From Rhodospirillaceae bacterium SYSU D60007 (lineage in GTDB: Bacteria > Pseudomonadota > Alphaproteobacteria > Reyranellales > Reyranellaceae): a DNA stretch of 64,000 nt. Below are positions 1 through 64,000 of the stretch, piece by piece. How positions within the stretch are numbered: the stretch's first letter is position 1; each line of letters begins with the position of its first letter. The DNA lies in the NCBI GenBank assembly GCA_003574685.1, contig QOCQ01000016.1, forward strand, positions 1 through 64,000, written 5' to 3'. The notes beneath the pieces are model-generated. The model worked only from the letters and a program-made list of their open reading frames with translations, had not been told where the DNA came from and made no database searches. The position numbers and the translations under genes are program-made.

Positions 1-28
1 CCTTCTCCCCGCCTTCGCGGGGAGAAGG
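1..28. repeat. Palindromic element, family A (CCTTCTCCCCGC hairpin)
   Basis: A perfect 12-bp inverted repeat (arms 1-12 and 17-28) around a CTTC loop. The same hairpin recurs at 2455-2482 and 2618-2645. It lies just upstream of the amidase and may be half of a larger element that begins before the window. A terminator for an upstream gene is possible, but no clear T-run follows. Confidence 0.8.
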
Positions 29-59
29 AAATACTTTTTTCTCATGGGGAGCGTTGTTC

Positions 60-1514
60 ATGGTTGCCTTGCCGTTTCGTACCGCCACGCAACTGGCTGC
101 TGCTGTGCGGTCGAAGAAGATCGGCTGCGTGGAGCTGCTGGAGCTCTATCTGAAGCGCATCGAGAAGCACAATCCGAAGCTCAACGCCATCATCGCACTG
201 GATGTCGCGGGCGCCCGGGCGCGGGCGAAGGCTGCCGACAAGGCGCTGGCGAAGGGCGATGTCTGGGGGCCGCTGCATGGCGTGCCGATGACCATCAAGG
301 AGAGCTACGACGTTGCCGGCATGCCCACGACCTGGGGCGATCCTGCCCTGCGCGCCAACATCGCCGCCACCGACGCGCTGTCGGTGACGCGGCTGAAAGC
401 GGCCGGCGTCACCCTGTTCGGCAAGACCAACGTGCCGCTGATGCTGGCCGACTGGCAGAGCTACAACGCGATCTACGGCACCACCAACAATCCCTGGGAT
501 GTTGCCCGCTCGCCCGGCGGCTCTTCGGGTGGTTCCGCGGCCGCGCTGACCGCGGGCCTGACCGGCATCGAGGCCGGCAGCGATATCGGCGCCTCGATCC
601 GCAATCCCGCGCATTATTGCGGCGTCTACGGCCACAAGCCGACCTGGGGCATCGTGAGTCCGCGCGGCCATGCGCTGCCCGGCCGGGTAGCGCAGGCCGA
701 CATCTCCGTGATCGGTCCGCTGGCGCGCGGTGCCGAAGATCTGGAGATCGCGCTGGAGGCCATGGCCGGGCCAGACGAGATCGATGACGCCGGCTGGCGG
801 CTGAAGCTGCGCAAGCCGGCACACAAGAAGCTGCGCGATTTCCGGATCGCGGTCATGTTCGACGACCCGAACTCGGCCGTGGATGACGACGTGCAGACGC
901 CGATGCGCGCGCTCGTGGACTTCCTCGCCCGGCAGAAGGTGAGGGTCAGCGACACGGCGCGGCCCGACATCGACATGACGGAAATGCACCGGCTCTACAT
1001 CCGGCTGCTGCGGGCAGCGACGTCGGGCCGGCAAAGCGATACCGCCTTCGACCACAACCTCGCCGAGGTCAGGCGGCTGCCGGACGATGATTTCAGCTAC
1101 TACGCGCAGATGGTCAGGGCCAACACGCTCAGCCACCGCGACTGGCTGGCGGCCAATGAACGGCGGCACCAGATGCGGCTGCGCTGGGCGGAGTTCTTCA
1201 AGGATTTCGACCTGCTGCTCTGCCCGGCCGCTGCTTCCGCCGCCTTCCCGCACGACCATGCCGGCGAACGCCACGAGCGGACCATCGAGGTGAACGGCCA
1301 GCGCGTGCCTACCACCGACCAGCTTTTCTGGGCCGGCATCAGCGGCGTCTGTTACCTGCCCGGCACGGTGGCGCCCATCGGCCTCACGCCGGCGGGTCTG
1401 CCGGTCGGCGTGCAGATCATCGGCCCGCAATACGGCGATCGGACCTGTCTGCGCTTCGCGCGTCTGCTGGAACGTGCGTATTATGCCTTCCAGCCGCCAC
1501 CGGGATACGATTGA
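60..1514 (+). CDS. Amidase (amidase signature family)
   Basis: Hydrolyses a C-N amide bond; the substrate cannot be read from sequence. The 484-residue protein has the amidase-signature Ser-cisSer-Lys triad: Lys80 (VPMTIKE), cis-Ser155 in SPGGSSGGS, and nucleophile Ser179 in GSDIGASIRNPA, with the usual 24-residue spacing between the serines. Length fits the family. I chose ATG 60, preceded by GGGGAG, rather than the TTG two codons earlier. A DapA-fold aldolase follows 27 bases downstream on the same strand, so the two may be co-transcribed for catabolism of an amide-bearing compound (inference). No signal peptide is visible, so a cytoplasmic location is likely. GatA is unlikely because no gatB/gatC lie nearby. 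Confidence 0.9.
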   Translation: MVALPFRTATQLAAAVRSKKIGCVELLELYLKRIEKHNPKLNAIIALDVAGARARAKAADKALAKGDVWGPLHGVPMTIKESYDVAGMPTTWGDPALRANIAATDALSVTRLKAAGVTLFGKTNVPLMLADWQSYNAIYGTTNNPWDVARSPGGSSGGSAAALTAGLTGIEAGSDIGASIRNPAHYCGVYGHKPTWGIVSPRGHALPGRVAQADISVIGPLARGAEDLEIALEAMAGPDEIDDAGWRLKLRKPAHKKLRDFRIAVMFDDPNSAVDDDVQTPMRALVDFLARQKVRVSDTARPDIDMTEMHRLYIRLLRAATSGRQSDTAFDHNLAEVRRLPDDDFSYYAQMVRANTLSHRDWLAANERRHQMRLRWAEFFKDFDLLLCPAAASAAFPHDHAGERHERTIEVNGQRVPTTDQLFWAGISGVCYLPGTVAPIGLTPAGLPVGVQIIGPQYGDRTCLRFARLLERAYYAFQPPPGYD

Positions 1515-1541
1515 ACGGCGGGGCGCGGGAGATCACGAGTC

Positions 1542-2447
1542 ATGGCACGACCGCTTGGCATCTGGCCGATGCTCTATGCCTTCTTCGACGAGTCGGGTGC
1601 GCTCGACCGCACCGCGATGCGCCGCCAGGTGGAAGCCTGCGTGCGTGAAGGCGCGCACGGTCTCGCCGTGCTGGGGCTGGCGACGGAAGTCAGCAAGCTG
1701 AGTGAAGAGGAACGGCGCAACCTCGTGACGTGGCTGGCCGAGGACCTTGATGGCCGCCGGCCTTTCGCCGTCACCGTCACCGGCAACAAGCCGGACGAGC
1801 AGACTGCCTTCGCGCGCTTTGCGGCCGAGGCGGGCGCGGCGTACGTGATCCTGCAGCCCCCGCGCGGCGAGGCCCTCGACGAGCTCAGCCTGTCGCGCTT
1901 CTTCGGCGCCGTCGCCGATGGCAGCCCCATCCCGGTTGGCATCCAGAACGCGCCGGACTATCTCGGGATCGGACTCTCCCCGTCGGCGATCCGCGCGCTG
2001 CACCGCAACCACGCCAACTTCATCATGGTCAAGGGCGAGGCGCCGGTGGTCACGATCCGGCGCATCATCGAGGAAACCGAAGGCGGCATTACCGTGTTCA
2101 ACGGCCGCGGCGGGCTGGAGCTGCCGGACAACATCCGGGCCGGCTGCGAGGGCATCATCCCGGCGCCTGACTTCTTCGACCGCCAGGTGCGCATCTTCGG
2201 CCTGATGCGCACGCTCGATGATGCCGAGAACGAAGAGATCGCCGAGAACCTCTATCGCGAGATCCTGCCCGGCATCGTCTTCGTCATGCAGTCGATCGAC
2301 ACGCTGGTCTGCTACGGCAAGCGCATCGCCGCCTGGCGGCTGGGCCTGCGCGGCGAGATCTACGACCGCGCCCCGGCGTTGGCGCCGACCAAATTTGGCC
2401 TCGAATGCGCCCACCGCTTCGCCCGCGCGCTGGGCCCCTACGCGTAG
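1542..2447 (+). CDS. DapA-fold (dihydrodipicolinate synthase family) aldolase/lyase
   Basis: A 301-residue (beta/alpha)8 class-I aldolase or dehydratase. The Schiff-base lysine is Lys164 in NFIMVKGEAP. GLATEVSKLS replaces the usual GTTGE motif. The proton-relay Tyr of the YNxP motif is replaced by Gln135 (GIQNAPDYLG), with the expected spacing to the lysine. True dihydrodipicolinate synthase activity is therefore unlikely; a related 2-oxo-acid aldolase or dehydratase is more probable. An ATG with GGGAG upstream sets the start. The gene follows the amidase and converges on an aldehyde dehydrogenase that resembles 2-oxoglutarate-semialdehyde dehydrogenases, a frequent partner of DapA-fold sugar-acid dehydratases. 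That link is inference because the genes lie on opposite strands. Confidence 0.85.
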   Translation: MARPLGIWPMLYAFFDESGALDRTAMRRQVEACVREGAHGLAVLGLATEVSKLSEEERRNLVTWLAEDLDGRRPFAVTVTGNKPDEQTAFARFAAEAGAAYVILQPPRGEALDELSLSRFFGAVADGSPIPVGIQNAPDYLGIGLSPSAIRALHRNHANFIMVKGEAPVVTIRRIIEETEGGITVFNGRGGLELPDNIRAGCEGIIPAPDFFDRQVRIFGLMRTLDDAENEEIAENLYREILPGIVFVMQSIDTLVCYGKRIAAWRLGLRGEIYDRAPALAPTKFGLECAHRFARALGPYA

Positions 2448-2454
2448 CGTCTTC

Positions 2455-2645
2455 CCTTCTCCCCGCGCAGGCGGGGAGAAGGTGCCCGAAGGGCGGATGA
2501 GGGGCTTCGCGGCCTTGCGACAAACAAAGGCGTTGGCTTGTAGGCACAGTGCGCCCGCCATCGATGCATCGTGTCTGTCGTGGCGCCGTGAAGCCCCTCA
2601 TCCGGCGCTGCGCGCCACCTTCTCCCCGCCTTCGCGGGGAGAAGG
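2455..2645. repeat. Composite palindromic element, family A
   Basis: Two copies of the CCTTCTCCCCGC hairpin (2455-2482 and 2618-2645) flank an inner inverted repeat: GGATGAGGGGCTTC at 2495-2508 pairs with GAAGCCCCTCATCC at 2590-2603. The whole intergenic space between the convergent DapA-fold and aldehyde dehydrogenase genes is this element. It could act as a bidirectional terminator. The nested architecture looks like a non-autonomous dispersed repeat. Confidence 0.85.
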
Positions 2646-2658
2646 CAAGACCGCCTGG

Positions 2659-4095
2659 CTACGCCAGCGTGTAGGCGGTCTTGACGGTGGTGTAGAACTC
2701 GGCGGCGTAGCGGCCCTGTTCGCGCGGGCCGTAGCTTGAGCCTTTGCGGCCGCCGAACGGCACGTGGTAATCGACGCCGGCGGTCGGCAGGTTCACCATC
2801 ACCATGCCGGCCTGGCTGTGCCGCTTGAAGTGGCTGGCATACTTCAGCGACGTGGTGCAGATGCCGCTCGACAGCCCGAAATCGGTGTCATTGGCGACCG
2901 CCAGCGCTTCCTCGTAGTCCTTCACCCGCACAACGCTGGCCACCGGGCCGAAGATCTCCTCGCGGTTGATGCGCATCTGGTTGTGCGTGTCGGTGAACAG
3001 TGCCGGCGACAGATAATAGCCGGGCGTATCGCGATTGAGCCGCTCGCCGCCGACCGCCAGCATGGCGCCCTCCTTGCGGCCGATCTCAAGGTAACGCAAA
3101 TCCTGGTCGAGCTGGTTCTGATCGACCACCGGCCCGATGTCGGTGCCCTGCTTCAGCGCATCGTCGATCTTCAGCGTCTTCAGCTTCTCGACCATCGCGC
3201 CGACGAACCGGTCATGGATGCCCTGCGTCACGACCAGCCGGCTGGAAGCCGTGCAGCGCTGGCCGGTCGAGAAGAACGCGCCGTTCACCGCCGTGCCCAC
3301 CGCCGTGCCGAGATCGGCATCGTCCAGCACCACCAGCGGGTTCTTGCCGCCCATCTCGAGCTGGACCTTCGCCCCGCGCGACACCGCCGCCAGCGCCACC
3401 TTGCGGCCCGTCTCGACCGAGCCGGTGAAGCTGACCGCCGCGACCTTGGGCGAGTTCAGGATCGCCTCGCCCACTTCCGACCCGCGGCCCATCACCAGGT
3501 TGAAAACGCCCTCGGGCAGGCCGCTGCGCGCGATGATCTCGCTCAGCGCCCAGGCGCAGCCGGGCACGAGGTCGGCGGGCTTGAAGACGACGCAATTGCC
3601 GTAGGCCAGCGCCGGCGCGATCTTCCACGCGGGAATCGCGATCGGGAAGTTCCACGGCGTGATCAGCCCGACCACGCCAACAGGTTCGCGCGTGATCTCG
3701 ACATCCACGCCCTGCCGCACTGAGGCGATCTTCTCGCCCGGCACACGCACCGCCTCGGCGGCGAAGAAGCGGAAGATCTGCCCCGCGCGCATCGCCTCGC
3801 CGATGCCTTCGGGCAGCGTCTTGCCCTCCTCGCGCGAGAGCAGCCGTCCGAGCTCATCCTTGCGGGCGAGGATCTCGCTGCCGATCATGTCGAGCGCATC
3901 GGCGCGCTGCTGCGGCGTTGCCGCCGCCCAGGCCGGCGCCGCAGCCGCCGCGGCCTCGATGGCGGTCTCCGCCTGCTGGCGCGAGGAACGCGCGTACTCC
4001 CCGACCACGTCGTTCGTGTTGGAAGGATTGAGGTTACGGTTGATGTCCGTGCCCTCGATCCATTCGCCGGCGATGTAGTTGCGGTTCGTTGCCAT
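2659..4095 (-). CDS. NAD(P)-dependent aldehyde dehydrogenase
   Basis: Oxidises an aldehyde to the carboxylic acid. The 478-residue protein is full length for the ALDH superfamily, with catalytic Cys281 (FSTGQRC) and general-base Glu247 (QLEMGGKNP) at the canonical 34-residue spacing. The PWNFP segment and FTGS motif of the cofactor site are present. Overall it resembles 2-oxoglutarate-semialdehyde/succinate-semialdehyde dehydrogenases, but the substrate is not certain. The start is supported by AGGAG eight bases before the ATG. It lies 24 bases downstream of an iron alcohol dehydrogenase on the same strand, an arrangement suited to oxidising an alcohol through its aldehyde to an acid. Confidence 0.92.
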   Translation of the reverse strand: MATNRNYIAGEWIEGTDINRNLNPSNTNDVVGEYARSSRQQAETAIEAAAAAAPAWAAATPQQRADALDMIGSEILARKDELGRLLSREEGKTLPEGIGEAMRAGQIFRFFAAEAVRVPGEKIASVRQGVDVEITREPVGVVGLITPWNFPIAIPAWKIAPALAYGNCVVFKPADLVPGCAWALSEIIARSGLPEGVFNLVMGRGSEVGEAILNSPKVAAVSFTGSVETGRKVALAAVSRGAKVQLEMGGKNPLVVLDDADLGTAVGTAVNGAFFSTGQRCTASSRLVVTQGIHDRFVGAMVEKLKTLKIDDALKQGTDIGPVVDQNQLDQDLRYLEIGRKEGAMLAVGGERLNRDTPGYYLSPALFTDTHNQMRINREEIFGPVASVVRVKDYEEALAVANDTDFGLSSGICTTSLKYASHFKRHSQAGMVMVNLPTAGVDYHVPFGGRKGSSYGPREQGRYAAEFYTTVKTAYTLA

Positions 4096-4119
4096 GGCGG
4101 TTGCTCCTTTCGTGGTGGC

Positions 4120-5271
4120 TCACGCACCGTACGATTGCTCGATCAGGGTAGTGTACTCCGCCTTTGTCGGCTGCCGCGGCGTCGTCAGGTGACAATGGTC
4201 ACCGAGCGCGCCCTCGGCGATCAGCGGGAAAGCGTCCTCCGGCACGCCCATTGCCTTGAGCCCGGCGGGAATGCCGATGCGGGCATTCATGGCGGCCACC
4301 GCCTCTGCAAGCCCGTCGGCCGTGGCTTCGCGTTCGGGAAGGCCGATCACCTGCGCCATGCGCGCGATCTTGTCGCCCACGGCCGGCGCGTTGAAGCGGA
4401 TCACGGCCGGCATATAGACGGCGTTCAGCGTGCCGTGATGCAGCGGCAGTCCTTTCAGGGCTCCGCTGGGGTGGGAGAGCGCATGCACCGCCCCGAGTCC
4501 CTTCTGGAAGCACATGGCACCCTCCATGGCGGCCATGGCCATGTTCCAGCGCGCCTCGCGATCGCCGCCATCCCGCACCGCGCGTTCCAGGTGCCGCCAG
4601 GCTTTACCCAATCCGTCGAGTGCGATCGCCTCGGCCGGCGGATTGACCGTCGGCGCCATGAACGTCTCCATGCAGTGCGCGATGGCGTCCATGCCGGTGC
4701 CGGCGGTCAGGCGCGGCGGCAATCCCAGTGTCAGCTCGGGATCGACCAGCGCCAGTCGCGGGATCAGGTACGGGCTGCCGATGGCGAGCTTTCGCCCGCT
4801 GTCCATGATGATGAGGCCGCCGCGCCCGACCTCGCTGCCGGTGCCGGAGGTGGTCGGAATGGCGACGACAGGCGCGACTTTCGAGGTGATCTTCGCGGCG
4901 CCGCCCTCGACCATGGCATAGGGCTGCAGGGAATCGCCTGGATGAGTCGCCATCAGCGCCACGGCCTTGCCGAGGTCCATGGGCGAGCCGCCGCCGATGG
5001 CGATGATGCCGTCGCAGCCCTCGGCCTTGTAGATCGCCAGCGCGTCGCGCACGGCCTGCTCGGTGGGGTTCTCGGGCGTGCCGTCGTAGATCGCGATTGG
5101 CATATTGCCCGGTAGCTGGGCCTTCACCTTGTCCCACAGGCCGGCGGCAATCACGCCCTTGTCGGTGATCACCAGCGGACGGCGCATGCCGATCAACTGC
5201 AGCTCGGAGTCGAGCAGCCTGATGGCGCCGAAGTCGAACTGGATGCGGGTCAGATACGTGATCAGGGCCAT
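4120..5271 (-). CDS. Iron-containing alcohol dehydrogenase
   Basis: A 383-residue group III (Fe-ADH) protein that interconverts an alcohol and an aldehyde or ketone with NAD(P). Visible motifs are the nucleotide-binding IGGGSPMDLGKAVA, the TSGTGSE segment, and metal ligands in GTGMDAIAHCME, HALSHPSGAL and LHHGTLNA. The reading frame stays open farther upstream, but ATG 5271 carries a strong GGAGGAAGCC ribosome site and gives the standard family N-terminus. It is the first gene of a two-gene operon with the downstream aldehyde dehydrogenase. The metal is inferred from the motif family. Confidence 0.92.
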   Translation of the reverse strand: MALITYLTRIQFDFGAIRLLDSELQLIGMRRPLVITDKGVIAAGLWDKVKAQLPGNMPIAIYDGTPENPTEQAVRDALAIYKAEGCDGIIAIGGGSPMDLGKAVALMATHPGDSLQPYAMVEGGAAKITSKVAPVVAIPTTSGTGSEVGRGGLIIMDSGRKLAIGSPYLIPRLALVDPELTLGLPPRLTAGTGMDAIAHCMETFMAPTVNPPAEAIALDGLGKAWRHLERAVRDGGDREARWNMAMAAMEGAMCFQKGLGAVHALSHPSGALKGLPLHHGTLNAVYMPAVIRFNAPAVGDKIARMAQVIGLPEREATADGLAEAVAAMNARIGIPAGLKAMGVPEDAFPLIAEGALGDHCHLTTPRQPTKAEYTTLIEQSYGA

Positions 5272-5395
5272 GGCTTCCTCCGGATGCGGGTCAGCATAGC
5301 CGCCGCCCCGCCCCGCACAACCTCCGACGCCGTGCATTGCGGACAACAGCGAGCCGCGGCCATAGTGCTCACGGTGGCAAACCGGGAGATGGCGC

Positions 5396-6853
5396 GTGGA
5401 CATCGTCAAGAGCCTGATTGTGGTCTTCGACGGCTTGCGTCCCGACATGGTGCGTGCCGATACGATGCCGCACCTGCATGCCTTCCAGACTGCGCATTGC
5501 CGGTTTCCCGAGAGCCGCTGCGTCTTTCCCAGCGAGACCCGCGTCAATGCGGCGGCACTGGGTACTGGCTGCCATGCCGGCGGCCATGGCCTTGTCGGCA
5601 ATCAGTTTCACGCGGCGTCGATCTTTGCGGACCGCCCGATCCGCACTTCGGAGCGCGACGACCTTGTGGCCGCGGATGTCGGCTTCACCGGTGGCCTGAT
5701 CCAGGTGCCGTCGCTGGGCGAACGGCTGGCCGCAGCAGGCCGTACGCTCGCGGTCGTATCCACGGGCTCCACTGGCTCGGGCTGGCTGCTGCACCATCGC
5801 GCCGAGCGGCTGGGCCAGTTTCGCTGGCTGGCCCATGGCGCCGCGCACAGCACGCCGGCCGATGCCTGGGCCGAGATCGAGGCGCGCTTCGGCCCGCCAC
5901 CTGCTGTTGGCATTCCGCAAACGCCGCGCCTCGATCATGCCACCAGCATCCTGCTCGACTATGTCCTGCCGGTGATCGATCCCGACGTCGCGATCCTCTG
6001 GTTCACCGATCCCGACTACACCTATCACTATCGTGGTATCGGCTCGCCGGAAGCACTGGCAGCCCTTCGCGGCGCTGATCAGGCGTTCGGCCGCATCGTC
6101 GATCGATGGCAGCGCCCGCACAAAGGCAACCCGCGCGCGATCTTTGTTGCCTCCGACCATGGCCACATCACCAACCGCGAGCGCATCGACCTGCTGGCCG
6201 CGCTGCGCAGCGGCGGCTTTTCCGTGGACAGGCGTGCGGCTGGCGACGCCGACGCCGGCCTCGTGCCCGGCTCGGTATCGGCGCTCAGCTTCCGCCGGCA
6301 CGACAATGGCCTGCAGCGTGCCGTCGTTGACTGGCTGGCGGCGCAGCCCTGGTGTGGCGCCCTGTTCAGCACCGGACCCGATCCTGTCGCCGGCGCTGTT
6401 CCGGGCACGCTGAATTGCGCGCTGCTCGGACTGAAGAGCCCGCGCACGGCGGATCTTCTGTTCACGCTGGCGCATGACGACGGGCCGGGCGACGGTGGCT
6501 GGCCGGGCGGCGGGCTGCACGACAGCGATCTGCCACCGGCTGGCGGCAACCATGGCGGGCTGCACCCACGGGAGATGAACAATGTGCTGCTGGCCGGCGG
6601 TGCGCCGTTTCGCACCGCCTTCGCCTCGCCCTGCCCCGGCGGGATCATCGACGTGACCCCCACGGTGCTGCATCTGCTGGGCATTGCCACGACCGGCTGT
6701 GACGGCCGTGTGCTGACCGAGGCGCTGGCCAATGGCGAGGTGCCGGCGTATGAGACGGAACGCCACGCCATGACCGCCGGCCATCATCCCCACCATCTTT
6801 CCGTCTCGCGCACGGGAAGCACCCGGTACGTCAACGGGGGCGGCCGTGGCTGA
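5396..6853 (+). CDS. Alkaline phosphatase superfamily (nucleotide pyrophosphatase/phosphodiesterase-like) protein
   Basis: A 485-residue hydrolase of the type I phosphodiesterase fold. It starts VVFDGLRPDM, with the metal-binding Asp, and has the nucleophile region in CVFPSETRVNAAAL, an FTDPDYTYH segment, SDHGHIT, and a late histidine in GGNHGGLHPRE. These are the spaced D, T/S, D, DH and H ligands of the two-metal site. The likely reaction is phosphodiester or phosphomonoester hydrolysis, substrate unknown. The start is GTG 5396 with GGGAG upstream; ATG 5389 is out of frame. There is no signal peptide, unusual for this superfamily, so it may be cytoplasmic. It overlaps the next gene by 8 bases, implying translational coupling to a GNAT acetyltransferase. 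Confidence 0.85.
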   Translation: MDIVKSLIVVFDGLRPDMVRADTMPHLHAFQTAHCRFPESRCVFPSETRVNAAALGTGCHAGGHGLVGNQFHAASIFADRPIRTSERDDLVAADVGFTGGLIQVPSLGERLAAAGRTLAVVSTGSTGSGWLLHHRAERLGQFRWLAHGAAHSTPADAWAEIEARFGPPPAVGIPQTPRLDHATSILLDYVLPVIDPDVAILWFTDPDYTYHYRGIGSPEALAALRGADQAFGRIVDRWQRPHKGNPRAIFVASDHGHITNRERIDLLAALRSGGFSVDRRAAGDADAGLVPGSVSALSFRRHDNGLQRAVVDWLAAQPWCGALFSTGPDPVAGAVPGTLNCALLGLKSPRTADLLFTLAHDDGPGDGGWPGGGLHDSDLPPAGGNHGGLHPREMNNVLLAGGAPFRTAFASPCPGGIIDVTPTVLHLLGIATTGCDGRVLTEALANGEVPAYETERHAMTAGHHPHHLSVSRTGSTRYVNGGGRG

Positions 6854-7361
6854 GCCAGCGGGCGCCATCCTTGTACGCCGCGCGGCACCGGACGATGCCG
6901 CCGACATCGCGGCCCTGATCAATGAGGCCTTCGCGCAGTATCGCGGCCGGCTCGATCCGCAGCCCAGCGCGCTTGCGGAAACCGCCGAGACGGTGGTCCC
7001 GCAGATCGCGGCGCCTGCCGGTGCCGCGGTGGCCCTGCGCCTCGAGGGTTCCGGCAGCACCGGCCCTGCCGTTGGTGCTGTCCTCTACCGGCCGGAAGAA
7101 GAGGATCTCTATCTCGGGCGGCTGGCTGTTGCCCCTGGGGCGCGCCGCGGCGGCATTGCCGGTGCGCTGATCCGCTTCGTCGAGGACGAGGCACGGCGGC
7201 GCGATTGTCCGGGGATCGTGCTCGGCGTCCGGATTGCGGTGCCCGCCAACCAGCGCCTGTTCGCACGGCATGGCTTTGTCGAGGTTTCCCGCCACGCCCA
7301 TGACGGCTACGCTCACCCCACCTGGATCAGGATGCGCAAGAGGCTGTTTTCGGCGGTTTGA
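6846..7361 (+). CDS. GNAT-family N-acetyltransferase
   Basis: A 171-residue GCN5-related acetyltransferase. The acetyl-CoA site is LGRLAVAPGARRGGIAGAL (about 90-110), followed by NQRLFARHGF, the usual alpha4/beta5 region. The acceptor substrate is unknown. It starts with GTG, overlapping the preceding phosphodiesterase-like gene by 8 bases, so both are probably translated from one message. Confidence 0.85.
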   Translation: MAEPAGAILVRRAAPDDAADIAALINEAFAQYRGRLDPQPSALAETAETVVPQIAAPAGAAVALRLEGSGSTGPAVGAVLYRPEEEDLYLGRLAVAPGARRGGIAGALIRFVEDEARRRDCPGIVLGVRIAVPANQRLFARHGFVEVSRHAHDGYAHPTWIRMRKRLFSAV

Positions 7362-7435
7362 CGCACGTCAACGTTCTGTCGTGGATTTCTGGCTAGATGT
7401 GCCACATCAAGACTTCGGGCAGAGGGAGGAGCGCC

Positions 7436-7813
7436 ATGCGTCAGGATTTCCGCACGCAAAGTGAAGCCTTCTGGGTTTTTCAGGACCGGCTGCTGAGCCA
7501 CATGGAGCAGATGAACCGGGCATGGTTCCAGCGCCGCCACGAAGGCACGAATGCCGCGCTCAAGGCGGCCGGCAACATCTGCTGCACCACCAGTCCCGCA
7601 GAGGCACTCGAAGAGTATGCCGCCTGGGCCGCCGGCAGCCTCGAGCGCCTGACGCGCGATGCGCTGGATGTGCAGGCGCACTTCACGACCATGTCCGACC
7701 TGTTGCTGCAGGCCACGCACAGCGTGATGCATGGGCCGTCCGAGGCAGGCCAGGCGGACATCATGACGCCCACCGAAGCCGATCAGCCGGCAGCGATGAA
7801 AGAGGCCGCCTAG
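7436..7813 (+). CDS. Phasin-like protein
   Basis: A 125-residue, largely helical protein without catalytic motifs. The repeating amphipathic pattern, with a central NICCTTSPAEALEEYAAW segment followed by SLERLTRDALDVQAHFTTMSDLL, resembles phasin-family proteins that coat polyhydroxyalkanoate granules. ATG 7436 is preceded by AGAGGGAGGA. A family match is from memory of sequence style; no PHA synthase gene is in the window, so the role is tentative. Confidence 0.55.
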   Translation: MRQDFRTQSEAFWVFQDRLLSHMEQMNRAWFQRRHEGTNAALKAAGNICCTTSPAEALEEYAAWAAGSLERLTRDALDVQAHFTTMSDLLLQATHSVMHGPSEAGQADIMTPTEADQPAAMKEAA

Positions 7814-7826
7814 GGGCCGTCATTCC

Positions 7827-7908
7827 TGTCATCCCGAGCGAGGATCTTTGACGGCCGTGTATCCACGTGTTGGCGGCCGAAAGATCCCTCGCTACGCTCG
7901 GGATGACA
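7827..7908. repeat. Palindromic element, family D (TGTCATCCCGAGCG)
   Basis: An interrupted inverted repeat: TGTCATCCCGAGCG with AGGATCTTTGACGGCCG on one side, and CGGCCGAAAGATCC with CTCGCTACGCTCGGGATGACA on the other. It fills the gap between the phasin-like gene and the GNAT gene. A second, diverged copy is at 42694-42766. Confidence 0.85.
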
Positions 7909-7922
7909 GAATGAGGGGGACT

Positions 7923-8795
7923 ATGGCCGAGGTGGATGTACGTGTACTGCGCGAGGTCCACCGTCCGGCCCTGGCGGCGTTCCTCGACAGCCGGCCCGAT
8001 ACGCATCTTTTCCTGCGCAGCAATCTTGCCCGTGGCCGGCTGGAGGACGACGGCAAACCCTTCGACGGCACCTGGGTCGGCACGGTGCGCGACGACGGCA
8101 CCGTAACCTCTGTCGCCGCCCTGTTCTGGAACGGCGTGTGCCTGCTGCAGATGCCCGCGCATGCCCAGGAAATCCTCGACATGCTGGCGGGCGCCGCCCC
8201 GCGCGCCCTGATCGAGCTCTGCGGCCCAACGGCGCAGGTCGAGGCAGCGCTGCGCCACGGGCTGGTCCGGGACCGCTCCCTGCGCGGGCGGCACGATGCG
8301 GTCGTGATGCGCCTGTCGCTGGCTGAGCTTGCCGTTCCCGCGGCGCTGGCAGCCACGTCGGTCGATACCCGCCCGCCCATGGGCGAGGAGCTGACGATGC
8401 TGGGCGTCTGGTACGCCGCCTTCAACCACGAGGTGTTCGACGAGCCCCGCTCGCCCGAGTCCGACCTGCGTGCGCGGCAGTGGGTGCGCGCCATGCACGA
8501 CGAACGGCGCGACCAGATCGCCACGGTGGACGATCGCCCGGTGGCCTATTGCGCCATCACCAACCAGCTCGGCGACGAGGTCAATATCGGCGCCGTCTAC
8601 ACGCCGCCCGGCTTGCGCGGGCAAGGCTATGCGCGCTGCGTCGTGGCCGGCATCCTGCGGGAAGCGGCCCGGGACGGCGTGGCGCGCGCCGGCCTGACGG
8701 CCCTCAAGGACAACCCGGCTTCGCTGGCGGCCTACCGCGCGCTGGGCTTCCGGCCCGCCCACGACTGGACGATCACCCGGTTCTTCCCCGCCTGA
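7923..8795 (+). CDS. GNAT-family N-acetyltransferase
   Basis: A 290-residue protein with a C-terminal GNAT domain: IGAVYTPPGLRGQGYARCVVAG (about 218-240) is the acetyl-CoA motif and NPASLAAYRALGFRP the conserved tail. The N-terminal 150 residues resemble the second, degenerate GNAT-like half seen in tandem GNAT proteins. I placed the start at ATG 7923, after GAGGGGGA. An upstream in-frame extension would run through the palindromic repeat and is rejected. The acceptor is unknown. Confidence 0.85.
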   Translation: MAEVDVRVLREVHRPALAAFLDSRPDTHLFLRSNLARGRLEDDGKPFDGTWVGTVRDDGTVTSVAALFWNGVCLLQMPAHAQEILDMLAGAAPRALIELCGPTAQVEAALRHGLVRDRSLRGRHDAVVMRLSLAELAVPAALAATSVDTRPPMGEELTMLGVWYAAFNHEVFDEPRSPESDLRARQWVRAMHDERRDQIATVDDRPVAYCAITNQLGDEVNIGAVYTPPGLRGQGYARCVVAGILREAARDGVARAGLTALKDNPASLAAYRALGFRPAHDWTITRFFPA

Positions 8796-8801
8796 AATCC
8801 C

Positions 8802-8829
8802 CTTGAACGGGGCCAGCCCTCACCTATCT
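8802..8829 (+). promoter_or_regulatory. Candidate heat-shock (sigma-32 type) promoter for hsp20
   Basis: CTTGAA at 8802-8807 matches the heat-shock -35 element. ACCTATCT at 8822-8829 matches CCCCATNT at six of eight positions, with a 14-base spacer. It lies about 90 bases upstream of the Hsp20 start, leaving a leader that could also hold an RNA thermometer. This is a pattern match only. Confidence 0.45.
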
Positions 8830-8920
8830 CTGTGATGCCGCCGATGCCCGTTGCGGGGTCGGCGGCAGCGGCCCGCTACAGGGGGCCAACCAATCACATC
8901 GCTCGCTGGAGGGTGTACAC

Positions 8921-9379
8921 ATGCGTACTTTTGACTTCTCGCCGTTGTTCCGCTCGACCGTCGGCTTCGACCGGGTCTTTGAGCTTCTGGACGCGGTGTC
9001 CCACGAGAGTGGCGGCGGCTATCCGCCCTACAACATCGAAAAGTCGGGCGAGAACGGCTATCGCATTACCATCGCCGTGGCCGGCTTCACCGACAAGGAC
9101 ATCGAGATCGTCCAGCAGGAGAACAGCCTGCGCGTCACCGGCAAGATGGCCGACCGCAATGGCAACACCGGCAACATCAGCTACCTGCACCGCGGCATCG
9201 CCGCGCGCGCCTTCGAGCGCCGGTTCGAGCTTGCCGACCATGTCCGCGTAAGCGGCGCGGCGCTTGAGAACGGCCTGCTCCACATCGACCTCGTGCGCGA
9301 GGTTCCGGAGGAGAAGAAGCCGCGGGTGATCCCGGTTGCCGGCGCTGCCGCCCGGCCCGCCCTGCAGGCAGCCGAGTAA
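8921..9379 (+). CDS. Small heat-shock protein, Hsp20/IbpA type
   Basis: A 152-residue ATP-independent chaperone that holds unfolding proteins. The N-terminus has the IbpA-like RSTVGFDRVFELLD motif. The alpha-crystallin domain spans about 35-130 and includes YRITIAVAGF and the signature GAALENGLLHIDL. A C-terminal I-x-V-type anchor is seen as RVIPV. ATG with GGAGGG seven bases upstream sets the start. The upstream sequence carries a heat-shock-like promoter. A strong hairpin follows the gene. Confidence 0.93.
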   Translation: MRTFDFSPLFRSTVGFDRVFELLDAVSHESGGGYPPYNIEKSGENGYRITIAVAGFTDKDIEIVQQENSLRVTGKMADRNGNTGNISYLHRGIAARAFERRFELADHVRVSGAALENGLLHIDLVREVPEEKKPRVIPVAGAAARPALQAAE

Positions 9380-9398
9380 CCGGCTCTTCCCTGAAATA

Positions 9399-9426
9399 TT
9401 CCTCCCCGCTCCCCGGCGGGGAGGAA
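9399..9426 (+). terminator. Hairpin after hsp20
   Basis: A perfect 11-bp stem (TTCCTCCCCGC / GCGGGGAGGAA, arms 9399-9409 and 9416-9426) begins 20 bases after the hsp20 stop. The following CTGGTTCTCC is only weakly T-rich, so intrinsic termination is plausible but unproven. It also resembles half of a family A repeat. Confidence 0.5.
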
Positions 9427-9531
9427 CTGGTTCTCCGACAAGCCGCCGGGCCACGAGGCCCGCGCGGCGTTCTGCTGTCCACGTGCGACCGCCCGATGTA
9501 ACATGCAGATCATTCAGGGGAGGAGGAATCC

Positions 9532-9810
9532 ATGTTGAACGCAACGGTCACGCGCATCGGCGGTGCGACCGCCACGCCGATCGCTCCGTGCAAGGGCGCT
9601 ACCATGCCGAACGTCGCCGGCAAGACGATCTAGGAAATGAAGCGCGAGACCGTCATGATCGGCAGCAAGACGTTCACGGCGATCAGCCTCGTCCTGTCCG
9701 ATGGCAGCAAGGTCATGGCCGCCAGCTTCAAACCCGGCCAGCAAGGCGCGCCCGATCCGGGCATGTGCGTGATCGCCGACTCGAAGAACTGCGTTTTCGC
9801 CGTCGCCTGA
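9532..9810 (+). pseudogene. Small gene interrupted by an in-frame amber codon
   Basis: A strong ribosome site (GGGGAGGAGGAATCC) precedes ATG 9532, which opens a 33-codon frame ending in TAG at 9631-9633. The same frame continues through GAA, then ATG at 9637, to a TGA at 9808, giving 57 further codons (MKRETVMIGSKTFTAISLVL onward, with two late cysteines). Read through, it would be one 92-residue protein. The two halves could be a decayed small gene, a leader peptide plus a small protein, or a readthrough product. I do not recognise the family. ATG 9637 has TAGGA only two bases upstream, too close for efficient independent initiation. Confidence 0.55.
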
Positions 9811-9902
9811 GCCGCCGTAGCACCACCCCGAAAACCGGTGGCGCGACACACGGCGCCTCTCCTACACTCGCGGCACATCCCCGCGAGCAAGGAAGCGCGC
9901 CC

Positions 9903-10955
9903 ATGAAGAGCTACAAGGTCGTCGAGTTCGGCCAGCCGCTGCAACGCGTCGAGGAGCCGACGCCTGCCCCTACCGGCACCCAGGTGCTGGTGCGCATCAC
10001 CGCCGCCGGTGTCTGCCACAGCGATGTGCATCTGTGGGAAGGCTATTTCGACATGGGTGGCGGCAACAAATACTCCACCCAGAAGACCATGAACCCGCCG
10101 CGCACCATGGGCCACGAGATCGTCGGCGAGGTGGCGGCCCTGGGACCCGATGCCAAGGGCGCCACGATCGGGCAGAAGGCCGTCGTCTATCCCTGGATCG
10201 GCTGCGGCAAGTGCTGGTATTGCACCACCGGCATCGAGCATCTGTGTGCGACGCCGCAGGCGCTGGGAGTGAGTGCCGATGGCGGCTACGCCGACCACGT
10301 GCTGGTGCCACATCCCAAGTACCTGTTCGACTACGGCAGCGTGCCCACCGAGCTGGCCTGCCTCTACGCCTGCTCCGGCATCACCGCCTTTGGCGCCGTG
10401 AAGAAGGCGCAGGGGCACGACGGCGGCAAGCCGGTGCTGGTGATCGGCGCGGGCGGCGTCGGCCTGATGGGCGTTCAGTTTGCGCGCGCCGTTCTCGGAC
10501 GCGATCCGATCGTGGCCGATATCGATCCGAAGAAGCGCGAGCTGGCGCTGCAGCAGGGCGCCTGTGCCGCCATCGATCCGCGCGATGCGGATGCGCGCAA
10601 GCAGGTGCTGGCGCTGACCGGCGGGACCGGCGTCGGTGCCGCCCTCGATTTCGTCGGCGCCGAATCCACCGCCCAGTTCGGGCAACGCTGCCTGGCGCGC
10701 GGCGGGCGGCTGATCATCGTGGGACTGTTCGGTGGCACCTTCTCAACGCCGCTGCCAATGTTCGCCTTCACCGGCTGCCAGTTCATCGGCTCCGTGACCG
10801 GGAGCCCGGCCGAGATGGCAGAGATGATGGCTCTGGTGCGCGCCGGAAAGGTTACCCCCGTACCGGTCACCCGCCGCAAGCTCGACGAGGCCGACGCAGC
10901 CCTGCAGGACCTGCGCAAGGGTGTCATCATGGGCCGCGCGGTTCTGGTGCCTTAG
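9903..10955 (+). CDS. Zinc-containing alcohol dehydrogenase (MDR family)
   Basis: A 350-residue medium-chain dehydrogenase that oxidises an alcohol with NAD(P). Catalytic zinc ligands are Cys38 (GVCHSDVH) and the GHE motif; the structural zinc site is the four-cysteine loop CGKCWYCTTGIEHLC. The Rossmann motif is VIGAGGVGLMG. The start ATG 9903 is preceded by AAGGAAG. The frame is open upstream, but that stretch crosses the amber-interrupted gene and is not part of this protein. It appears monocistronic and is followed by a repeat. Confidence 0.93.
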   Translation: MKSYKVVEFGQPLQRVEEPTPAPTGTQVLVRITAAGVCHSDVHLWEGYFDMGGGNKYSTQKTMNPPRTMGHEIVGEVAALGPDAKGATIGQKAVVYPWIGCGKCWYCTTGIEHLCATPQALGVSADGGYADHVLVPHPKYLFDYGSVPTELACLYACSGITAFGAVKKAQGHDGGKPVLVIGAGGVGLMGVQFARAVLGRDPIVADIDPKKRELALQQGACAAIDPRDADARKQVLALTGGTGVGAALDFVGAESTAQFGQRCLARGGRLIIVGLFGGTFSTPLPMFAFTGCQFIGSVTGSPAEMAEMMALVRAGKVTPVPVTRRKLDEADAALQDLRKGVIMGRAVLVP

Positions 10956-10972
10956 GCACAGCATCGAAAAGC

Positions 10973-11058
10973 CCTTCATGGTGAGCTTGTCGAACCATGA
11001 AGGCACCGCATAGCGGTGGCGCGGGCTGCTTCATGGTTCGACACGCTCACCATGAAGC
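10973..11058. repeat. Palindromic element, family B (CTTCATGGT..ACCATGAAG), paired
   Basis: Two inverted units, each internally palindromic at its ends: 10973-11003 and 11029-11058 (CTTCATGGTTCGACACGCTCACCATGAAG type). Together they form a long hairpin between the convergent alcohol dehydrogenase and thioesterase genes. Other copies are at 21811, 23635 and 30323. Confidence 0.9.
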
Positions 11059-11087
11059 GGTTCTACCGGTGAGCGTGGCTCAGCAGA

Positions 11088-11498
11088 TCACTTCGGCAGC
11101 AGCACCAATTGCGTCTGTAGCGTCTGGCTCAGCATCTTGCCGGCCTCGTCGTAGAGCCGCGTCTGCCAGACGCTGGTGCGGCCGCCGACATGCAGCGGTG
11201 TCGCTTCGGCGCGCACCTTGCCGCCCTTGCAGCCCGAGAAGAAATTGGTTTTGGACTCCAGCGTCGTCGTGCCGGCGCCGGGTGGCAGATTGATGAACGC
11301 GGCCACGGCGCCCACCTGATCGGCCACCGCCATCAACGCACCGCCATGGAGAATGCCGCCGACGGTGCACAGATCCGGCCGCCAGTCGAACTCGGCCACC
11401 ACCTTGTCCTTGCGGGCCTCCATCACCTTGAGGCCTATCACGTCACCGAACAGACCTTTCATCCGTTCGTTGATCGCCTGTGCCGCATCGTCTGCCAT
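11088..11498 (-). CDS. PaaI-type hotdog-fold thioesterase
   Basis: A 136-residue hotdog protein expected to hydrolyse acyl-CoA thioesters. The signature GGILHGGALMAVADQVG (about 47-63) carries the HGG loop and the catalytic Asp. The rest has the beta-sheet pattern of the family (TTLESKTNFFSG, VWQTRLYDEAGK). AGGAGAAGG precedes the ATG. The acyl substrate is unknown; there is no paa gene neighbourhood. Confidence 0.88.
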   Translation of the reverse strand: MADDAAQAINERMKGLFGDVIGLKVMEARKDKVVAEFDWRPDLCTVGGILHGGALMAVADQVGAVAAFINLPPGAGTTTLESKTNFFSGCKGGKVRAEATPLHVGGRTSVWQTRLYDEAGKMLSQTLQTQLVLLPK

Positions 11499-11585
11499 TG
11501 CCTTCTCCTGAGCCGGCTGTGAGAGGATCCTGCGTATCCGCTCCCGGCAAGGCTGGCAATTACTCGAGACGTCATCACCAGAAAC

Positions 11586-11616
11586 AAACAGGGCCCCGAA
11601 GCCGGGGGCCCTGTTC
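11586..11616 (-). terminator. Rho-independent terminator of sodB
   Basis: The hairpin CAGGGCCCC-GAAGCC-GGGGGCCCTG at 11589-11613 starts about 20 bases past the sodB stop. On the minus strand it is followed by TTTGTTTC. Strong stem plus T-rich tail. Confidence 0.8.
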
Positions 11617-11636
11617 GACTTTTCGCGAATAGGTCG

Positions 11637-12254
11637 TCAGGCGGCCTTGAGCTGTGCCTGACCCTCCAGATTGGCGTTTACGAACTCCCAGTTGACGAGG
11701 TGCTCCAGGAACGTCTCGATGAACTTCGGCCGTGCGTTGCGATGATCGATGTAATAGGCGTGCTCCCACACATCGAGCGTCAGCAGGGCCTGCTTGCCGT
11801 GCACCATCGGCAGGTCGGCATTCGGCGTCTTCATGACCGCGAGCTTGCCGCCGTCGAGCACCAGCCAGGCCCAGCCGGACCCGAACTGCGTTGCCGCCGC
11901 ATCCTTGAAGGCCGCGACGAACTTGTCATAGCCGCCCAGGTCGCTGGCGATCTTGCGCGAAACCGCCCCGTTGGGCTTGCCACCGCCGCGCGGTTTCATG
12001 CAGTGCCAGAAGAAGGAGTGGTTCCAGACCTGCGCGGCGTTGTTGAAGATGCCGGCCTTGGCCGCGTCCTTCGCTGCCGTCTTGATGATCTCCTCCAGCG
12101 GCATGCCTGCCATCGGCGTATCGGCGATCATCTTGTTGAGATTGTCGACGTAGGTCTTGTGGTGCTTGCCGTGGTGGAACTCCAGCGTTTCCGCCGACAT
12201 GTGCGGCGCAAGCGCGTCTTTGGCGTAAGGCAGTGGTTGCAACTCGAATGGCAT
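11637..12254 (-). CDS. sodB: Superoxide dismutase, iron type
   Basis: A 205-residue Fe/Mn-type superoxide dismutase converting superoxide to oxygen and hydrogen peroxide. Metal ligands lie in LEFHHGKHHKTYV, WNHSFFWHCM and LDVWEHAYYIDH. The active-site glutamine sits in NNAAQVWNH, the position used by iron enzymes, rather than before the GSGWAWL motif as in Mn enzymes. There is no signal peptide, so it is cytoplasmic. GGGAGCTCAGC precedes the ATG. A clear terminator follows, so it is monocistronic. Confidence 0.94.
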   Translation of the reverse strand: MPFELQPLPYAKDALAPHMSAETLEFHHGKHHKTYVDNLNKMIADTPMAGMPLEEIIKTAAKDAAKAGIFNNAAQVWNHSFFWHCMKPRGGGKPNGAVSRKIASDLGGYDKFVAAFKDAAATQFGSGWAWLVLDGGKLAVMKTPNADLPMVHGKQALLTLDVWEHAYYIDHRNARPKFIETFLEHLVNWEFVNANLEGQAQLKAA

Positions 12255-12415
12255 GCTGAGCTCCCTTGCTGTGCGGACGGACGAAACGCTGATCCCACGG
12301 CATCAACGCCAAGCCAGCCATGCGGCTCCGCGCGGCGAACGGGAAGTCTTTATGCGGAAGCCCAGCAATGCACTTGTCGCATCTGCGGCAAAAGGCGCAT
12401 TGCACCTCAACGAAA

Positions 12416-12437
12416 CGGGGGCCCGCGAGGGGCCCCG
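12416..12437 (-). terminator. Terminator-like hairpin after the urate-oxidase-type membrane gene
   Basis: A perfect 7-bp GC stem (12418-12424 with 12430-12436, five-base loop) followed on the minus strand by CGTTTCGTT. It lies 26 bases beyond the stop of the membrane protein gene and upstream of sodB, so it probably separates their transcripts. Confidence 0.6.
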
Positions 12438-12462
12438 TCCGCATGCGTCGATGAAGCTGTCT

Positions 12463-13056
12463 TTACAGGCCGGCGTTCTGCTGCGCGACCATGCAGTAGA
12501 GCATCGGTATCGAGAGCATGGTGTTGATGCGGGACGCCAGACCGGCAATGCGGGCCGCCGGCGGCTTCTGTTCGGCCGGCACATCGACCAGACCCAGCAC
12601 CTTCTGCTGGTTGGGCCAGATCACGAACCAGACGTTGAAGGCCATGATCAGGGCCAGCCACATCCCGATGCCGATGACATGGGCACCGGACTGGAACGTC
12701 AGCGCCTGCACGATGTAGCCGTTCATCGCCGCCAGCAGCAGGCCGGTGACCACCGTGGCAAGGGCCGCCCAGCGGAACCAAAACAGGGCGTTGGGCGCGA
12801 TGACCTTCGTCACGGCGGGTTTGTGCTCGTCGGGAATTTTCGGCATCGACGGCGTCTGGACAAAGTTGAAGTACCAGAGAAGGCCGATCCACATCACGCC
12901 GCTCAGCACGTGCAGCCAGCGCATTATGAATGTGAACCAGGCATGGTCAGGCCGGATGAACTGGCCCGACAGGATGCCGACGATGATCGCGATAATGATC
13001 AGCAGCACGATGCCTGCAATGATCGTGCGCTCCAGCGACTGGAAGAAAGCTGCCAT
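12463..13056 (-). CDS. Urate_ox_N-type (PuuD N-terminal-like) integral membrane protein
   Basis: A 197-residue inner-membrane protein with about five hydrophobic segments (IIAGIVLLIIIAIIVGILSG, the WLHVLSGVMWIGLLWYFNF region, ATVVTGLLLAAMNG, GIGMWLALIMAFNVWFVIWP and a C-terminal segment). The WLHVLSGVMWIG histidine and the WPNQQKVLG stretch recall the membrane domain of PuuD-type urate oxidases. The C-terminal cytochrome c domain of full PuuD is absent. The start is ATG 13056 (MAAFFQ); the frame extends upstream without a ribosome site. No purine genes are nearby, so the substrate is uncertain. Confidence 0.6.
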   Translation of the reverse strand: MAAFFQSLERTIIAGIVLLIIIAIIVGILSGQFIRPDHAWFTFIMRWLHVLSGVMWIGLLWYFNFVQTPSMPKIPDEHKPAVTKVIAPNALFWFRWAALATVVTGLLLAAMNGYIVQALTFQSGAHVIGIGMWLALIMAFNVWFVIWPNQQKVLGLVDVPAEQKPPAARIAGLASRINTMLSIPMLYCMVAQQNAGL

Positions 13057-13138
13057 GGGGTTCCCCCGGTTGGTTACGCGACAGATAGCGCGACAAAGTA
13101 GCACACCACATGCGCCATGAACAGCCTCCAATGGGAAA

Positions 13139-14071
13139 ATGCGTTCCCGATCAATGACCTATCCGTCAGTGTTCGAACATGTGATGATTGACGGGAAAGG
13201 ACGCAGCTTGAAACCGGCGGGGGAAACACTCGCGGAGGCCAGACGAGCCTGTGGCGAGCAGGCGCGTGCGAATGACCGCGAACGCTTCCTGTGCAGCCTC
13301 TTTGCGCATGAACCCGCCCGAAGCGACCTCTGGGCCCTGCTGGCCTTCAATGACGAAATCGCGCGCACACGCGAAACCGTTAGCGAACCGACGCTGGGCG
13401 AGATCCGCCTGCAATGGTGGCGCGACGCCATCGATGCCGCCTACGCCGGCAATGCCAGGCCGCATCCGGTCCTGCGCGCCCTGACCGCGGCGATCGAACG
13501 GACGCGGCCGCCGCGGGAACGTTTCGAGCGGCTGCTGCACGCGCGCCAGCATGACCTCTACGACGACGCCATTCCCGACATGGCCGCGCTGGAGGCCTAC
13601 GCCGAGGCCACGTCAGGGGAGCTGTCGTTGCTGGAGCTCGCGTTTCTCGGCGTGAACGACCCATCGGCATGCCAGGCCGCGCGGCAGGTCGGAACCGCCT
13701 GGGCGCTGACAGGGCTGATACGGGCCACGCCCTTTCTGGCGCGCGGCCGGCGCCTGCTGCTCCCGGGCGACCTGCTGGCCGCCGGGAATGTCAGCGCGGA
13801 GTCGGTCTTTCAGGGTCGGCCCGAGCCTGGTCTGCGCGGCGTGCTGCGGTCAGTCGCGGTGCGTGCCCGCACGCTGCTGCGCGAGGCGCGCACCGCGCAT
13901 GGCGCCATCCCGCGCGCCGCCCTGCCCGCGTTGCTGCCCGCGCGGCTGGCCGATCGCCATCTCGCCCGGCTGGAGGCTGCGGATTTCGATGTCTTCACCG
14001 ACCTTCCCGCCGCCAACCCTGCCGCGACAAGCGCCTTGCTGTGGTGGGCGCATGTGCGCGGACGCTACTGA
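13139..14071 (+). CDS. Squalene/phytoene synthase family protein (NDUFAF6-like)
   Basis: A 310-residue isoprenoid-synthase-fold protein. The conserved block RERFLCSLFAHEP, then LAFNDEIARTRE and GEIRLQWWRDAID, followed by GTAWALTGLIRATPF, matches the alphaproteobacterial family related to mitochondrial complex I assembly factor NDUFAF6. The Asp-rich DxxxD motifs of true phytoene synthase are not intact (NDEIAR only), so prenyl condensation is doubtful. No carotenoid genes are nearby. Start is uncertain: ATG 13139 and ATG 13154 both lack a strong ribosome site. It diverges from the membrane gene on the other strand. Confidence 0.8.
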   Translation: MRSRSMTYPSVFEHVMIDGKGRSLKPAGETLAEARRACGEQARANDRERFLCSLFAHEPARSDLWALLAFNDEIARTRETVSEPTLGEIRLQWWRDAIDAAYAGNARPHPVLRALTAAIERTRPPRERFERLLHARQHDLYDDAIPDMAALEAYAEATSGELSLLELAFLGVNDPSACQAARQVGTAWALTGLIRATPFLARGRRLLLPGDLLAAGNVSAESVFQGRPEPGLRGVLRSVAVRARTLLREARTAHGAIPRAALPALLPARLADRHLARLEAADFDVFTDLPAANPAATSALLWWAHVRGRY

Positions 14072-14129
14072 GTTGGCACGGGCCCGCATGCCCCGCTAGC
14101 ATTGGCGCGCTTCCGCGGAGAGAGCCCTG

Positions 14130-15017
14130 ATGCCTGTCGTGCGCGCCAATGGACTCGACATCGCCTACGAAACCGCCGGTGACCCCGACAGGCCGACCAT
14201 CCTGCTGGTGATGGGGCTGGGCGCACAGCTCACGCTGTGGAACGAGCGGTTCGTCGACGCCCTCTCCGGGCATGGCCTGCACGTCGTGATGTACGACAAC
14301 CGCGATACCGGCCTGTCCACGGACTTCAGTGCGTGGGGTGCCGCCGACCTGCAGGCGGCGGGCGCGGCGGCCCAGGCAGGCAAGCCGGTGGCGGCGCCCT
14401 ACACGCTGACCGACATGATGCGCGATGGCCTGGGGCTGCTCGACTCGTTGGGTATTGCCAGGGCCCATGTGCTGGGTCTGTCCATGGGCGGCATGATCGC
14501 GCAACTCATGGCTGGCTGGAACCGGGCCCGCGTGACGTCCCTCACGGTGATGATGTCCACCAGCTCGCGCAAGGGATTGCCGGCGGGCAAGCCGGAGGTG
14601 TTGAAGGCGCTGCTGACGCGTCCGCAGACGGACGACCGCGAGGAGATCATTCGTCACGCCATGAACTTGCGGCGCATCATAGGCAGTACGGCATACCCGT
14701 GGGACGATGACAGGCTACGCGCCTTCGTGTCGCGCAATGTCGACCGGCGCTACTACCTCGAGGGAATCGGCCGCCAGTATCTCGCGATCATGGCCAGCGG
14801 CGATCGCGTCGATCTGCTGAAGACGATCGCCGTACCGACGCTGGTGATCCACGGCACGGACGATCCCGTGCTGCCACCCGAATGCGGCCGCGACGTCGCT
14901 GCCCTGATCCCTGGTGCGAAGCTCGATCTGATCGAAGGCATGGGCCACGACATCCCCGATGCGCTGGCAGCCGATCTCGCATCCCGCGTCGCCCGCCACT
15001 GCCACGCCGCGGTATAG
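14130..15017 (+). CDS. Alpha/beta-hydrolase fold protein
   Basis: A 295-residue hydrolase with the elbow GLSMGGMIAQ (nucleophile Ser), the acid in HGTDDPVLP and the histidine in EGMGHDIPD. The N-terminal LVMGLGAQLTLW forms the oxyanion region, followed by YDNRDTGLS. This is the haloperoxidase/esterase-like subgroup; the substrate is unknown. GGAGAGAGCCCTG precedes the ATG. Confidence 0.87.
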   Translation: MPVVRANGLDIAYETAGDPDRPTILLVMGLGAQLTLWNERFVDALSGHGLHVVMYDNRDTGLSTDFSAWGAADLQAAGAAAQAGKPVAAPYTLTDMMRDGLGLLDSLGIARAHVLGLSMGGMIAQLMAGWNRARVTSLTVMMSTSSRKGLPAGKPEVLKALLTRPQTDDREEIIRHAMNLRRIIGSTAYPWDDDRLRAFVSRNVDRRYYLEGIGRQYLAIMASGDRVDLLKTIAVPTLVIHGTDDPVLPPECGRDVAALIPGAKLDLIEGMGHDIPDALAADLASRVARHCHAAV

Positions 15018-15030
15018 CGATCAGGGAATA

Positions 15031-15053
15031 GCCTTCCCCCGGAGAGGGAAGGC
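15031..15053. terminator. Hairpin between convergent hydrolase and helicase genes
   Basis: A perfect 8-bp stem GCCTTCCC/GGGAAGGC (15031-15038 and 15046-15053) in the 45-base gap between two convergent genes. There is no T-run on either side, so termination strength is uncertain. Confidence 0.45.
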
Positions 15054-15062
15054 TTACGAACG

Positions 15063-17543
15063 CTAGACGCGCGTTGCCTCGGCGATGAGGTCTTGAGCGG
15101 CCTCGTCGAGGAGCTCGTCGAGTGTGTCGCGGCCCATGACCTGCTCGCGGCCGATCTCCAGCAGCACCGGCACGGCCAGTGGCGAAATGCGATCGAGGCG
15201 GCGGTAGTCGATCCGGCCCCGTGCTCGGCGCAGCAACGGCCCCAGCCGGCGGATGTCGGCGAGCTGCCATGCCGCGTCCTGCCGGGTGGCACGCAGCAGG
15301 ATGTGCTGCGGATCGTAGCGGCGCAGCGCATCGTAGATGAGATCGGCGCTGAAGGTGACCTGCCGGCGCGTCTTCTCCTGCCCGGGACGGCGGCGCTCGA
15401 TCAGGCCGGCGATCACGGCGACGTTGCGGAACGAACGCCGCAGCATCGAGGATTCCTCCATCCACGCCTCGAGATCGTCGCCCAGCATGTCCTCGTCGAA
15501 CAGCGCCTCGACCTCGCGCTGGCGGGCGGGCTTCAGGCCCCAGATGCCGAGCACGTAGTCGGTGGCCACGAAGCCCAGCGGCTTCAGGCCCATGCGCTCC
15601 ATGCGCCGGGTCAGCAGCATGCCCAGCGTCTGATGTGCATTGCGGCCCTCGAAGCAGTAGGCCACCAGGAACTGCCGGTCTCCGCGCGGAAAGCCCTCGA
15701 CGAGCAGCCGATCGGCGCGGGGCAGGACCGAGCGAATGGCCTGGATGCGCAGCCATTGCCTCACCTCATCCGGCAAGGCCGCATGGCGCGACGGATCGGC
15801 GATGATCTCCCGTACCCGTCCGGCAAGATGCGTGCTGAGCGGCAGCCGCCCGCCGCCGTAGGCCGGCACCTTCGGATCCGCTGCCTCCCGCACGCGGCTC
15901 ACCTCGGCGTGCAACTGCCGCACGCCTTCGAAACGCAGCAACTGGCCAGAAAAGATGAACGTATCGTCCGCCACCAGCCCCTGGACGAAGATCTCCTCCA
16001 CCTCACCGAGCACCGGTCCTCCCCGCAGTTTCACCTTCATCAGCGGCTGCTCGACGATGGTGCCGATGTTCATGCGGTACTGGCGCACGACATCGGGGCG
16101 TGTCACTTCCCACTTCCCGTCGCTGCGAGGGAACAGCCGGCGCCAATTGTCGTAGGCAGCCAGCGCATAGCCGCCGGTCGCCACGAACTCGAAGACATCG
16201 TCGAATTCCTTGCGCGACAATTGGCGAAAGGGCGCCGCGCCCAGCACCTCGGCATAAAGTGCATCGCGATCAACCGGCGCCGAGCAGGCACAACCAAGGA
16301 TGTGCTGCGCCAGCGCGTCCAGGCAAGGCGGGCGCGGCGCATCGCCATCCAGCTCTCCGGCGGCAACGGCCTCCTGCGCCGCGATGCATTCCAGCACCTC
16401 GAAGCGGTTGCCGGGCGCCAGCACCGCCTTGCTGGCGACATCCATGCGGTGATTGGCCCGGCCGACGCGCTGCAGCAGGCGGCTCACGCCCTTGGGCGCG
16501 CCCACCTGCACCACCAGATCGATATCGCCCCAGTCGATGCCGAGATCGAGCGAGCTGGTGGCCACGACGGCACGCAGCTTTCCCGCCGCCATCGCCGCCT
16601 CGACCTTGCGCCGCTGCTCGACCTCGAGGCTGCCATGGTGCAGGGCGATCGGCAGATTGTCACTGTTGAGCCGCCACAACCCGTCGAACGTCAATTCGGC
16701 CTGGGCACGGGTGTTCACGAATACCAGCGTCGTGCGATGACGGCGGATGGCATCGTAGATGTCGGGCACGGTGTGCTGCGCCATATGCCCGCCCCAAGGA
16801 ATCCGGGCAGCGGGATTGAGTATCGATACCTTCGGCTGGGCGCCACCCTGCACCTGCACCACCGCAACGGCGGAGTCACGGAAGCGCAACCAGTCGGCAT
16901 AAAGCGGCGGATCATCAACCGTGGCCGATAGGCCCACGAAGCGAGCCGAAGGCGCCATGCGGGCCAGCCGCGCCAGACCGAGCGCCAGCAAGTGGCCGCG
17001 CTTGGTCGTGGCGATGGCGTGCAATTCGTCGATGACAACCGTGTGCAGTCCCGAGAAATACGCCGCAGAGTCGGGCCAGGAAAGCAGCAGCGCCAGCGAC
17101 TCGGGTGTCGTGAGCAGAATGTGCGGCGGACGTGTGCGCTGGCGTTCGCGGCGGTTCTGCGGCGTATCGCCGGTGCGCGTCTCGATGCGAACCGCCAGAC
17201 CCATCTCCGCAACCGGCGTCTGGAGATTGCGGTTGATGTCGGTGGTCAGCGCCTTCAGTGGCGAGATGTAGAGTGTGTGCAGCCTTTCCGGCGCCTCCCC
17301 GTATTCAGCCAGATCGACCAGGCTGGGCAGAAATCCGGCCAGGGTCTTGCCCGCACCGGTCGGGGCGATCAGCAGCACCGTTTGCCGCTCGCGCGCCAGC
17401 CGCAACATCTCAAGCTGGTACGGCCGCGGCGCCCAGCCGCGCGCGGCGAACCAATCGGCGAAGCGTGGCGGCAGAGGCGCACGGGTAGCGGCTTCAAACA
17501 GCGGGCCGGGAGACAAGGCCTCTGCCAGACGTTTGCGACCCAT
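15063..17543 (-). CDS. Ligase-associated DNA-repair DEXH helicase (Lhr-like)
   Basis: An 826-residue superfamily 2 helicase. Walker A is PTGAGKTLAGFLPSL (about 59-73), the Walker B/DExH box is VVIDELHAI, motif III is LSATVDD, and motif VI is QRVGRANHR. The long C-terminal half matches Lhr-core proteins. It diverges by 54 bases from a metallo-beta-lactamase exonuclease followed by an ATP-dependent ligase, the known ligase-associated DNA damage response set. The usual fourth member, the PdeM phosphoesterase, is not next to it. It probably remodels damaged DNA ahead of nuclease trimming and ligation (inference from family and context). Confidence 0.93.
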   Translation of the reverse strand: MGRKRLAEALSPGPLFEAATRAPLPPRFADWFAARGWAPRPYQLEMLRLARERQTVLLIAPTGAGKTLAGFLPSLVDLAEYGEAPERLHTLYISPLKALTTDINRNLQTPVAEMGLAVRIETRTGDTPQNRRERQRTRPPHILLTTPESLALLLSWPDSAAYFSGLHTVVIDELHAIATTKRGHLLALGLARLARMAPSARFVGLSATVDDPPLYADWLRFRDSAVAVVQVQGGAQPKVSILNPAARIPWGGHMAQHTVPDIYDAIRRHRTTLVFVNTRAQAELTFDGLWRLNSDNLPIALHHGSLEVEQRRKVEAAMAAGKLRAVVATSSLDLGIDWGDIDLVVQVGAPKGVSRLLQRVGRANHRMDVASKAVLAPGNRFEVLECIAAQEAVAAGELDGDAPRPPCLDALAQHILGCACSAPVDRDALYAEVLGAAPFRQLSRKEFDDVFEFVATGGYALAAYDNWRRLFPRSDGKWEVTRPDVVRQYRMNIGTIVEQPLMKVKLRGGPVLGEVEEIFVQGLVADDTFIFSGQLLRFEGVRQLHAEVSRVREAADPKVPAYGGGRLPLSTHLAGRVREIIADPSRHAALPDEVRQWLRIQAIRSVLPRADRLLVEGFPRGDRQFLVAYCFEGRNAHQTLGMLLTRRMERMGLKPLGFVATDYVLGIWGLKPARQREVEALFDEDMLGDDLEAWMEESSMLRRSFRNVAVIAGLIERRRPGQEKTRRQVTFSADLIYDALRRYDPQHILLRATRQDAAWQLADIRRLGPLLRRARGRIDYRRLDRISPLAVPVLLEIGREQVMGRDTLDELLDEAAQDLIAEATRV

Positions 17544-17597
17544 GGCCTTGCAACCACATAGACTCTGGAACGCCCGGCACTGTAGTACATCCGCCCG

Positions 17598-18650
17598 ATG
17601 AACGCCTCCCCCGCGCCCGCCGACCCCCGATCATGGCTGACCACGACACCCAAGGGTCTGTACTGCGTGCCGGGCGGGTTTTTCATCGATCCTGCGTGGC
17701 CGGTGGCGAAGGCCGTCATCACACATGGCCATGGCGATCATGCACGGCCGGGGCATGGCGCGGTGCTGGCCACGCGCGAAACCGTTGAGATCATCAGGAC
17801 GCGGCTGGGGCCGGATACGATCGGCAGCTTGCAAGGCGTCAAGTATGGAGAGACGACGCGTATCGGCGACGTTGACGTGCGGCTGGTACCGGCCGGCCAT
17901 ATCCTGGGCAGTGCGCAGATCGTGCTGGAATGGCGCGGGGCGCGCATCGTCGTATCCGGCGATTTCAAGCGCCGGGCGGATCCGACCAGCCCGCCCTTCG
18001 AGCCGATCGCCTGCGACGTGTTCGTCACCGAGGCGACGTTCGCCCTGCCCGTGTTCCGCCATCCGCCCGACATGCAGGAGATCGCACGCCTGCTGGGCTC
18101 GCTGCGCACCTTCCCGGACCGCTGCCATCTCGTGGGCGTCTATGCGCTCGGCAAGTGCCAGCGCGTCATCCGCCTGCTGCGCGCCGCGGGCTACGACCGG
18201 CGCATCTGGCTGCATGGCGGGCTCATGGCGATGTGCGAGGTGTACCGCCGCGCCGGCATCGATCTGGGCGACATCGCCGCCGTCAGCGAGGCGGGGCCGG
18301 CCCGGCGCAACGATCTCTTCCAGCACGAGACGTTCCGGGGCGCCATCGTGCTCTGCCCGCCCTCTGCGCTGGGCGATCGCTGGACGCGCCGCTTCCCCGA
18401 GCCGCTGCCGGCCGCCGCCTCCGGCTGGATGCGGGTGCGGGCGCGGGCACGCCAACGCGGCGTCGAGCTGCCGCTGGTGATCTCCGACCATGCCGACTGG
18501 GACGAGCTGATCCAGACCGTGCGTGACGTTCAACCCGGCATGGTGTGGGTGACGCACGGCCGCGAGGACGCACTCGTCCACCAGGTGCAGACAATGGGCA
18601 TTCCTGCCGAGGCGCTGCACGTCGCCGGCCGTGAAGAGGAAGGGAGCTGA
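17598..18650 (+). CDS. Ligase-associated DNA exonuclease (metallo-beta-lactamase fold)
   Basis: A 350-residue beta-CASP-like metallo-beta-lactamase protein. The zinc motif HxHxDH is His43, His45, Asp47, His48 (ITHGHGDHAR). Further ligands appear in GHILGSAQI, SGDFKRR, and a late SDHADWDEL. The C-terminal WVTHGREDALV ends the catalytic core. The family is the exonuclease partner of the adjacent ATP-dependent DNA ligase; its TGA overlaps the ligase ATG by one base, indicating translational coupling. Confidence 0.92.
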   Translation: MNASPAPADPRSWLTTTPKGLYCVPGGFFIDPAWPVAKAVITHGHGDHARPGHGAVLATRETVEIIRTRLGPDTIGSLQGVKYGETTRIGDVDVRLVPAGHILGSAQIVLEWRGARIVVSGDFKRRADPTSPPFEPIACDVFVTEATFALPVFRHPPDMQEIARLLGSLRTFPDRCHLVGVYALGKCQRVIRLLRAAGYDRRIWLHGGLMAMCEVYRRAGIDLGDIAAVSEAGPARRNDLFQHETFRGAIVLCPPSALGDRWTRRFPEPLPAAASGWMRVRARARQRGVELPLVISDHADWDELIQTVRDVQPGMVWVTHGREDALVHQVQTMGIPAEALHVAGREEEGS

Positions 18651-20266
18651 TGCAGCGCTTCGCCGCCCTGCTCGACTCGCTTGCCTTCCAGCCCGCGCGC
18701 AACGCCAAGCTGCGGCTGATGACCGAGTATATGTGCACCACGCCCGACCCGGACCGCGGATTCGCGCTGGCCGCGCTCACCGGCACTCTTAACCTGCCCA
18801 ACGCCAAGCCGGCCCTGCTGCGGGAGTTCGGCGTGCAGCGGCTGGGCGAAACCCTGTTCGTGCTGAGCTACGACTATGTCGGCGATCTCGCCGAAACCCT
18901 GGCGCTGATCTGGCAGCCCTCTGATACGGCCTCCGCCGGCCAGAATCAGCCGGCGCCATCCCTCAGCGAGGTCGTCGAAAGGCTGCGCGCCGCGAGCAAG
19001 CGCGAGACGCCGCAATTGCTGGAGCAATGGCTGGATGCGCTCGACTCCACGGGCCGGTGGGCCTTGCTGAAGCTGCTGACCCGCGATCTGCGTGTAGGGG
19101 TTTCGGCGCGGCTTGCCAAGCAGGCCATCGCCGATCTGGGCAAGCGCGACATCGTCGATGTCGAGGAGGTTTGGCACGCTCTTCAGCCGCCGTACCAGGC
19201 CCTGTTCGACTGGATCGAGGGGCGCGCGCCGCGGCCTGATCCGGGCGCAGCGCCGGTATTCCGGCCCCTGATGCTGGCCACCGCGCTGGAGGATGCCGAG
19301 CTCGCCGGGCTCGACCCGGCGGCGTACCGCGCCGAGTGGAAATGGGACGGCATCCGCGTGCAGCTTGTTGCGACGGCTGGCCACCGGCACATCTTCTCGC
19401 GGGCCGCGGAACAGGCAACGACGGCGTTTCCCGACATCATCGAGATCATGGATTTCAATGCCGTGCTCGACGGCGAGCTGCTGGTGGCGCGCCCCGACGA
19501 AAGCGGCACGGTGCACGTGGCTCCGTTCAACGACCTGCAGCAGCGGCTGAACCGCAAGCAGCCTAACCCGAAGCTGCTGCAGGACTATCCCGCGCATGTC
19601 CGCCTGTACGACGCGCTGATGATCGACGGGGAAGACATCCGCGCACTGCCTTTCGACGAGCGCCGCACCCGCCTGGAGGCCTGGTATGCCGCGCGCCCGC
19701 GGCCCCGGCTCGATCTCTCGCCGCTGGTGCATTTCGGCACGTGGGAAGAGCTGGCAGCGATCCGCGCCGGCACGCGCGAAGCCGGCATCGAAGGCCTGAT
19801 GCTGAAGCGCGGCGACAGCCCCTATGTCGCCGGGCGGCCGCGCGGGCCGTGGTTCAAGTGGAAGCGCGCGGCCCTCACGGCCGACTGTGTGCTGATGTAC
19901 GCCCAGCGCGGCCATGGCAAGCGCAGTTCCTACTACTCCGACTATACCTTCGGCTGCTGGCGCCCGACCAATGGCGGTACCGCCGAGCTGGTGCCGGTGG
20001 GCAAGGCCTATTTCGGCTTCACCGACGCCGAGCTGATAAAGCTCGACAAATGGGTGCGCGACCACACCACCAACCGGTTCGGCCCGGTGCGCGAGGTCGA
20101 GCCCGGCCTGGTGCTGGAGATCGCCTTTGACAGCATTCACCGCTCGACGCGCCACAAATCTGGCGTGGCGATGCGCTTTCCAAGGGTGCACCGCATCCGC
20201 TGGGACAAGCCGCCCGAAGAGGCCGATGAGCTGGCCACCCTGGAGCGCATGATCGCGGCGCCGTGA
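18650..20266 (+). CDS. ATP-dependent DNA ligase (ligase-associated repair cluster)
   Basis: A 538-residue ligase sealing nicks through an enzyme-AMP intermediate. The nucleotidyl lysine is Lys231 in [11 protein letters not shown]. Other motifs are [10 protein letters not shown] (motif III region), [13 protein letters not shown] (motif IV), and WFKWKRAAL (motif V). Residues 1-200 form the N-terminal DNA-binding domain and about 410-530 the OB-fold. Start ATG overlaps the exonuclease stop by one base. It is distinct from the NAD-dependent replicative ligase, which is not in the window. Confidence 0.93.
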
Positions 20267-20337
20267 GGTCGCCCGGGCGCAAATCCACGTCCATTTTGGG
20301 GTCGAAAGCGGGCGGCGCTGGCCCTACATTGAGGGCC

Positions 20338-21330
20338 ATGATCGACCCGTTCGGCCGCTCCATTACCTATCTGCGCGTGTCGGTGACGGACCGCTGCGAC
20401 TTCCGCTGTGTCTATTGCATGGCCGAGGACATGACGTTCCTGCCCAAGGCCGAGCTGCTGACGCTGGAGGAGCTGGAGCGAGTCTGCGCCGCCTTCATCG
20501 GGCTGGGCGTGAAAAAGATCCGCCTGACCGGCGGCGAGCCGCTGGTACGCAAGAACGTGATGTCGCTGGTACAGGGTCTGGCCGGCTACCTTGACGGCGG
20601 CGGCCTGGAGGAGCTGACGCTCACGACCAACGCCAGCCAGCTCGCGCGGCACGCCGACGAGTTGGCGCGGCTGGGCGTGAAGCGGATCAACGTGTCGCTG
20701 GACACGCTCGATGCCGACAAATTCCGCGCTCTCACGCGCTGGGGCGATCTGGCGCAGGTCATGCGCGGCATCGACGCTGCGCAACGAGCAGGCCTTCACA
20801 TCAAGATCAACGCCGTGGCCCTGAAGGGCGTCAACGACGGCGAGTTCGACGAGCTGATCCGCTGGAGCCATGGCCGCGGCATGGAGATGACCCTGATCGA
20901 GGTCATGCCCATGGGCGAGATCGGCAGCGCCACGCGGCTCGACCAGTACCTGCCGCTGTCGATGGTGCGGGCCGACCTTGCGAAGCGCTGGACGCTCACC
21001 GACCTCGACTACACGTCCGGCGGCCCGGCGCGCTACGTGCGGGTGGAGGAGACTGGTGGCCGGCTGGGCTTCATCACGCCGCTGACCCACAATTTCTGCG
21101 AGGCGTGCAATCGCGTGCGGCTGACCTGCACCGGCACCCTATATATGTGCCTCGGCCAGGAGGATGCGGCTGACCTGCGTACGCCGTTGCGCCAGAGCGA
21201 TGGTGATGAGCCGCTGATCGCTGCCATCCACGAAGCCATCGGCCGCAAGCCCAAGGGCCATGACTTCGTGATCGACCGCCGCCACCGCCGCCCCGCCGTC
21301 CCCCGCCACATGAGCGTCACCGGCGGGTGA
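20338..21330 (+). CDS. moaA: GTP 3',8-cyclase MoaA (molybdenum cofactor biosynthesis)
   Basis: A 330-residue radical SAM enzyme carrying out the first step of molybdopterin synthesis. The N-terminal cluster is Cys20, Cys24, Cys27 (CDFRCVYC). The C-terminal cluster cysteines lie in [14 protein letters not shown]. The chain ends in the diagnostic Gly-Gly (MSVTGG). ATG 20338 gives the standard MIDPFGR start. No other moa genes adjoin it. The protein at 39871 is CinA-like with a molybdopterin-binding fold but is not part of this operon. Confidence 0.95.
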
Positions 21331-21346
21331 TCGCACAGTAGCCGCG

Positions 21347-21733
21347 ATGACTTTCAGGGACCGATACGCCAAGGCTCTGGTCAAGAAGGCTCGTCGTGGA
21401 TTCACTGGCTATCCGGTTGCCACGGTCGCCTACTACGGACCCGATGACAGGCGAGCCTCCAAGGTTGCCGTGGCCATCCTCATGGCCGAGGACGAGGAGC
21501 CTGCCGAACTGCGCCGCTGGTTCTCGGAGACAGGAGACGTGCGACGCGACGCCGACATCCAGCGCGAGATTCTCGAGTTCGTCCGCACCGGCAATGTGAA
21601 GTCGCTGGCGATGGGCGACGGGATCATGGGGTGTCCCCATGAAGAAATCATCGACTACCCCGAGGGTGAAGCCTGCCCGCATTGTCCGTTCTGGGCCAAC
21701 CGCGAGCGACCGCTAAACAAACTCGTGCGCTAG
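21347..21733 (+). CDS. Conserved small protein with CPHEE..CPHCPFW motif
   Basis: A 128-residue protein 16 bases after moaA. The C-terminal stretch GCPHEEIIDYPEGEACPHCPFWANRER has three cysteines and two histidines that could bind zinc. The N-terminal half (RYAKALVKKARRGFTGYPVATVAYYGPDD) is basic. I recognise the motif style from uncharacterised alphaproteobacterial proteins but know no function. Codon use matches its neighbours. Confidence 0.75.
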   Translation: MTFRDRYAKALVKKARRGFTGYPVATVAYYGPDDRRASKVAVAILMAEDEEPAELRRWFSETGDVRRDADIQREILEFVRTGNVKSLAMGDGIMGCPHEEIIDYPEGEACPHCPFWANRERPLNKLVR

Positions 21734-21810
21734 CCCGGTCTGCGTCGCCAGACAGCGCATTCGCATTCCTGATGACCCGGCTCGCTCCGCTGGCAAATCT
21801 GAGGCAAAGC

Positions 21811-21840
21811 CTTCATGGTTCGACAAGCTCACCATGAAGC
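21811..21840. repeat. Family B palindromic element, single unit
   Basis: One 30-base unit (CTTCATGGTTCGACAAGCTC then ACCATGAAGC) without the inverted partner found at the other family B sites. It lies in the 276-base gap between the CPHEE protein and the ABC transporter; nothing else is recognisable there. Confidence 0.8.
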
Positions 21841-22009
21841 GGTTTCCAACAACCGAGGTCGCCCATCGTAGGCAGCCGGGTAATCAGGTTCGCACATGGC
21901 GCGTTCTATGCGAACGCCCTGCGTTGCCGGGGGCGTGACAATGTCTGTGTAACTGCTCTACAGTGGCGGCAGACCCTGGGAAAACCGGGGCGCGCACTGG
22001 GAGGCGACG

Positions 22010-23629
22010 ATGGGCTCATCAGGCGGGCGTAGCAGCCGGCTGCCGGGAGCGTTGAGTCGTAGTAGAGCCGCGCAGCAGACCACAGTATTGCATCTCAATC
22101 GCCGCCAGTTGCTGGCGCTGGGCGGCTTTGCCGCGCTGGCGGGCGGCGGCCTCGACGAGGCGCTGGCCGCCACACCGGACGGCCAGCTCACCTGGGCGGT
22201 GCACGTCTCGCTGGCACCGACCTGGTTCGACCCGGCGGAGACGCCGGGCATGATCACGCCGTTCATGCTGCTCTATGCGCTGCATGACGCGATGGTGAAG
22301 CCCATGCCCGGCAAAACCGCGGCGCCGTGCCTGGCGGAAACCTGGAAGGTGGCGCCGGACGGGCTCAGCTACGAGTTCACGCTGCGCGACGGCGTGAAGT
22401 TCCACAATGGCGAGCCCGTGACCGCGGAGGACGTGAAGTTCTCCTTCGAACGATACCGCGGCACCTCGTCCTCGGTGATGAAGGCGCGCGTGGCCTCGGT
22501 CGAAACGCCGGACGCACGCACCGTGCGCTTCGTGCTCAAGAAGCCATGGCCGGATTTCCTCACCTTCTATTCGTCCGCCACCGGCGCGGGCTGGATCGTA
22601 CCCAAAAAGTACGTCGAACAGGTGGGCGACGAGGGCTTCAAGAAGGCTCCCATCGGCGCCGGCCCGTACAAGTTCGTGTCGTTCACGCCGGGTGTCGAGC
22701 TCACCTTCGAGGCGTTCGAGGGTTACTGGCGCAAGAAGCCGGCTGTGAAGCGGCTGGTGCTGCGGGTGATCCCCGAGGAAGCCACCAGGCTGGCGGCACT
22801 GAAGCGCGGCGAGGTGGACATTGCCTATTCCATCCGCGGCGAGCTGGCCGAAGAGCTGCAGCGCACACCCGGCTTCACCCTGAAGCCGGTCGTGATCCAG
22901 GGGACCTTCTGGGTTTATTTCCCGGAGCAATGGGATCCGAAATCGCCCTGGCACGATCTGCGCGTGCGCAAGGCAGCGGCGCTGGCCATGGACTGCAAGT
23001 CGATCAGCGAGGCGCTGACGCTGGGTCACTCGAAGATCGTCAACAGCATCATTCCCTACAATTTCGACTTCTTCTGGCAGCCGCCGCCCGCCGTCTACGA
23101 TCCGAAACAGGCGCGCGCACTGCTGGCCGAGGCCGGGTTCAAGAGCGGCTTCGATGCCGGTGACTACTATTGCGATGCCTCCTATGCCAACGTGGCGGAG
23201 GCGGTGCTGAACAACCTGCAGGAAGCCGGCATCCGCGTGAAGCTGCGGCCGCTGGAGCGCGCCGCCTTCTTCAGCGCCTACGCCGAAAAGAAGCTGAAGA
23301 ACCTGATACAGGGGGCATCGGGTGCCTTCGGCAATGCCGCCACGCGGCTGGACGCCTTTGTCATCAAGGGCGGCGCCTATGCCTACGGCAACTACGAGGA
23401 CATCGACACGCTCTTCGCCCAGCAGGCGGTGGAGCTGGACCAGAAGAAGCGCACCGAGCTGCTGCACAAGATCCAGCAGCTCATGCACGAGCGCCAGGTC
23501 TATGCGCCGATCTGGCAGCTTGCCTTCATCAACGGCCAGAGCAACCGCGTGAAGGAGTCGGCGCTCGGCCTGATCGAGGGCCACGCCTACTCCGCACCCT
23601 ACGAGGACGTCGCCATCAACAAGAGCTGA
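22010..23629 (+). CDS. ABC transporter substrate-binding protein (peptide/opine type)
   Basis: A 539-residue family 5 solute-binding protein. The N-terminal NRRQLLALGGFAALAGGG is a likely Tat signal, with processing near EALAAT. The core shows ETWKVAPDGLSYEFTLRDGVKFHNGEPVTAEDVKFSF, the standard fold start, and PIGAGPYKFV. ATG 22010 follows GGGAGGCGACG; a TTG nearer the twin arginines is an alternative. It heads a five-gene importer operon, separated from the permeases by a family B repeat. The ligand is probably a peptide or another amide-bearing nutrient (inference). Confidence 0.92.
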   Translation: MGSSGGRSSRLPGALSRSRAAQQTTVLHLNRRQLLALGGFAALAGGGLDEALAATPDGQLTWAVHVSLAPTWFDPAETPGMITPFMLLYALHDAMVKPMPGKTAAPCLAETWKVAPDGLSYEFTLRDGVKFHNGEPVTAEDVKFSFERYRGTSSSVMKARVASVETPDARTVRFVLKKPWPDFLTFYSSATGAGWIVPKKYVEQVGDEGFKKAPIGAGPYKFVSFTPGVELTFEAFEGYWRKKPAVKRLVLRVIPEEATRLAALKRGEVDIAYSIRGELAEELQRTPGFTLKPVVIQGTFWVYFPEQWDPKSPWHDLRVRKAAALAMDCKSISEALTLGHSKIVNSIIPYNFDFFWQPPPAVYDPKQARALLAEAGFKSGFDAGDYYCDASYANVAEAVLNNLQEAGIRVKLRPLERAAFFSAYAEKKLKNLIQGASGAFGNAATRLDAFVIKGGAYAYGNYEDIDTLFAQQAVELDQKKRTELLHKIQQLMHERQVYAPIWQLAFINGQSNRVKESALGLIEGHAYSAPYEDVAINKS

Positions 23630-23634
23630 ATTAG

Positions 23635-23722
23635 CCTTCATGGTGAGCCTGTCGAACCATGAAGGCGTCGCACAGCCGTAGTGTTGGGCCCCTTCATGGT
23701 TCGACAGGCTCACCATGAAGGG
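23635..23722. repeat. Family B palindromic element, paired, inside the ABC operon
   Basis: Units 23635-23665 and 23691-23722 in inverted orientation, inserted between the binding-protein gene and the first permease. As a stable RNA hairpin within a polycistronic message it could partly terminate transcription or protect the upstream mRNA, a common way to make more binding protein than permease (inference). Confidence 0.88.
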
Positions 23723-23772
23723 GTTGCTCTGGACCACACGTGCGAACGCGCTGCGGCGAGGAGGGAACAACG

Positions 23773-24693
23773 ATGAAGCAGTACATCGCCCGCCGTGTCG
23801 GCTATTCGCTGCTGTCGCTGTTCCTGCTGTCGCTGACCATCTTCCTGTTCATCCGCCTCACCGGCGATCCGGCAGCGCTGCTGGTCGAGCCGGGCGCCAG
23901 CGCGCAGGACATCGAGAACATCCACCGCCGGCTCGGGCTCGATCGTCCGCTCTGGGAGCAGTACTGGCTGTTCGTCGCCAGCTTCGTGCAGGGCGATCTG
24001 GGCCTCTCCTTCTACTACCGTACGCCGGTGCTCGACCTCTACTTGCAGCGCCTGCCCAACTCGTTGCTGCTGGCCGCAGTGGCCATGGCCTTTTCGCTGC
24101 TGATCGGCATTCCCAGCGGCATTCTCGCGGCCGTGCGCGTGGGCCGGATGTGGGACAGCGCTGGCAAGATGTTCGCGCTGCTGGGCCTGTCGCTGCCGTC
24201 CTTCTGGGTTGGTCTGGTGCTGATCCTGGTATTCACCGTGTGGCTCGGCTGGCTGCCCTCCTCCGGCGCCGGCACGGCGGCGCATGTCGTGATGCCGGCC
24301 TTCGCGCTGGGCTGGTACTTCGCGGCCGCTCATATGCGGTTGACGCGCTCCTCGATGCTGGAAGTGCTGGGTTCCGAGTATGTGAAGCTGGCGCGGCTCA
24401 AGGGCCTTCCCGAGGCATTGGTCATCGGCAAGCACGCCTTCAAGAACGCGCTCATCCCCGTCATCACGCTGGCCGGCATCAACCTCGTGGTCATGATCAA
24501 TGTCGCGGTGGTGGTCGAGACGGTGTTCGCCTGGCCGGGCATCGGCCGGCTGCTCTACGAGGGCATCAGCTTCCGCGACTTTCCCGTCGTGCAGGGCGTG
24601 GTCGTGATCGGCGGCGCGATGATCGTGCTGGTGAATCTGGCGGTCGACATCGTCTATGCGCTGATCGATCCGCGCATCCGTCTGGCGAGGTGA
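23773..24693 (+). CDS. ABC transporter permease, DppB type
   Basis: A 306-residue inner-membrane protein with six predicted helices starting YSLLSLFLLSLTIFLFIRL. The DppB-type N-terminal motif RRLGLDRPLWEQYW and the EAA loop (EYVKLARLKGLPEALVIGKHAFKNALIPV) are clear. ATG 23773 with GAGGAGGGA sets the start. It pairs with the DppC-type permease 5 bases downstream. Confidence 0.93.
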   Translation: MKQYIARRVGYSLLSLFLLSLTIFLFIRLTGDPAALLVEPGASAQDIENIHRRLGLDRPLWEQYWLFVASFVQGDLGLSFYYRTPVLDLYLQRLPNSLLLAAVAMAFSLLIGIPSGILAAVRVGRMWDSAGKMFALLGLSLPSFWVGLVLILVFTVWLGWLPSSGAGTAAHVVMPAFALGWYFAAAHMRLTRSSMLEVLGSEYVKLARLKGLPEALVIGKHAFKNALIPVITLAGINLVVMINVAVVVETVFAWPGIGRLLYEGISFRDFPVVQGVVVIGGAMIVLVNLAVDIVYALIDPRIRLAR

Positions 24694-24698
24694 CGGCC

Positions 24699-25586
24699 AT
24701 GAGCACCATCACGCCGACCATCGCCGCGCCCGCCCCCGTATCCCTGACGTGGCGGCGCCTGAAGGATTTCCCGCTGATTCCCACGCTGATCCTGCTGCTG
24801 ATCGCCTTCGTCGCCATCTTCGCCGACGTGCTGGCGCCGTATGACCCGCAGATCGGCAGCCTGGCGCGCCGCTTCCGCCCGCCCTTCTGGCAGGAGGGCG
24901 GCAGCATGGAATATCTGCTGGGCACCGATCATGTCGGCCGTGACGTGCTCTCCCGCCTGATGTATGGCGCGCGCGTGTCGATGATCGTCGGGCTGGCCGC
25001 GGTGCTGGTGGCGGGCGCGCTGGGCACGTTCCTCGGCATCGTCGCCGGCTTCCTCGGCGGCTGGGTGGACCAGGTGATCATGCGGCTCACCGACACCTGG
25101 CTGGCGCTGCCGGCGCTCACCTTCGCGATCTTCCTCGCCGCCATCGTCGGACCCAGCGAGCTCAACATCATCATCATCCTGGGCGGCGTCTACTGGACGC
25201 GGTATGCCCGGGTGATCCGGGGCGAGGTGCTGTCGCTGAAGGAACGCGAGTTCGTGAATCTCGCCGTCGTGGCCGGCTGCTCCCGCGCCAAAATCATGTG
25301 GCGCCACATCCTGCCCAACGTCATCAACTCCGCCATCGTGCTGGCCACGCTGATGCTGGGCGTAGTGATCGTGACCGAGGCTGCCCTTTCCTTCCTCGGC
25401 GTCGGCGTGCCGCCGCCCAAGCCGGCCTGGGGCCTGATGCTGGCCGACGGCAAGAAGGGCCTGATGGTGGGCTACTGGTGGCTCACCGTGCTGCCGGGCG
25501 TGTGCATCATGCTCATGGTGCTGTCCGCCAACCTGCTGGGCGACTGGCTGCGCGTGAAGCTCGACCCGCAGCTTCGGCAGCTATAA
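24699..25586 (+). CDS. ABC transporter permease, DppC type
   Basis: A 295-residue permease. N-terminal TM LIPTLILLLIAFVAIFADVLAPYDP, then HVGRDVLSRLMYGARVSM, typical of DppC proteins. The EAA loop is FVNLAVVAGCSRAKIMWRHILPNV and the closing motif GWGLMLADG-like PAWGLMLADGKKG. ATG 24699 comes 5 bases after the DppB stop. Forms the channel with the preceding permease. Confidence 0.93.
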   Translation: MSTITPTIAAPAPVSLTWRRLKDFPLIPTLILLLIAFVAIFADVLAPYDPQIGSLARRFRPPFWQEGGSMEYLLGTDHVGRDVLSRLMYGARVSMIVGLAAVLVAGALGTFLGIVAGFLGGWVDQVIMRLTDTWLALPALTFAIFLAAIVGPSELNIIIILGGVYWTRYARVIRGEVLSLKEREFVNLAVVAGCSRAKIMWRHILPNVINSAIVLATLMLGVVIVTEAALSFLGVGVPPPKPAWGLMLADGKKGLMVGYWWLTVLPGVCIMLMVLSANLLGDWLRVKLDPQLRQL

Positions 25587-25597
25587 GCGGTTGCACG

Positions 25598-26587
25598 ATG
25601 AGCGCCGCGCCGCTTCTGTCGCTGCAGAACCTCTCGACGCACTACGTCTCCCAGCACGGCAGCCGCGTGGTGCGCGCCGTCGATGACGTGACGCTGGACC
25701 TGCACGCCGGCGAGTCGCTGGGCATCGTCGGCGAATCCGGCTCGGGCAAGACGACGCTGGCTCTCGCCATATTGCGCCTGCTGCCGCCTGCCGCGCGGAT
25801 CGTATCGGGGCGCATGCTGTTCGAGGGGGAGGATCTGCTGGCCAAGCCCGACGGCGACATGCGGCGCGTGCGCGGCAAGCGGATCGCCATGGTGCTGCAA
25901 GACCCGATGGCCTCGCTCAATCCGCTCTTCTCCATCGGCGACCAGGTCGGCGAGCCGATCCGCGTGCATGAGGGCGCCGGCCGTGCCAGCGCCTGGCAGC
26001 GCGCGATCGGCCTGCTGAAATCCGTGCGCATCGCCTCGCCTGAAACGCGCGTCAGGCAGTATCCGCACGAGATGTCGGGCGGCATGCGCCAGCGCATCGT
26101 GGGCGCCATCGGCATTTCCTGCGGGCCACGGCTGCTGATCGCGGACGAGCCGACCACCAGCCTCGACCTCACCATCCAGGCCCAGTACCTCGAGTTGCTG
26201 CGCGACCTGCAGCGCCAGCGTGGGCTCGCCCTGATCTTCATCACCCACAATCTCGGCATTGTCGCCAAGATGTGCGACCGGCTGGCGGTGATGTATGCCG
26301 GTCGCGTGGTCGAGCAGGGGCCAGTGGCGCAGCTCTTCAACGCACCGGCGCATCCCTATACGCGCGCGCTCTTGGGCTCGCTGCCGCGCATGAGCGACAA
26401 CCGCGAGCGCCTCACCGCCATCGAAGGCCAGCCGCCCGACCTCTCTTCCCTGCCGCCCGGCTGCGCCTTCGCGCCGCGCTGCCCCATGGCCGCACCGCGT
26501 TGCGCCACGCAAGCGCCTCCGGCCTTCGTGCTGGGAGAGGATCACAGCGCGCGCTGCTGGCTGGCAGCGCCTGTCGCGGCGGCATAG
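25598..26587 (+). CDS. ABC transporter ATP-binding protein, DppD type
   Basis: A 329-residue ATPase. Walker A is GESGSGKTT, signature MSGGMRQR, Walker [10 protein letters not shown], and the switch His lies in FITHNLG. The oligopeptide-type C-terminal extension carries the cysteine-rich [16 protein letters not shown] motif, which in relatives binds an iron-sulfur cluster. It starts 11 bases after the permease. Confidence 0.94.
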
Positions 26588-26598
26588 GAGCGCGCGCC

Positions 26599-27561
<963 letters not shown>

Positions 27562-27617
27562 CAAAGTTCTGAAGGTCTCCTCTATACTGCGCCGGGTATT
27601 GGCAGAGGGAGGAAACG

Positions 27618-30308
27618 ATGGCGGACGCAACGCACGCGAGCGACACGCAGCACGTCGACGTGGCGGTGGTGGGAGTCGGTTTCGCCGGCCTCTATCTGCT
27701 CCATCGCCTCCGGCGTGCGGGCTTCTCGGCGGTCGGCCTGGACTCCGCCGACGATGTCGGCGGCACGTGGTACTGGAACCGGTATCCCGGCGCGCGCTGC
27801 GATATCGCGACGACCGACTACAGCTACACCTTCGACCCGGAACTCGAAGACGCCTGGACATGGTCGGAGAAGTACGCGACCCAGCCCGAGATTCTGCGCT
27901 ATCTCGGGTTTGTCGCCGACCGCTATGACCTGCGGCGCGACATCCGGTTCGGCACGACGGTGACTGCCGCACGCTGGCTGGACGACACGCAGCGCTGGCA
28001 CCTGGCAACTAGCAAGGGTCCCGCGGTGTCCTGCCGGTTCTACGTCATGGCCAGCGGCTGCCTCTCGGCCCCCAAGCCGCCGGAGATCAATGGCGTCCGC
28101 GACTTCAAGGGCGCGATCTACTTCACCGGCCGCTGGCCGCATGAGGAGCCCGACCTTGCCGGCAAGCGTGTTGCCGTGATCGGCACAGGATCGTCGGCGG
28201 TGCAGGCCATTCCGCGGATCGCGGAGCGGGCATCGCATCTCACGGTCTTCCAGCGGACACCGAATTTCTCCATGCCCGCACACAATGGGGCGCCACTGGC
28301 CGACCGCGTGGCCCTGCTCGAGAAAGACCGTGCCGGCTTCCGCGAGCAGGCGCGATGGTCGCTGGCCGGCGTGCCATTGCCGCCGGCAACCGAATTCAGT
28401 TGGCAGCTTACCGACGCCCAGCGTCGCGAGCGTTTCGAAAAGGCATGGGCCACCGGCGATCTGGTGGTGATCCTGACCCAGCTCTGGGCCGACCAGGGAA
28501 GCGATATCGATGGCAACAGGCTGGTGGCCGACCTGGTCCGCGAGAAGATTCGCGCCATCGTGAAGGACCCCGAGACGGCCGCGGCGTTGTCGCCGCAGGA
28601 TCACCCGTTCGGGGCCAAGCGGCCCTGTCTCGATACCGGCTATTACGCCACCTACAATCGCCCCAACGTCACGCTGGTCGACCTGCGGCGCGATCCGATC
28701 AGGAGGATCACGGCTTCAGGCATCGTCACCGAAAACAACAGGCACGACGTGGACGTAATCGTCTTCGCGACCGGGTTCGACGCGATGACAGGGGCGCTGC
28801 TTGCAATTCATCCCGTTGCCGGCCGTGGCGGCCTGGCGCTGTCGGATGTCTGGGGCAATGGTCCGCAGACCTATCTCGGCCTGACCGTGGCCGGCTTCCC
28901 CAACCTCTTCATGGTCACCGGTCCGGGCAGCCCGTCGGTGCTCTCGAACATGATCGTGTCGATCGAGCAGCACGTCGACTGGATCGTGGACCGCCTGGTC
29001 GCGATGCGCGATGCCGGCTTCACCGTGATCGAGGCGACGGAGACGGCGCAGGCCGGCTGGGCGCGTCACATGGCGGATTGCGCGATGCTCAGCCTGCACC
29101 GCCTCGCCAACACCTGGTACACGGGCGCCAACGTCCCCGGCAAGGCGCGCGGCGTCATGCCCTACACGGGCGGCGTGGGTCCCTACCGCGGCATCTGCAA
29201 CGAGGTGGTCGCCCGCGGCATGCTGGGCTTCCGGCTCACCGGACCCGATGTCCCCGCGCAATGCAACGACGGCGAGATCGTGCGCCTGCAGCCCGATGTC
29301 CGCCTGGTGCTGGCCGCCCTGGCCGAGATGAACCTGCCGCCGATCGAATCGCTTGGCGCCGAGGGCGCGCGCGACTTTGTCAACCAGTTCAACGCCACGC
29401 GTCCGGCCGGCCGCCCGGTGGGTGAGGTGATCGACGGAACATTGCCCGCAGGCGACGCCTCGCTTCCATACCGATTGTACCGGCCGGCAACACCGGGACC
29501 GCACGCCGTCGTGGTCTATTTCCATGGCGGCGGCTGGGTGCTGGGCAGCCACGAATCGGATGATCCCTTCTGCCGCGATCTCTGCCGGCGCAGCGACATG
29601 ATCATCGTCAGCATCGGCTACCGGCATGCCCCCGAGCACCGCTTCCCCACCGCGGCGGAGGACGGCTACGCGTCCCTGTGCTGGGTCGCCGACCACGTCG
29701 CAGAGCTGGGCGGCCGGCCGGGCCCCGTGGCCGTTGCCGGCTGGAGTGCCGGCGGCAACATCGCGGCCGTCACCTGCCAACTGGCGCGCGATCGTGGCGG
29801 CCCGCCGATCGCGGGCCAGCTCCTGGTCTGCCCGGTCACCGACAGCGATTTCGAACGCCAGTCATATCGCGACAACGCCGAAGGCTATTTCCTCACGCGC
29901 TCGCTGATGCACTGGTTCTGGGACCAGTATTGCGACCCTGCCGATCGCCGCGATCCACGCGTGTCACCGCTGCGCGGCAAGCTCGCCGGCCTGCCGCCGG
30001 CATTCGTCGTCACCTCCGAGTTTGACCCGCTGCGCGATGAGGGCATCGCCTACGCCGAGGCTCTCGCCGCCGCCCGCGTGCCCGTCATGCAATTGCAGGC
30101 CCGCGGCCACTTCCATTCATCGTTCACCATGGTCGACGTTGTGCTCACGGGTGTCGCCGGACGCGTGGAAATGGCCAAAGCCCTGCGCCACTTCGCCGGC
30201 CTGCCGGCGGAGGCAGGCCAGGCCACGCGTGAAGCCGGGCAGGGCCGGCCCTTGCCACCTCGCCCCGCCCCGCAGACAGCCGACCAGGCCGCGGCAGGTT
30301 CCATATAA
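27618..30308 (+). CDS. Fused flavin monooxygenase (Baeyer-Villiger-like) and HSL-type esterase
   Basis: An 896-residue two-domain protein. Residues 1-550 are a class B flavin monooxygenase: FAD motif [15 protein letters not shown], then [18 protein letters not shown], and the NADPH Rossmann motif GTGSSAVQ. The fingerprint FxGxxxHxxxWP is F163, G165, Phe169 in place of His, W173-P174. Residues about 590-880 are a hormone-sensitive-lipase-type esterase: oxyanion HGGGW (about 635), nucleophile Ser710 in GWSAGG, acid in EFDPLRDE, histidine in GHFHSSF. A Baeyer-Villiger step would form an ester that the second domain could cleave, turning a ketone into alcohol plus acid (inference). GAGGGAGGAAACG precedes the ATG. 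The His to Phe change questions the oxygenation chemistry. Confidence 0.9.
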
Positions 30309-30322
30309 GGTAGGAGCGAACC

Positions 30323-30410
30323 GCTTCATGGTGAGCTTGTCGAACCATGAAGCGGTCCGCACCGGCGGCCGTGCGACGCCTTCATGGTTCGACAGGCTCA
30401 TCATGAAGGC
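30323..30410. repeat. Family B palindromic element, paired
   Basis: Units 30323-30353 and 30378-30410 in inverted orientation, immediately after the monooxygenase-esterase stop; probably ends or stabilises that transcript. Confidence 0.88.
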
Positions 30411-30550
30411 TACTTTCGATGCCGCGTTTCCTCCCGAATGAAAGGGAGGGGCGGTCGGGCAATCAGGTGTCGCTTGTTCCCTGCGGGGGTGGTGGCCTAG
30501 CTTCTTCCAGCAAGAGGCCGGCGCGTCCGGGATGCCCCGCAGGTCCGTTG

Positions 30551-33500
30551 ATGCAGTGTTCGCAATGCCAGCACGTCAATCCCGCCGGGGCAAAGTTTTG
30601 CCTCGAATGCGGTGCGCCGCTGGCGCGGACCTGCGCGCATTGCGGCCGGCAACTCCCGCCAGCGGCGAAGTTCTGTCCCGAGTGCGGCCAGCCGGCCGCG
30701 GCTGCCGCCTCGCCTTACGGCGCACCCGCCGCGTATACGCCGCGGCGGCTGGCCGAGAAGATCCTGACCTCGAAGGCCGCACTGGAGGGCGAGCGCAAGC
30801 AGGTCACGGTGCTGTTCGCCGACCTGAAAGGCTCGATGGAACTGCTGTCCGACCGCGATCCCGAGGAAGCCCGCGGCCTGCTGGAGCCGGTGATCGAGCG
30901 CATGATGGCGGCCGTGCATCACTTCGAAGGCACTGTCAGCCTGGTGATGGGCGACGGCATCATGGCGATCTTCGGCGCGCCGCTGGCACATGAGGATCAC
31001 GCGGTGCGCGCCTGCTACGCGGCGATGCGCATGCAGGAGCTGGTGCAGGGATACGCGGTCGAGGCCCGCCGTGCGCACGGGGTAAACCTGCAGATCCGCG
31101 TGGGGCTGAACTCCGGCGAGGTCGTGGTCGGCGCCATCGGCAGCGACCTGCACATGGACTACACCGCCGTGGGCCGCACGACTCATCTGGCCTCGCGCAT
31201 GGAGCAGTTCGCCAGCCCCGGCAGCATTCTGGTGACGCGCTCGACACTTGACCTGGCCGAGGGCTTCATCGCCGTGAAGCCCCTGGGGCCGGTGCCCGTC
31301 CGCGGGCTGGCCGAGGCCGTGCAAGTCTACGAGGTCACGGGCCCCGGCCCGGCGCGCACCCGGCTGCAAGCGGCCGCCCGGCGTGGGCTCACGCAGTTCA
31401 CGGGCCGGGAAGCCGAGCTGGCGCAGCTCCACGATGCCCGTCAGCGCGCCACCGCAGGTCACGGCCAGATCGTCGCGGTGAGCGCCGAAGCCGGCATCGG
31501 CAAATCGCGGCTGGTCTACGAGTTCGTGCACGCGCCCGAGCTGCAGGACTGGCTGATCGTCCAGTGCGTTTCCGTTTCCTACGGCAAGTCCACCAGCTAC
31601 CTGCCGGTGATCAACCTGCTGCGCCACTATTTCGATATCAATGCCCGCGATGACCTGCAGACGATCAGCGACAAGGTCATGACCCGGCTGCTCGCGCTGG
31701 ACCGCGGACTGTCTCACGCCGTGCCCGCCGTGCTGGCGCTGCTCGATGTCCCCGTGCGCGACAGCGCCTGGCAGTCGGCAGCCCCCAGCCAGCGCCGCGA
31801 GCAGACGCTGGATGCGCTGCGGCTGCTGGTACTGCGCGAGGCGCGCGAGCGGCCCATCCTGCTGCTCTTCGAGGACCTCCACTGGGCCGACGGCGAAACC
31901 CAGGCCCTGCTCGACAGCCTGGTGGACAGCCTGACCTCGGAAAGGTTGCTGCTGCTGATAACCTGCAGACCCGAGTTTCGACATGGCTGGAGCGACAAGC
32001 CGGCCTGGCGCGAGTTGCGGCTGGACGCGCTGCCGGCCGGCACCACGGAAAAACTCCTGAATGCGTTGCTGGGAGACGATCCCGGCCTGGCGCCGCTCAA
32101 GCAGCGGCTGGCCGGAAACGGCAACCCGTTCTTCCTCGAGGAGACGATCCGCACCCTGGTAGAGACCGGGGCACTCGAGGGCCAGCGCGGCCAGCACCGC
32201 CTGGCCCAGCCGCTTGAGGCTATCCGTATCCCCGCCAGCGTACAGGTGATGCTGGCGGCGCGTATCGACCGGCTGGCGCCCGACGACAAGCGCCTGCTGC
32301 AAACGGCGGCGGTCATCGGCAAGGACGTTCCCTTTACCCTGCTGCAGGCCGTGACCGATCTGCCGAATGAAGGGCTGCGCGAAGCGCTGGACCGGCTGCA
32401 AGCCGCCGAGTTCCTCTACGAAGCCGAACTGTTCCCCGATTTGCGCTACGCGTTCAAGCATGCGCTGACGCATGAGACCGCCTATGCCGGCCTGCTGCAG
32501 GAGCGCCGCCGCGAGCTGCATGCGCGCATCGTCGAGGCCATCGAGACGCTGCATCGCGACCGCCTGGGCGAACAGACGGAATGGCTGGCGCACCACGCGC
32601 TGCGCGGCGAGCTGCGCGAGAAGGCCGTGGCATATCTCCGCCAGGCCGGGCGAAAGGCCGCCGCGCGCTCGGCGCTGCCCGATGCGCGGGTCTGGTTCCG
32701 GCAGGCGATGGAGGTTCTGCAGGCGCTGCCACAGAGCCGCGAAAACCTGGAACAGGCCTTCGACATCCGCATCGACCAGCGGCACCTGCTGGTGCAGCTT
32801 GGCGAGGTGCGCCGCAGCTTCGAGCGCCTGCGCGAAGCCGAGGCGCTGGCGGACCAGCTCGACGACGACCGCCGCCGTGGCCTGGTCCACGCCTTCGCCA
32901 CCAACATCCACTGCCTGCTGGGCAACCTCGACGAGGCGGTGTCGACCGGCACCCGGGCGCTTCAGATTGCCGAGCGCCTTTCGGATCTGCGGTTGCGCAT
33001 CCAGGCCACGTCCTATCTGGAACAGGCCCACTACCATCGCGCCGAATTTGCACGGGCCATCGAGCTTGCCATCGCCAACCTCGCAGCACTGCCGGGCGAC
33101 TGGGTCTATGACAGCCCGGGAAGTGCCACGCCGGCCTTCGTGTTCGACCGGTGCTGGATGGTCATGTGTCTCGCCGAGCTCGGCCGGTTCGCCGAGGCGG
33201 GGCCGCACGAAACCGAGATGCTGCGTCTTGCCGAGCAGACACAACAGGCGACCACCATCAGTCAGGCCCATTTCGCGGCCGGCCGCCGCCATTTGCTGCG
33301 CGGGGACTGGCCCGCGGCGCGCGTGCACTTCGAACGCGGCGCCGCCTCATGCCGCACCGGCAGCATTAACCTGAGCCTGCCCCGGGCTGTTGCTGCGCTC
33401 GCCTGGGTGATGGCCCAGGCCGGCGAAACGGCGGAGGCAGAGAGCCTGGTGCGCGAAGGCGAATCCGTGCTGCAGCACGTCGCGGCGCAGGGCAGCCGTG

Positions 33501-33904
33501 GCCATCTCGGTCTGCCCTACGTCTACCTCGGCCATGCCTGTCTGGCACTGAACCGGCCCGCAGAAGCCCGCGACCTTGCCCAACGCGCGATCGACATTGC
33601 GCCCTCCCACCGCGGCTCGACTGCCTACGCGCTGCACCTGCTGGGCGACATCGCCGCACATCCGGATCGCCTCGACGTGGACGCCGGCGAGGCCAGCTAC
33701 CAGGAGGCGCTGGCACTGGCCGGGTCGCTCGGCATGCGCCCGCTGGTGGCGCGCTGCCATCACGATCTCGGCCGGCTGCACCAGCAGAGCGCAAGGCCTG
33801 AGGAGGCACGCCGGCAGCTCGCAAAAGCGCTGGCTGCCTACCGCGCACTCGACATGCGCTTCTGGCCGGAGCAGGCGCAAGCGGAGATGGACGGGCTGAG
33901 ATGA
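30551..33904 (+). CDS. Zinc-ribbon / class III nucleotide cyclase / AAA-type ATPase / TPR signalling protein
   Basis: A 1117-residue multidomain regulator. Two zinc ribbons come first (CSQC..CLEC and CAHC..CPEC, residues 3-50). The cyclase domain is about 80-260, with metal aspartates Asp91 (LFADLKGS) and Asp135 (MGDGIMAIFG). Next is an NTPase starting FTGREAEL with Walker A AEAGIGKSR (about 314-322) and Walker B-like LLLFEDLHWAD, then TPR-like helices to the C-terminus. In the cyclase motif YTAVGRTTHLASRM the transition-state Asn is His212, a variant I know from rhizobial homologues. Activity therefore needs testing. ATG 30551 directly precedes the first ribbon. Its TGA overlaps the next gene by 4 bases. 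Confidence 0.88.
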   Translation: MQCSQCQHVNPAGAKFCLECGAPLARTCAHCGRQLPPAAKFCPECGQPAAAAASPYGAPAAYTPRRLAEKILTSKAALEGERKQVTVLFADLKGSMELLSDRDPEEARGLLEPVIERMMAAVHHFEGTVSLVMGDGIMAIFGAPLAHEDHAVRACYAAMRMQELVQGYAVEARRAHGVNLQIRVGLNSGEVVVGAIGSDLHMDYTAVGRTTHLASRMEQFASPGSILVTRSTLDLAEGFIAVKPLGPVPVRGLAEAVQVYEVTGPGPARTRLQAAARRGLTQFTGREAELAQLHDARQRATAGHGQIVAVSAEAGIGKSRLVYEFVHAPELQDWLIVQCVSVSYGKSTSYLPVINLLRHYFDINARDDLQTISDKVMTRLLALDRGLSHAVPAVLALLDVPVRDSAWQSAAPSQRREQTLDALRLLVLREARERPILLLFEDLHWADGETQALLDSLVDSLTSERLLLLITCRPEFRHGWSDKPAWRELRLDALPAGTTEKLLNALLGDDPGLAPLKQRLAGNGNPFFLEETIRTLVETGALEGQRGQHRLAQPLEAIRIPASVQVMLAARIDRLAPDDKRLLQTAAVIGKDVPFTLLQAVTDLPNEGLREALDRLQAAEFLYEAELFPDLRYAFKHALTHETAYAGLLQERRRELHARIVEAIETLHRDRLGEQTEWLAHHALRGELREKAVAYLRQAGRKAAARSALPDARVWFRQAMEVLQALPQSRENLEQAFDIRIDQRHLLVQLGEVRRSFERLREAEALADQLDDDRRRGLVHAFATNIHCLLGNLDEAVSTGTRALQIAERLSDLRLRIQATSYLEQAHYHRAEFARAIELAIANLAALPGDWVYDSPGSATPAFVFDRCWMVMCLAELGRFAEAGPHETEMLRLAEQTQQATTISQAHFAAGRRHLLRGDWPAARVHFERGAASCRTGSINLSLPRAVAALAWVMAQAGETAEAESLVREGESVLQHVAAQGSRGHLGLPYVYLGHACLALNRPAEARDLAQRAIDIAPSHRGSTAYALHLLGDIAAHPDRLDVDAGEASYQEALALAGSLGMRPLVARCHHDLGRLHQQSARPEEARRQLAKALAAYRALDMRFWPEQAQAEMDGLR

Positions 33905-34938
33905 ACGCGATGCAACCCCTGCCCCTGCTGCCGACCATGGGAGTCGGCAGCTACGCCTCGCCCGGCTGGTTCGTGTCGGGCCGCGCCCGCATGCGCGAGG
34001 GCGACTTCGGTTCCGCCGATATCGAGGAGATGTTCGAGGATGCCACGCGCCTTGCGATCGCCGACCAGATCGAGGCAGGACTGGACATCGTCAGCGACGG
34101 CGAGCTGCATCGCCAGCGCTTCGTCTTCGAGATGTTCCAGCATCTCCAGGGGCTGAAACGCATCGCACCGGCGCGGAAGCTCGGCGTGCCCGGCTACGAC
34201 ATGGCGCCGCATTTCGCCGTCGAAAGTGCGATCTCCGCCCCGCGCGGACTTGGCGTGGCGGTGGAGTTCCGCACCCTGAAGCGCCTCGCCCCAGGGCGGC
34301 ACCTCAAGGTGGCCCTGCCCGGCCCCGTGACCTTCGCGGGATTTACGACGGCGGCCGGCCGCGATGCTGCTGACGTGATCGAGACGCTCGTGCAGATTGT
34401 ACGGGCGGAGCTGGAGCGCCTGGCTGCCGAGGGCGCGGACTACGTGCAGCTCGATGAGCCGGGCCTGGCCGCGCCGCCGCCGGGCCTGACGCCGGCGGAC
34501 TGCATTGAAGCGATCAACCGGACCTTTGCCGGCTTCGCCTTTCGCCGCGGCCTGCATGTCTGCTTCGGCAACAATGCCGGCCGGCCGATGGCCGACCGCG
34601 ACATCCTGCGGCTGATGCCGGCGCTCGTTGGACTCAAGGCGGACGAGGTTTCCCTTGAGTTCGCCAACCGCGAGATGGCGCAGGTCGAGCTGGTCGCGGA
34701 ACTGGCACGCCGCTTCGATGTCGGCGTCGGCGTGGTGGACGTGAAGAGCTTCCATCTGGAGACGAAGGAAGCGGTGGCGCAGCGCATCGAGCTGTGCCTG
34801 AACCACGCCCCACCCGAACGTCTGCGCGTCACCGCCGATTGCGGCTTCTCGGCCCTGCCCCGCGCCCTCGCCCGCCGCAAGCTGATCGCGCTGGTCGACG
34901 GCGCCCGCCTCGCCCGCCGCACCCTCGCCGCCCAATAG
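33901..34938 (+). CDS. MetE-like (cobalamin-independent methionine synthase C-terminal family) protein
   Basis: A 345-residue TIM barrel like the C-terminal half of MetE. The zinc-type ligands are His and Cys in GLHVCFGN, Glu in VSLEFANREM and Cys in TADCGFSALPR. The N-terminal folate-binding half of MetE is absent, as in the core-MetE and epoxyalkane:CoM transferase families. Probable role: methyl or alkyl transfer to a thiol, acceptor unknown. It overlaps the cyclase/ATPase stop by 4 bases (ATGA), so the two are translationally coupled. A paralogue is at 44299-45327. Confidence 0.85.
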   Translation: MNAMQPLPLLPTMGVGSYASPGWFVSGRARMREGDFGSADIEEMFEDATRLAIADQIEAGLDIVSDGELHRQRFVFEMFQHLQGLKRIAPARKLGVPGYDMAPHFAVESAISAPRGLGVAVEFRTLKRLAPGRHLKVALPGPVTFAGFTTAAGRDAADVIETLVQIVRAELERLAAEGADYVQLDEPGLAAPPPGLTPADCIEAINRTFAGFAFRRGLHVCFGNNAGRPMADRDILRLMPALVGLKADEVSLEFANREMAQVELVAELARRFDVGVGVVDVKSFHLETKEAVAQRIELCLNHAPPERLRVTADCGFSALPRALARRKLIALVDGARLARRTLAAQ

Positions 34939-34955
34939 CCTTCCGCCGAGATTTG

Positions 34956-35083
34956 CCGTCGTCCTGAGCGAAGCGAAGGACCTTGCGGCCGCCCAACCGT
35001 GAACGCTCGCGGCGGTGAATCATCGGCTCTGCCAGTCCTTGTCCGAACCATCGCAAGGTCCTTCGCTTCGCTCAGGACGACGG
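34956..35083. repeat. Palindromic element, family C (GTCCTGAGCGAAGCGAAGGAC)
   Basis: Left arm from 34956 (CCGTCGTCCTGAGCGAAGCG, GAAGGACCTTGCGG) and right arm to 35083 (CGCAAGGTCCTTCGCTTCGC, TCAGGACGACGG) are inverted with about 65 bases between. A second copy is at 46020-46144. Confidence 0.88.
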
Positions 35084-35128
35084 TAGATGGCGATATGCGA
35101 AGGTCCGTGCCGGTGGGGGAAGATTTTA

Positions 35129-35157
35129 TTGATTCACCATAAGATGTACGCTATATG
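35129..35157 (+). promoter_or_regulatory. Candidate sigma-70 promoter in an AT-rich patch
   Basis: TTGATT at 35129-35134, a 17-base spacer, then TATATG at 35152-35157. Each hexamer matches consensus at four of six positions. The 35115-35190 stretch is conspicuously AT-rich for this genome. It would drive the terminase-like gene at 35194. Confidence 0.45.
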
Positions 35158-35181
35158 TTCTTTTTGAATATACACATAGCG
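35149..35181 (+). promoter_or_regulatory. Imperfect palindrome, candidate operator
   Basis: CGCTATATG (35149-35157) and CACATAGCG (35173-35181) form a 9-bp inverted repeat with one mismatch and 15 bases between. It overlaps the candidate -10 box and lies just before a gene for a helix-turn-helix protein, fitting autoregulation. No binding evidence is visible in sequence alone. Confidence 0.4.
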
Positions 35182-35193
35182 CGAGGTTCGGCA

Positions 35194-36069
35194 ATGGGCA
35201 AGGACACACGGGCCGGCGATGGGCGGCGGGCGGCGTTCTTGGCAGGGCTGGGGCGAGGACTGTCGGTGACCGGCGCGGCGGCCGCGGCCGGGGTCAACCG
35301 CACCCTCATTTACAAGTGGCAGAAGGAGCCGGATTTCGCCTCGGCCGTGCGGCTGGCGGAAGAGGCCGGGTCCGACCTGCTGGAGGACGAGGCGCTGCGC
35401 CGCGCGCTGGACGGCGTCGAGAAACCGGTGTTCTGGCGCGGCGAGCAGGTGGGCACGGTCAGGACCTACAATGACCGCCTGCTGATGCTGCTGTTGCAGC
35501 GGCGCCGGCCCGTGCGGGAGCCCGACGACGAGGAGAAGTACGAAAAGCAGCGGTCGACCGACATCGCTTTACAGACGCTCCTCGACTTCACGTTACAGTA
35601 CGTCGATCAGCGGACGGCCTGCGAGGGGCGCATCACGGAACTGACGCATGCCCTGAACGAGGCCCGCCAGGAGCTGGCTGCGGCCACGGGCGCGGCGGCG
35701 CCGGAACCCCTGCCCGTCGTCCTTCCCTACGACAAGGCGGAGCCTGCCGGCGACGACGAGGGCGAGAGCGAGGACGGCCCTGACGCGGCGGACGAAAGCC
35801 CGGCAGCGGCCGCTGCCGAGGCCGGCGGCGCCGACGGAACCAGCGCGGCGGATGAGAGACCGTACGCCGCGGCGACAGGCGTGCCGGACCTGGAGACAGC
35901 CGTTCTATCTGTCTCAAAGTGTCTCCCGGCTGACGCTCGTGCGTCTGGCCGGCGCGATCCTGAGTCCGATACCGCCCCTGATGCGGACGACGAGATGCCC
36001 GATAACCTGCGGCGCCTCTATGTCGAGGTGTTCGGGGGCGTGCCGCCGGCACTGCACCCGGGCAGATGA
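35194..36069 (+). CDS. Terminase-small-subunit-like DNA-binding protein, orphan
   Basis: A 291-residue protein. Residues 15-40 form a helix-turn-helix (FLAGLGRGLSVTGAAAAAGV, then NRTLIYKWQKEPDF). About 45-110 (EEAGSDLLEDEALRRALDGV, EKPVFWRGEQVGTVRTYNDRLLMLLLQRRRP) closely resembles small-terminase/transposase-associated HTH proteins of prophages. The C-terminal 150 residues are acidic and disordered (GDDEGESEDGPDAADE). No large terminase, portal or capsid gene adjoins, so it is an orphan, perhaps a prophage relic adopted as a regulator. ATG 35194 follows GCGAGG. Confidence 0.7.
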   Translation: MGKDTRAGDGRRAAFLAGLGRGLSVTGAAAAAGVNRTLIYKWQKEPDFASAVRLAEEAGSDLLEDEALRRALDGVEKPVFWRGEQVGTVRTYNDRLLMLLLQRRRPVREPDDEEKYEKQRSTDIALQTLLDFTLQYVDQRTACEGRITELTHALNEARQELAAATGAAAPEPLPVVLPYDKAEPAGDDEGESEDGPDAADESPAAAAAEAGGADGTSAADERPYAAATGVPDLETAVLSVSKCLPADARASGRRDPESDTAPDADDEMPDNLRRLYVEVFGGVPPALHPGR

Positions 36070-36163
36070 ACAAGGCCCGCCCTCACCACAGGCAGGGCAC
36101 TGCCATTGCACGGGGTGAAGTCCGCATGTAACGATCGGGCCATCGTCACTCTGGGGGTGCTTC

Positions 36164-37138
36164 ATGAAGATCGACCGGATCGCGGCGCTTGCCGTTGCGA
36201 GCGCGCTGGCGGCGGGCAGCGCCATGGCGCAGACCAAATGGGATCTGCCGGCGGCTTACCCCGCCACCAACTTCCATACGATCAACATGCAGAAATTCGC
36301 CGATGCGGTGAAAGCCGGCACCGGCGGCAAGCTCGAGATCACCATTCATCCGGGCGGCTCGCTGTTCAAGGCGACCGAGATCAAGCGCGCCGTGCAGACC
36401 GGGCAGGCGCCGATCGGCGAGATCCTGATCTCGAACTTCGAGAATGAGGACCCGATCTTCGGTGTCGATGTCGTGCCCTTCCTTGCCACCAGCTTTGCCG
36501 ATGCGAAGAAGCTTTGGGCAGCGCAGAAGCCGGTTCTGGTGAAGAAGCTGGCCGCACAGGGCATGATCGCGCTGTTCGCCGTGCCGTGGCCGCCGCAGGG
36601 GCTCTACGCCAAGAAGGAGATCAACAGCCTCGCGGACATGAAGGGTCTGAAGTTCCGCGCCTACAACCGCGGCACGTCGCGCATCGCCGAGCTGGCGGGC
36701 GCGCAGCCGATCACCATCCAGGCGGCCGAGCTCAGCCAGGCGCTGGCCACCGGCAAAGTCGATTCGTTCATCTCGTCCGGCGCAACCGGCGTCGACTCCA
36801 AGGTGTGGGAGCAGCTCACCCACTTCTACGACACGCAGGCCTGGCTGCCCAAGGACCTGGTGATCGTGAACAAGGCGGCGTTCGACAAGCTCGATGACGC
36901 CACCAAAAAGCTGATCCTCGCCGAGGCCGAAAAGGCTGAAGCCGCCGGCTGGGCCGAAAGCGAGCGGCTGAGCAAGGGTTTCCTGGAGACGCTGGCGAAG
37001 AACGGCATGAAGGTGCAGCCGCCGTCTGCAAAGCTCGCCGCCGAGTACAAGGAGCTGGGCAAGAAGCTCACCGAGGAGTGGCTTCAGAAAGCCGGCGCCG
37101 ACGGCAAGGCCGTCGTCGACGCCTACCGCAAGATGTGA
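36164..37138 (+). CDS. TRAP transporter substrate-binding protein (DctP family)
   Basis: A 324-residue periplasmic binding protein. The signal peptide is residues 1-22 with cleavage after AMA. The TRAP fold includes HTINMQKFADAVKAGTGGKL, then MKGLKFRAYNRGTSRIAELAGA, where Arg is the usual carboxylate-binding residue. The ligand is probably an organic acid. GGGGGTGCTTC precedes the ATG. It heads a DctP-DctQ-DctM operon. Confidence 0.93.
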   Translation: MKIDRIAALAVASALAAGSAMAQTKWDLPAAYPATNFHTINMQKFADAVKAGTGGKLEITIHPGGSLFKATEIKRAVQTGQAPIGEILISNFENEDPIFGVDVVPFLATSFADAKKLWAAQKPVLVKKLAAQGMIALFAVPWPPQGLYAKKEINSLADMKGLKFRAYNRGTSRIAELAGAQPITIQAAELSQALATGKVDSFISSGATGVDSKVWEQLTHFYDTQAWLPKDLVIVNKAAFDKLDDATKKLILAEAEKAEAAGWAESERLSKGFLETLAKNGMKVQPPSAKLAAEYKELGKKLTEEWLQKAGADGKAVVDAYRKM

Positions 37139-37181
37139 CCCCGGGCGTGCCGCACCATCCCCCTTCCGCGCCTTCGGCGCA

Positions 37182-37233
37182 CCTTCCCCCTCCGGGGGAA
37201 GGCAGTTTGAGTCCTTCCCCCGAAGGGGGAAGG
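37182..37233. repeat. Paired CCTTCCCCC hairpins in the TRAP operon
   Basis: Hairpins CCTTCCCCC-TCC-GGGGGAAGG (37182-37202) and CCTTCCCCCGAAGGGGGAAGG (37213-37233), framed by inverted GCGCCTTCGGCGCACC and GGTGGCGCGCAGCGCC segments. It is organised like family A but with a different core. It lies between the binding protein and the membrane genes, as at the ABC operon. Confidence 0.8.
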
Positions 37234-37292
37234 TGGCGCGCAGCGCCGAAAGGGGGCTGCCGCCGCAAGCACGGCGTCAGAGGCGCGGGCCG

Positions 37293-37862
37293 GTGAGCAA
37301 CTCCATGCGGCCCTGGCTGCGCAAGCTCTATGACGGCGCCGGTGCGCTGGGCGGCGTGTTCATGGTGCTGCTGCTGGTCTTCGTGCTCTATTCGGTGGGA
37401 CCGGGCGTCGGCTTGTGGCTGGAGCAGACATTCGGCCTGCCCAATCCCTTCAACTACGTTGCGCGCTCGGCCGACGAGTTCGCCGGCTACGCCATGCTGG
37501 CATCGGCCTTTCTCGCCATGGCATCGACCTTCGGCCGCGGCGAGCACATCCGGGTTACGCTGCTGCTGCAGCGCCTGAAGGGCCGCGCGCGGCGGGCTGC
37601 GGAGCTGTGGTGCCTCGCCCTGGGCAGCCTGCTGTCAGGGTATCTCGCCTGGTTCAGCGTGCGGCTCTGCTATATCTCGTGGCAGCTCAACGATCTCAGT
37701 ACCGGCCTCATCGCGATCCCCCTCTGGATTCCGCAGCTCGGCATGGCCATCGGCGCCGTGGTGTTCATGATCGCGGTCGTCGAGCAGCTTGTCGTGGTCG
37801 CCACCGGCGGTCCGCTGGTCGAAGAACCGGCAGGCGAAGAAGCCCTGCATATCGAGCGCTAG
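37293..37862 (+). CDS. TRAP transporter small permease (DctQ family)
   Basis: A 189-residue membrane protein with four hydrophobic segments (GGVFMVLLLVFVLYSVGPGV, GYAMLASAFLAMAS, LGSLLSGYLAWFSV and AIGAVVFMIAVVEQ). The FGRGEHIRVTLLL motif is typical of DctQ. The start is uncertain: GTG 37293 or ATG 37305. It is followed 4 bases later by the large permease. Confidence 0.88.
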   Translation: MSNSMRPWLRKLYDGAGALGGVFMVLLLVFVLYSVGPGVGLWLEQTFGLPNPFNYVARSADEFAGYAMLASAFLAMASTFGRGEHIRVTLLLQRLKGRARRAAELWCLALGSLLSGYLAWFSVRLCYISWQLNDLSTGLIAIPLWIPQLGMAIGAVVFMIAVVEQLVVVATGGPLVEEPAGEEALHIER

Positions 37863-37866
37863 GCCC

Positions 37867-39186
37867 GTGGGTTCGCTCGACGTCCAGATCGCATTGCTCG
37901 CAGTCGGCGCGCTGTTCTTCCTGTTCGGCACCGGCGTCTGGATCGGGCTCAGCATGATCGGCGTGTCGGTGGCGGTGATGTGGATCTTCGCACCCGCGAG
38001 ACCGGCGGGCGACGCCATGGCCGTCACCATCTTCAGCGACACCGCCTCGTGGACGCTGACGGCGCTGCCGCTCTTCATCTGGATGGGCGAGATCCTGTTC
38101 CGCACCGCCATCTCGGAGGACATGTTCCGCGGCCTGGCGCCCTGGATGCGTCGCCTGCCCGGCCGGCTGGTGCACACCAACATCATCGGCTGCTCGATCT
38201 TTGCCGCCGTCAGCGGCTCGTCCGCCGCCACCTGCGCCACCATCGGCAAGATGACCGTGCCGGAGCTGCGCCGCCGCGGCTATCCCGACGAGATCGCCAT
38301 CGGCAGCCTGTCAGGCGCCGGCACGCTGGGCCTGCTGATCCCGCCGTCGCTGATCATGATCGTCTATGGCGTGCAGGCCGAGGTCTCGATCGCCAGGCTG
38401 TTCGCTGCCGGCCTGATCCCCGGAATCCTGCTGGCCGGGCTGATGATGGCCTATGTCGGGGGATGGGCGATCCTCAACCCCTCGAAAGTGCCGCCGCCCG
38501 ACCCGGCCCTGCCGCTGATGCAGAAGCTCCGGGAGTCGCGCACGCTGATCCCGGTGGTGCTGCTGATCCTGCTGGTGCTCGGCTCGATCTATGCCGGCAT
38601 CGCGACCGCCACCGAATCAGCCGCGTTCGGCGTTGTCGGCTCGTTTGCCATCGCCGCCTGGCAGCGCCGGCTCAACTGGAGCTCATTCCGCGACAGCGTG
38701 ATGGGCGCGACGCGACTCACGGCGATGATCCTGCTGATCCTGGCCGGTGCGTCGTACCTGAAGCTGGCGATGGGCTTCACCGGCCTGCCGCGCCATCTCG
38801 CTGAAACCATTGCTGCCATGAACCTGTCGCCGGCGGCCCTGATCCTGGCGCTGGCGATCCTCTACATCATCCTCGGCTGCTTCCTCGACGGCATCTCGAT
38901 GATCGTGCTCACGGTCGCCATCGTGATGCCGATGGTCGAGCAAGCCGGAATCGACAAGATCTGGTTCGGCATCTTCATCACCGTCGTGGTCGAGATGGCG
39001 CAGATCACGCCGCCGGTGGGCTTCAACCTTTTCGTGCTGCAAGGCATGACCGGACGATCCATCCTGTGGATCGGCGCGGCATCGCTGCCCTTCTTTCTGG
39101 CGATGTGCCTCTGCGTGCTGCTGCTGTACCTCTTCCCCGGCCTGGTCCATTTCCTGCCCAACCTGATGGTCGGCACCGTTGGCTAG
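37867..39186 (+). CDS. TRAP transporter large permease (DctM family)
   Basis: A 439-residue, roughly 12-helix sodium-coupled permease. Conserved regions include PLFIWMGEILFRTAISEDMF, the SGSSAATCATIGKM loop, GAGTLGLLIPPSLIMIVYG and ITPPVGFNLFVLQGMTGRS. GTG 37867 lies 4 bases after DctQ. The gene ends one base from a convergent racemase-family gene. Confidence 0.93.
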   Translation: MGSLDVQIALLAVGALFFLFGTGVWIGLSMIGVSVAVMWIFAPARPAGDAMAVTIFSDTASWTLTALPLFIWMGEILFRTAISEDMFRGLAPWMRRLPGRLVHTNIIGCSIFAAVSGSSAATCATIGKMTVPELRRRGYPDEIAIGSLSGAGTLGLLIPPSLIMIVYGVQAEVSIARLFAAGLIPGILLAGLMMAYVGGWAILNPSKVPPPDPALPLMQKLRESRTLIPVVLLILLVLGSIYAGIATATESAAFGVVGSFAIAAWQRRLNWSSFRDSVMGATRLTAMILLILAGASYLKLAMGFTGLPRHLAETIAAMNLSPAALILALAILYIILGCFLDGISMIVLTVAIVMPMVEQAGIDKIWFGIFITVVVEMAQITPPVGFNLFVLQGMTGRSILWIGAASLPFFLAMCLCVLLLYLFPGLVHFLPNLMVGTVG

Positions 39187-39187
39187 C

Positions 39188-39865
39188 TCAGACGGGCAGG
39201 CCGGCGCGGAACAGACGCAGCAGGTCCAGCACGTCGTAGACCGGCAGGTCCAGCGCGCGGCGCAGCGCCGGCGCATAGGGCGGCAGGTTGGTGCACTCGA
39301 GCACGATGGCGCCCACGTCCGGATGGCGTGCCAGCAACACACGGCCGGCCGCCAGCGTTTCGCGCTCCACGGCGTCGCGGTCGAGGTCCGTGGCATTGCC
39401 CAGAAAGGTATGCGTGAACGCACCCGCGATTGGCATGCCGGCTACCGGCGTTGCTGTCTCCGCGCCCGCAGCGGCAAGATGCGCCGCTGTCAGGCTGGCG
39501 GCGCTCGCGGTAAGCACGCCCACGCGTTTTCCCGCCGGCAGGCTGCGGGCGAGCAGCGGCACCAGCAGCAGCGCCGATGTCGCCACGGGCACCGGCGATA
39601 CCGTCGCCAGATCGGCCTGGAACAGGACCAGAAAGCCGCAGCTCGTCGACAGACCGACAGCACCGCGCTCCGCCAGCCGCTGCGCATTGCGCGCCAGCGC
39701 GGCCCTGATACGCGCGCGGTCGGGACCAGCCGACACCGCGTCGGCGGGACCAATGCCTTGCAGCGTTTCGTAGATGACGGGAAAGGGAAAGCTGGCGGGA
39801 TTGCCGATATCGCCCTCGATGCGCGGGAAGCGCGTATCGAGCATCAGGATTCCCAGCGGGCGCAT
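39188..39865 (-). CDS. Asp/Glu racemase superfamily protein
   Basis: A 225-residue protein of the aspartate/glutamate/hydantoin racemase fold. The two catalytic cysteines are in LSTSCGFLVLF and VLECTNLPPY. The N-terminal PLGILMLDTRFPRIEGDIGN has the usual entry loop. The substrate could be an amino acid or a maleate-like acid. It follows the CinA-type gene by 5 bases, so both are probably co-transcribed. Confidence 0.85.
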   Translation of the reverse strand: MRPLGILMLDTRFPRIEGDIGNPASFPFPVIYETLQGIGPADAVSAGPDRARIRAALARNAQRLAERGAVGLSTSCGFLVLFQADLATVSPVPVATSALLLVPLLARSLPAGKRVGVLTASAASLTAAHLAAAGAETATPVAGMPIAGAFTHTFLGNATDLDRDAVERETLAAGRVLLARHPDVGAIVLECTNLPPYAPALRRALDLPVYDVLDLLRLFRAGLPV

Positions 39866-39870
39866 CGACG

Positions 39871-40644
39871 TCAGCTCACGGGAATCTCTTCGGGCTCCGC
39901 ATTCAGCTCGATCAGCGCTCCGATCAGATCGTCGAAGGCGGCCTGCACCCTGGCGGGATCGGTGCCGCGAATGATCAGCGACACGCTGGGCTTGCCGCCG
40001 CGGAACGCCGGATAGCTGCCGATTTCGGTATCGGGGTGCCGCTGCTGCACGGCGCCCAGCTTCTCGGCGATGAAGCCCTCGGGCTGGCTGCAGCGAATGG
40101 TGCGGCTGAGCAGTGGCCGGCCGCCCACCAGCTCGTGCTTCATGGCGTGGAACATGCCCTCCACGATCATCGGCACGCCGGCGAAGGTGAAGACGTTCTC
40201 CATCCGGAAGCCGGGCGCCACCGACACCGGGTTGTCGACCAGCGTGGCGCCGTGGGGAATGCGCGCCATGCGGCGGCGCGGCGGCGTGAACAGCGCCGGG
40301 TCAGCATAGTAGCGGGTGAGGCGATCGACCGCGTCGGGATGCTCCGAAATGCCCACTCCGAACGCGCGCGCGATGGCGTCGGCCGTGATGTCGTCATGGG
40401 TCGGGCCGATGCCGCCGGTCGTGAACACGTAGTCGAACTTGCGGCGCACCTCGTTGATCGTCTCGACAATCGCGCTCTCGATATCGGGCACGACGCGGCA
40501 TTCCATCAGGCGCACGCCGATGCGGTTCAGCTCGGTGGCAAGGAACGGCAGGTTGGCATCGCGCGTGCGGCCGGACAGGATCTCGTTGCCGATGATCACG
40601 AGACAGGCCGTGACGACTCGTTCCGGTTTGGCAACTTCGCTCAT
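39871..40644 (-). CDS. CinA N-terminal-type molybdopterin-binding domain protein
   Basis: A 257-residue MoCF-fold protein. The motif FTTGGIGPTHDDITADA and the N-terminal VIIGNEILSGRTRDAN are those of the competence/damage-inducible CinA N-terminal domain. The C-terminal nicotinamide-nucleotide amidase domain is absent, so this is the short form. In relatives this domain hydrolyses ADP-ribose-like pyrophosphates; here the activity is inference. AGGAGCCCCC precedes ATG 40644. It diverges from methionine aminopeptidase. Confidence 0.9.
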   Translation of the reverse strand: MSEVAKPERVVTACLVIIGNEILSGRTRDANLPFLATELNRIGVRLMECRVVPDIESAIVETINEVRRKFDYVFTTGGIGPTHDDITADAIARAFGVGISEHPDAVDRLTRYYADPALFTPPRRRMARIPHGATLVDNPVSVAPGFRMENVFTFAGVPMIVEGMFHAMKHELVGGRPLLSRTIRCSQPEGFIAEKLGAVQQRHPDTEIGSYPAFRGGKPSVSLIIRGTDPARVQAAFDDLIGALIELNAEPEEIPVS

Positions 40645-40762
40645 GGGGGCTCCTGCGCTCCCGGTTATAGGGCCCGATCCGCCACCCGGTCCACGATCCC
40701 GTGCCGGCGTGCCGGCAGGGCCGGTCTTGCCGGCGGGGCTGGCGCATGCCACATACAGACGC

Positions 40763-41617
40763 ATGGTGTCACAGGCAGAAAGAGCCCGGTCGGACGAGTA
40801 CTGGGACAAGGATCAGCGTAAGATCAAGCTGCACGGGCCGGCGGATTTCGAGGCCATGCGCCGGGCCGGCCGGCTTGCCGCGGCGACGCTTGACTTCATC
40901 GCCCCCAGCGTGCGCCCGGGCGTGACCACAGGCGAGCTCGACCGGCTGTGCCACGAGTACATTGTCGGTCACGGCGCCGTGCCCGCGCCGCTGGGCTATC
41001 GCGGCTTCCCCAAGTCGATCTGCACCTCGATCAACCATGTCGTCTGCCACGGCATCCCCGGCGACAAGCGGCTGGCCAGCGGCGATATCATCAACATCGA
41101 CGTCACCGTGATTCTCGATGGCTGGCACGGCGATACCAGCCGCATGTTCTACGCCGGCGAACCGAAGCTGCTGGCGCGCCGCCTGTGTGACGTCACCTAC
41201 GATGCCATGATGCGCGGCATCGCCGCGATTCGGCCCGGCGCCCGGCTGGGCGATATCGGCCATGCCATCCAGAGCCATGCCGAGGCGCAGCGCTTCTCGG
41301 TGGTGCGCGATTTCTGCGGCCATGGGCTCGGCAAGATCTTCCACGATGCGCCCAATATCCTGCACTACGGCAAGCCCGGCGCCGGACCCGTGCTCAAGCC
41401 CGGCATGTTCTTCACCGTCGAGCCGATGATCAATGCCGGCTCGTGGGAAGTGAAGATCCTGTCGGACGGCTGGACCGCGGTCACGCGCGACAAGTCGCTG
41501 TCGGCCCAGTTCGAGCATTCCGTGGGAGTCACTGAAACCGGCGTCGAAATCTTCACCAGCTCGCCCGCCGGGCTGGACAAGCCGCCTTATGGACCTGCTG
41601 CCGGAGAGAAGCAGTGA
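40763..41617 (+). CDS. map: Methionine aminopeptidase, type I
   Basis: A 284-residue enzyme removing the N-terminal Met from nascent proteins. The two-metal site is made by Asp in NIDVTVILDGWHGD (two aspartates), His in GHGLGKIFHD, Glu in FFTVEPMIN and Glu in SAQFEHSV; the substrate His is in VVCHGIPG. ATG 40763 has no strong ribosome site, and the frame is open upstream, so the start is a little uncertain. radC follows closely, as in several proteobacteria. Confidence 0.94.
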   Translation: MVSQAERARSDEYWDKDQRKIKLHGPADFEAMRRAGRLAAATLDFIAPSVRPGVTTGELDRLCHEYIVGHGAVPAPLGYRGFPKSICTSINHVVCHGIPGDKRLASGDIINIDVTVILDGWHGDTSRMFYAGEPKLLARRLCDVTYDAMMRGIAAIRPGARLGDIGHAIQSHAEAQRFSVVRDFCGHGLGKIFHDAPNILHYGKPGAGPVLKPGMFFTVEPMINAGSWEVKILSDGWTAVTRDKSLSAQFEHSVGVTETGVEIFTSSPAGLDKPPYGPAAGEKQ

Positions 41618-41635
41618 ACGTTGGGGGAGCGGACA

Positions 41636-42643
41636 ATGCGCCGGCAAAAGGCGGCTGCCGCGAACGGAAAATCCGGGCCTGAGCCCGAACCGCCGCCCGC
41701 TGACGGCGATGCCGATCTGCTGACGCTCGTCGCAGCCGGGCTGAGCGTGCGGGCCTTCGAGGCACACGACTCGCAGGCGCCGGTCTGGCGCATATCCGGC
41801 AACACGCTCGTGCACAAGGCGCTGCTGCGCGATGCGGGCGGCGTGTGGAACTCGTTCGAGAAGGCATGGGAATTCGCGGGCGCCGATCCGACCGCCCTGC
41901 TGGCGCGCAAGCTCGCGGAACAGCCCGCGCCGGCAGGCCACAACTCCGGCGCGCCGGCCGCGGCCGAACGTCCGCACTACTGGGGTCACCGCCAGCGGGT
42001 ACGCGACCGGGCCATGACGGCCGGCGTCGAAAGCTTCCAGGACTATGAGCTGCTGGAGCTGCTGCTGTTCTACGGAATCGACTTCAAGGACGTGAAACCC
42101 GACGCCAAGCAGCTTCTGGCCCGCTTCGGCACGCTGGGCGACGTGCTGTCAGCGGAACCCGAACGGCTCAGGGAGGCGAGCGACAAGGTCAACCAACGCA
42201 CGATCGTGCTGTTCCGCACCGTGCGCGAGCTCGGCCTGCGGCTGGCGCGGCGCGAGGTGATCGACCGGCCGGTGATCGGCTCATGGCAGAAGCTGCTGGA
42301 CTATTGCCACGCCGCCCTGCAGCACGAAAAGACCGAGCAGTTCCGTATTCTCTTTCTCGACCGCAAGAACGTGCTGATCGCCGACGAGGTGCAGCAGCGC
42401 GGCACCGTCGATCACACGCCCGTCTATCCGCGCGAGGTGGTGCGCCGCGCGCTGGAACTGAACGCCTCGGCGCTCATCCTCGTCCACAACCACCCCTCCG
42501 GCGATCCCACGCCCTCGCGCGCCGACATCGAGATGACGCGCGAGGTGAAGACCGCTGCGGGCGCGCTCGGCATCGAGGTCCACGACCACCTCGTCATCGG
42601 CCGCAAAGCCCACGCCAGCTTCAGGAGCCTGGGGCTGCTTTAG
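41636..42643 (+). CDS. radC: RadC-family JAB/MPN-domain protein
   Basis: A 335-residue protein. An unusual N-terminal extension (about 1-110, with the AGHNSGAPAA linker) precedes the RadC core: HRQRVRDRAMTAG, a helix-hairpin region, and the JAB metalloprotease motif HNHPSGDPTPSRADIEMT (about 284-301). The family role in DNA repair is unsettled; the fold suggests a zinc hydrolase. ATG 41636 follows GGGGGAGCGG, preferred to an earlier TTG. It starts 19 bases after map, so the two are likely co-transcribed. Confidence 0.9.
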   Translation: MRRQKAAAANGKSGPEPEPPPADGDADLLTLVAAGLSVRAFEAHDSQAPVWRISGNTLVHKALLRDAGGVWNSFEKAWEFAGADPTALLARKLAEQPAPAGHNSGAPAAAERPHYWGHRQRVRDRAMTAGVESFQDYELLELLLFYGIDFKDVKPDAKQLLARFGTLGDVLSAEPERLREASDKVNQRTIVLFRTVRELGLRLARREVIDRPVIGSWQKLLDYCHAALQHEKTEQFRILFLDRKNVLIADEVQQRGTVDHTPVYPREVVRRALELNASALILVHNHPSGDPTPSRADIEMTREVKTAAGALGIEVHDHLVIGRKAHASFRSLGLL

Positions 42644-42693
42644 AAGAGCGCCAGTGCGCGGCAGGAGCCGCGCGGTTCCATGGATTGGGACAC

Positions 42694-42766
42694 TGTCATC
42701 CCGAGCGCAGCGAGGGATCCTGGGTCCGTCGGCGCGGGGAGATTCCTCGCTACGCTCGGAATGACA
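42694..42766. repeat. Palindromic element, family D (TGTCATCCCGAGCG)
   Basis: TGTCATCCCGAGCGCAGCGA and TCGCTACGCTCGGAATGACA, inverted, separated by about 30 bases. A diverged sister of 7827-7908, in the 190-base gap between radC and the arginine decarboxylase. Confidence 0.85.
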
Positions 42767-42835
42767 GCTGACCGTTGCAACAATGGAACGGCGTCTGGCG
42801 TTGCACAACAGGCAGCGATCGAGGGGTCAGCACTG

Positions 42836-43402
42836 ATGGCGAATACCTTTCCCATTCCGGCCACCTTTTTCCTGACCAGCGGGGTCGGGGTTCATCGTGA
42901 CCGGCTGACCGCGTTCGAGTTCGCCCTGCGCGAGGCGGATATCGAGCAGCAGAACCTTGTCAGCGTGTCCTCGATCCTGCCGCCCGGCTGCCGCATGGTG
43001 CCGCGCGAAGAGGCCGTGCGCACCTTGCAGCCCGGCGAGATCACGTTCTGCGTCATGGCGCGCACGGAAACCGACGAGCCGGGCCGGCGTATCCATTCCA
43101 GCATCGGGCTTGCCCGTCCAACCGACCAGAAGATGTACGGCTACATCTCCGAGCATCACGGCTATGGCATGACGCACGAGGAAAGCGGCGAGTATGCCGA
43201 GGATCTCGCCGCCACCATGCTGGCCTCGACTCTGGGCATCGAGTTCGATCCCAATGCCGGCTGGGACGAGCGCAAGCACGTCTATGCGATGAGCAACCTG
43301 ATCGTGGACAGCCTGTCGCTCACAGCAAGCGCCACGGGCAATTCGGCAGGACGCTGGACCTGCGCCGTCGCCGCCGCCGTCTTCCGGTTCGCAGGTCCCT
43401 GA
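42836..43402 (+). CDS. pdaD: Pyruvoyl-dependent arginine decarboxylase
   Basis: A 188-residue proenzyme converting arginine to agmatine. Self-cleavage is expected between Ser45 and Ser46 (NLVSVSSILPPGC), which would give a short beta chain and an alpha chain with an N-terminal pyruvoyl group. The MARTETDEPGRRIHSSIG and EHHGYGMTHEE segments match the archaeal/bacterial pvlArgDC family. ATG 42836 is the first in frame after the repeat. An agmatinase-like gene follows 2 bases later, so the pair would make putrescine from arginine. Confidence 0.93.
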   Translation: MANTFPIPATFFLTSGVGVHRDRLTAFEFALREADIEQQNLVSVSSILPPGCRMVPREEAVRTLQPGEITFCVMARTETDEPGRRIHSSIGLARPTDQKMYGYISEHHGYGMTHEESGEYAEDLAATMLASTLGIEFDPNAGWDERKHVYAMSNLIVDSLSLTASATGNSAGRWTCAVAAAVFRFAGP

Positions 43403-43404
43403 CC

Positions 43405-44298
43405 ATGGCCAGCACGCCCACCTTCGCGCTGCCGCCGACGTTCCTCGGCACCCCACAGCGGACGGCGCAGCCCGGGCCCTGCGTCGTCGGCATTCCGTTC
43501 GATGGCGGTACCACCAACCGCAGCGGCGCGCGATCGGGCCCCGCCGCCATCCGCCAGGCCAGCCGCATGCTGGTGGATGGCGATCACCCCTACTGGCGGC
43601 TCGATCCGTCGCAGGCCGTGGCCGATGCCGGCGATTTCGAGATCGCGCTGGGTGACATTCCCGAGACGCTGCGGCTGATCGAGCTGCAGGCAAAGAACTT
43701 CGAGCACCTCGTGGCCCTGGGCGGCGATAACGGCATTTCCCTGCCGCTGCTGCGCGCACTGCGTACCAGGCACACCCAGCCGCTGGCCCTCATCCATTTC
43801 GACGCGCATGTCGACACCTGGCCCGACAATTTCGGCCAGCGCTACGCGCACGGATCGCCCTTCTTCCACGCCATCAACGAGGGGCTGGTCGATCCGCAAC
43901 GGACGATCCAGATCGGCATCCGCTCGCCGGTCGCCACCGACGTCATGGACTGGACGCTGGGCAAGGGCGTCACCATCGTTACCGCCGAGGAGGTGCACGA
44001 GAGCGGCCCCGCCGCCATCGCCCGGCGCATCCAGGCCGCAATCGGATCGGCGCCCGTCTATCTCAGCTTCGACATCGATGCACTGGACCCGGCGTTTGCG
44101 CCCGGCACGGGAACACCGGAGGTCGGCGGTCTGGCAAGCTGGCAGGCCCAGTCCATCCTGCGGCGCTGCGCGGGCCTGCGCTTCGCCGGCATGGATCTGG
44201 TCGAGGTTGCGCCCGCCTACGACGTCGCCGAGATCACCGCGCTCGCCGGCGCCACCTTCGTCTGGGAATACCTCGCGCTCAATTTGCGCACGGTATAG
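43405..44298 (+). CDS. speB: Agmatinase-like ureohydrolase
   Basis: A 297-residue member of the arginase/agmatinase family, expected to split agmatine into putrescine and urea. Manganese motifs FDAHVDTW and SFDIDALDPAFAPG are intact. The first metal motif is GGDNG with Asn109 where GGDH is usual, replacing one Mn ligand. Gene order (2 bases after pdaD) strongly supports agmatine as substrate. The Asn may weaken or alter metal binding, or mark a subfamily with another guanidine substrate. Its stop abuts the convergent MetE-like gene without any gap. Confidence 0.85.
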   Translation: MASTPTFALPPTFLGTPQRTAQPGPCVVGIPFDGGTTNRSGARSGPAAIRQASRMLVDGDHPYWRLDPSQAVADAGDFEIALGDIPETLRLIELQAKNFEHLVALGGDNGISLPLLRALRTRHTQPLALIHFDAHVDTWPDNFGQRYAHGSPFFHAINEGLVDPQRTIQIGIRSPVATDVMDWTLGKGVTIVTAEEVHESGPAAIARRIQAAIGSAPVYLSFDIDALDPAFAPGTGTPEVGGLASWQAQSILRRCAGLRFAGMDLVEVAPAYDVAEITALAGATFVWEYLALNLRTV

Positions 44299-45327
44299 CT
44301 ACAACCGCGTGCGCACCTGGCGGGCGGCCTCGGCCATGGCGCAGATCTTGCCGTAAGCAACGGAGCGCGGCAGGTACTTGAGGCCGCAATCGGGCGCCAC
44401 GATCAGGCGCTCGGGCGGCAGATACGCCAGCGCCGCCTCGATACGGCGGGCAACAACCTCGGGCGTCTCGATCGCCATATCGCCAAGATCGAGCACGCCC
44501 ACCATCACCGATTTCCCCGGCAGGCTGCGCAGGATCGTGAGGTTGAGCTTCGGTTCCGCCGCCTCGATCGAGATCTGTGCCGCCCGCGTGCGCGCCAGCT
44601 CCGGCAGGAAGGCGTAGCCCTCGGGCTTCTTCTTCACCACGTAGCTGTAGCCCATGCAGAGGTGAACCGCTGTCGGCCCCGGCACGCCGTCCAGCGCGCG
44701 GTCGATGGCCTCCAGCGCGAAATCCCGCGCCCGCTCGGCGTTGGGCGACAGGTAGGGCTCGTCGATCTGCACCACATCGATGCCGGCCGCCTTCAGATCC
44801 TTCAGCTCGGCGTTGACGGCAGCCGCATAAGCCATCGCCAGCGTCCGGTCGTCGGGGTAGTGCTGGTTCTGGGCCAGCATCGTCATGGTGAACGGGCCGG
44901 GCACGGTGATCTTGGTGGCGCGCGTGGTGTTGGCGCGCAGGAAGCGCGCCGCCTCCAGCTCCACCGGCCGCGTGCGACGGATCGGGCCGACCACGCGCGG
45001 CACCGGAATTATCGTTCCGATGCGGCTTGGCATCTCGCCCGGCCGGTCAAGGTCGATGCCCTCGAGCGCATTGGCGAAATGATTGAAGTAGCTTTCGCGG
45101 CGCACCTCGCCGTCGGTCACGATGTCGAGCCCGGCGCGCTCCATGTCGCGGACGGCCAGCAGCACAGCGTCATCCTGCGCCTCCGCCAAGTGCGGTTCAG
45201 GGACACGCCAGACCTCGCGCATGCGCACGCGCGGCGGGCCGTGGTCCAGCAGCACCTTCTTGTCGACCAGCCAGTCCGGCTGCGGGTAGCTGCCGACCAG
45301 CGTCGTCGGCAAAAGGGGAAGGTCCAT
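44299..45327 (-). CDS. MetE-like (cobalamin-independent methionine synthase C-terminal family) protein
   Basis: A 342-residue core-MetE protein. Ligands are His and Cys in VHLCMGYS, Glu in SIEAAEPKLN and Cys in APDCGLKYLPR. It starts LPLLPTTLVGSYPQPDWLV, the classic VGSYP entry motif. There is no N-terminal folate half. It probably transfers a methyl or alkyl group to a thiol. ATG 45327 has GAGGTG upstream; GTG 45336 is an alternative. A small membrane protein gene lies directly upstream on the same strand. It is a diverged paralogue of the protein at 33901. Confidence 0.87.
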   Translation of the reverse strand: MDLPLLPTTLVGSYPQPDWLVDKKVLLDHGPPRVRMREVWRVPEPHLAEAQDDAVLLAVRDMERAGLDIVTDGEVRRESYFNHFANALEGIDLDRPGEMPSRIGTIIPVPRVVGPIRRTRPVELEAARFLRANTTRATKITVPGPFTMTMLAQNQHYPDDRTLAMAYAAAVNAELKDLKAAGIDVVQIDEPYLSPNAERARDFALEAIDRALDGVPGPTAVHLCMGYSYVVKKKPEGYAFLPELARTRAAQISIEAAEPKLNLTILRSLPGKSVMVGVLDLGDMAIETPEVVARRIEAALAYLPPERLIVAPDCGLKYLPRSVAYGKICAMAEAARQVRTRL

Positions 45328-45337
45328 CGTCAGCACC

Positions 45338-45517
45338 TCACGGAGCCATCAGCCGTTCGCTCACCAGAGCGATCAGGATGATGACCAGCGCCACGGCAAC
45401 GCCACCGACCGGCACGCGCCAGCGATCCTCGTGTCGGCCGTAGCGCGCCCACCACCAGATGATGGCCGCCGCCAGCACCGCATTGCCGACCAGGGCCGCC
45501 AGCGCAAAATCGCTCAT
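45338..45517 (-). CDS. Small two-helix membrane protein, unknown
   Basis: A 59-residue protein with two hydrophobic segments (ALAALVGNAVLAAAIIWWWA and VGGVAVALVIILIALV) separated by a charged loop RYGRHEDRWR. AGAAGGACGCG precedes ATG 45517, a good ribosome site. It ends 10 bases before the MetE-like ATG and is likely in the same transcript. I do not recognise the family. Confidence 0.6.
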   Translation of the reverse strand: MSDFALAALVGNAVLAAAIIWWWARYGRHEDRWRVPVGGVAVALVIILIALVSERLMAP

Positions 45518-45594
45518 CGCGTCCTTCTGCCCGCTTTGACAGGGGGCGGCGTGGTTCGTAGGGTTGCGGGCGGAATTCGGCACAGGAGCGCTCC

Positions 45595-46011
45595 ATGCCC
45601 GCGACCCTGCTCGAGCATTACAATGTCTATTGCAAGGATCTGCGCAAGACCGTCGATTTTTACGAGAAGTATGTCGGCCTGCGCAACGGCGACCGCCCGC
45701 CCTTCACCTTCCCCGGCGCCTGGCTTTATGCCGGCGAGCAGGCGGTGCTGCATCTGGTGTCGGAGAGCGGGCGCACCGCGCATGGCAGCGGCGCGATCGA
45801 TCACATCGCGCTGCGCTGCACCGATATCCGGGGCACGCTTGCCTTGCTCAAGAAGGACGGCGTGCCCTTCGAGCTGCGCAAGGTGCCGGCCCGGCCGCTG
45901 CAGCAGGTCTTCGTCCATGATCCCGATGGTATCCAGATCGAGATGAATTTCTGGGACGAGGCGCTGGTCGAGGGCATCTCCGAACAACGCCCCGCCATGG
46001 CGCCCGCCTGA
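45595..46011 (+). CDS. VOC-family (glyoxalase/dioxygenase fold) protein
   Basis: A 138-residue vicinal-oxygen-chelate protein. Metal-type residues appear as His in EHYNVYCKDL, His in AIDHIALRC and Glu in GIQIEMNFW. The pattern is a single beta-alpha-beta-beta-beta pair typical of the glyoxalase I/fosfomycin resistance fold. The substrate is unknown. GGAGCGCTCC precedes the ATG. Confidence 0.85.
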   Translation: MPATLLEHYNVYCKDLRKTVDFYEKYVGLRNGDRPPFTFPGAWLYAGEQAVLHLVSESGRTAHGSGAIDHIALRCTDIRGTLALLKKDGVPFELRKVPARPLQQVFVHDPDGIQIEMNFWDEALVEGISEQRPAMAPA

Positions 46012-46019
46012 ACATTGGG

Positions 46020-46144
46020 CGTCGTCCTGAGCGAAGCGAAGGACCTTGCGGTCGTGCAGCCCGTGACGACGGCCTGGTTGATCACCAGTGCCGGCATTCT
46101 TCGCACGAACCGCCGCAAGGTCCTTCGCTTCGCTCGGGACGACG
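46020..46144. repeat. Palindromic element, family C
   Basis: CGTCGTCCTGAGCGAAGCGA, AGGACCTTGCGG (46020-46051) and CCGCAAGGTCCTTCGCTTCG, CTCGGGACGACG (46113-46144) in inverted orientation. Same family as 34956-35083; fills the gap after the VOC gene. Confidence 0.88.
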
Positions 46145-46179
46145 CAGAACGGCCGGCGGGCTGATGCTACTCTCGCGCC

Positions 46180-47265
46180 ATGCTTGATTCGCCCGCCCTC
46201 GCTGCGCTGTTCCGCAGCCGTGCCGCGTTGCTGGCGCTGCGCGTGCCGTTGTCATGGGTGAATGTCGCCACCGGCGCGCCGATCGTCATCGACGGCCAGA
46301 CGCTGGATGCGCGCACACAATGGCTGCTGACCGTCTTCGAGAAGAGCAAGCGCCCGGAGCTCCACGACCTGCCGCTGCCGGAGGCGCGCCGCCAGTTCGA
46401 CGACTATATCAAGGCGCTATCAGCCTCGTGGCTGCCCATGGGCCTGGGCGATCCGCCGGTCGGCGAGATCATTGACCGTATGATCCCCGGCCCCACCGGC
46501 CCGCTGCCTGTGCGCCTCTACCGGCCGCCCGGCGCCACGGGCGCCAGCCTGCCGGCGATCCTCTTCCTGCACGGCGGAAGCTGGGTGCTGGGCAGCCTCG
46601 ATGCCTATGATCTCGCCTGCCGCTTCCTCGCCTCCGGCACCGGCTGCCTGGTGCTGGCCGCCGACTACCGGCTGGCGCCCGAGCACAAATTCCCCGCCGC
46701 AGTGGACGACAGTCTCGCCGCCTGGCGCTGGCTGGCGGAAAACGCCGCGCACATCGGCGCCCATCCGCGCCGGCTGGTGGTGGCTGGAGACGCCGCCGGC
46801 GGCAATCTTGCCACCGTGATCGCGCAGCAGACGCGCGACGAGGCGGTGCGCCCGGCCCTGCAGTTGCTGGTCTATCCGATCCTCGACCTTGCCATGGATA
46901 CGCGCTCCTATGACCTGTTCGGCGACGGATTCCTGACGACACGTCGCTCGATGGTGTGGAGCCGCGATCTCTATCTTGATGACCTGAACGACATCGACGA
47001 CCCGCGCGTCTCGCCCCTGCGCGCCGACGATCTCGCCGGCCTGCCGCCTGCCCTGATCTTCACCGCCGGCTTCGACATCGTGCGCGACGAGGGTGCGCTC
47101 TACGCCGACAAGCTGCGCGCCGCAGGCGTGCGCGTCGCGTACCGCAATTTCGACAGCCTGATCCACGGCTTCGTCGGCATGCGCGGCGTTCTTCAGGCCG
47201 CGGCCCGCGCGATGGACGACATCGTCGCCGGCCTGCGACACGAGCTCGCGCTGCTGGGTTCATAA
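46180..47265 (+). CDS. HSL-family alpha/beta hydrolase lacking the catalytic serine
   Basis: A 361-residue protein of the hormone-sensitive-lipase esterase family. The oxyanion motif is HGGSW (His131) instead of HGGGW. The nucleophile elbow reads GDAAGG, with Ala205 where Ser is required; the codon GCC is one base from TCC. The acid (AGFDIVRDEG) and histidine (LIHGFVG) are present. The remaining fold (DYRLAPEHKFPAAVDD) is well preserved, so the protein is likely folded but not a standard esterase. It may be a pseudoenzyme, a binding protein, or an enzyme using other chemistry. No strong ribosome site is seen before ATG 46180. Confidence 0.85.
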   Translation: MLDSPALAALFRSRAALLALRVPLSWVNVATGAPIVIDGQTLDARTQWLLTVFEKSKRPELHDLPLPEARRQFDDYIKALSASWLPMGLGDPPVGEIIDRMIPGPTGPLPVRLYRPPGATGASLPAILFLHGGSWVLGSLDAYDLACRFLASGTGCLVLAADYRLAPEHKFPAAVDDSLAAWRWLAENAAHIGAHPRRLVVAGDAAGGNLATVIAQQTRDEAVRPALQLLVYPILDLAMDTRSYDLFGDGFLTTRRSMVWSRDLYLDDLNDIDDPRVSPLRADDLAGLPPALIFTAGFDIVRDEGALYADKLRAAGVRVAYRNFDSLIHGFVGMRGVLQAAARAMDDIVAGLRHELALLGS

Positions 47266-47345
47266 TCCTTCCCCGAAGGGGTAAGGTCTGTGAACATACC
47301 TTGCCTCCGCGCCGGCCCGCGTTCTACATGTGACCTGGACAGCGC

Positions 47346-47987
47346 ATGAGCACCTCCGACTCCCTCGACGACCGGCCGGAGACGGCCTCCACCGCCGATT
47401 CGCGGCGCGAACGCAAGAAGCAGGAGAACCGCGCCCAACTCCTGGCCGCAGCCCGGGCGGTGTTCGCCGAGATGGGCTTCGGCGCCGCCAGCGTGCGCGA
47501 CATCGTGCGGCGGACTGACCTCGCGACCGGCACATTCTACAACTACTTCACCGACAAGGATGCGATCTTTGCGGCCGTTGTCGGCGAGCTGACGGACGAG
47601 CTGGTGCGGCGGCACCGCAACGGCCGTGCCAGGGCCCGGACAGCCGAGGCGTTCCTGCGCGCGCACTTCTCGGTCTATTTCCATTTTGTTGCGGACGACC
47701 CGGAGCTGCTGGCGCTGGCGCGCAAGAACGTCACCGCCATCCGCACGCTGCTCGACCAGCCTGATGTGCGCACGCTGGCGCGCTGCCTCTACGACGACCT
47801 CAAGAATGCCATGGCGCACGGCACGCTGCCCCAGACGGACGCTGCCCTGCTCGCGGCCGCGCTGTCGGGCGTCGCCTTCGAGGTCTCGGTGCTGATGATC
47901 GCACGCGACCCCGTCGACCCCGACGCCGCCGCCGACTTCGCCGCCCGCCTCATGCTGGGCGGCATCAGGGGCATGGCCACGAAGTAG
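47346..47987 (+). CDS. TetR-family transcriptional regulator
   Basis: A 213-residue repressor-type protein. The DNA-binding domain at about 23-70 reads RAQLLAAARAVFAEMGFGAA, then SVRDIVRRTDLATGTFYNYF, the canonical TetR helix-turn-helix. The C-terminal two thirds are helical ligand-binding. It lies 80 bases after the serine-less HSL gene on the same strand. Its target is unknown. Confidence 0.92.
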   Translation: MSTSDSLDDRPETASTADSRRERKKQENRAQLLAAARAVFAEMGFGAASVRDIVRRTDLATGTFYNYFTDKDAIFAAVVGELTDELVRRHRNGRARARTAEAFLRAHFSVYFHFVADDPELLALARKNVTAIRTLLDQPDVRTLARCLYDDLKNAMAHGTLPQTDAALLAAALSGVAFEVSVLMIARDPVDPDAAADFAARLMLGGIRGMATK

Positions 47988-47988
47988 C

Positions 47989-48022
47989 CCCTGCCATCCC
48001 GGGCGCCAGCGGGATGGCAGGG
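47989..48022. terminator. Bidirectional hairpin between tetR and the FAH-family gene
   Basis: A perfect 12-bp stem (CCCTGCCATCCC at 47989-48000, GGGATGGCAGGG at 48011-48022) starts 2 bases after the tetR stop, and the convergent FAH gene ends 18 bases further on. It lacks a strong T-run; the stem length makes a shared terminator likely. Confidence 0.65.
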
Positions 48023-48039
48023 TATTCCGGGCGGAGGTG

Positions 48040-48909
48040 CTACGGCCCCTGCGTGATGGTGTTGCGCAGCACGCCGATGCGCTCGATCTCGACTTCGCAG
48101 ACGTCGCCGGGCTTCAGCCACGGTTGCGGGTTGCGCGCGGCGGCGACGCCTGAGGGCGTGCCGGTGATGATCACGTCGCCGGGGTCGAGCGTCATAACCT
48201 TGCTGAGCTCGCTGATCAGCGTGGGCACGTCGAAAATCAGATCGCCGGTGTCGCTGTCCTGCATCGTCTGGCCGTTCACCCGGCACATGATGCGCAGGGG
48301 TGCAGCGCCCTTCGGTAGCTCGTCGGGCGTGACGACGTCGGGACCGAAGCCGCCGGAGCCGTCGAAGTTCTTGCCCAGCGTGAACTGACCGCCCGACTTG
48401 CGCTGCCAGTCCCGCACCGAGCCGTCGTTGAAGCAGGCATAGCCGCCGATCACACCCAGCGCCCGCTCCTTCGCGACGTTACGGCATTTGCGGCCGATGA
48501 TCACCGCCAGTTCCGCCTCCCAGTCGAGCTGGTCGGAGTGGCTGGGGCGCGGCATCTTGCCGTTGTGCGGCGCAAGCGTGTTGTTGAAGCGGCAGAACAC
48601 GACCGGATAGGGCGGGATCGGGTTGTTCGTCTCCTCGGCGTGCTTGCGGTAATTGAGGCCGATGCACAGGATCTTGCCGGGGTCGGGGATCGGCGGCAGG
48701 TATTTCGCGGTTTTCTCCGACACGGTGGCGCCGGCCTTCGGTTTGGCGCAGGCCTTCGCGACCGCGTCCTGGACCTTCTTGCCGCCCGCCAGGATCTCGA
48801 CCACCGACTTGGGCCCGCGCGGCATCTGCTTGCCGAGGTCAATGATCTTGCCGTCGATCTTCACGCCCACGACGGGTTTGCCATCGCGCTGGATGGTGCA
48901 CAGACGCAT
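48040..48909 (-). CDS. Fumarylacetoacetase-family hydrolase/isomerase
   Basis: A 289-residue FAH-fold protein. The core motifs are ILCIGLNYRKHAEE, PVVFCRFNN, the metal glutamates in DWEAELAVIIG, GYACFNDGSVRDWQR and GDVIITGTPSGV. Family members cleave or isomerise 2-oxo-ene acids such as acylpyruvates. AGGGGAGAGAAGC precedes ATG 48909. It lies on the same strand as GlcDEF and the hydratase, suggesting an acid-catabolism cluster. Confidence 0.9.
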   Translation of the reverse strand: MRLCTIQRDGKPVVGVKIDGKIIDLGKQMPRGPKSVVEILAGGKKVQDAVAKACAKPKAGATVSEKTAKYLPPIPDPGKILCIGLNYRKHAEETNNPIPPYPVVFCRFNNTLAPHNGKMPRPSHSDQLDWEAELAVIIGRKCRNVAKERALGVIGGYACFNDGSVRDWQRKSGGQFTLGKNFDGSGGFGPDVVTPDELPKGAAPLRIMCRVNGQTMQDSDTGDLIFDVPTLISELSKVMTLDPGDVIITGTPSGVAAARNPQPWLKPGDVCEVEIERIGVLRNTITQGP

Positions 48910-48986
48910 GCTTCTCTCCCCTGAGTCCTCGGTTGCGCGAACGCGCCGGGGCGCACCTTCGCGCGCGCTCCGGACAGGGTCAAGCG

Positions 48987-50369
48987 CTACGCCGCGACAT
49001 CGCCAGCTTCGCGTTGTGCCAGCACGAAGCCCCTGCCCTCCAGCGCGTGCGGCAGCGGCCCGCCGCTCACCCAGTCCAGCAGCTCGGCGGTATGGACCAC
49101 GGGCAGGTCTGTTCCCCCACCGATCTGGCCGATGCAACCGAAATTGCCGGCCGCGACCAGGTCGGGTTTCACACGTTCGATGTTGGCCGCCTTGCGCGCG
49201 AGCAGGCGCCGCGAGAGGTCTGGCTGCAGGATCTGGTACGTACCGGCCCAGCCGCAGCACAGATGGCCCTCCGGCACATCCTTGACGATGAAGCCCGCCG
49301 CGCGCAGCAGCGCTTTGGGCGGCTCGATCAGTCTCTGGCCGTGCTGCATGGAGCAGGCGGCGTGATACGCCACCACCAGCGGTGTCCCGTCGGCGCGGAC
49401 CGGCCGACCGAGCGGCTGTAACGTGGCCGGCGCCAGTACCTCGCTGACGTCCCTCGCCAGGTCGGCGACCCGCGCCGCTGCGGTCTTCCACTGCGCGTCC
49501 TCGGCCAACAGGTGACCATAGTCCTTCAGCATCGTGCCGCAACCCGAGGCATTGGCCACGACGGCGTCCAGCGGTCCTTCCAGGTCGTCGATCCAGCTCG
49601 CGATGTTTTCGCGGGCCAGGTCGCGGGCTTTCTCGCGCTCGCCGATGTGCAGCACGGAGGAGCCGCAGCAGCCGCTGCCCGGCGCGATCACGACTTCGAT
49701 GCCATGGCGGGTCAGCAATCGCACCGTGGCTTCGTTGACCTCCGGCGCCAGCACCTGCTGGCCGCAGCCGTTCATCAGGGCCACGCGTTGCCGGCGTGCG
49801 CCCTGCGCGGGGAAGGTCTGCGGCCTGTCCACCGGCGAGGGCGACGGCAGCGGCACGGGCACCGCCTCCAGCATGGCGCGCACGCGACGCCAGAAGGTGG
49901 CGCCGCCGACATCGGGGCTGGAATCGGGCAAGAACCTCGCCAGCGGGCGCGTCAATCTGCCCAGCAGCAGCGCCCAGCGGAAGAGGTGCGGGCGCGGCAT
50001 CAGCACGCCCAGCAGGCGGCGCAGCAGGCGGTCGGGCAGCGGCCGGCGGTACGTGGTCTCGATGTGGGCGCGCGCGTGATCGACCAGGTGCATGTAGTGC
50101 ACGCCCGAGGGGCAGGTGGTCATGCAGGCAAGGCAGGACAGGCACCGGTCGATGTGGCGCGCCACATGGGCGTCGGCCGGCCGGCGCTGCTCCAGCATCT
50201 GCTTGACCAGGTAGATGCGCCCGCGCGGGCTGTCGCGCTCGTCACCCAGCGTCACGTAGGTGGGACAGGTGGCGGTGCAGAAGCCGCAATGCACGCATTT
50301 GCGCAGGATGGTGTTGGCCGTCGCGATGTCGGGATCAGCGAGTTGGGCCGCGGTGAAGCTGGTCTGCAT
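48987..50369 (-). CDS. glcF: Glycolate oxidase iron-sulfur subunit
   Basis: A 460-residue electron-transfer subunit. Two 4Fe-4S ferredoxin motifs near the N-terminus (CVHCGFCTATCP and CLSCLACMTTCP) are followed by two CCG-type domains (GSGCCGSS and HLCCGWAG). It passes electrons from the flavin subunits to the respiratory chain. The start ATG 50369 overlaps nothing but lies one base before the glcE stop. Typical length and order for GlcF. Confidence 0.94.
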   Translation of the reverse strand: MQTSFTAAQLADPDIATANTILRKCVHCGFCTATCPTYVTLGDERDSPRGRIYLVKQMLEQRRPADAHVARHIDRCLSCLACMTTCPSGVHYMHLVDHARAHIETTYRRPLPDRLLRRLLGVLMPRPHLFRWALLLGRLTRPLARFLPDSSPDVGGATFWRRVRAMLEAVPVPLPSPSPVDRPQTFPAQGARRQRVALMNGCGQQVLAPEVNEATVRLLTRHGIEVVIAPGSGCCGSSVLHIGEREKARDLARENIASWIDDLEGPLDAVVANASGCGTMLKDYGHLLAEDAQWKTAAARVADLARDVSEVLAPATLQPLGRPVRADGTPLVVAYHAACSMQHGQRLIEPPKALLRAAGFIVKDVPEGHLCCGWAGTYQILQPDLSRRLLARKAANIERVKPDLVAAGNFGCIGQIGGGTDLPVVHTAELLDWVSGGPLPHALEGRGFVLAQREAGDVAA

Positions 50370-50370
50370 C

Positions 50371-51591
50371 TTAGCGCGTCCCGAATATGCCTTTGGGATC
50401 GAAGCTTTCCTTGACGCGCCGGCTGAGGGCGGCGAGCGCGGGCGGCCGCGGCTGGAAGACGGGCACGCGGGCGCGCACCGCCTCGGGCGCGCGCACCAGC
50501 GTGGCATGCCCGCCGCATTCCATCAGCGCGCCGCGGACCGCCACGTGCGCGGCGTCGTCCGTCGCGGGATCGCCGGGCGCGAGGGAGAGCCAGATCAGAC
50601 CGCCGGACCAGTCGTACTGCACCTCGGTGTCCAGGCGGCGCTGGCGGATGGCAGCGACGACGGCGGGTCCTTCCGTCGGCGGGCAGGATATCCGCCACAG
50701 CAAGGACGCCGGGTCGCCGACCAGCGTTGCGTCGCGCACCTCCTCCCAGAACTGGCGCGAGCGCATGGTGTGCAACTCCTCCATTGCCGGCGCCGTGGGG
50801 GCGAATTGCGCCCGCAGGGCCTTCAGACGCGCTTCGACCGAGGGCGCGACCCCCTCGACCCGTATGGCTGTCACGGCACCGCCCTGCTGCGCCACCAGGT
50901 CGATGCCGGAGCGGCCCGCGAGAGTTGCCGGCAGGTGCGCGGCGCCGCTCACTTCGTGCGGGCTGCCCATGGCAGCGCACAGGGCCGCGATGGCGGCCTC
51001 GTCGTCCAGCCCGACCAGCAGCAGCGTATGAACCCTCTCCGGCGCCGGCACGATCTTGACCGTGACCTCGTCCAGGGCCGCGAGCGTGCCCAGCGAGCCC
51101 GCCATCAGCTTCGAAAGATCGTAGCCGGTGACGTTCTTCACCATCCGGCCGCCCGCCTTGAAGCGCTCGGCGCGGCCGTTCACGCCCTGAAAGCCGAGAA
51201 AATGGTCGCGTGCCGCACCAGCCGCGATGCGGCGTGGTCCGGCAAGGTTGCACATCAGCGCGCCCGCCAGGCTGCCCTCGCCCTTTGCACCGCCAAGGAT
51301 CGCCCCCAGATCGGGCGGCTCGAAGGCCAGCATCTGGCGCCGCTGGGCAAGCAGCGCTTCGATCTCGCGCAATGGCGTGCCGGCCTTCACGGCGATCACC
51401 AGCTCCTCGGGCTGATACTCGACCACCCCCTCAATGGCCGCCAGCGACACAACATGATCCGACCTGGACGGCGGGCCATAGTTGCGCTTGCTGCCGCGCC
51501 CTTCGATCGCGAGCGGCACGCCGTCGTTCAGTGCCCACTCGACGGTCCGGCGCAGCTCCTCGGCGTCGCGCGGACGCAGGACGGTGGCCAT
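50371..51591 (-). CDS. glcE: Glycolate oxidase FAD-binding subunit
   Basis: A 406-residue FAD-linked (PCMH-type) subunit. The FAD site includes EGRGSKRNYGPPS, LVIAVKAGTPL and the GGRMVKNVTGYDLSKLMAGSLGT segment characteristic of GlcE. It shares ATG/TGA overlap with glcD upstream, so the subunits are made in step. Confidence 0.93.
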   Translation of the reverse strand: MATVLRPRDAEELRRTVEWALNDGVPLAIEGRGSKRNYGPPSRSDHVVSLAAIEGVVEYQPEELVIAVKAGTPLREIEALLAQRRQMLAFEPPDLGAILGGAKGEGSLAGALMCNLAGPRRIAAGAARDHFLGFQGVNGRAERFKAGGRMVKNVTGYDLSKLMAGSLGTLAALDEVTVKIVPAPERVHTLLLVGLDDEAAIAALCAAMGSPHEVSGAAHLPATLAGRSGIDLVAQQGGAVTAIRVEGVAPSVEARLKALRAQFAPTAPAMEELHTMRSRQFWEEVRDATLVGDPASLLWRISCPPTEGPAVVAAIRQRRLDTEVQYDWSGGLIWLSLAPGDPATDDAAHVAVRGALMECGGHATLVRAPEAVRARVPVFQPRPPALAALSRRVKESFDPKGIFGTR

Positions 51592-53078
51592 CAGAACCTC
51601 GGGATATCCGGGAACGGTACCTTGCCGTGATGCACGACCAGGCGGCCGAGCTCGGCGCAGCGGCGGAGTTGCGGGAAGACCTTTCCCGGATTGAGCAGAT
51701 GATCGGGATCGAAAGCGCATTTCAGGCGCATCTGCTGGTCGAGATCGATCTGCGTGAACTGCACGCCCATCAGGTCGCGCTTCTCGATGCCCACGCCGTG
51801 CTCGCCCGTCAGCACACCACCGACCTCGACGCAAAGCCGCAGGATATCGGCGCCAAATTCCTCGGCACGGCGCAGCTCGTCGGCATCATTGGCATCGAAC
51901 AGGATCAGGGGGTGCAGGTTGCCGTCGCCGGCGTGGAAGACATTGACGACGCGCAACCGGTGCTGCCTGGAGAGCTCCCGCATGCGGGCCAGCACCTCTG
52001 TCAGCCGCCGCCGCGGCACCGACCCATCGAGGCACATGTAATCCGGCGAAATCTGGCCCACGGCCGGGAACGCCGCCTTGCGGCCGGCCCAGAACAGCAG
52101 CCGCTCCTGCTCGCTGGTGCTGACCCGCACGGTGGAGGCGCCCTTGTCGCGCGCGATGGCGACGACGCGTTCGATCAGGTGATCGACCTCGACCGGTGGC
52201 CCGTCCAGCTCGACGATCAGCAGCGCTTCGGCATCCAGCGGATAGCCGGCGCCGACATAGGCCTCGGCGCACTGCACCGCGTCGCGGTCCATCATCTCCA
52301 TGCCGCCGGGGATGATGCCCGCGGCGATCACGCTCGCGACGCAGTCTGCGGCCCCGGCCTCTGTCGGGAAGCCCAGCAGCACCGCGCGCGCCGTGGCCGG
52401 CTTGCGCAGCAGCCGCACCGTCACCTCGGTGACGACCCCCAGCAGGCCCTCGCTGCCGGTCATCACGCCCATCAGGTCGTAGCCTTCGGAGTCCAGGTGC
52501 TTGCCGCCCAGTCGCACGACCTCGCCGTTCATCAGCACCATTTCGATGCCCAGCAGGTTGTTGGTGGTGAGGCCGTATTTCAGGCAGTGCACGCCGCCCG
52601 AGTTCTCCGCGACGTTGCCGCCGATGGAGCAGGCGATCTGCGACGATGGGTCGGGGGCGTAATAGAATCCGTCGTCCTCCACGGCCGCCGAGATCCCGAG
52701 ATTGGTGACGCCGGGCTGCACACGCGCACAGCGGTTGGGAAGGTCGATCTCGAGGATCCGGTTAAACTTCGACATGCCGAGCAGGATGGCGTCGCCCACC
52801 GGCATCGAGCCGCCGGACAGCGACGTGCCGGCACCCCGTGGCACCACCTTCACGCCGTGATCCTGGCAGTAACGCAAGATGCGCGAGACCTGCTCGACGG
52901 TTTCCGGCAGGACAACGACCAGCGGCATCTGCCGGTAGGCCGACAGCGCATCGCATTCGTACGGCTTCATGCCGACATCGTCGGCGATCACCCCCTCGCC
53001 CGGCACGATCGCACGCAATGCCGAGACGATCTCGGCACGGCGCGCGAGAATGCCCGGATCGAGTGGCGGCATATGCAT
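51591..53078 (-). CDS. glcD: Glycolate oxidase FAD-linked subunit
   Basis: A 495-residue FAD oxidoreductase that oxidises glycolate to glyoxylate. The PCMH FAD motif VVPRGAGTSLSGGSMPVG, the QIACSIGGNVAENSGGVHCLKYG loop and C-terminal LTGEHGVGIEKRDLM are diagnostic. First gene of glcDEF. ATG 53078 or the ATG two codons later may be used. Related D-lactate dehydrogenases are less likely given the linked glcE and glcF. Confidence 0.94.
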   Translation of the reverse strand: MHMPPLDPGILARRAEIVSALRAIVPGEGVIADDVGMKPYECDALSAYRQMPLVVVLPETVEQVSRILRYCQDHGVKVVPRGAGTSLSGGSMPVGDAILLGMSKFNRILEIDLPNRCARVQPGVTNLGISAAVEDDGFYYAPDPSSQIACSIGGNVAENSGGVHCLKYGLTTNNLLGIEMVLMNGEVVRLGGKHLDSEGYDLMGVMTGSEGLLGVVTEVTVRLLRKPATARAVLLGFPTEAGAADCVASVIAAGIIPGGMEMMDRDAVQCAEAYVGAGYPLDAEALLIVELDGPPVEVDHLIERVVAIARDKGASTVRVSTSEQERLLFWAGRKAAFPAVGQISPDYMCLDGSVPRRRLTEVLARMRELSRQHRLRVVNVFHAGDGNLHPLILFDANDADELRRAEEFGADILRLCVEVGGVLTGEHGVGIEKRDLMGVQFTQIDLDQQMRLKCAFDPDHLLNPGKVFPQLRRCAELGRLVVHHGKVPFPDIPRF

Positions 53079-53239
53079 GACAACGCTCCTGCCGCGTTTG
53101 TTTGCGGGGCGCGGCAGTTTCCCTCAATCCATCGATCTGTGCATCAATTTGCGGCCGCGCCAGAAGGGGATGATCTGTGACCGCCCGGCATCGGTACCCT
53201 CTCCTTCACGGCACCTGCGCAATGCGCGATGTCACCGCC

Positions 53240-54049
53240 TCACGCCTGGAGCGTCACGCAAACCTCGCCAAAAGGGCCGAAATCCGCAAGATGAACCTCG
53301 CCGCTGCGGCCAACGATCATACCGGTCAGCGTCCCGGTACTGACCACCTCGCCGGCCTTGAGACCAATACCGGCCCGGGACAGCTCGTTGGCCAGCCAGG
53401 CCAGAGGCACCATCGGATGGTCGACCGCGGCGCGGGCTGTCCCACGGCGCCGCTCGGCTCCGTTGACGCGCAGGACGACCTCCTGGCTGCCGATGTCTCG
53501 CTGCCGCCAATCCGCGATCGCCGGGCCAAGCACCAGCGATCCCGCGCCGCTCCCGTCGGCCAGGATAGCCTGCAACGGCGGAAAGGCCTCGTCCTGCGCA
53601 AAGCGGCACTCCGCGACCTCGATGCCGGGATGCAGCGACGCCACCGCATCTGCAACCTCCTCCGGCGTATAGGGCCGCGCACGCGGCGGCAGGTCTGCGC
53701 CGAGCCGCGCAACATACTCTGGCTCTATCAACGGACGCAGCAGGCGGCGGTGCTCGAATATGGCCGGGCTATGGCGAATGAGGTGGGCATAGACGCGTCC
53801 GTAAATCGGCGCGGAGGTGCGCAGCGCGCGCTGCATCTCCTCTTTCATCGCGGCGATCTTCCAGCCGCCGACTGCCCAGCCCAGCTTCTGCGCGACGATC
53901 GCAGCGACTGCATAGGCCGTCTCGCTGTCCAGCGGCACCAGCCGGGGATCGAGCCCGCTCTGCTGACGCCCCTCGCTGCGTAACCGCGCTAACAGATTCG
54001 CCAGTTCCTCTTGCTCGTTCACAACTTTGGACATGCTGCTTTCCATCAT
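53240..54049 (-). CDS. 2-keto-4-pentenoate hydratase (MhpD) family protein
   Basis: A 269-residue member of the hydratase/decarboxylase family related to FAH proteins. The conserved GWKIAAM and the metal glutamates in LIEPEYVARLG and the later PGIEVAEC support the fold. It would add water to a 2-oxo-ene acid. Its ATG overlaps the upstream amidohydrolase TGA by 4 bases, arguing for 54049 as start and for translational coupling. With FAH and GlcDEF it suggests catabolism of a cleaved aromatic or enoic acid (inference). Confidence 0.85.
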   Translation of the reverse strand: MMESSMSKVVNEQEELANLLARLRSEGRQQSGLDPRLVPLDSETAYAVAAIVAQKLGWAVGGWKIAAMKEEMQRALRTSAPIYGRVYAHLIRHSPAIFEHRRLLRPLIEPEYVARLGADLPPRARPYTPEEVADAVASLHPGIEVAECRFAQDEAFPPLQAILADGSGAGSLVLGPAIADWRQRDIGSQEVVLRVNGAERRRGTARAAVDHPMVPLAWLANELSRAGIGLKAGEVVSTGTLTGMIVGRSGEVHLADFGPFGEVCVTLQA

Positions 54050-54864
54050 GCGGGCTCACCAATGCCGAACACCCGTGCAGCGTTTCCGCCGAGGAACAGG
54101 TCGCGGGCCTCGTCGTCAAGGCCGAGTTCGTCCAGGCCTTCCAGCGCCTTGGCTGGCGCGATCATGGGGAAATTGGTGCCGAACATGACCTTGCGGCGGC
54201 CATGGCCGCGCATGTACTGGACAAGCTCGGGCGGATACCGACGCACTGTGTAGGCCGACGTGTCGATGTAGATGCTCTCGTACTTGGTCGCCAGCGCGAT
54301 CATCTCCTGGGTCCAGGGATAGCCGATGTGCCCACCGACGATCACCAGCTCGGGAAAGTCCAGCGCCACCTCGTCGAGATAGGGAATCGGCCGGCCGGTT
54401 TCCGAGGGACGCAGCGGCCCGGTGTGGCCAACCTGCGTGCAAAACGGAATGCCGAGCTCGATGCACTCGGCGTAAAGCGGATAGTAGCGCCGGTCGTTGG
54501 GCGGCAGGCGCCAAAGCCACGGCACGATTCGCAGGGCGCGGAAGCCGAGCTGCTTCACGGCGCGTCGCAACTCGCGGACCGCTTCCATGGGCTTGTCGAG
54601 ATTGGCGCTGGCGACACCCACAATCCGCCCCGGACAGGCGCGCGCGAAGGCCGCCACCTCCTCGTGCGATATCAGCCACCCCTCTGGCCCGCACCAGGCC
54701 GAGGCGAGCCCGATCCGCACGCGGCCGGCGTCCATCGCCGCCACGGTCATCCCGGGCGTAACCTCCGGCCGTATCTCGTTGCGCGTCCAGCGCCTGAGTG
54801 TCGCCAGCATCTCATGGCGTGCGAAGCGTTCCGTGGTCGGCTGCATCCAGGCATCGATGATCAT
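54046..54864 (-). CDS. Amidohydrolase_2-family TIM-barrel protein
   Basis: A 272-residue protein like the ACMSD/amidohydrolase_2 family (hydrolysis or decarboxylation). Conserved segments are GFRALRIVPWLW, CTQVGHTGPL, VIVGGHIGYPW and the terminal FGTNFPMI. The N-terminal HxH metal motif is missing (IIDAWMQP) and the late catalytic Asp appears as Asn. Metal dependence is therefore doubtful. It is coupled to the hydratase and diverges from a LysR gene by 114 bases. Confidence 0.8.
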   Translation of the reverse strand: MIIDAWMQPTTERFARHEMLATLRRWTRNEIRPEVTPGMTVAAMDAGRVRIGLASAWCGPEGWLISHEEVAAFARACPGRIVGVASANLDKPMEAVRELRRAVKQLGFRALRIVPWLWRLPPNDRRYYPLYAECIELGIPFCTQVGHTGPLRPSETGRPIPYLDEVALDFPELVIVGGHIGYPWTQEMIALATKYESIYIDTSAYTVRRYPPELVQYMRGHGRRKVMFGTNFPMIAPAKALEGLDELGLDDEARDLFLGGNAARVFGIGEPA

Positions 54865-54932
54865 GACGAAGAGGCTTCCCTGTGGTGCCGGCTCCGTCAG
54901 GCTTTTAGCGGGCCAATGTCCCCGTCGCGTAC

Positions 54933-54957
54933 CGCAAAGAAATCCGCTAGCGTTGCG
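54933..54957 (+). promoter_or_regulatory. Candidate LysR binding palindrome
   Basis: CGCAA (54933-54937) and TTGCG (54953-54957) form an inverted repeat with 15 bases between, just upstream of the LysR start and in the divergent intergenic region with the amidohydrolase. Weak pattern evidence only. Confidence 0.35.
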
Positions 54958-54978
54958 AAAATCTCAACAGCCCGAAAC

Positions 54979-55878
54979 ATGTCTCTACCCACCCGACTAC
55001 CGAACCTGCGCGGGCTGGAAGCCTTCGTGACCGTGGGCGAGACCCGCAGCATCCGTGCCGCAGCCGCCCTGCTCAACCTGACGCCCTCCGCTGTCAGCCG
55101 GCGCATCGCTGCACTGGAACGCGACCTCGGTATGCCGCTCCTCGCGCGTGCTCCGCAGGGCGTGTCGCTGACCCGCGGCGGCAAAGCGCTTCATCAGGTT
55201 GTCGCGAAGGCGTTTGGCGCAATCGTCCAGCACATCATCAGACAGCGTGGCCAACAGCCTCGCCTTGTGATCAAGGCACCGCACTCCTTCGCGTCGGGCT
55301 GGCTGGCAAGACACATGCCGCAGCTGCGCCAGCACTTCCCACGCACCGCCTTCACGATCGAGACTTCACCACGTATCGAAGCGCTGACGCCGGGCGAAAT
55401 CGCCATCCGCTTCGGCTTCGGCGACTGGACCGACGGTGTGGCCACAAAGCTTGTTCGTGTGCCGATGCAGGCCGCAGGCGGCGCCGAATGGCGCGACCGC
55501 GGCCGACTCACACGCAGCGATCTTCGGCGCACACGCCTGCTGGTGGTCGGTGGCACAGAGCGCGTCTGGTCGCGCTGGCTTTCCGCAAACCGGCTGGGGA
55601 CACTATCGGAACGGGAGATGCTGTCGTTCGACAATACTGACGTCGCGGTCCGGGCGGCAGCCGCCGGCACCGGCATCACTCTCGTGGGCGCCGGGTACAG
55701 GGAAGATGGCGAAGAACGCCTCGTCCGCTTTCCGGAAACCAGTGCCGATGTCGGTGCGGGTTACTACGTCGTGGTGCCGCGCCGGGGGAAACGCGAGCTT
55801 GCCACCCGCGAGCTTGCCCAGTGGCTGGTGGCCCAGTTCAGGCACGGATCACCTGGGCCAGCCGCGACCCACAGGTGA
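54979..55878 (+). CDS. LysR-family transcriptional regulator
   Basis: A 299-residue regulator. The N-terminal winged helix (NLRGLEAFVTVGETRSIRAA, ALLNLTPSAVSRRIAALERD) and the C-terminal substrate-binding fold resemble GcvA-type proteins. Divergent from the amidohydrolase-hydratase pair, which it most likely controls. ATG 54979 is taken from the domain boundary; no strong ribosome site is seen. Confidence 0.9.
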   Translation: MSLPTRLPNLRGLEAFVTVGETRSIRAAAALLNLTPSAVSRRIAALERDLGMPLLARAPQGVSLTRGGKALHQVVAKAFGAIVQHIIRQRGQQPRLVIKAPHSFASGWLARHMPQLRQHFPRTAFTIETSPRIEALTPGEIAIRFGFGDWTDGVATKLVRVPMQAAGGAEWRDRGRLTRSDLRRTRLLVVGGTERVWSRWLSANRLGTLSEREMLSFDNTDVAVRAAAAGTGITLVGAGYREDGEERLVRFPETSADVGAGYYVVVPRRGKRELATRELAQWLVAQFRHGSPGPAATHR

Positions 55879-55999
55879 GGCAGCCCTCATTTATTGCCGG
55901 GCAATTTGCGGCCCGACAAAAGTAAAGGTGACGGAGCCATGGCTGCCGTCGCCTGGAGAAGGATGGGGGACAATTGGCCGGCGCACCCCGGCCGGCGAT

Positions 56000-56125
56000 T
56001 CAGCCGGCGCGGGCCTTGTAACGTGGGTTGGTCTTGTTGATGACGTAAACCCGGCCCTTGCGGCGCACCACCCGGCAGGCCTTGTGGCGGGCCTTGATGG
56101 TCTTGAGCGACGAGCGGATCTTCAT
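56000..56125 (-). CDS. rpmJ: Ribosomal protein bL36
   Basis: A 41-residue basic protein: [20 protein letters not shown] then [21 protein letters not shown]. It is the long, zinc-free type of bL36 common in Alphaproteobacteria, with one Cys only. ATG 56125 begins the known family N-terminus. It stands alone, as is usual for this paralogue, just after a terminator. Confidence 0.93.
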
Positions 56126-56142
56126 GGTCCCAGGTCCAAACA

Positions 56143-56165
56143 AAAACCCCGGCGCGGGCCGGGGA
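56143..56165 (-). terminator. Rho-independent terminator before rpmJ
   Basis: CCCCGGC-GCGG-GCCGGGG (56147-56164) followed on the minus strand by TTTTTGTTT. It lies about 90 bases after the PQQ dehydrogenase stop and 18 bases before the rpmJ start, so it ends the upstream transcript. Confidence 0.85.
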
Positions 56166-56254
56166 AATCCGAAGCGGCGCGGACCATAAGGGCCGACCCG
56201 AGCGGTGTCAAGCCGGGAGCGCACCAGCGCCTGGTACGCTCCCGGGCAGCCGGC

Positions 56255-58360
56255 CTACCGCTTCGTGGCCGGTACCTTGTTGCGCTTCTCGTGGTCGGCA
56301 ATGGCCTGCGCCTGCACGAAATAGCGGATTTTCTCTGCCTCCTCCTTGCTGAGGATGTCGTCGAACTTCGGCATGCCGCGCGACACGAACGCCCCCTCCA
56401 GCAGGATCTGCGGGTAGGAGTCGAACATGCTGGCGTCGGTATGCCGGATGTCGCGGATCTGGCCCGCACCCACGGCGCCGGGGCCGTGACAAGGCAGGCA
56501 GTTCATGTGGTACAGGCGGCTCCCCTCCTTCAGCGTCGCCTCGGTGACATGCGCCGGCAGCGGCGGCGGCACCGGGATGGCCGGCAGCTCAGCCAGGGGC
56601 TTCAGCGTCTGCTTGCCGCCCAGCTTGAAGGTGAGCATGCGGCCGACATAGCGCACGCCCGTCGCCTTTGCCGCATCGCCGCCCAGCAGGCTGAATACCC
56701 CGCCCCAGCCCGCCATCACGGTGATGTATTGCTCACCGTCGACGGACCAGCTCACGGGTCCCGCCACGACACCCGTCTGGGCATCGAACTCCCACACCTT
56801 TTTGCCGGTATCGGCGGTATAAGCCACGAACTTGCCGCCCTTGGCCACGCCGTGGAACACGAGGTTACCGGCGGTGGTGAGCGTGCCGCCATTCCACGGC
56901 GTCTCGTACTTGATCCGCCAGGCTTCCTTCTGCTTCACCGGGTCCCATGCCAGCAGCGAACCGGCCGCCACTTCCGGCGGGAAGGCCGTGAACGTTTCCA
57001 GCGTATCGGTGCCGAGGTTCCAGGTGCGCTTGTCGTATTTGTAATCCTTGACGTTATAGACGCCCGGAATCTCCATGGCCGGGATGTAGACCAGCCCGGT
57101 CTTCGGATTGAACGACATCGGATGCCAGCTATGGGCGCCGAACGCTGACGGGAACACCACGGCCGGTCCGCTGAAATAGCGCGCTGCCGGAATCTCGATC
57201 GGCCGGCCGGTCGTCTTGTCGACTCCGGAAGCCCAGGTGACCGTTGCGAACTTCTCGGCCGAGATGAGCTGCCCCGTGCGCCGGTCCAGCACGTAGAAGA
57301 AGCCGTTCTTCGGCGCCTGCATCAGAACCTTGCGGGTTTTCCCCTCGATCTGCAGGTCGGCCAGGATGATGGGCTGGGTCGCGGTATAGTCCCACGTATC
57401 GCCCGGCGTCGTCTGATACCACCAGACCATCTCGCCGGTATCCGCCCGCACCGCCACGATGGAGGACAGGTAAAGATTATCGCCGCCACCGGGGCTGCGT
57501 GCCTGCTGTGCCCACGGCGAGCCGTTGCCCACGCCGAGATACACCAGGTCGAGTTCGGGATCATAGACGATGGCATCCCACACCGTGCCGCCGCCGCCGG
57601 TCTCCCACCAGCGTCCGTGCCACGTCGGCAGCGCCCGGGCCATGGCGGCATTCTCCGCCGGCTCGGCCGGATTGCCGGGCACCGTAAAGAACCGCCAGAC
57701 CTGCTTGCCCGTTTCGGCATCGTAGGCCGTGACGTAACCACGCACGCCGAGCTCGGCACCACCGTTGCCGATGATCACCTTGCCGTTGGCGATGCGCGGC
57801 GCGCCGGTGATGGTATAGGGCCGGCTGCGATCGATGAGGGTATCGGTTTCCCACGCCTTCTTGCCGGTGGCGGCGTCGATCGCCATCAGGCGGCCGTCGA
57901 GCGTGCCGACATAGACCTTTCCCTTCCACACGGCGACGCCGCGATTGACCACGTCGCAGCAGGCATTGCGGCCCCACTGCCGCGGCACTTCGGGATCGAA
58001 GGTCCACAGCAGCTTGCCGGTGCGGCCATCCACGGCCCACACCACGCTCCAGGGACCGGACGCGAAGATGACCCCGTCGACGACGATCGGCGTGGCTTCC
58101 AGCCCGCGGTTCGTATCGAGATCAAGTGCCCAGCCGAGACCCAGCTCGCCGATGTTCTTGTCGGTGATTTTGTCCAGCGGACTGTAGCGCTGCTCGGAAT
58201 ACGTACGGCCATGGGTCAGCCAGTTGCCGGGTTCGCTTTCGGCGTTCTGGATGCGCTTGGCATCAACTGTAGCGGTAACTTCCTTGATCCGCGCGCTGTC
58301 CTGCGCATGGCTCGCGGCTGCGACCAGGCAAAGCCCGGCCGCAATCATCAATGTCCGCAT
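56255..58360 (-). CDS. PQQ-dependent quinohemoprotein alcohol dehydrogenase
   Basis: A 701-residue secreted enzyme oxidising alcohols. A signal peptide (AAGLCLVAAASHAQ) is followed by an eight-bladed propeller with the adjacent-cysteine motif NACCDVV, the PQQ tryptophan-docking repeats and the GDTWDYTAT catalytic region. The C-terminal cytochrome c domain has Cys621, Cys624, His625 (CLPCHG). Thr lies two residues after the catalytic Asp, where lanthanide enzymes carry a second Asp, so a calcium type is likely. GGGAGGAAGCC precedes the ATG. It diverges from pqqABCDE, which makes its cofactor. Confidence 0.94.
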   Translation of the reverse strand: MRTLMIAAGLCLVAAASHAQDSARIKEVTATVDAKRIQNAESEPGNWLTHGRTYSEQRYSPLDKITDKNIGELGLGWALDLDTNRGLEATPIVVDGVIFASGPWSVVWAVDGRTGKLLWTFDPEVPRQWGRNACCDVVNRGVAVWKGKVYVGTLDGRLMAIDAATGKKAWETDTLIDRSRPYTITGAPRIANGKVIIGNGGAELGVRGYVTAYDAETGKQVWRFFTVPGNPAEPAENAAMARALPTWHGRWWETGGGGTVWDAIVYDPELDLVYLGVGNGSPWAQQARSPGGGDNLYLSSIVAVRADTGEMVWWYQTTPGDTWDYTATQPIILADLQIEGKTRKVLMQAPKNGFFYVLDRRTGQLISAEKFATVTWASGVDKTTGRPIEIPAARYFSGPAVVFPSAFGAHSWHPMSFNPKTGLVYIPAMEIPGVYNVKDYKYDKRTWNLGTDTLETFTAFPPEVAAGSLLAWDPVKQKEAWRIKYETPWNGGTLTTAGNLVFHGVAKGGKFVAYTADTGKKVWEFDAQTGVVAGPVSWSVDGEQYITVMAGWGGVFSLLGGDAAKATGVRYVGRMLTFKLGGKQTLKPLAELPAIPVPPPLPAHVTEATLKEGSRLYHMNCLPCHGPGAVGAGQIRDIRHTDASMFDSYPQILLEGAFVSRGMPKFDDILSKEEAEKIRYFVQAQAIADHEKRNKVPATKR

Positions 58361-58549
58361 TGGCTTCCTCCCGGGAATGATTTTTCTCTCGTTCTGGTTA
58401 TCGGCAGAAACGCTAGCACAGCGACTTGATGCGTCAAAAGAAAAGGTCAGCATTGTTACTGGTGCCTGGTGTTTCAATTTTTGCGCGACAGTGAATCCGA
58501 ACCAACTTCGCGGCCCCGAAAACTGAAGCAATGCTGCCCTTTCACCGGA

Positions 58550-58578
58550 TTGCGGGAAGGCTCGCGTTGGGCCATAGT
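58550..58578 (+). promoter_or_regulatory. Candidate promoter of pqqA
   Basis: TTGCGG (58550-58555), a 17-base spacer, and CATAGT (58573-58578), each four of six to sigma-70 consensus, 36 bases before the pqqA ATG. The rest of the 253-base divergent region shows no other clear site. Confidence 0.35.
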
Positions 58579-58613
58579 TGCGCCTGTTAGGACAAACGCC
58601 CGAGGAAAACGCC

Positions 58614-58697
58614 ATGCGCAAGACGTGGAAGAAGCCGCGTATCATCGAGATCGCGGTCGGTCTTGAGATCAACAGCTACGCCTGCCCTGAACTCTGA
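58614..58697 (+). CDS. pqqA: PQQ precursor peptide PqqA
   Basis: A 27-residue peptide (MRKTWKKPRIIEIAVGLEIN then SYACPEL). The Glu and Tyr of the ExxxY motif (EINSY) are the residues joined by PqqE to build pyrroloquinoline quinone. GAGGAAAACGCC precedes the ATG. First gene of pqqABCDE; pqqB follows after 21 bases. Confidence 0.96.
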   Translation: MRKTWKKPRIIEIAVGLEINSYACPEL

Positions 58698-58718
58698 CAC
58701 AGTGATGGAGGGCACCCG

Positions 58719-59627
58719 TTGAAGGTGCGGGTGCTCGGTTCAGCAGCCGGCGGCGGCTTCCCTCAATGGAACTGCCGCTGCCCGGTTTGCGTCCTCGCCT
58801 GGAATGGCGACCCGCGGGTACGCCCGCGGACCCAGTCATCGATCGCCGTCTCTGCCGATGGCGCGCACTGGTTCCTCTTTAACGCATCCCCTGACCTGAA
58901 GCAGCAGATCGCGGCCAACCCGCCGCTGCATCCGCGCGGGCAAGGCCGCCACAGCCCCATTGCCGGCGTCGTGGTCACCAACGCCGATGTGGATCACGTC
59001 GGTGGGCTGCTGAGCCTGCGCGAGCGTCAGCCCCTGTCGCTCTATGGAACCGAACGTGTGCTGGCGACATTGGCGGACAATGCGATCTTCGGCGTGCTCG
59101 ACCCGCAAGTCGTCGAACGGCACACGCTGGTGCTCGAGCAGACTGCGCCGCTCTGCCTGCCAGGCGGCGCCAGCTCGGGTCTCTCGGTCGAGACCTTCGC
59201 CGTGCCCGGCAAGCCGGCGCTGTGGCTGGAAGGCGGCACGGGCAGCCGCGAAGACACTGTCGGGCTGCTGGTGCGCGATGGCGCCGGCGCGCTGCTGGCC
59301 TATATTCCCGCCTGTGCCCAGGTGACGGAAGCAGTGCGCGAACGCGTGCGCGGCGCGAAGCTGCTGCTTTTCGATGGCACGTTGTGGCGCGATGACGAGA
59401 TGATCGCATCAGGCGTCGGCAGCAAGACGGGAGCACGCATGGGACATGTCAGCATCGGCGGACCCGCCGGCTCGCTTGCGGGATGGGCCGGCATTTCCAT
59501 TCCGCGCAAGCTCTTCATCCACATCAACAACACCAATCCCGTGCTGATCGAGGGCTCGGAAGAGCGGCAGGCGGTCATCGAAGCCGGCTGGGACATCGCC
59601 GAGGACGGCCAGGAGTTTCTTCTATGA
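58719..59627 (+). CDS. pqqB: PQQ biosynthesis protein PqqB
   Basis: A 302-residue metallo-beta-lactamase-like oxygenase in PQQ synthesis. It begins KVRVLGSAAGGGFPQWNCRC and has the zinc motif NADVDHVGGL and a late GHVSIGG. Translation starts at TTG 58719 after GGAGGG. It overlaps pqqC by 4 bases (ATGA). Confidence 0.95.
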   Translation: MKVRVLGSAAGGGFPQWNCRCPVCVLAWNGDPRVRPRTQSSIAVSADGAHWFLFNASPDLKQQIAANPPLHPRGQGRHSPIAGVVVTNADVDHVGGLLSLRERQPLSLYGTERVLATLADNAIFGVLDPQVVERHTLVLEQTAPLCLPGGASSGLSVETFAVPGKPALWLEGGTGSREDTVGLLVRDGAGALLAYIPACAQVTEAVRERVRGAKLLLFDGTLWRDDEMIASGVGSKTGARMGHVSIGGPAGSLAGWAGISIPRKLFIHINNTNPVLIEGSEERQAVIEAGWDIAEDGQEFLL

Positions 59628-60361
59628 GAGAGCGTCTGCTGTCGCCGGGAGAGTTCGAGGCGGCGCTGCGCACCATCGGCGCCGAGCGCTATCACAACCT
59701 GCACCCCTTTCACCGGCGCCTTCATGGCGGCCAATTGACGAAAGGTCAGGTGCAGGCCTGGGCGCTCAACCGCTACTACTACCAGAAGTGCATTCCGCTG
59801 AAGGACGCCGCGCTGATCGCACGCGCAGATGATCCTGCCTTGCGGCGTGAGTGGCGTTCGCGCCTCGTGGATCACGACGGCGAATCCGAAAGCGACGGCG
59901 GTACCGCCCGCTGGCTGGCCCTGACCGAAGGGCTGGGTCTCGACAGGGACTATGTCGCATCAACCAAAGGCATCCTGCCCGGCACGCGCTTCGCCGTGGA
60001 GGCCTATGTCCACTTCGTTGCCGAACGCTCGTTGCTTGAGGCCGTGGCGTCGTCGCTGACCGAGCTGTTCTCGCCCGCCATCATCCAGGAGCGCGTCGCG
60101 GGCATGCTGGCGGGATATCCGTTCGTTACAAAGGAGACGCTGGCCTATTTCGACAAGCGTCTGACGCAGGCGCCACGCGATTCCGGCTTTGCCCTGGCCT
60201 ATGTCATCGAGCACGCGCAGACCCCCGCCGAGCAGGAACTCGTGCTGGAGGCGCTGCGCTTCAAGTGCGGGGTTCTGTGGGCACAGCTCGATGCGCTGTA
60301 CTATGCCTACGTCGAGCCGGGCCATATCCCGCCCGGTGCCTTCCGGCCGGACGGGTCATGA
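59624..60361 (+). CDS. pqqC: Pyrroloquinoline-quinone synthase PqqC
   Basis: A 245-residue cofactor-free oxidase carrying out the final ring closure of PQQ. The conserved NRYYYQKCIPLKDAA and TKGILPGTRFAVEAYVHF regions, with the PLKDA lysine and the FVAERSLLEAVASSLTELFSP stretch, are typical. Its start overlaps pqqB by 4 bases and its stop overlaps pqqD by 4 bases. Confidence 0.96.
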   Translation: MRERLLSPGEFEAALRTIGAERYHNLHPFHRRLHGGQLTKGQVQAWALNRYYYQKCIPLKDAALIARADDPALRREWRSRLVDHDGESESDGGTARWLALTEGLGLDRDYVASTKGILPGTRFAVEAYVHFVAERSLLEAVASSLTELFSPAIIQERVAGMLAGYPFVTKETLAYFDKRLTQAPRDSGFALAYVIEHAQTPAEQELVLEALRFKCGVLWAQLDALYYAYVEPGHIPPGAFRPDGS

Positions 60362-60648
60362 GCCCGCAAATCAATGCCGACAGCCGCCCGGCGCTCGCCA
60401 CGCACGTGCGCCTGCAGCACGATGGCGTGCGACAGCAATGGGTGGTGCAGGCGCCCGAACGCCTGTTCGTCCTCGATGACGTGGCGCACGCCGTGCTCAG
60501 CCGCTGCGGCAATGGTCTGACGGTGGCCGAGATCGCCGACCAGCTTGGCATTGAATTCGACGCGCCCGCCGACGAGATCCGTGGTGATGTGCTGGAGCTG
60601 CTCCAGGACCTCGCCGACAAAGGGATCGTTCATGACCAGCGCGCCTGA
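60358..60648 (+). CDS. pqqD: PQQ biosynthesis chaperone PqqD
   Basis: A 96-residue winged-helix RRE protein that binds PqqA and presents it to PqqE. Conserved WVVQAPERLFVLDDVAHAVL and the LTVAEIADQL region. It overlaps pqqC by 4 bases and pqqE by 17 bases. Confidence 0.94.
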   Translation: MSPQINADSRPALATHVRLQHDGVRQQWVVQAPERLFVLDDVAHAVLSRCGNGLTVAEIADQLGIEFDAPADEIRGDVLELLQDLADKGIVHDQRA

Positions 60649-61750
60649 GTCCCCAGTGGATCCGCCGCTCGCGCTGCTGGCGGAGCTCACGCATCGCTGT
60701 CCGCTGCGGTGCCCGTACTGCTCCAATCCGCTGGCACTGGCCGGCAGGAGCACCGAACTGACGACAGAGGTCTGGCTTGACGTGTTTGCACAGGCCGGTC
60801 GACTCGGCATTCTTCAGGTGCATCTGTCCGGCGGGGAGCCGGCGGCACGGCGCGATCTTGAGGCGCTTGTCGCTGGCGCTCGCTCGGCCGGGCTCTACAC
60901 CAATCTGATCACGTCAGGCCTGCTGCTCGACCGGGCGCGGCTGGAACGGCTGCGGCAGGCCGGGCTGGATCACGTGCAGCTGAGCGTCCAGGACAGCGAG
61001 CCATGCGGTGCCGACCGCATCGCCGGCTTCCAGGGTGCGCATGAACGAAAGCTTGCCATCGCAGCCGATATACGTGCGGTCGGCTTGCCGCTGACGCTGA
61101 ATGTCGTGGTGCATCGCCACAACATCGCCCGCGTACCGGAGCTGATCGACCTGGCACTGGCGCTCGATGCGGCACGGCTGGAAGTCGCCCACGCACAGTA
61201 TTACGGCTGGGGCCTTGCCAATCGTGCCGCCCTGCTGCCCACGCGCGCACAGCTCGAGGCCGCGACCGCGATCGTAACGCAGGCACGCGAACGCCTGAAG
61301 GGGCGGCTGGCGATCGACTACGTGCCGCCGGACTATTACGCGCGGCGCCCCAAGGCGTGCATGGGCGGCTGGGGCCGCCGGTTCGTGGCCGTGGCCCCCG
61401 ACGGCGCGATCCTGCCCTGCCATGCCGCACGCACGATTCCGGGGCTGGAATTTCCCGACGTGCGGCAAACCTCACTGGCGGATGCCTGGCAGCATGCGGC
61501 TGCGTTCACCCACTTCCGCGGCACGGGCTGGATGCGCGAACCCTGCCGGTCGTGCAATCGACGGGAGATCGACTGGGGCGGCTGCCGTTGCCAGGCGCTG
61601 GCGCTGGCCGGCGCGGCCGATGTGGTCGATCCCGCGTGCAGCCTCTCGCCGTTGCATGAGACGCTGGTGGCGGTGGCCGAAGGCGAGTCAGCCTCGCCAC
61701 CGCCTGCGTTCCGCTATCGCAGTCTCAGCGAGGGGCCGAAGATCGCGTAA
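60632..61750 (+). CDS. pqqE: PqqA peptide cyclase PqqE
   Basis: A 372-residue radical SAM/SPASM enzyme linking Glu and Tyr of PqqA. The SAM cluster motif is CPLRCPYC and the LSGGEP glycine motif follows. The SPASM cysteines are in KACMGGWG, ILPCHAART, and CRSCNRREIDWGGCRC. ATG 60632 overlaps pqqD by 17 bases. Its end overlaps convergent speE by 26 bases. Confidence 0.95.
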   Translation: MTSAPESPVDPPLALLAELTHRCPLRCPYCSNPLALAGRSTELTTEVWLDVFAQAGRLGILQVHLSGGEPAARRDLEALVAGARSAGLYTNLITSGLLLDRARLERLRQAGLDHVQLSVQDSEPCGADRIAGFQGAHERKLAIAADIRAVGLPLTLNVVVHRHNIARVPELIDLALALDAARLEVAHAQYYGWGLANRAALLPTRAQLEAATAIVTQARERLKGRLAIDYVPPDYYARRPKACMGGWGRRFVAVAPDGAILPCHAARTIPGLEFPDVRQTSLADAWQHAAAFTHFRGTGWMREPCRSCNRREIDWGGCRCQALALAGAADVVDPACSLSPLHETLVAVAEGESASPPPAFRYRSLSEGPKIA

Positions 61751-62567
61751 AGCACAAGGGCGCCGCGGCGAAGGCCGCGTGGTGCACTTCCGGCGCGTAA
61801 TAGGTCGTATCGAGCGTGCCAAACCGCGCGCGCAGCAGGTCCAGGGGCGGACAGAAAACATCCGCCTGCGCGGCAACGATCAGCGCCAGCAGGCCATGTG
61901 CATAGGTCGGCACCGGCGCGAGAAATGGCCTCGCTGATCCGAAGCACCGTTCCAGCGCCTCAAGCTGCCGTTCAAGGCGAGCGGCGTGGTAGAACGGCGT
62001 CCCGCTCTGCAGCGAAACGATACCGCCGGGGCGCAGGGCGGAGCGACAGCTCCGATAGAACCGGTCCGAGAACAGCACCTCGCCGGGTCCGACCGGATCC
62101 GTGGAGTCGATCACGATCAGGTCAAACTGCCGGCCGGTGTTCTCAACGTAGGCAGCCCCGTCGCCGATCGTGACCGTGACGCGCCGGTCACCGAAGGCGC
62201 CGCCTGAAACGTCGGGAAAGAACTTCCGTGAGAGCGCAATCACTTCTGCATCCAGCTCGACCAGCACGACCGAGTCGACCGGATGCTTCAGCATTTCCTT
62301 CAATGTACCGCCATCGCCGCCGCCAATGATGAGCACATCCCGGGGCATGCCATGCGCCATCGCGGGCACGTGCGCCACCATCTCGTGGTAGACATGGTTG
62401 TCGAGTTCCGTGAGCTGCACGACCCCGTCCAGCGCCAGCACTTTGCCGAAAACCGGATTGGTGAAGATCAGCGCTTCCTGGTGGCCGGTATGCCCCGCGA
62501 AAACAACCTCGTCGATCGACAGGGTCTGGCCGTGATCGCCATAGAGCGCTTCCTGAAAGACCTTCAC
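61725..62567 (-). CDS. speE: Spermidine synthase
   Basis: A 280-residue aminopropyltransferase making spermidine from putrescine and decarboxylated SAM. The signature is VLIIGGGDGGTLKEMLKH, with VVLVELDAEVI and the catalytic DSTDPVGPGE. It starts at GTG 62567, overlapping the speD stop by 4 bases. The 26-base overlap of its 3' end with pqqE is on opposite strands. Confidence 0.94.
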   Translation of the reverse strand: MKVFQEALYGDHGQTLSIDEVVFAGHTGHQEALIFTNPVFGKVLALDGVVQLTELDNHVYHEMVAHVPAMAHGMPRDVLIIGGGDGGTLKEMLKHPVDSVVLVELDAEVIALSRKFFPDVSGGAFGDRRVTVTIGDGAAYVENTGRQFDLIVIDSTDPVGPGEVLFSDRFYRSCRSALRPGGIVSLQSGTPFYHAARLERQLEALERCFGSARPFLAPVPTYAHGLLALIVAAQADVFCPPLDLLRARFGTLDTTYYAPEVHHAAFAAAPLCFTRSSAPR

Positions 62568-63019
62568 GGCACCAGTCCTCGCTTGTGCTCCAGCAGGGTG
62601 ACCGTTTGCGGGCAGAAGGCCTGCCGGATCACATCCAGGGCCCTGTGCGGCCGTGCGTCGCCGCACATGAAGAGGTCGATCGCCGCATAGGAGCGCTCGG
62701 GCCACGTGTGAATGGAAATGTGGCTCTCGGCGAGGATGGCAACGCCAGTGATGCCGCCGGTCGGCGGGAAACTGTGAAGATCGAGCCTGAGAAGCGTGGC
62801 GCCGGCGACGTCCGCCGCTTGCCGCAGCGTATCCTCGACATGCGGCAGGTCGTCCAGTCCGGACGCATGCCACAGATCGAGGATCAGGTGCGTGCCGGCA
62901 AACCTCAGCCCCTCCTGCTCGACAAAATGGTCGTTGACTGCCCGCGGCCGGACGACCGCCGTTCCAGCACGCCGGCCATCGATGGCGACAGCCCGGCTGT
63001 GCCGGCCAACATCAACCAT
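62564..63019 (-). CDS. speD: S-adenosylmethionine decarboxylase proenzyme
   Basis: A 151-residue prokaryotic SpeD that self-cleaves before the Ser in LAESHISIHTWPE to make the pyruvoyl group. FMCGDARPHRALDVI is the second conserved block. It provides the aminopropyl donor for SpeE, which is coupled by a 4-base overlap. Together with pdaD and the agmatinase-like gene it completes a spermidine route within the window. Confidence 0.94.
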   Translation of the reverse strand: MVDVGRHSRAVAIDGRRAGTAVVRPRAVNDHFVEQEGLRFAGTHLILDLWHASGLDDLPHVEDTLRQAADVAGATLLRLDLHSFPPTGGITGVAILAESHISIHTWPERSYAAIDLFMCGDARPHRALDVIRQAFCPQTVTLLEHKRGLVP

Positions 63020-63052
63020 TCACTCCTCCTCGCATGGATACGCCGCGTGCGC

Positions 63053-63466
63053 TCAGCGCACCGCAAGCACCGTAAGCTGCCGTGTCTCTCCCCCCGGCGT
63101 TTCCCAGCTCATGGAATCGCCGGCGTGCAGCCCGATCAATGCCGTGCCGACGGGCGTCAGCACCGAGATCCTGCCCTGGGAAATATCGGCATCCTGCGGG
63201 TAGACGAGCGTCACCTTCCTTGTCGTGCCATTGCCGTTGTCGCGGAACTCAACCTCACCGTTCATGCACACCACGTCCTCGGGATGCTGACCCGCCGCGA
63301 GCACCTCCGCACGGGCGATCTCGCTTGCCAGCTCGGCGGCGCGTTCCGGCAGCCTGGCCCGAACCGCATTGGCGAGCGCGGACAGCCGCTCGTAGTCCTC
63401 GGCAGAAAGGGTAAGCCTGGGCTTGACCCGGCTTTCGGATACCATCGCGCTTTCCATTACCATCAC
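63053..63466 (-). CDS. rnk: Rnk/GreA-fold nucleoside diphosphate kinase regulator
   Basis: A 137-residue protein with the short N-terminal coiled coil and C-terminal FKBP-like GreA/GreB domain of Rnk: VTLVYPQDADISQGRISVLTPVGTALIGLHAGD. Members bind RNA polymerase. AAGGAGATCAGTG precedes ATG 63466; two later in-frame ATGs are alternatives. Confidence 0.88.
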   Translation of the reverse strand: MMVMESAMVSESRVKPRLTLSAEDYERLSALANAVRARLPERAAELASEIARAEVLAAGQHPEDVVCMNGEVEFRDNGNGTTRKVTLVYPQDADISQGRISVLTPVGTALIGLHAGDSMSWETPGGETRQLTVLAVR

Positions 63467-63916
63467 TGATCTCCTTGGTTTCTTCGCCGTAGCAAACGAG
63501 CCGCTTCGTCGCGCCCTCGCGGTGCGCGCCGGAACCGGCCCTTGTGTGGTGATTGCGCCTTGTCCAGGTCCCCTTCAGCAGGCGTTTCGTGCCGCTGTCA
63601 TGACCCACCTGGTTTGGAAATCCCCGAGTTCGCGCAGGCGCGCGCTGAACCCGGGGCTAGATGCCCGCGATCAGATTGCCTGCGTGGCACAGGCCACGTT
63701 CGAATTTCGCGCAGCTCAACATGCCACTGAAGCTATGTAGTTTCCGCGGAATGTCAAGACCACGGTCCCAATCTGCACATTGCCGGTGCGCGAGAACGCG
63801 TAAAGCCGGGCAGCCACCGCCACCCATGCCAATCCGGACTTGCCGCCGCCCGGACCGATCCACCATAAGGAAAAGGAACAGCGAATTCCTCCAGCAGATC
63901 GAGGTTGCAGGCGGAC
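63467..63916. other. Gap without a supported gene (450 bases)
   Basis: Two open frames occur here (63423-63740 plus, 63657-63995 minus), but neither has a ribosome site, recognisable domain or natural amino acid composition. The minus frame runs over the start of the membrane protein at 63917. It may hold the rnk promoter and decayed sequence; I see no repeats or RNA gene. Confidence 0.5.
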
Positions 63917-64000
63917 ATGCCGTACGAAGCCCTGCTCGTTGCTGTCCTGGCGCTTCCGTTTGCTGGCAGTTTCCTTGCTGCTCTCTTTCGCGCAAATGCG
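63917..64000 (+). CDS. N-terminus of a membrane protein, cut by the window end (possibly a cation antiporter/NADH-dehydrogenase-like subunit)
   Basis: Twenty-eight codons from ATG 63917: MPYEALLVAVLALPFAGSFL then AALFRANA. The hydrophobic start with a short charged turn recalls the first helix of MrpA/NuoL-type proton or sodium translocating subunits. Too short to confirm; the frame remains open at position 64000. Confidence 0.45.
   Translation, partial: MPYEALLVAVLALPFAGSFLAALFRANA

Follow-up and report, generated by a model that had tools for sequence, protein, structure and literature searches.

A lipase-like protein of Vineibacter that lacks its nucleophile serine probably binds a molecule or runs a reaction other than ester cleavage

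The window, a stretch of 64,000 nucleotides of DNA, carries at 46180-47265 on the forward strand a gene for a protein with the fold of the hormone-sensitive lipase (HSL) family in which the nucleophile serine is replaced by alanine. The replacement is fixed in the four species of the genus Vineibacter that were compared, and the gene is under purifying selection. This lipase-like protein probably binds a molecule or runs another reaction, and does not cleave esters. Our preferred reading, to which we give a probability of roughly one half, is that it is a genus-specific pseudo-esterase that has kept its fold and pocket and acts as a putative ligand-binding protein, either a sensor or a sequestering protein. 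Members of the HSL family often receive the name esterase on the strength of their domain, which would be a misnomer for the alanine form.

The open reading frame starts with ATG, ends with TAA and has 361 codons. The 361-residue product matches the Pfam domain Abhydrolase_3 over residues 127-332 (234 bits against a cut-off of 25; E 2e-69). An AlphaFold2 model built from 36 related sequences has a mean pLDDT of 91.0 and a pTM of 0.91, with low values at residues 1-10. The closest solved structure to this model is that of the HSL-type esterase Est8 (4ypv; Z 49.6, rmsd 1.2 and 45% identity over 312 residues), and the top rows of the Foldseek and VIA-align comparisons are HSL-type esterases and lipases. 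Homology to the HSL family is certain. With the bacterial members of this family (family IV esterases, PF07859, among them Est8, LAE6/EH1AB1 and EST2) the protein shares the fold, the HGG and DYRLAPE motifs, the GDxAGG context and the Asp and His of the triad. Asp299 lies within the sequence GFDIVRDE and is followed by Ile300 (codons at 47074-47079), and His329 lies in the motif LIHGF (47164-47166). However, the Ser of GxSxG and the complete HGGG that define an HSL serine esterase are both absent. The nucleophile elbow reads GDAAGG from G203, so that residue 205 is Ala (codon GCC, 46792-46794), and the oxyanion motif reads H131-G-G-S134-W in place of HGGGW, with Ser134 (codon AGC, 46579-46581) replacing the third Gly. 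Both substitutions, as well as the retained Asp, His and remaining fold in an open frame of 361 residues, had been reported in a preliminary description of this DNA and are borne out here. The best NCBIfam match is to the LipP1 family of hormone-sensitive lipases (NF058653; residues 47-350), but its score of 324 bits falls below the curated cut-off of 350, so that the protein, which also lacks the Ser, is not placed in LipP1. In the absence of a nucleophile the classical two-step reaction of serine hydrolases cannot run; classical hydrolysis is therefore not expected of this protein, and we infer that this activity has been lost.

Orthologs were found in all four genomes of the genus, which represent four species and were assembled separately; one of them is Vineibacter terrae. 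The genus is of soil type and is placed in NCBI taxonomy under Hyphomicrobiales incertae sedis. The other three proteins are 81-84% identical to that of the window, and all four have GDAAGG with the codon GCC for Ala205, HGGSW, His329 and Asp299, in frames of 360 or 361 open codons. In the family, 69 of 75 genomes have an ortholog at E <= 1e-100, namely the four alanine forms and 65 others, all of which were compared at the DNA level (a partial match in one further genome, G050, is outside the 65). All 65 of these have an elbow Ser together with the Asp and the His, so the alanine proves to be conserved within the genus and confined to it among the family orthologs. The genus proteins are about 52-62% identical to those of the sister genus and the other family members. 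The named relatives compared include Reyranella, Enhydrobacter and Reyranellaceae; with their records counted, there are 77 distinct Ser-carrying ortholog rows, and in every one the elbow Ser is encoded by a TCN codon. One base change, TCC to GCC, would thus have been enough.

The oxyanion motif of the 65 Ser-carrying orthologs is HGGGW in 54, HGGGF in 10 and HGGSW in one (L069). Since L069 combines HGGSW with a normal Ser205, HGGSW is not diagnostic alone, and we rejected it as proof of inactivity. The window species' genome has six other HSL matches, and all of them have the Ser. A wider hunt for further HSL proteins without Ser, made among best matches and not in a random sample, yielded none: Ser was present in 71 of 72 more distant or partial distinct HSL stretches, the 72nd being a fragment that ends short of the elbow. 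A class-wide search for such proteins, likewise among best matches, also yielded none, with Ser in 19/19 stretches (18 new loci).

A maximum-likelihood tree was built by a quick method from 80 ortholog rows, some of them near-identical copies from the same genome, and from 10 outgroup rows with long branches. This tree requires a single change from Ser to Ala at position 205. The Ala rows group together as one clade with an SH-aLRT support of 99, and the Ser-carrying genus g5 branches as its sister (98); with a length of 0.22, the stem of the Ala clade does not exceed the stem of g5 (0.35). The six pairs within the Ala clade have Nei-Gojobori dN/dS values of 0.19-0.26 at dS of 0.37-0.56. Four neighboring genes of the same genomes give 0.10-0.31, and the Ser orthologs give a median of 0.30 (5-95% range 0.12-0.59) over 981 mutually dependent pairs with dS of 0.3-0.65. 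Comparison with both sets gives no indication that constraint on the Ala genes has been relaxed. A nucleophile loss that is fixed in a clade, in a gene under purifying selection, is what is expected of a pseudoenzyme. We set aside the constancy of Ala in the four species as evidence for selection on the alanine itself, since the tree is too short for this.

The columns of the alignment tell where the protein has changed. Across the 76 Ser rows, 71 columns do not vary, and all four Ala genes retain 65 of them. S205A is the sole invariant column with an identical replacement in all four. R153 and D195 are also replaced in all four, by residues that vary, and this may perhaps reflect a lost salt bridge; columns 47, 227 and 349 are each changed in a single Ala species. 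Columns that are at least 97% conserved in the Ser rows and altered in all four Ala genes are G134S, T235L, K318R and P300, the last being Pro in 75/76 Ser rows and Ile, Val or Met in the Ala clade. W229L, A234I and C226A are alterations in this clade at core-strand positions that are less strictly conserved. The change therefore affects the oxyanion loop and the position following the catalytic Asp as well as the nucleophile, along with some repacking. In particular, T235L, A234I, W229L and the replacement of P300 suggest that site and core were remodeled, which is more than being switched off.

Immediately upstream of the gene is a sequence that resembles an extended -10 element, TGCTACTCT (46165-46173, forward strand), 15 nt before the ATG. 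A TGnTA box is found 14-16 nt 5' to an ATG in 57/57 ortholog rows, all four Ala members included; these are the rows with enough upstream sequence, those without flanks having been dropped. When 60-nt stretches were compared, TGnTA occurred in 57/57 of those adjoining the start of the match, as against 0-5 of 57 at 15 control offsets, and the control maximum of 5 came from a stretch that overlaps the match-start stretch. The box looks like the extended -10 of a leaderless transcript that is conserved across the family. Just upstream of it in the window species is a dispersed inverted repeat (46019-46051 and 46113-46145), with 33-nt arms that are 97% complementary and separated by 61 nt. Another copy lies at about 34966-35073, and the 5.3-Mb genome contains 47 occurrences of the repeat's 20-base core, as compared with 0 of a control pattern.

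The preliminary description had also placed a TetR gene next on the same strand, and we find it at 47346-47987 (Pfam TetR_N). All four members of the genus have the same gene order: a glyoxalase/dioxygenase-superfamily protein (Pfam; 45595-46011, forward strand, in the window), the Ala-form gene, the TetR-family regulator and, on the opposite strand, an FAA hydrolase (Pfam). With the box and the gene order kept as well as the conserved columns, with Ala fixed in four species and with dN/dS of about 0.2, the earlier proposal that the fold is selected without its nucleophile is supported. The regulator is linked to the esterase-like gene across the family. It lies 3' to the gene and on the same strand in 35/35 Ser-carrying loci with flanks, the other 30 of the 65 being sequences without flanks and so outside this count. 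The distance from the gene to the TetR match is within 90 nt in 34 of these loci and 1377 nt in one (L019). Among ten longer loci from outside the genus (L187-L192, L093, L095, L099 and L112), some on contigs that end early, the glyoxalase-like gene and the FAA hydrolase are each present in 7. At the five non-genus junctions inspected, the gene and the TetR gene either overlap or are separated by no more than about 20 nt, as compared with gaps of 80, 93, 104 and 957 nt in the Ala genus, the longest of which contains an extra small gene. Because TetR adjoins the Ser-carrying orthologs too, the linkage arose before the Ser was lost and does not in itself indicate that the Ala form is regulatory; a role argued from the TetR neighbor alone was rejected on this ground.

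Several minor features of these loci were seen. By eye, three of the four Ala members show a promoter-like pair, TTGCC ... CTAAAC, 5' to TetR, and the small gene between the pseudo-esterase and TetR in the TGS_PRO8 genome (L186:2142-3098, reverse strand) has a Cys-rich stretch. In Parvibaculum (L142:1502-3287) a TetR gene whose product is 40% identical to that of the window lies just 5' to a Ser-carrying HSL relative, on the same strand; this relative has HFGG in place of HGGG. Judging from this locus, the association with TetR may not be restricted to the family.

Both substitutions have counterparts among engineered HSL proteins. LAE6 S161A (5jd4) and EstS1 S154A (8ze9) carry Ser-to-Ala, and EST2 G84S (2hm7) carries a Ser in the oxyanion loop, its HGGSWV aligning with the HGGSWV of the window protein; in the window genus, however, the two substitutions are natural and occur together in 4/4 species. 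By their entry titles, two Ser-to-Ala structures contain a ligand: diethylhexyl phthalate in 8ze9 and (S)-Ac-CPA in 4ou4 (S159A). As such proteins (5jd4, 8ze9 and 4ou4) could be crystallized, two of them as ligand complexes, the pocket can withstand removal of the Ser, and that of the Vineibacter protein is presumably intact.

Other precedents come from plants. According to PMC10873640, GID1 and the HID-like proteins, alpha/beta-hydrolase relatives among the class I carboxylesterases, have lost esterase function and are now receptors or other enzymes, so that both outcomes are known in an HSL-like fold: GID1 lost catalysis, and the HIDs and cyclases gained reactions. As described there, GID1 has Ile or Val in place of the triad His and keeps most canonical residues, HIDs have Thr in place of Ser, and the [4+2] cyclases have lost the His and have HGAG in place of HGGG. 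The Vineibacter protein differs from all of these in having Ala for Ser with His and Asp retained; the replaced His that marks a GID1-type receptor is thus not found, His329 being kept and the Ser lost. As PMC10873640 also reports, restoring the Ser in two plant proteins that lacked Ser and His brought no gain of function; those proteins, unlike ours, lacked His as well. In a limited search of open-licence literature, none of the matches listed described a bacterial pseudoenzyme of the HSL family.

We propose that in the ancestor of Vineibacter a LipP1-like HSL esterase, encoded at the TetR-linked locus, would have lost its nucleophile by the single base change from TCC to GCC, and that the third Gly of its oxyanion loop would have been replaced by Ser in the same ancestor. 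Fold, Asp, His, promoter-like box and position in the locus would have been retained, with purifying selection since. Most likely the resulting pseudo-esterase would bind, without cutting it, an ester, lactone or acyl compound of the kind hydrolyzed by the orthologs, which would thereby be sensed, buffered or sequestered; this ligand is perhaps the effector of the neighboring TetR. Ligand binding is the default expectation for a dead enzyme and is not read from the sequence. Weighing against it are the age of the TetR link, which arose before the nucleophile was lost, and the signs of remodeling in site and core. The retained features (fold, HGG, His, Asp, expression signal and gene order) suit a binder and a nucleophile-free enzyme alike. 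If ligand binding is correct, the protein would parallel, in bacteria, the conversion of this fold into the plant gibberellin receptor. The Ala genus, set against its Ser-carrying sister genus and the other orthologs beside the same TetR, constitutes a natural experiment that is testable by single-residue swaps.

After ligand binding we rank other chemistry, a possibility that we hold tentatively, in which His329 and Asp299 would serve as the base and the oxyanion loop would polarize a carbonyl, giving a nucleophile-free lyase, dehydratase or isomerase comparable to some plant HID-like proteins. Retention of both residues in 4/4 exceeds the need of a pure binder and fits a reaction equally well; alteration of the oxyanion loop alongside the elbow and the fixed changes at core and Asp-adjacent positions also speak for it, as does the dehydratase and [4+2] cyclase chemistry gained by plant class I carboxylesterases with altered triads (PMC10873640). 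On the other hand, the compared loci contain no conserved biosynthetic cluster, the partners being the glyoxalase-like, TetR and FAA-hydrolase genes, and the triad changes that PMC10873640 describes in plants are different ones, with no turnover in the clade 1b proteins tested, which lack both Ser and His. A more specific form, in which the site of this bacterial HSL-fold enzyme was rewired for non-esterase chemistry, with the Ser gone from the elbow and a new one in the oxyanion loop beside His and Asp, seems unlikely.

That the protein is still a hydrolase, with Ser134 of HGGSW, or a water activated by His329, standing in for Ser205, is less probable again. Ser134 is fixed jointly with Ala205 in 4/4 and EST2 G84S has the identical residue at the aligned place, its hydroxyl reportedly pointing at the ester substrate, but L069 has HGGSW with an intact Ser205, so a Ser there is no replacement by itself. 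Moreover, EST2 G84S is reported to be an impaired enzyme, with turnover strongly reduced because the hydroxyl hinders the substrate; G84S was not met in the literature on EST2 among the matches listed. When no nucleophile takes part, attack by water generally proceeds much more slowly, which also counts against continued hydrolysis.

It is highly improbable, and already disfavored by the data, that the protein is a functionless relic, decaying or kept only for expression of TetR. The downstream, same-strand TetR gene and the tight non-genus junctions would suit such a relic, but selection on amino acids, seen in the dN/dS, cannot come from polarity, the frames are open with most invariant columns kept in 4/4, and the genes are 80-957 nt apart within the genus. 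A sequencing or assembly error at codon 205, an escape route that the preliminary description had allowed and that a single-base difference between TCC and GCC would make easy, is refuted by the identical codon and HGGSW in 4/4 separate assemblies.

Two other genes of the window were observed. At 27618-30308 (forward strand) is an 896-amino-acid protein that fuses an FAD/NAD(P) flavin-monooxygenase-like half, which we infer to be of the Baeyer-Villiger type, to a C-terminal Abhydrolase_3 esterase that has its Ser (GWSAGG); this protein perhaps oxidizes its substrate to an ester and then cuts the ester in one chain. At 30419-33904 (forward strand) is a 1161-amino-acid regulator-like protein with a double zinc ribbon, an adenylate/guanylate cyclase domain, an AAA ATPase and TPR repeats (Pfam).
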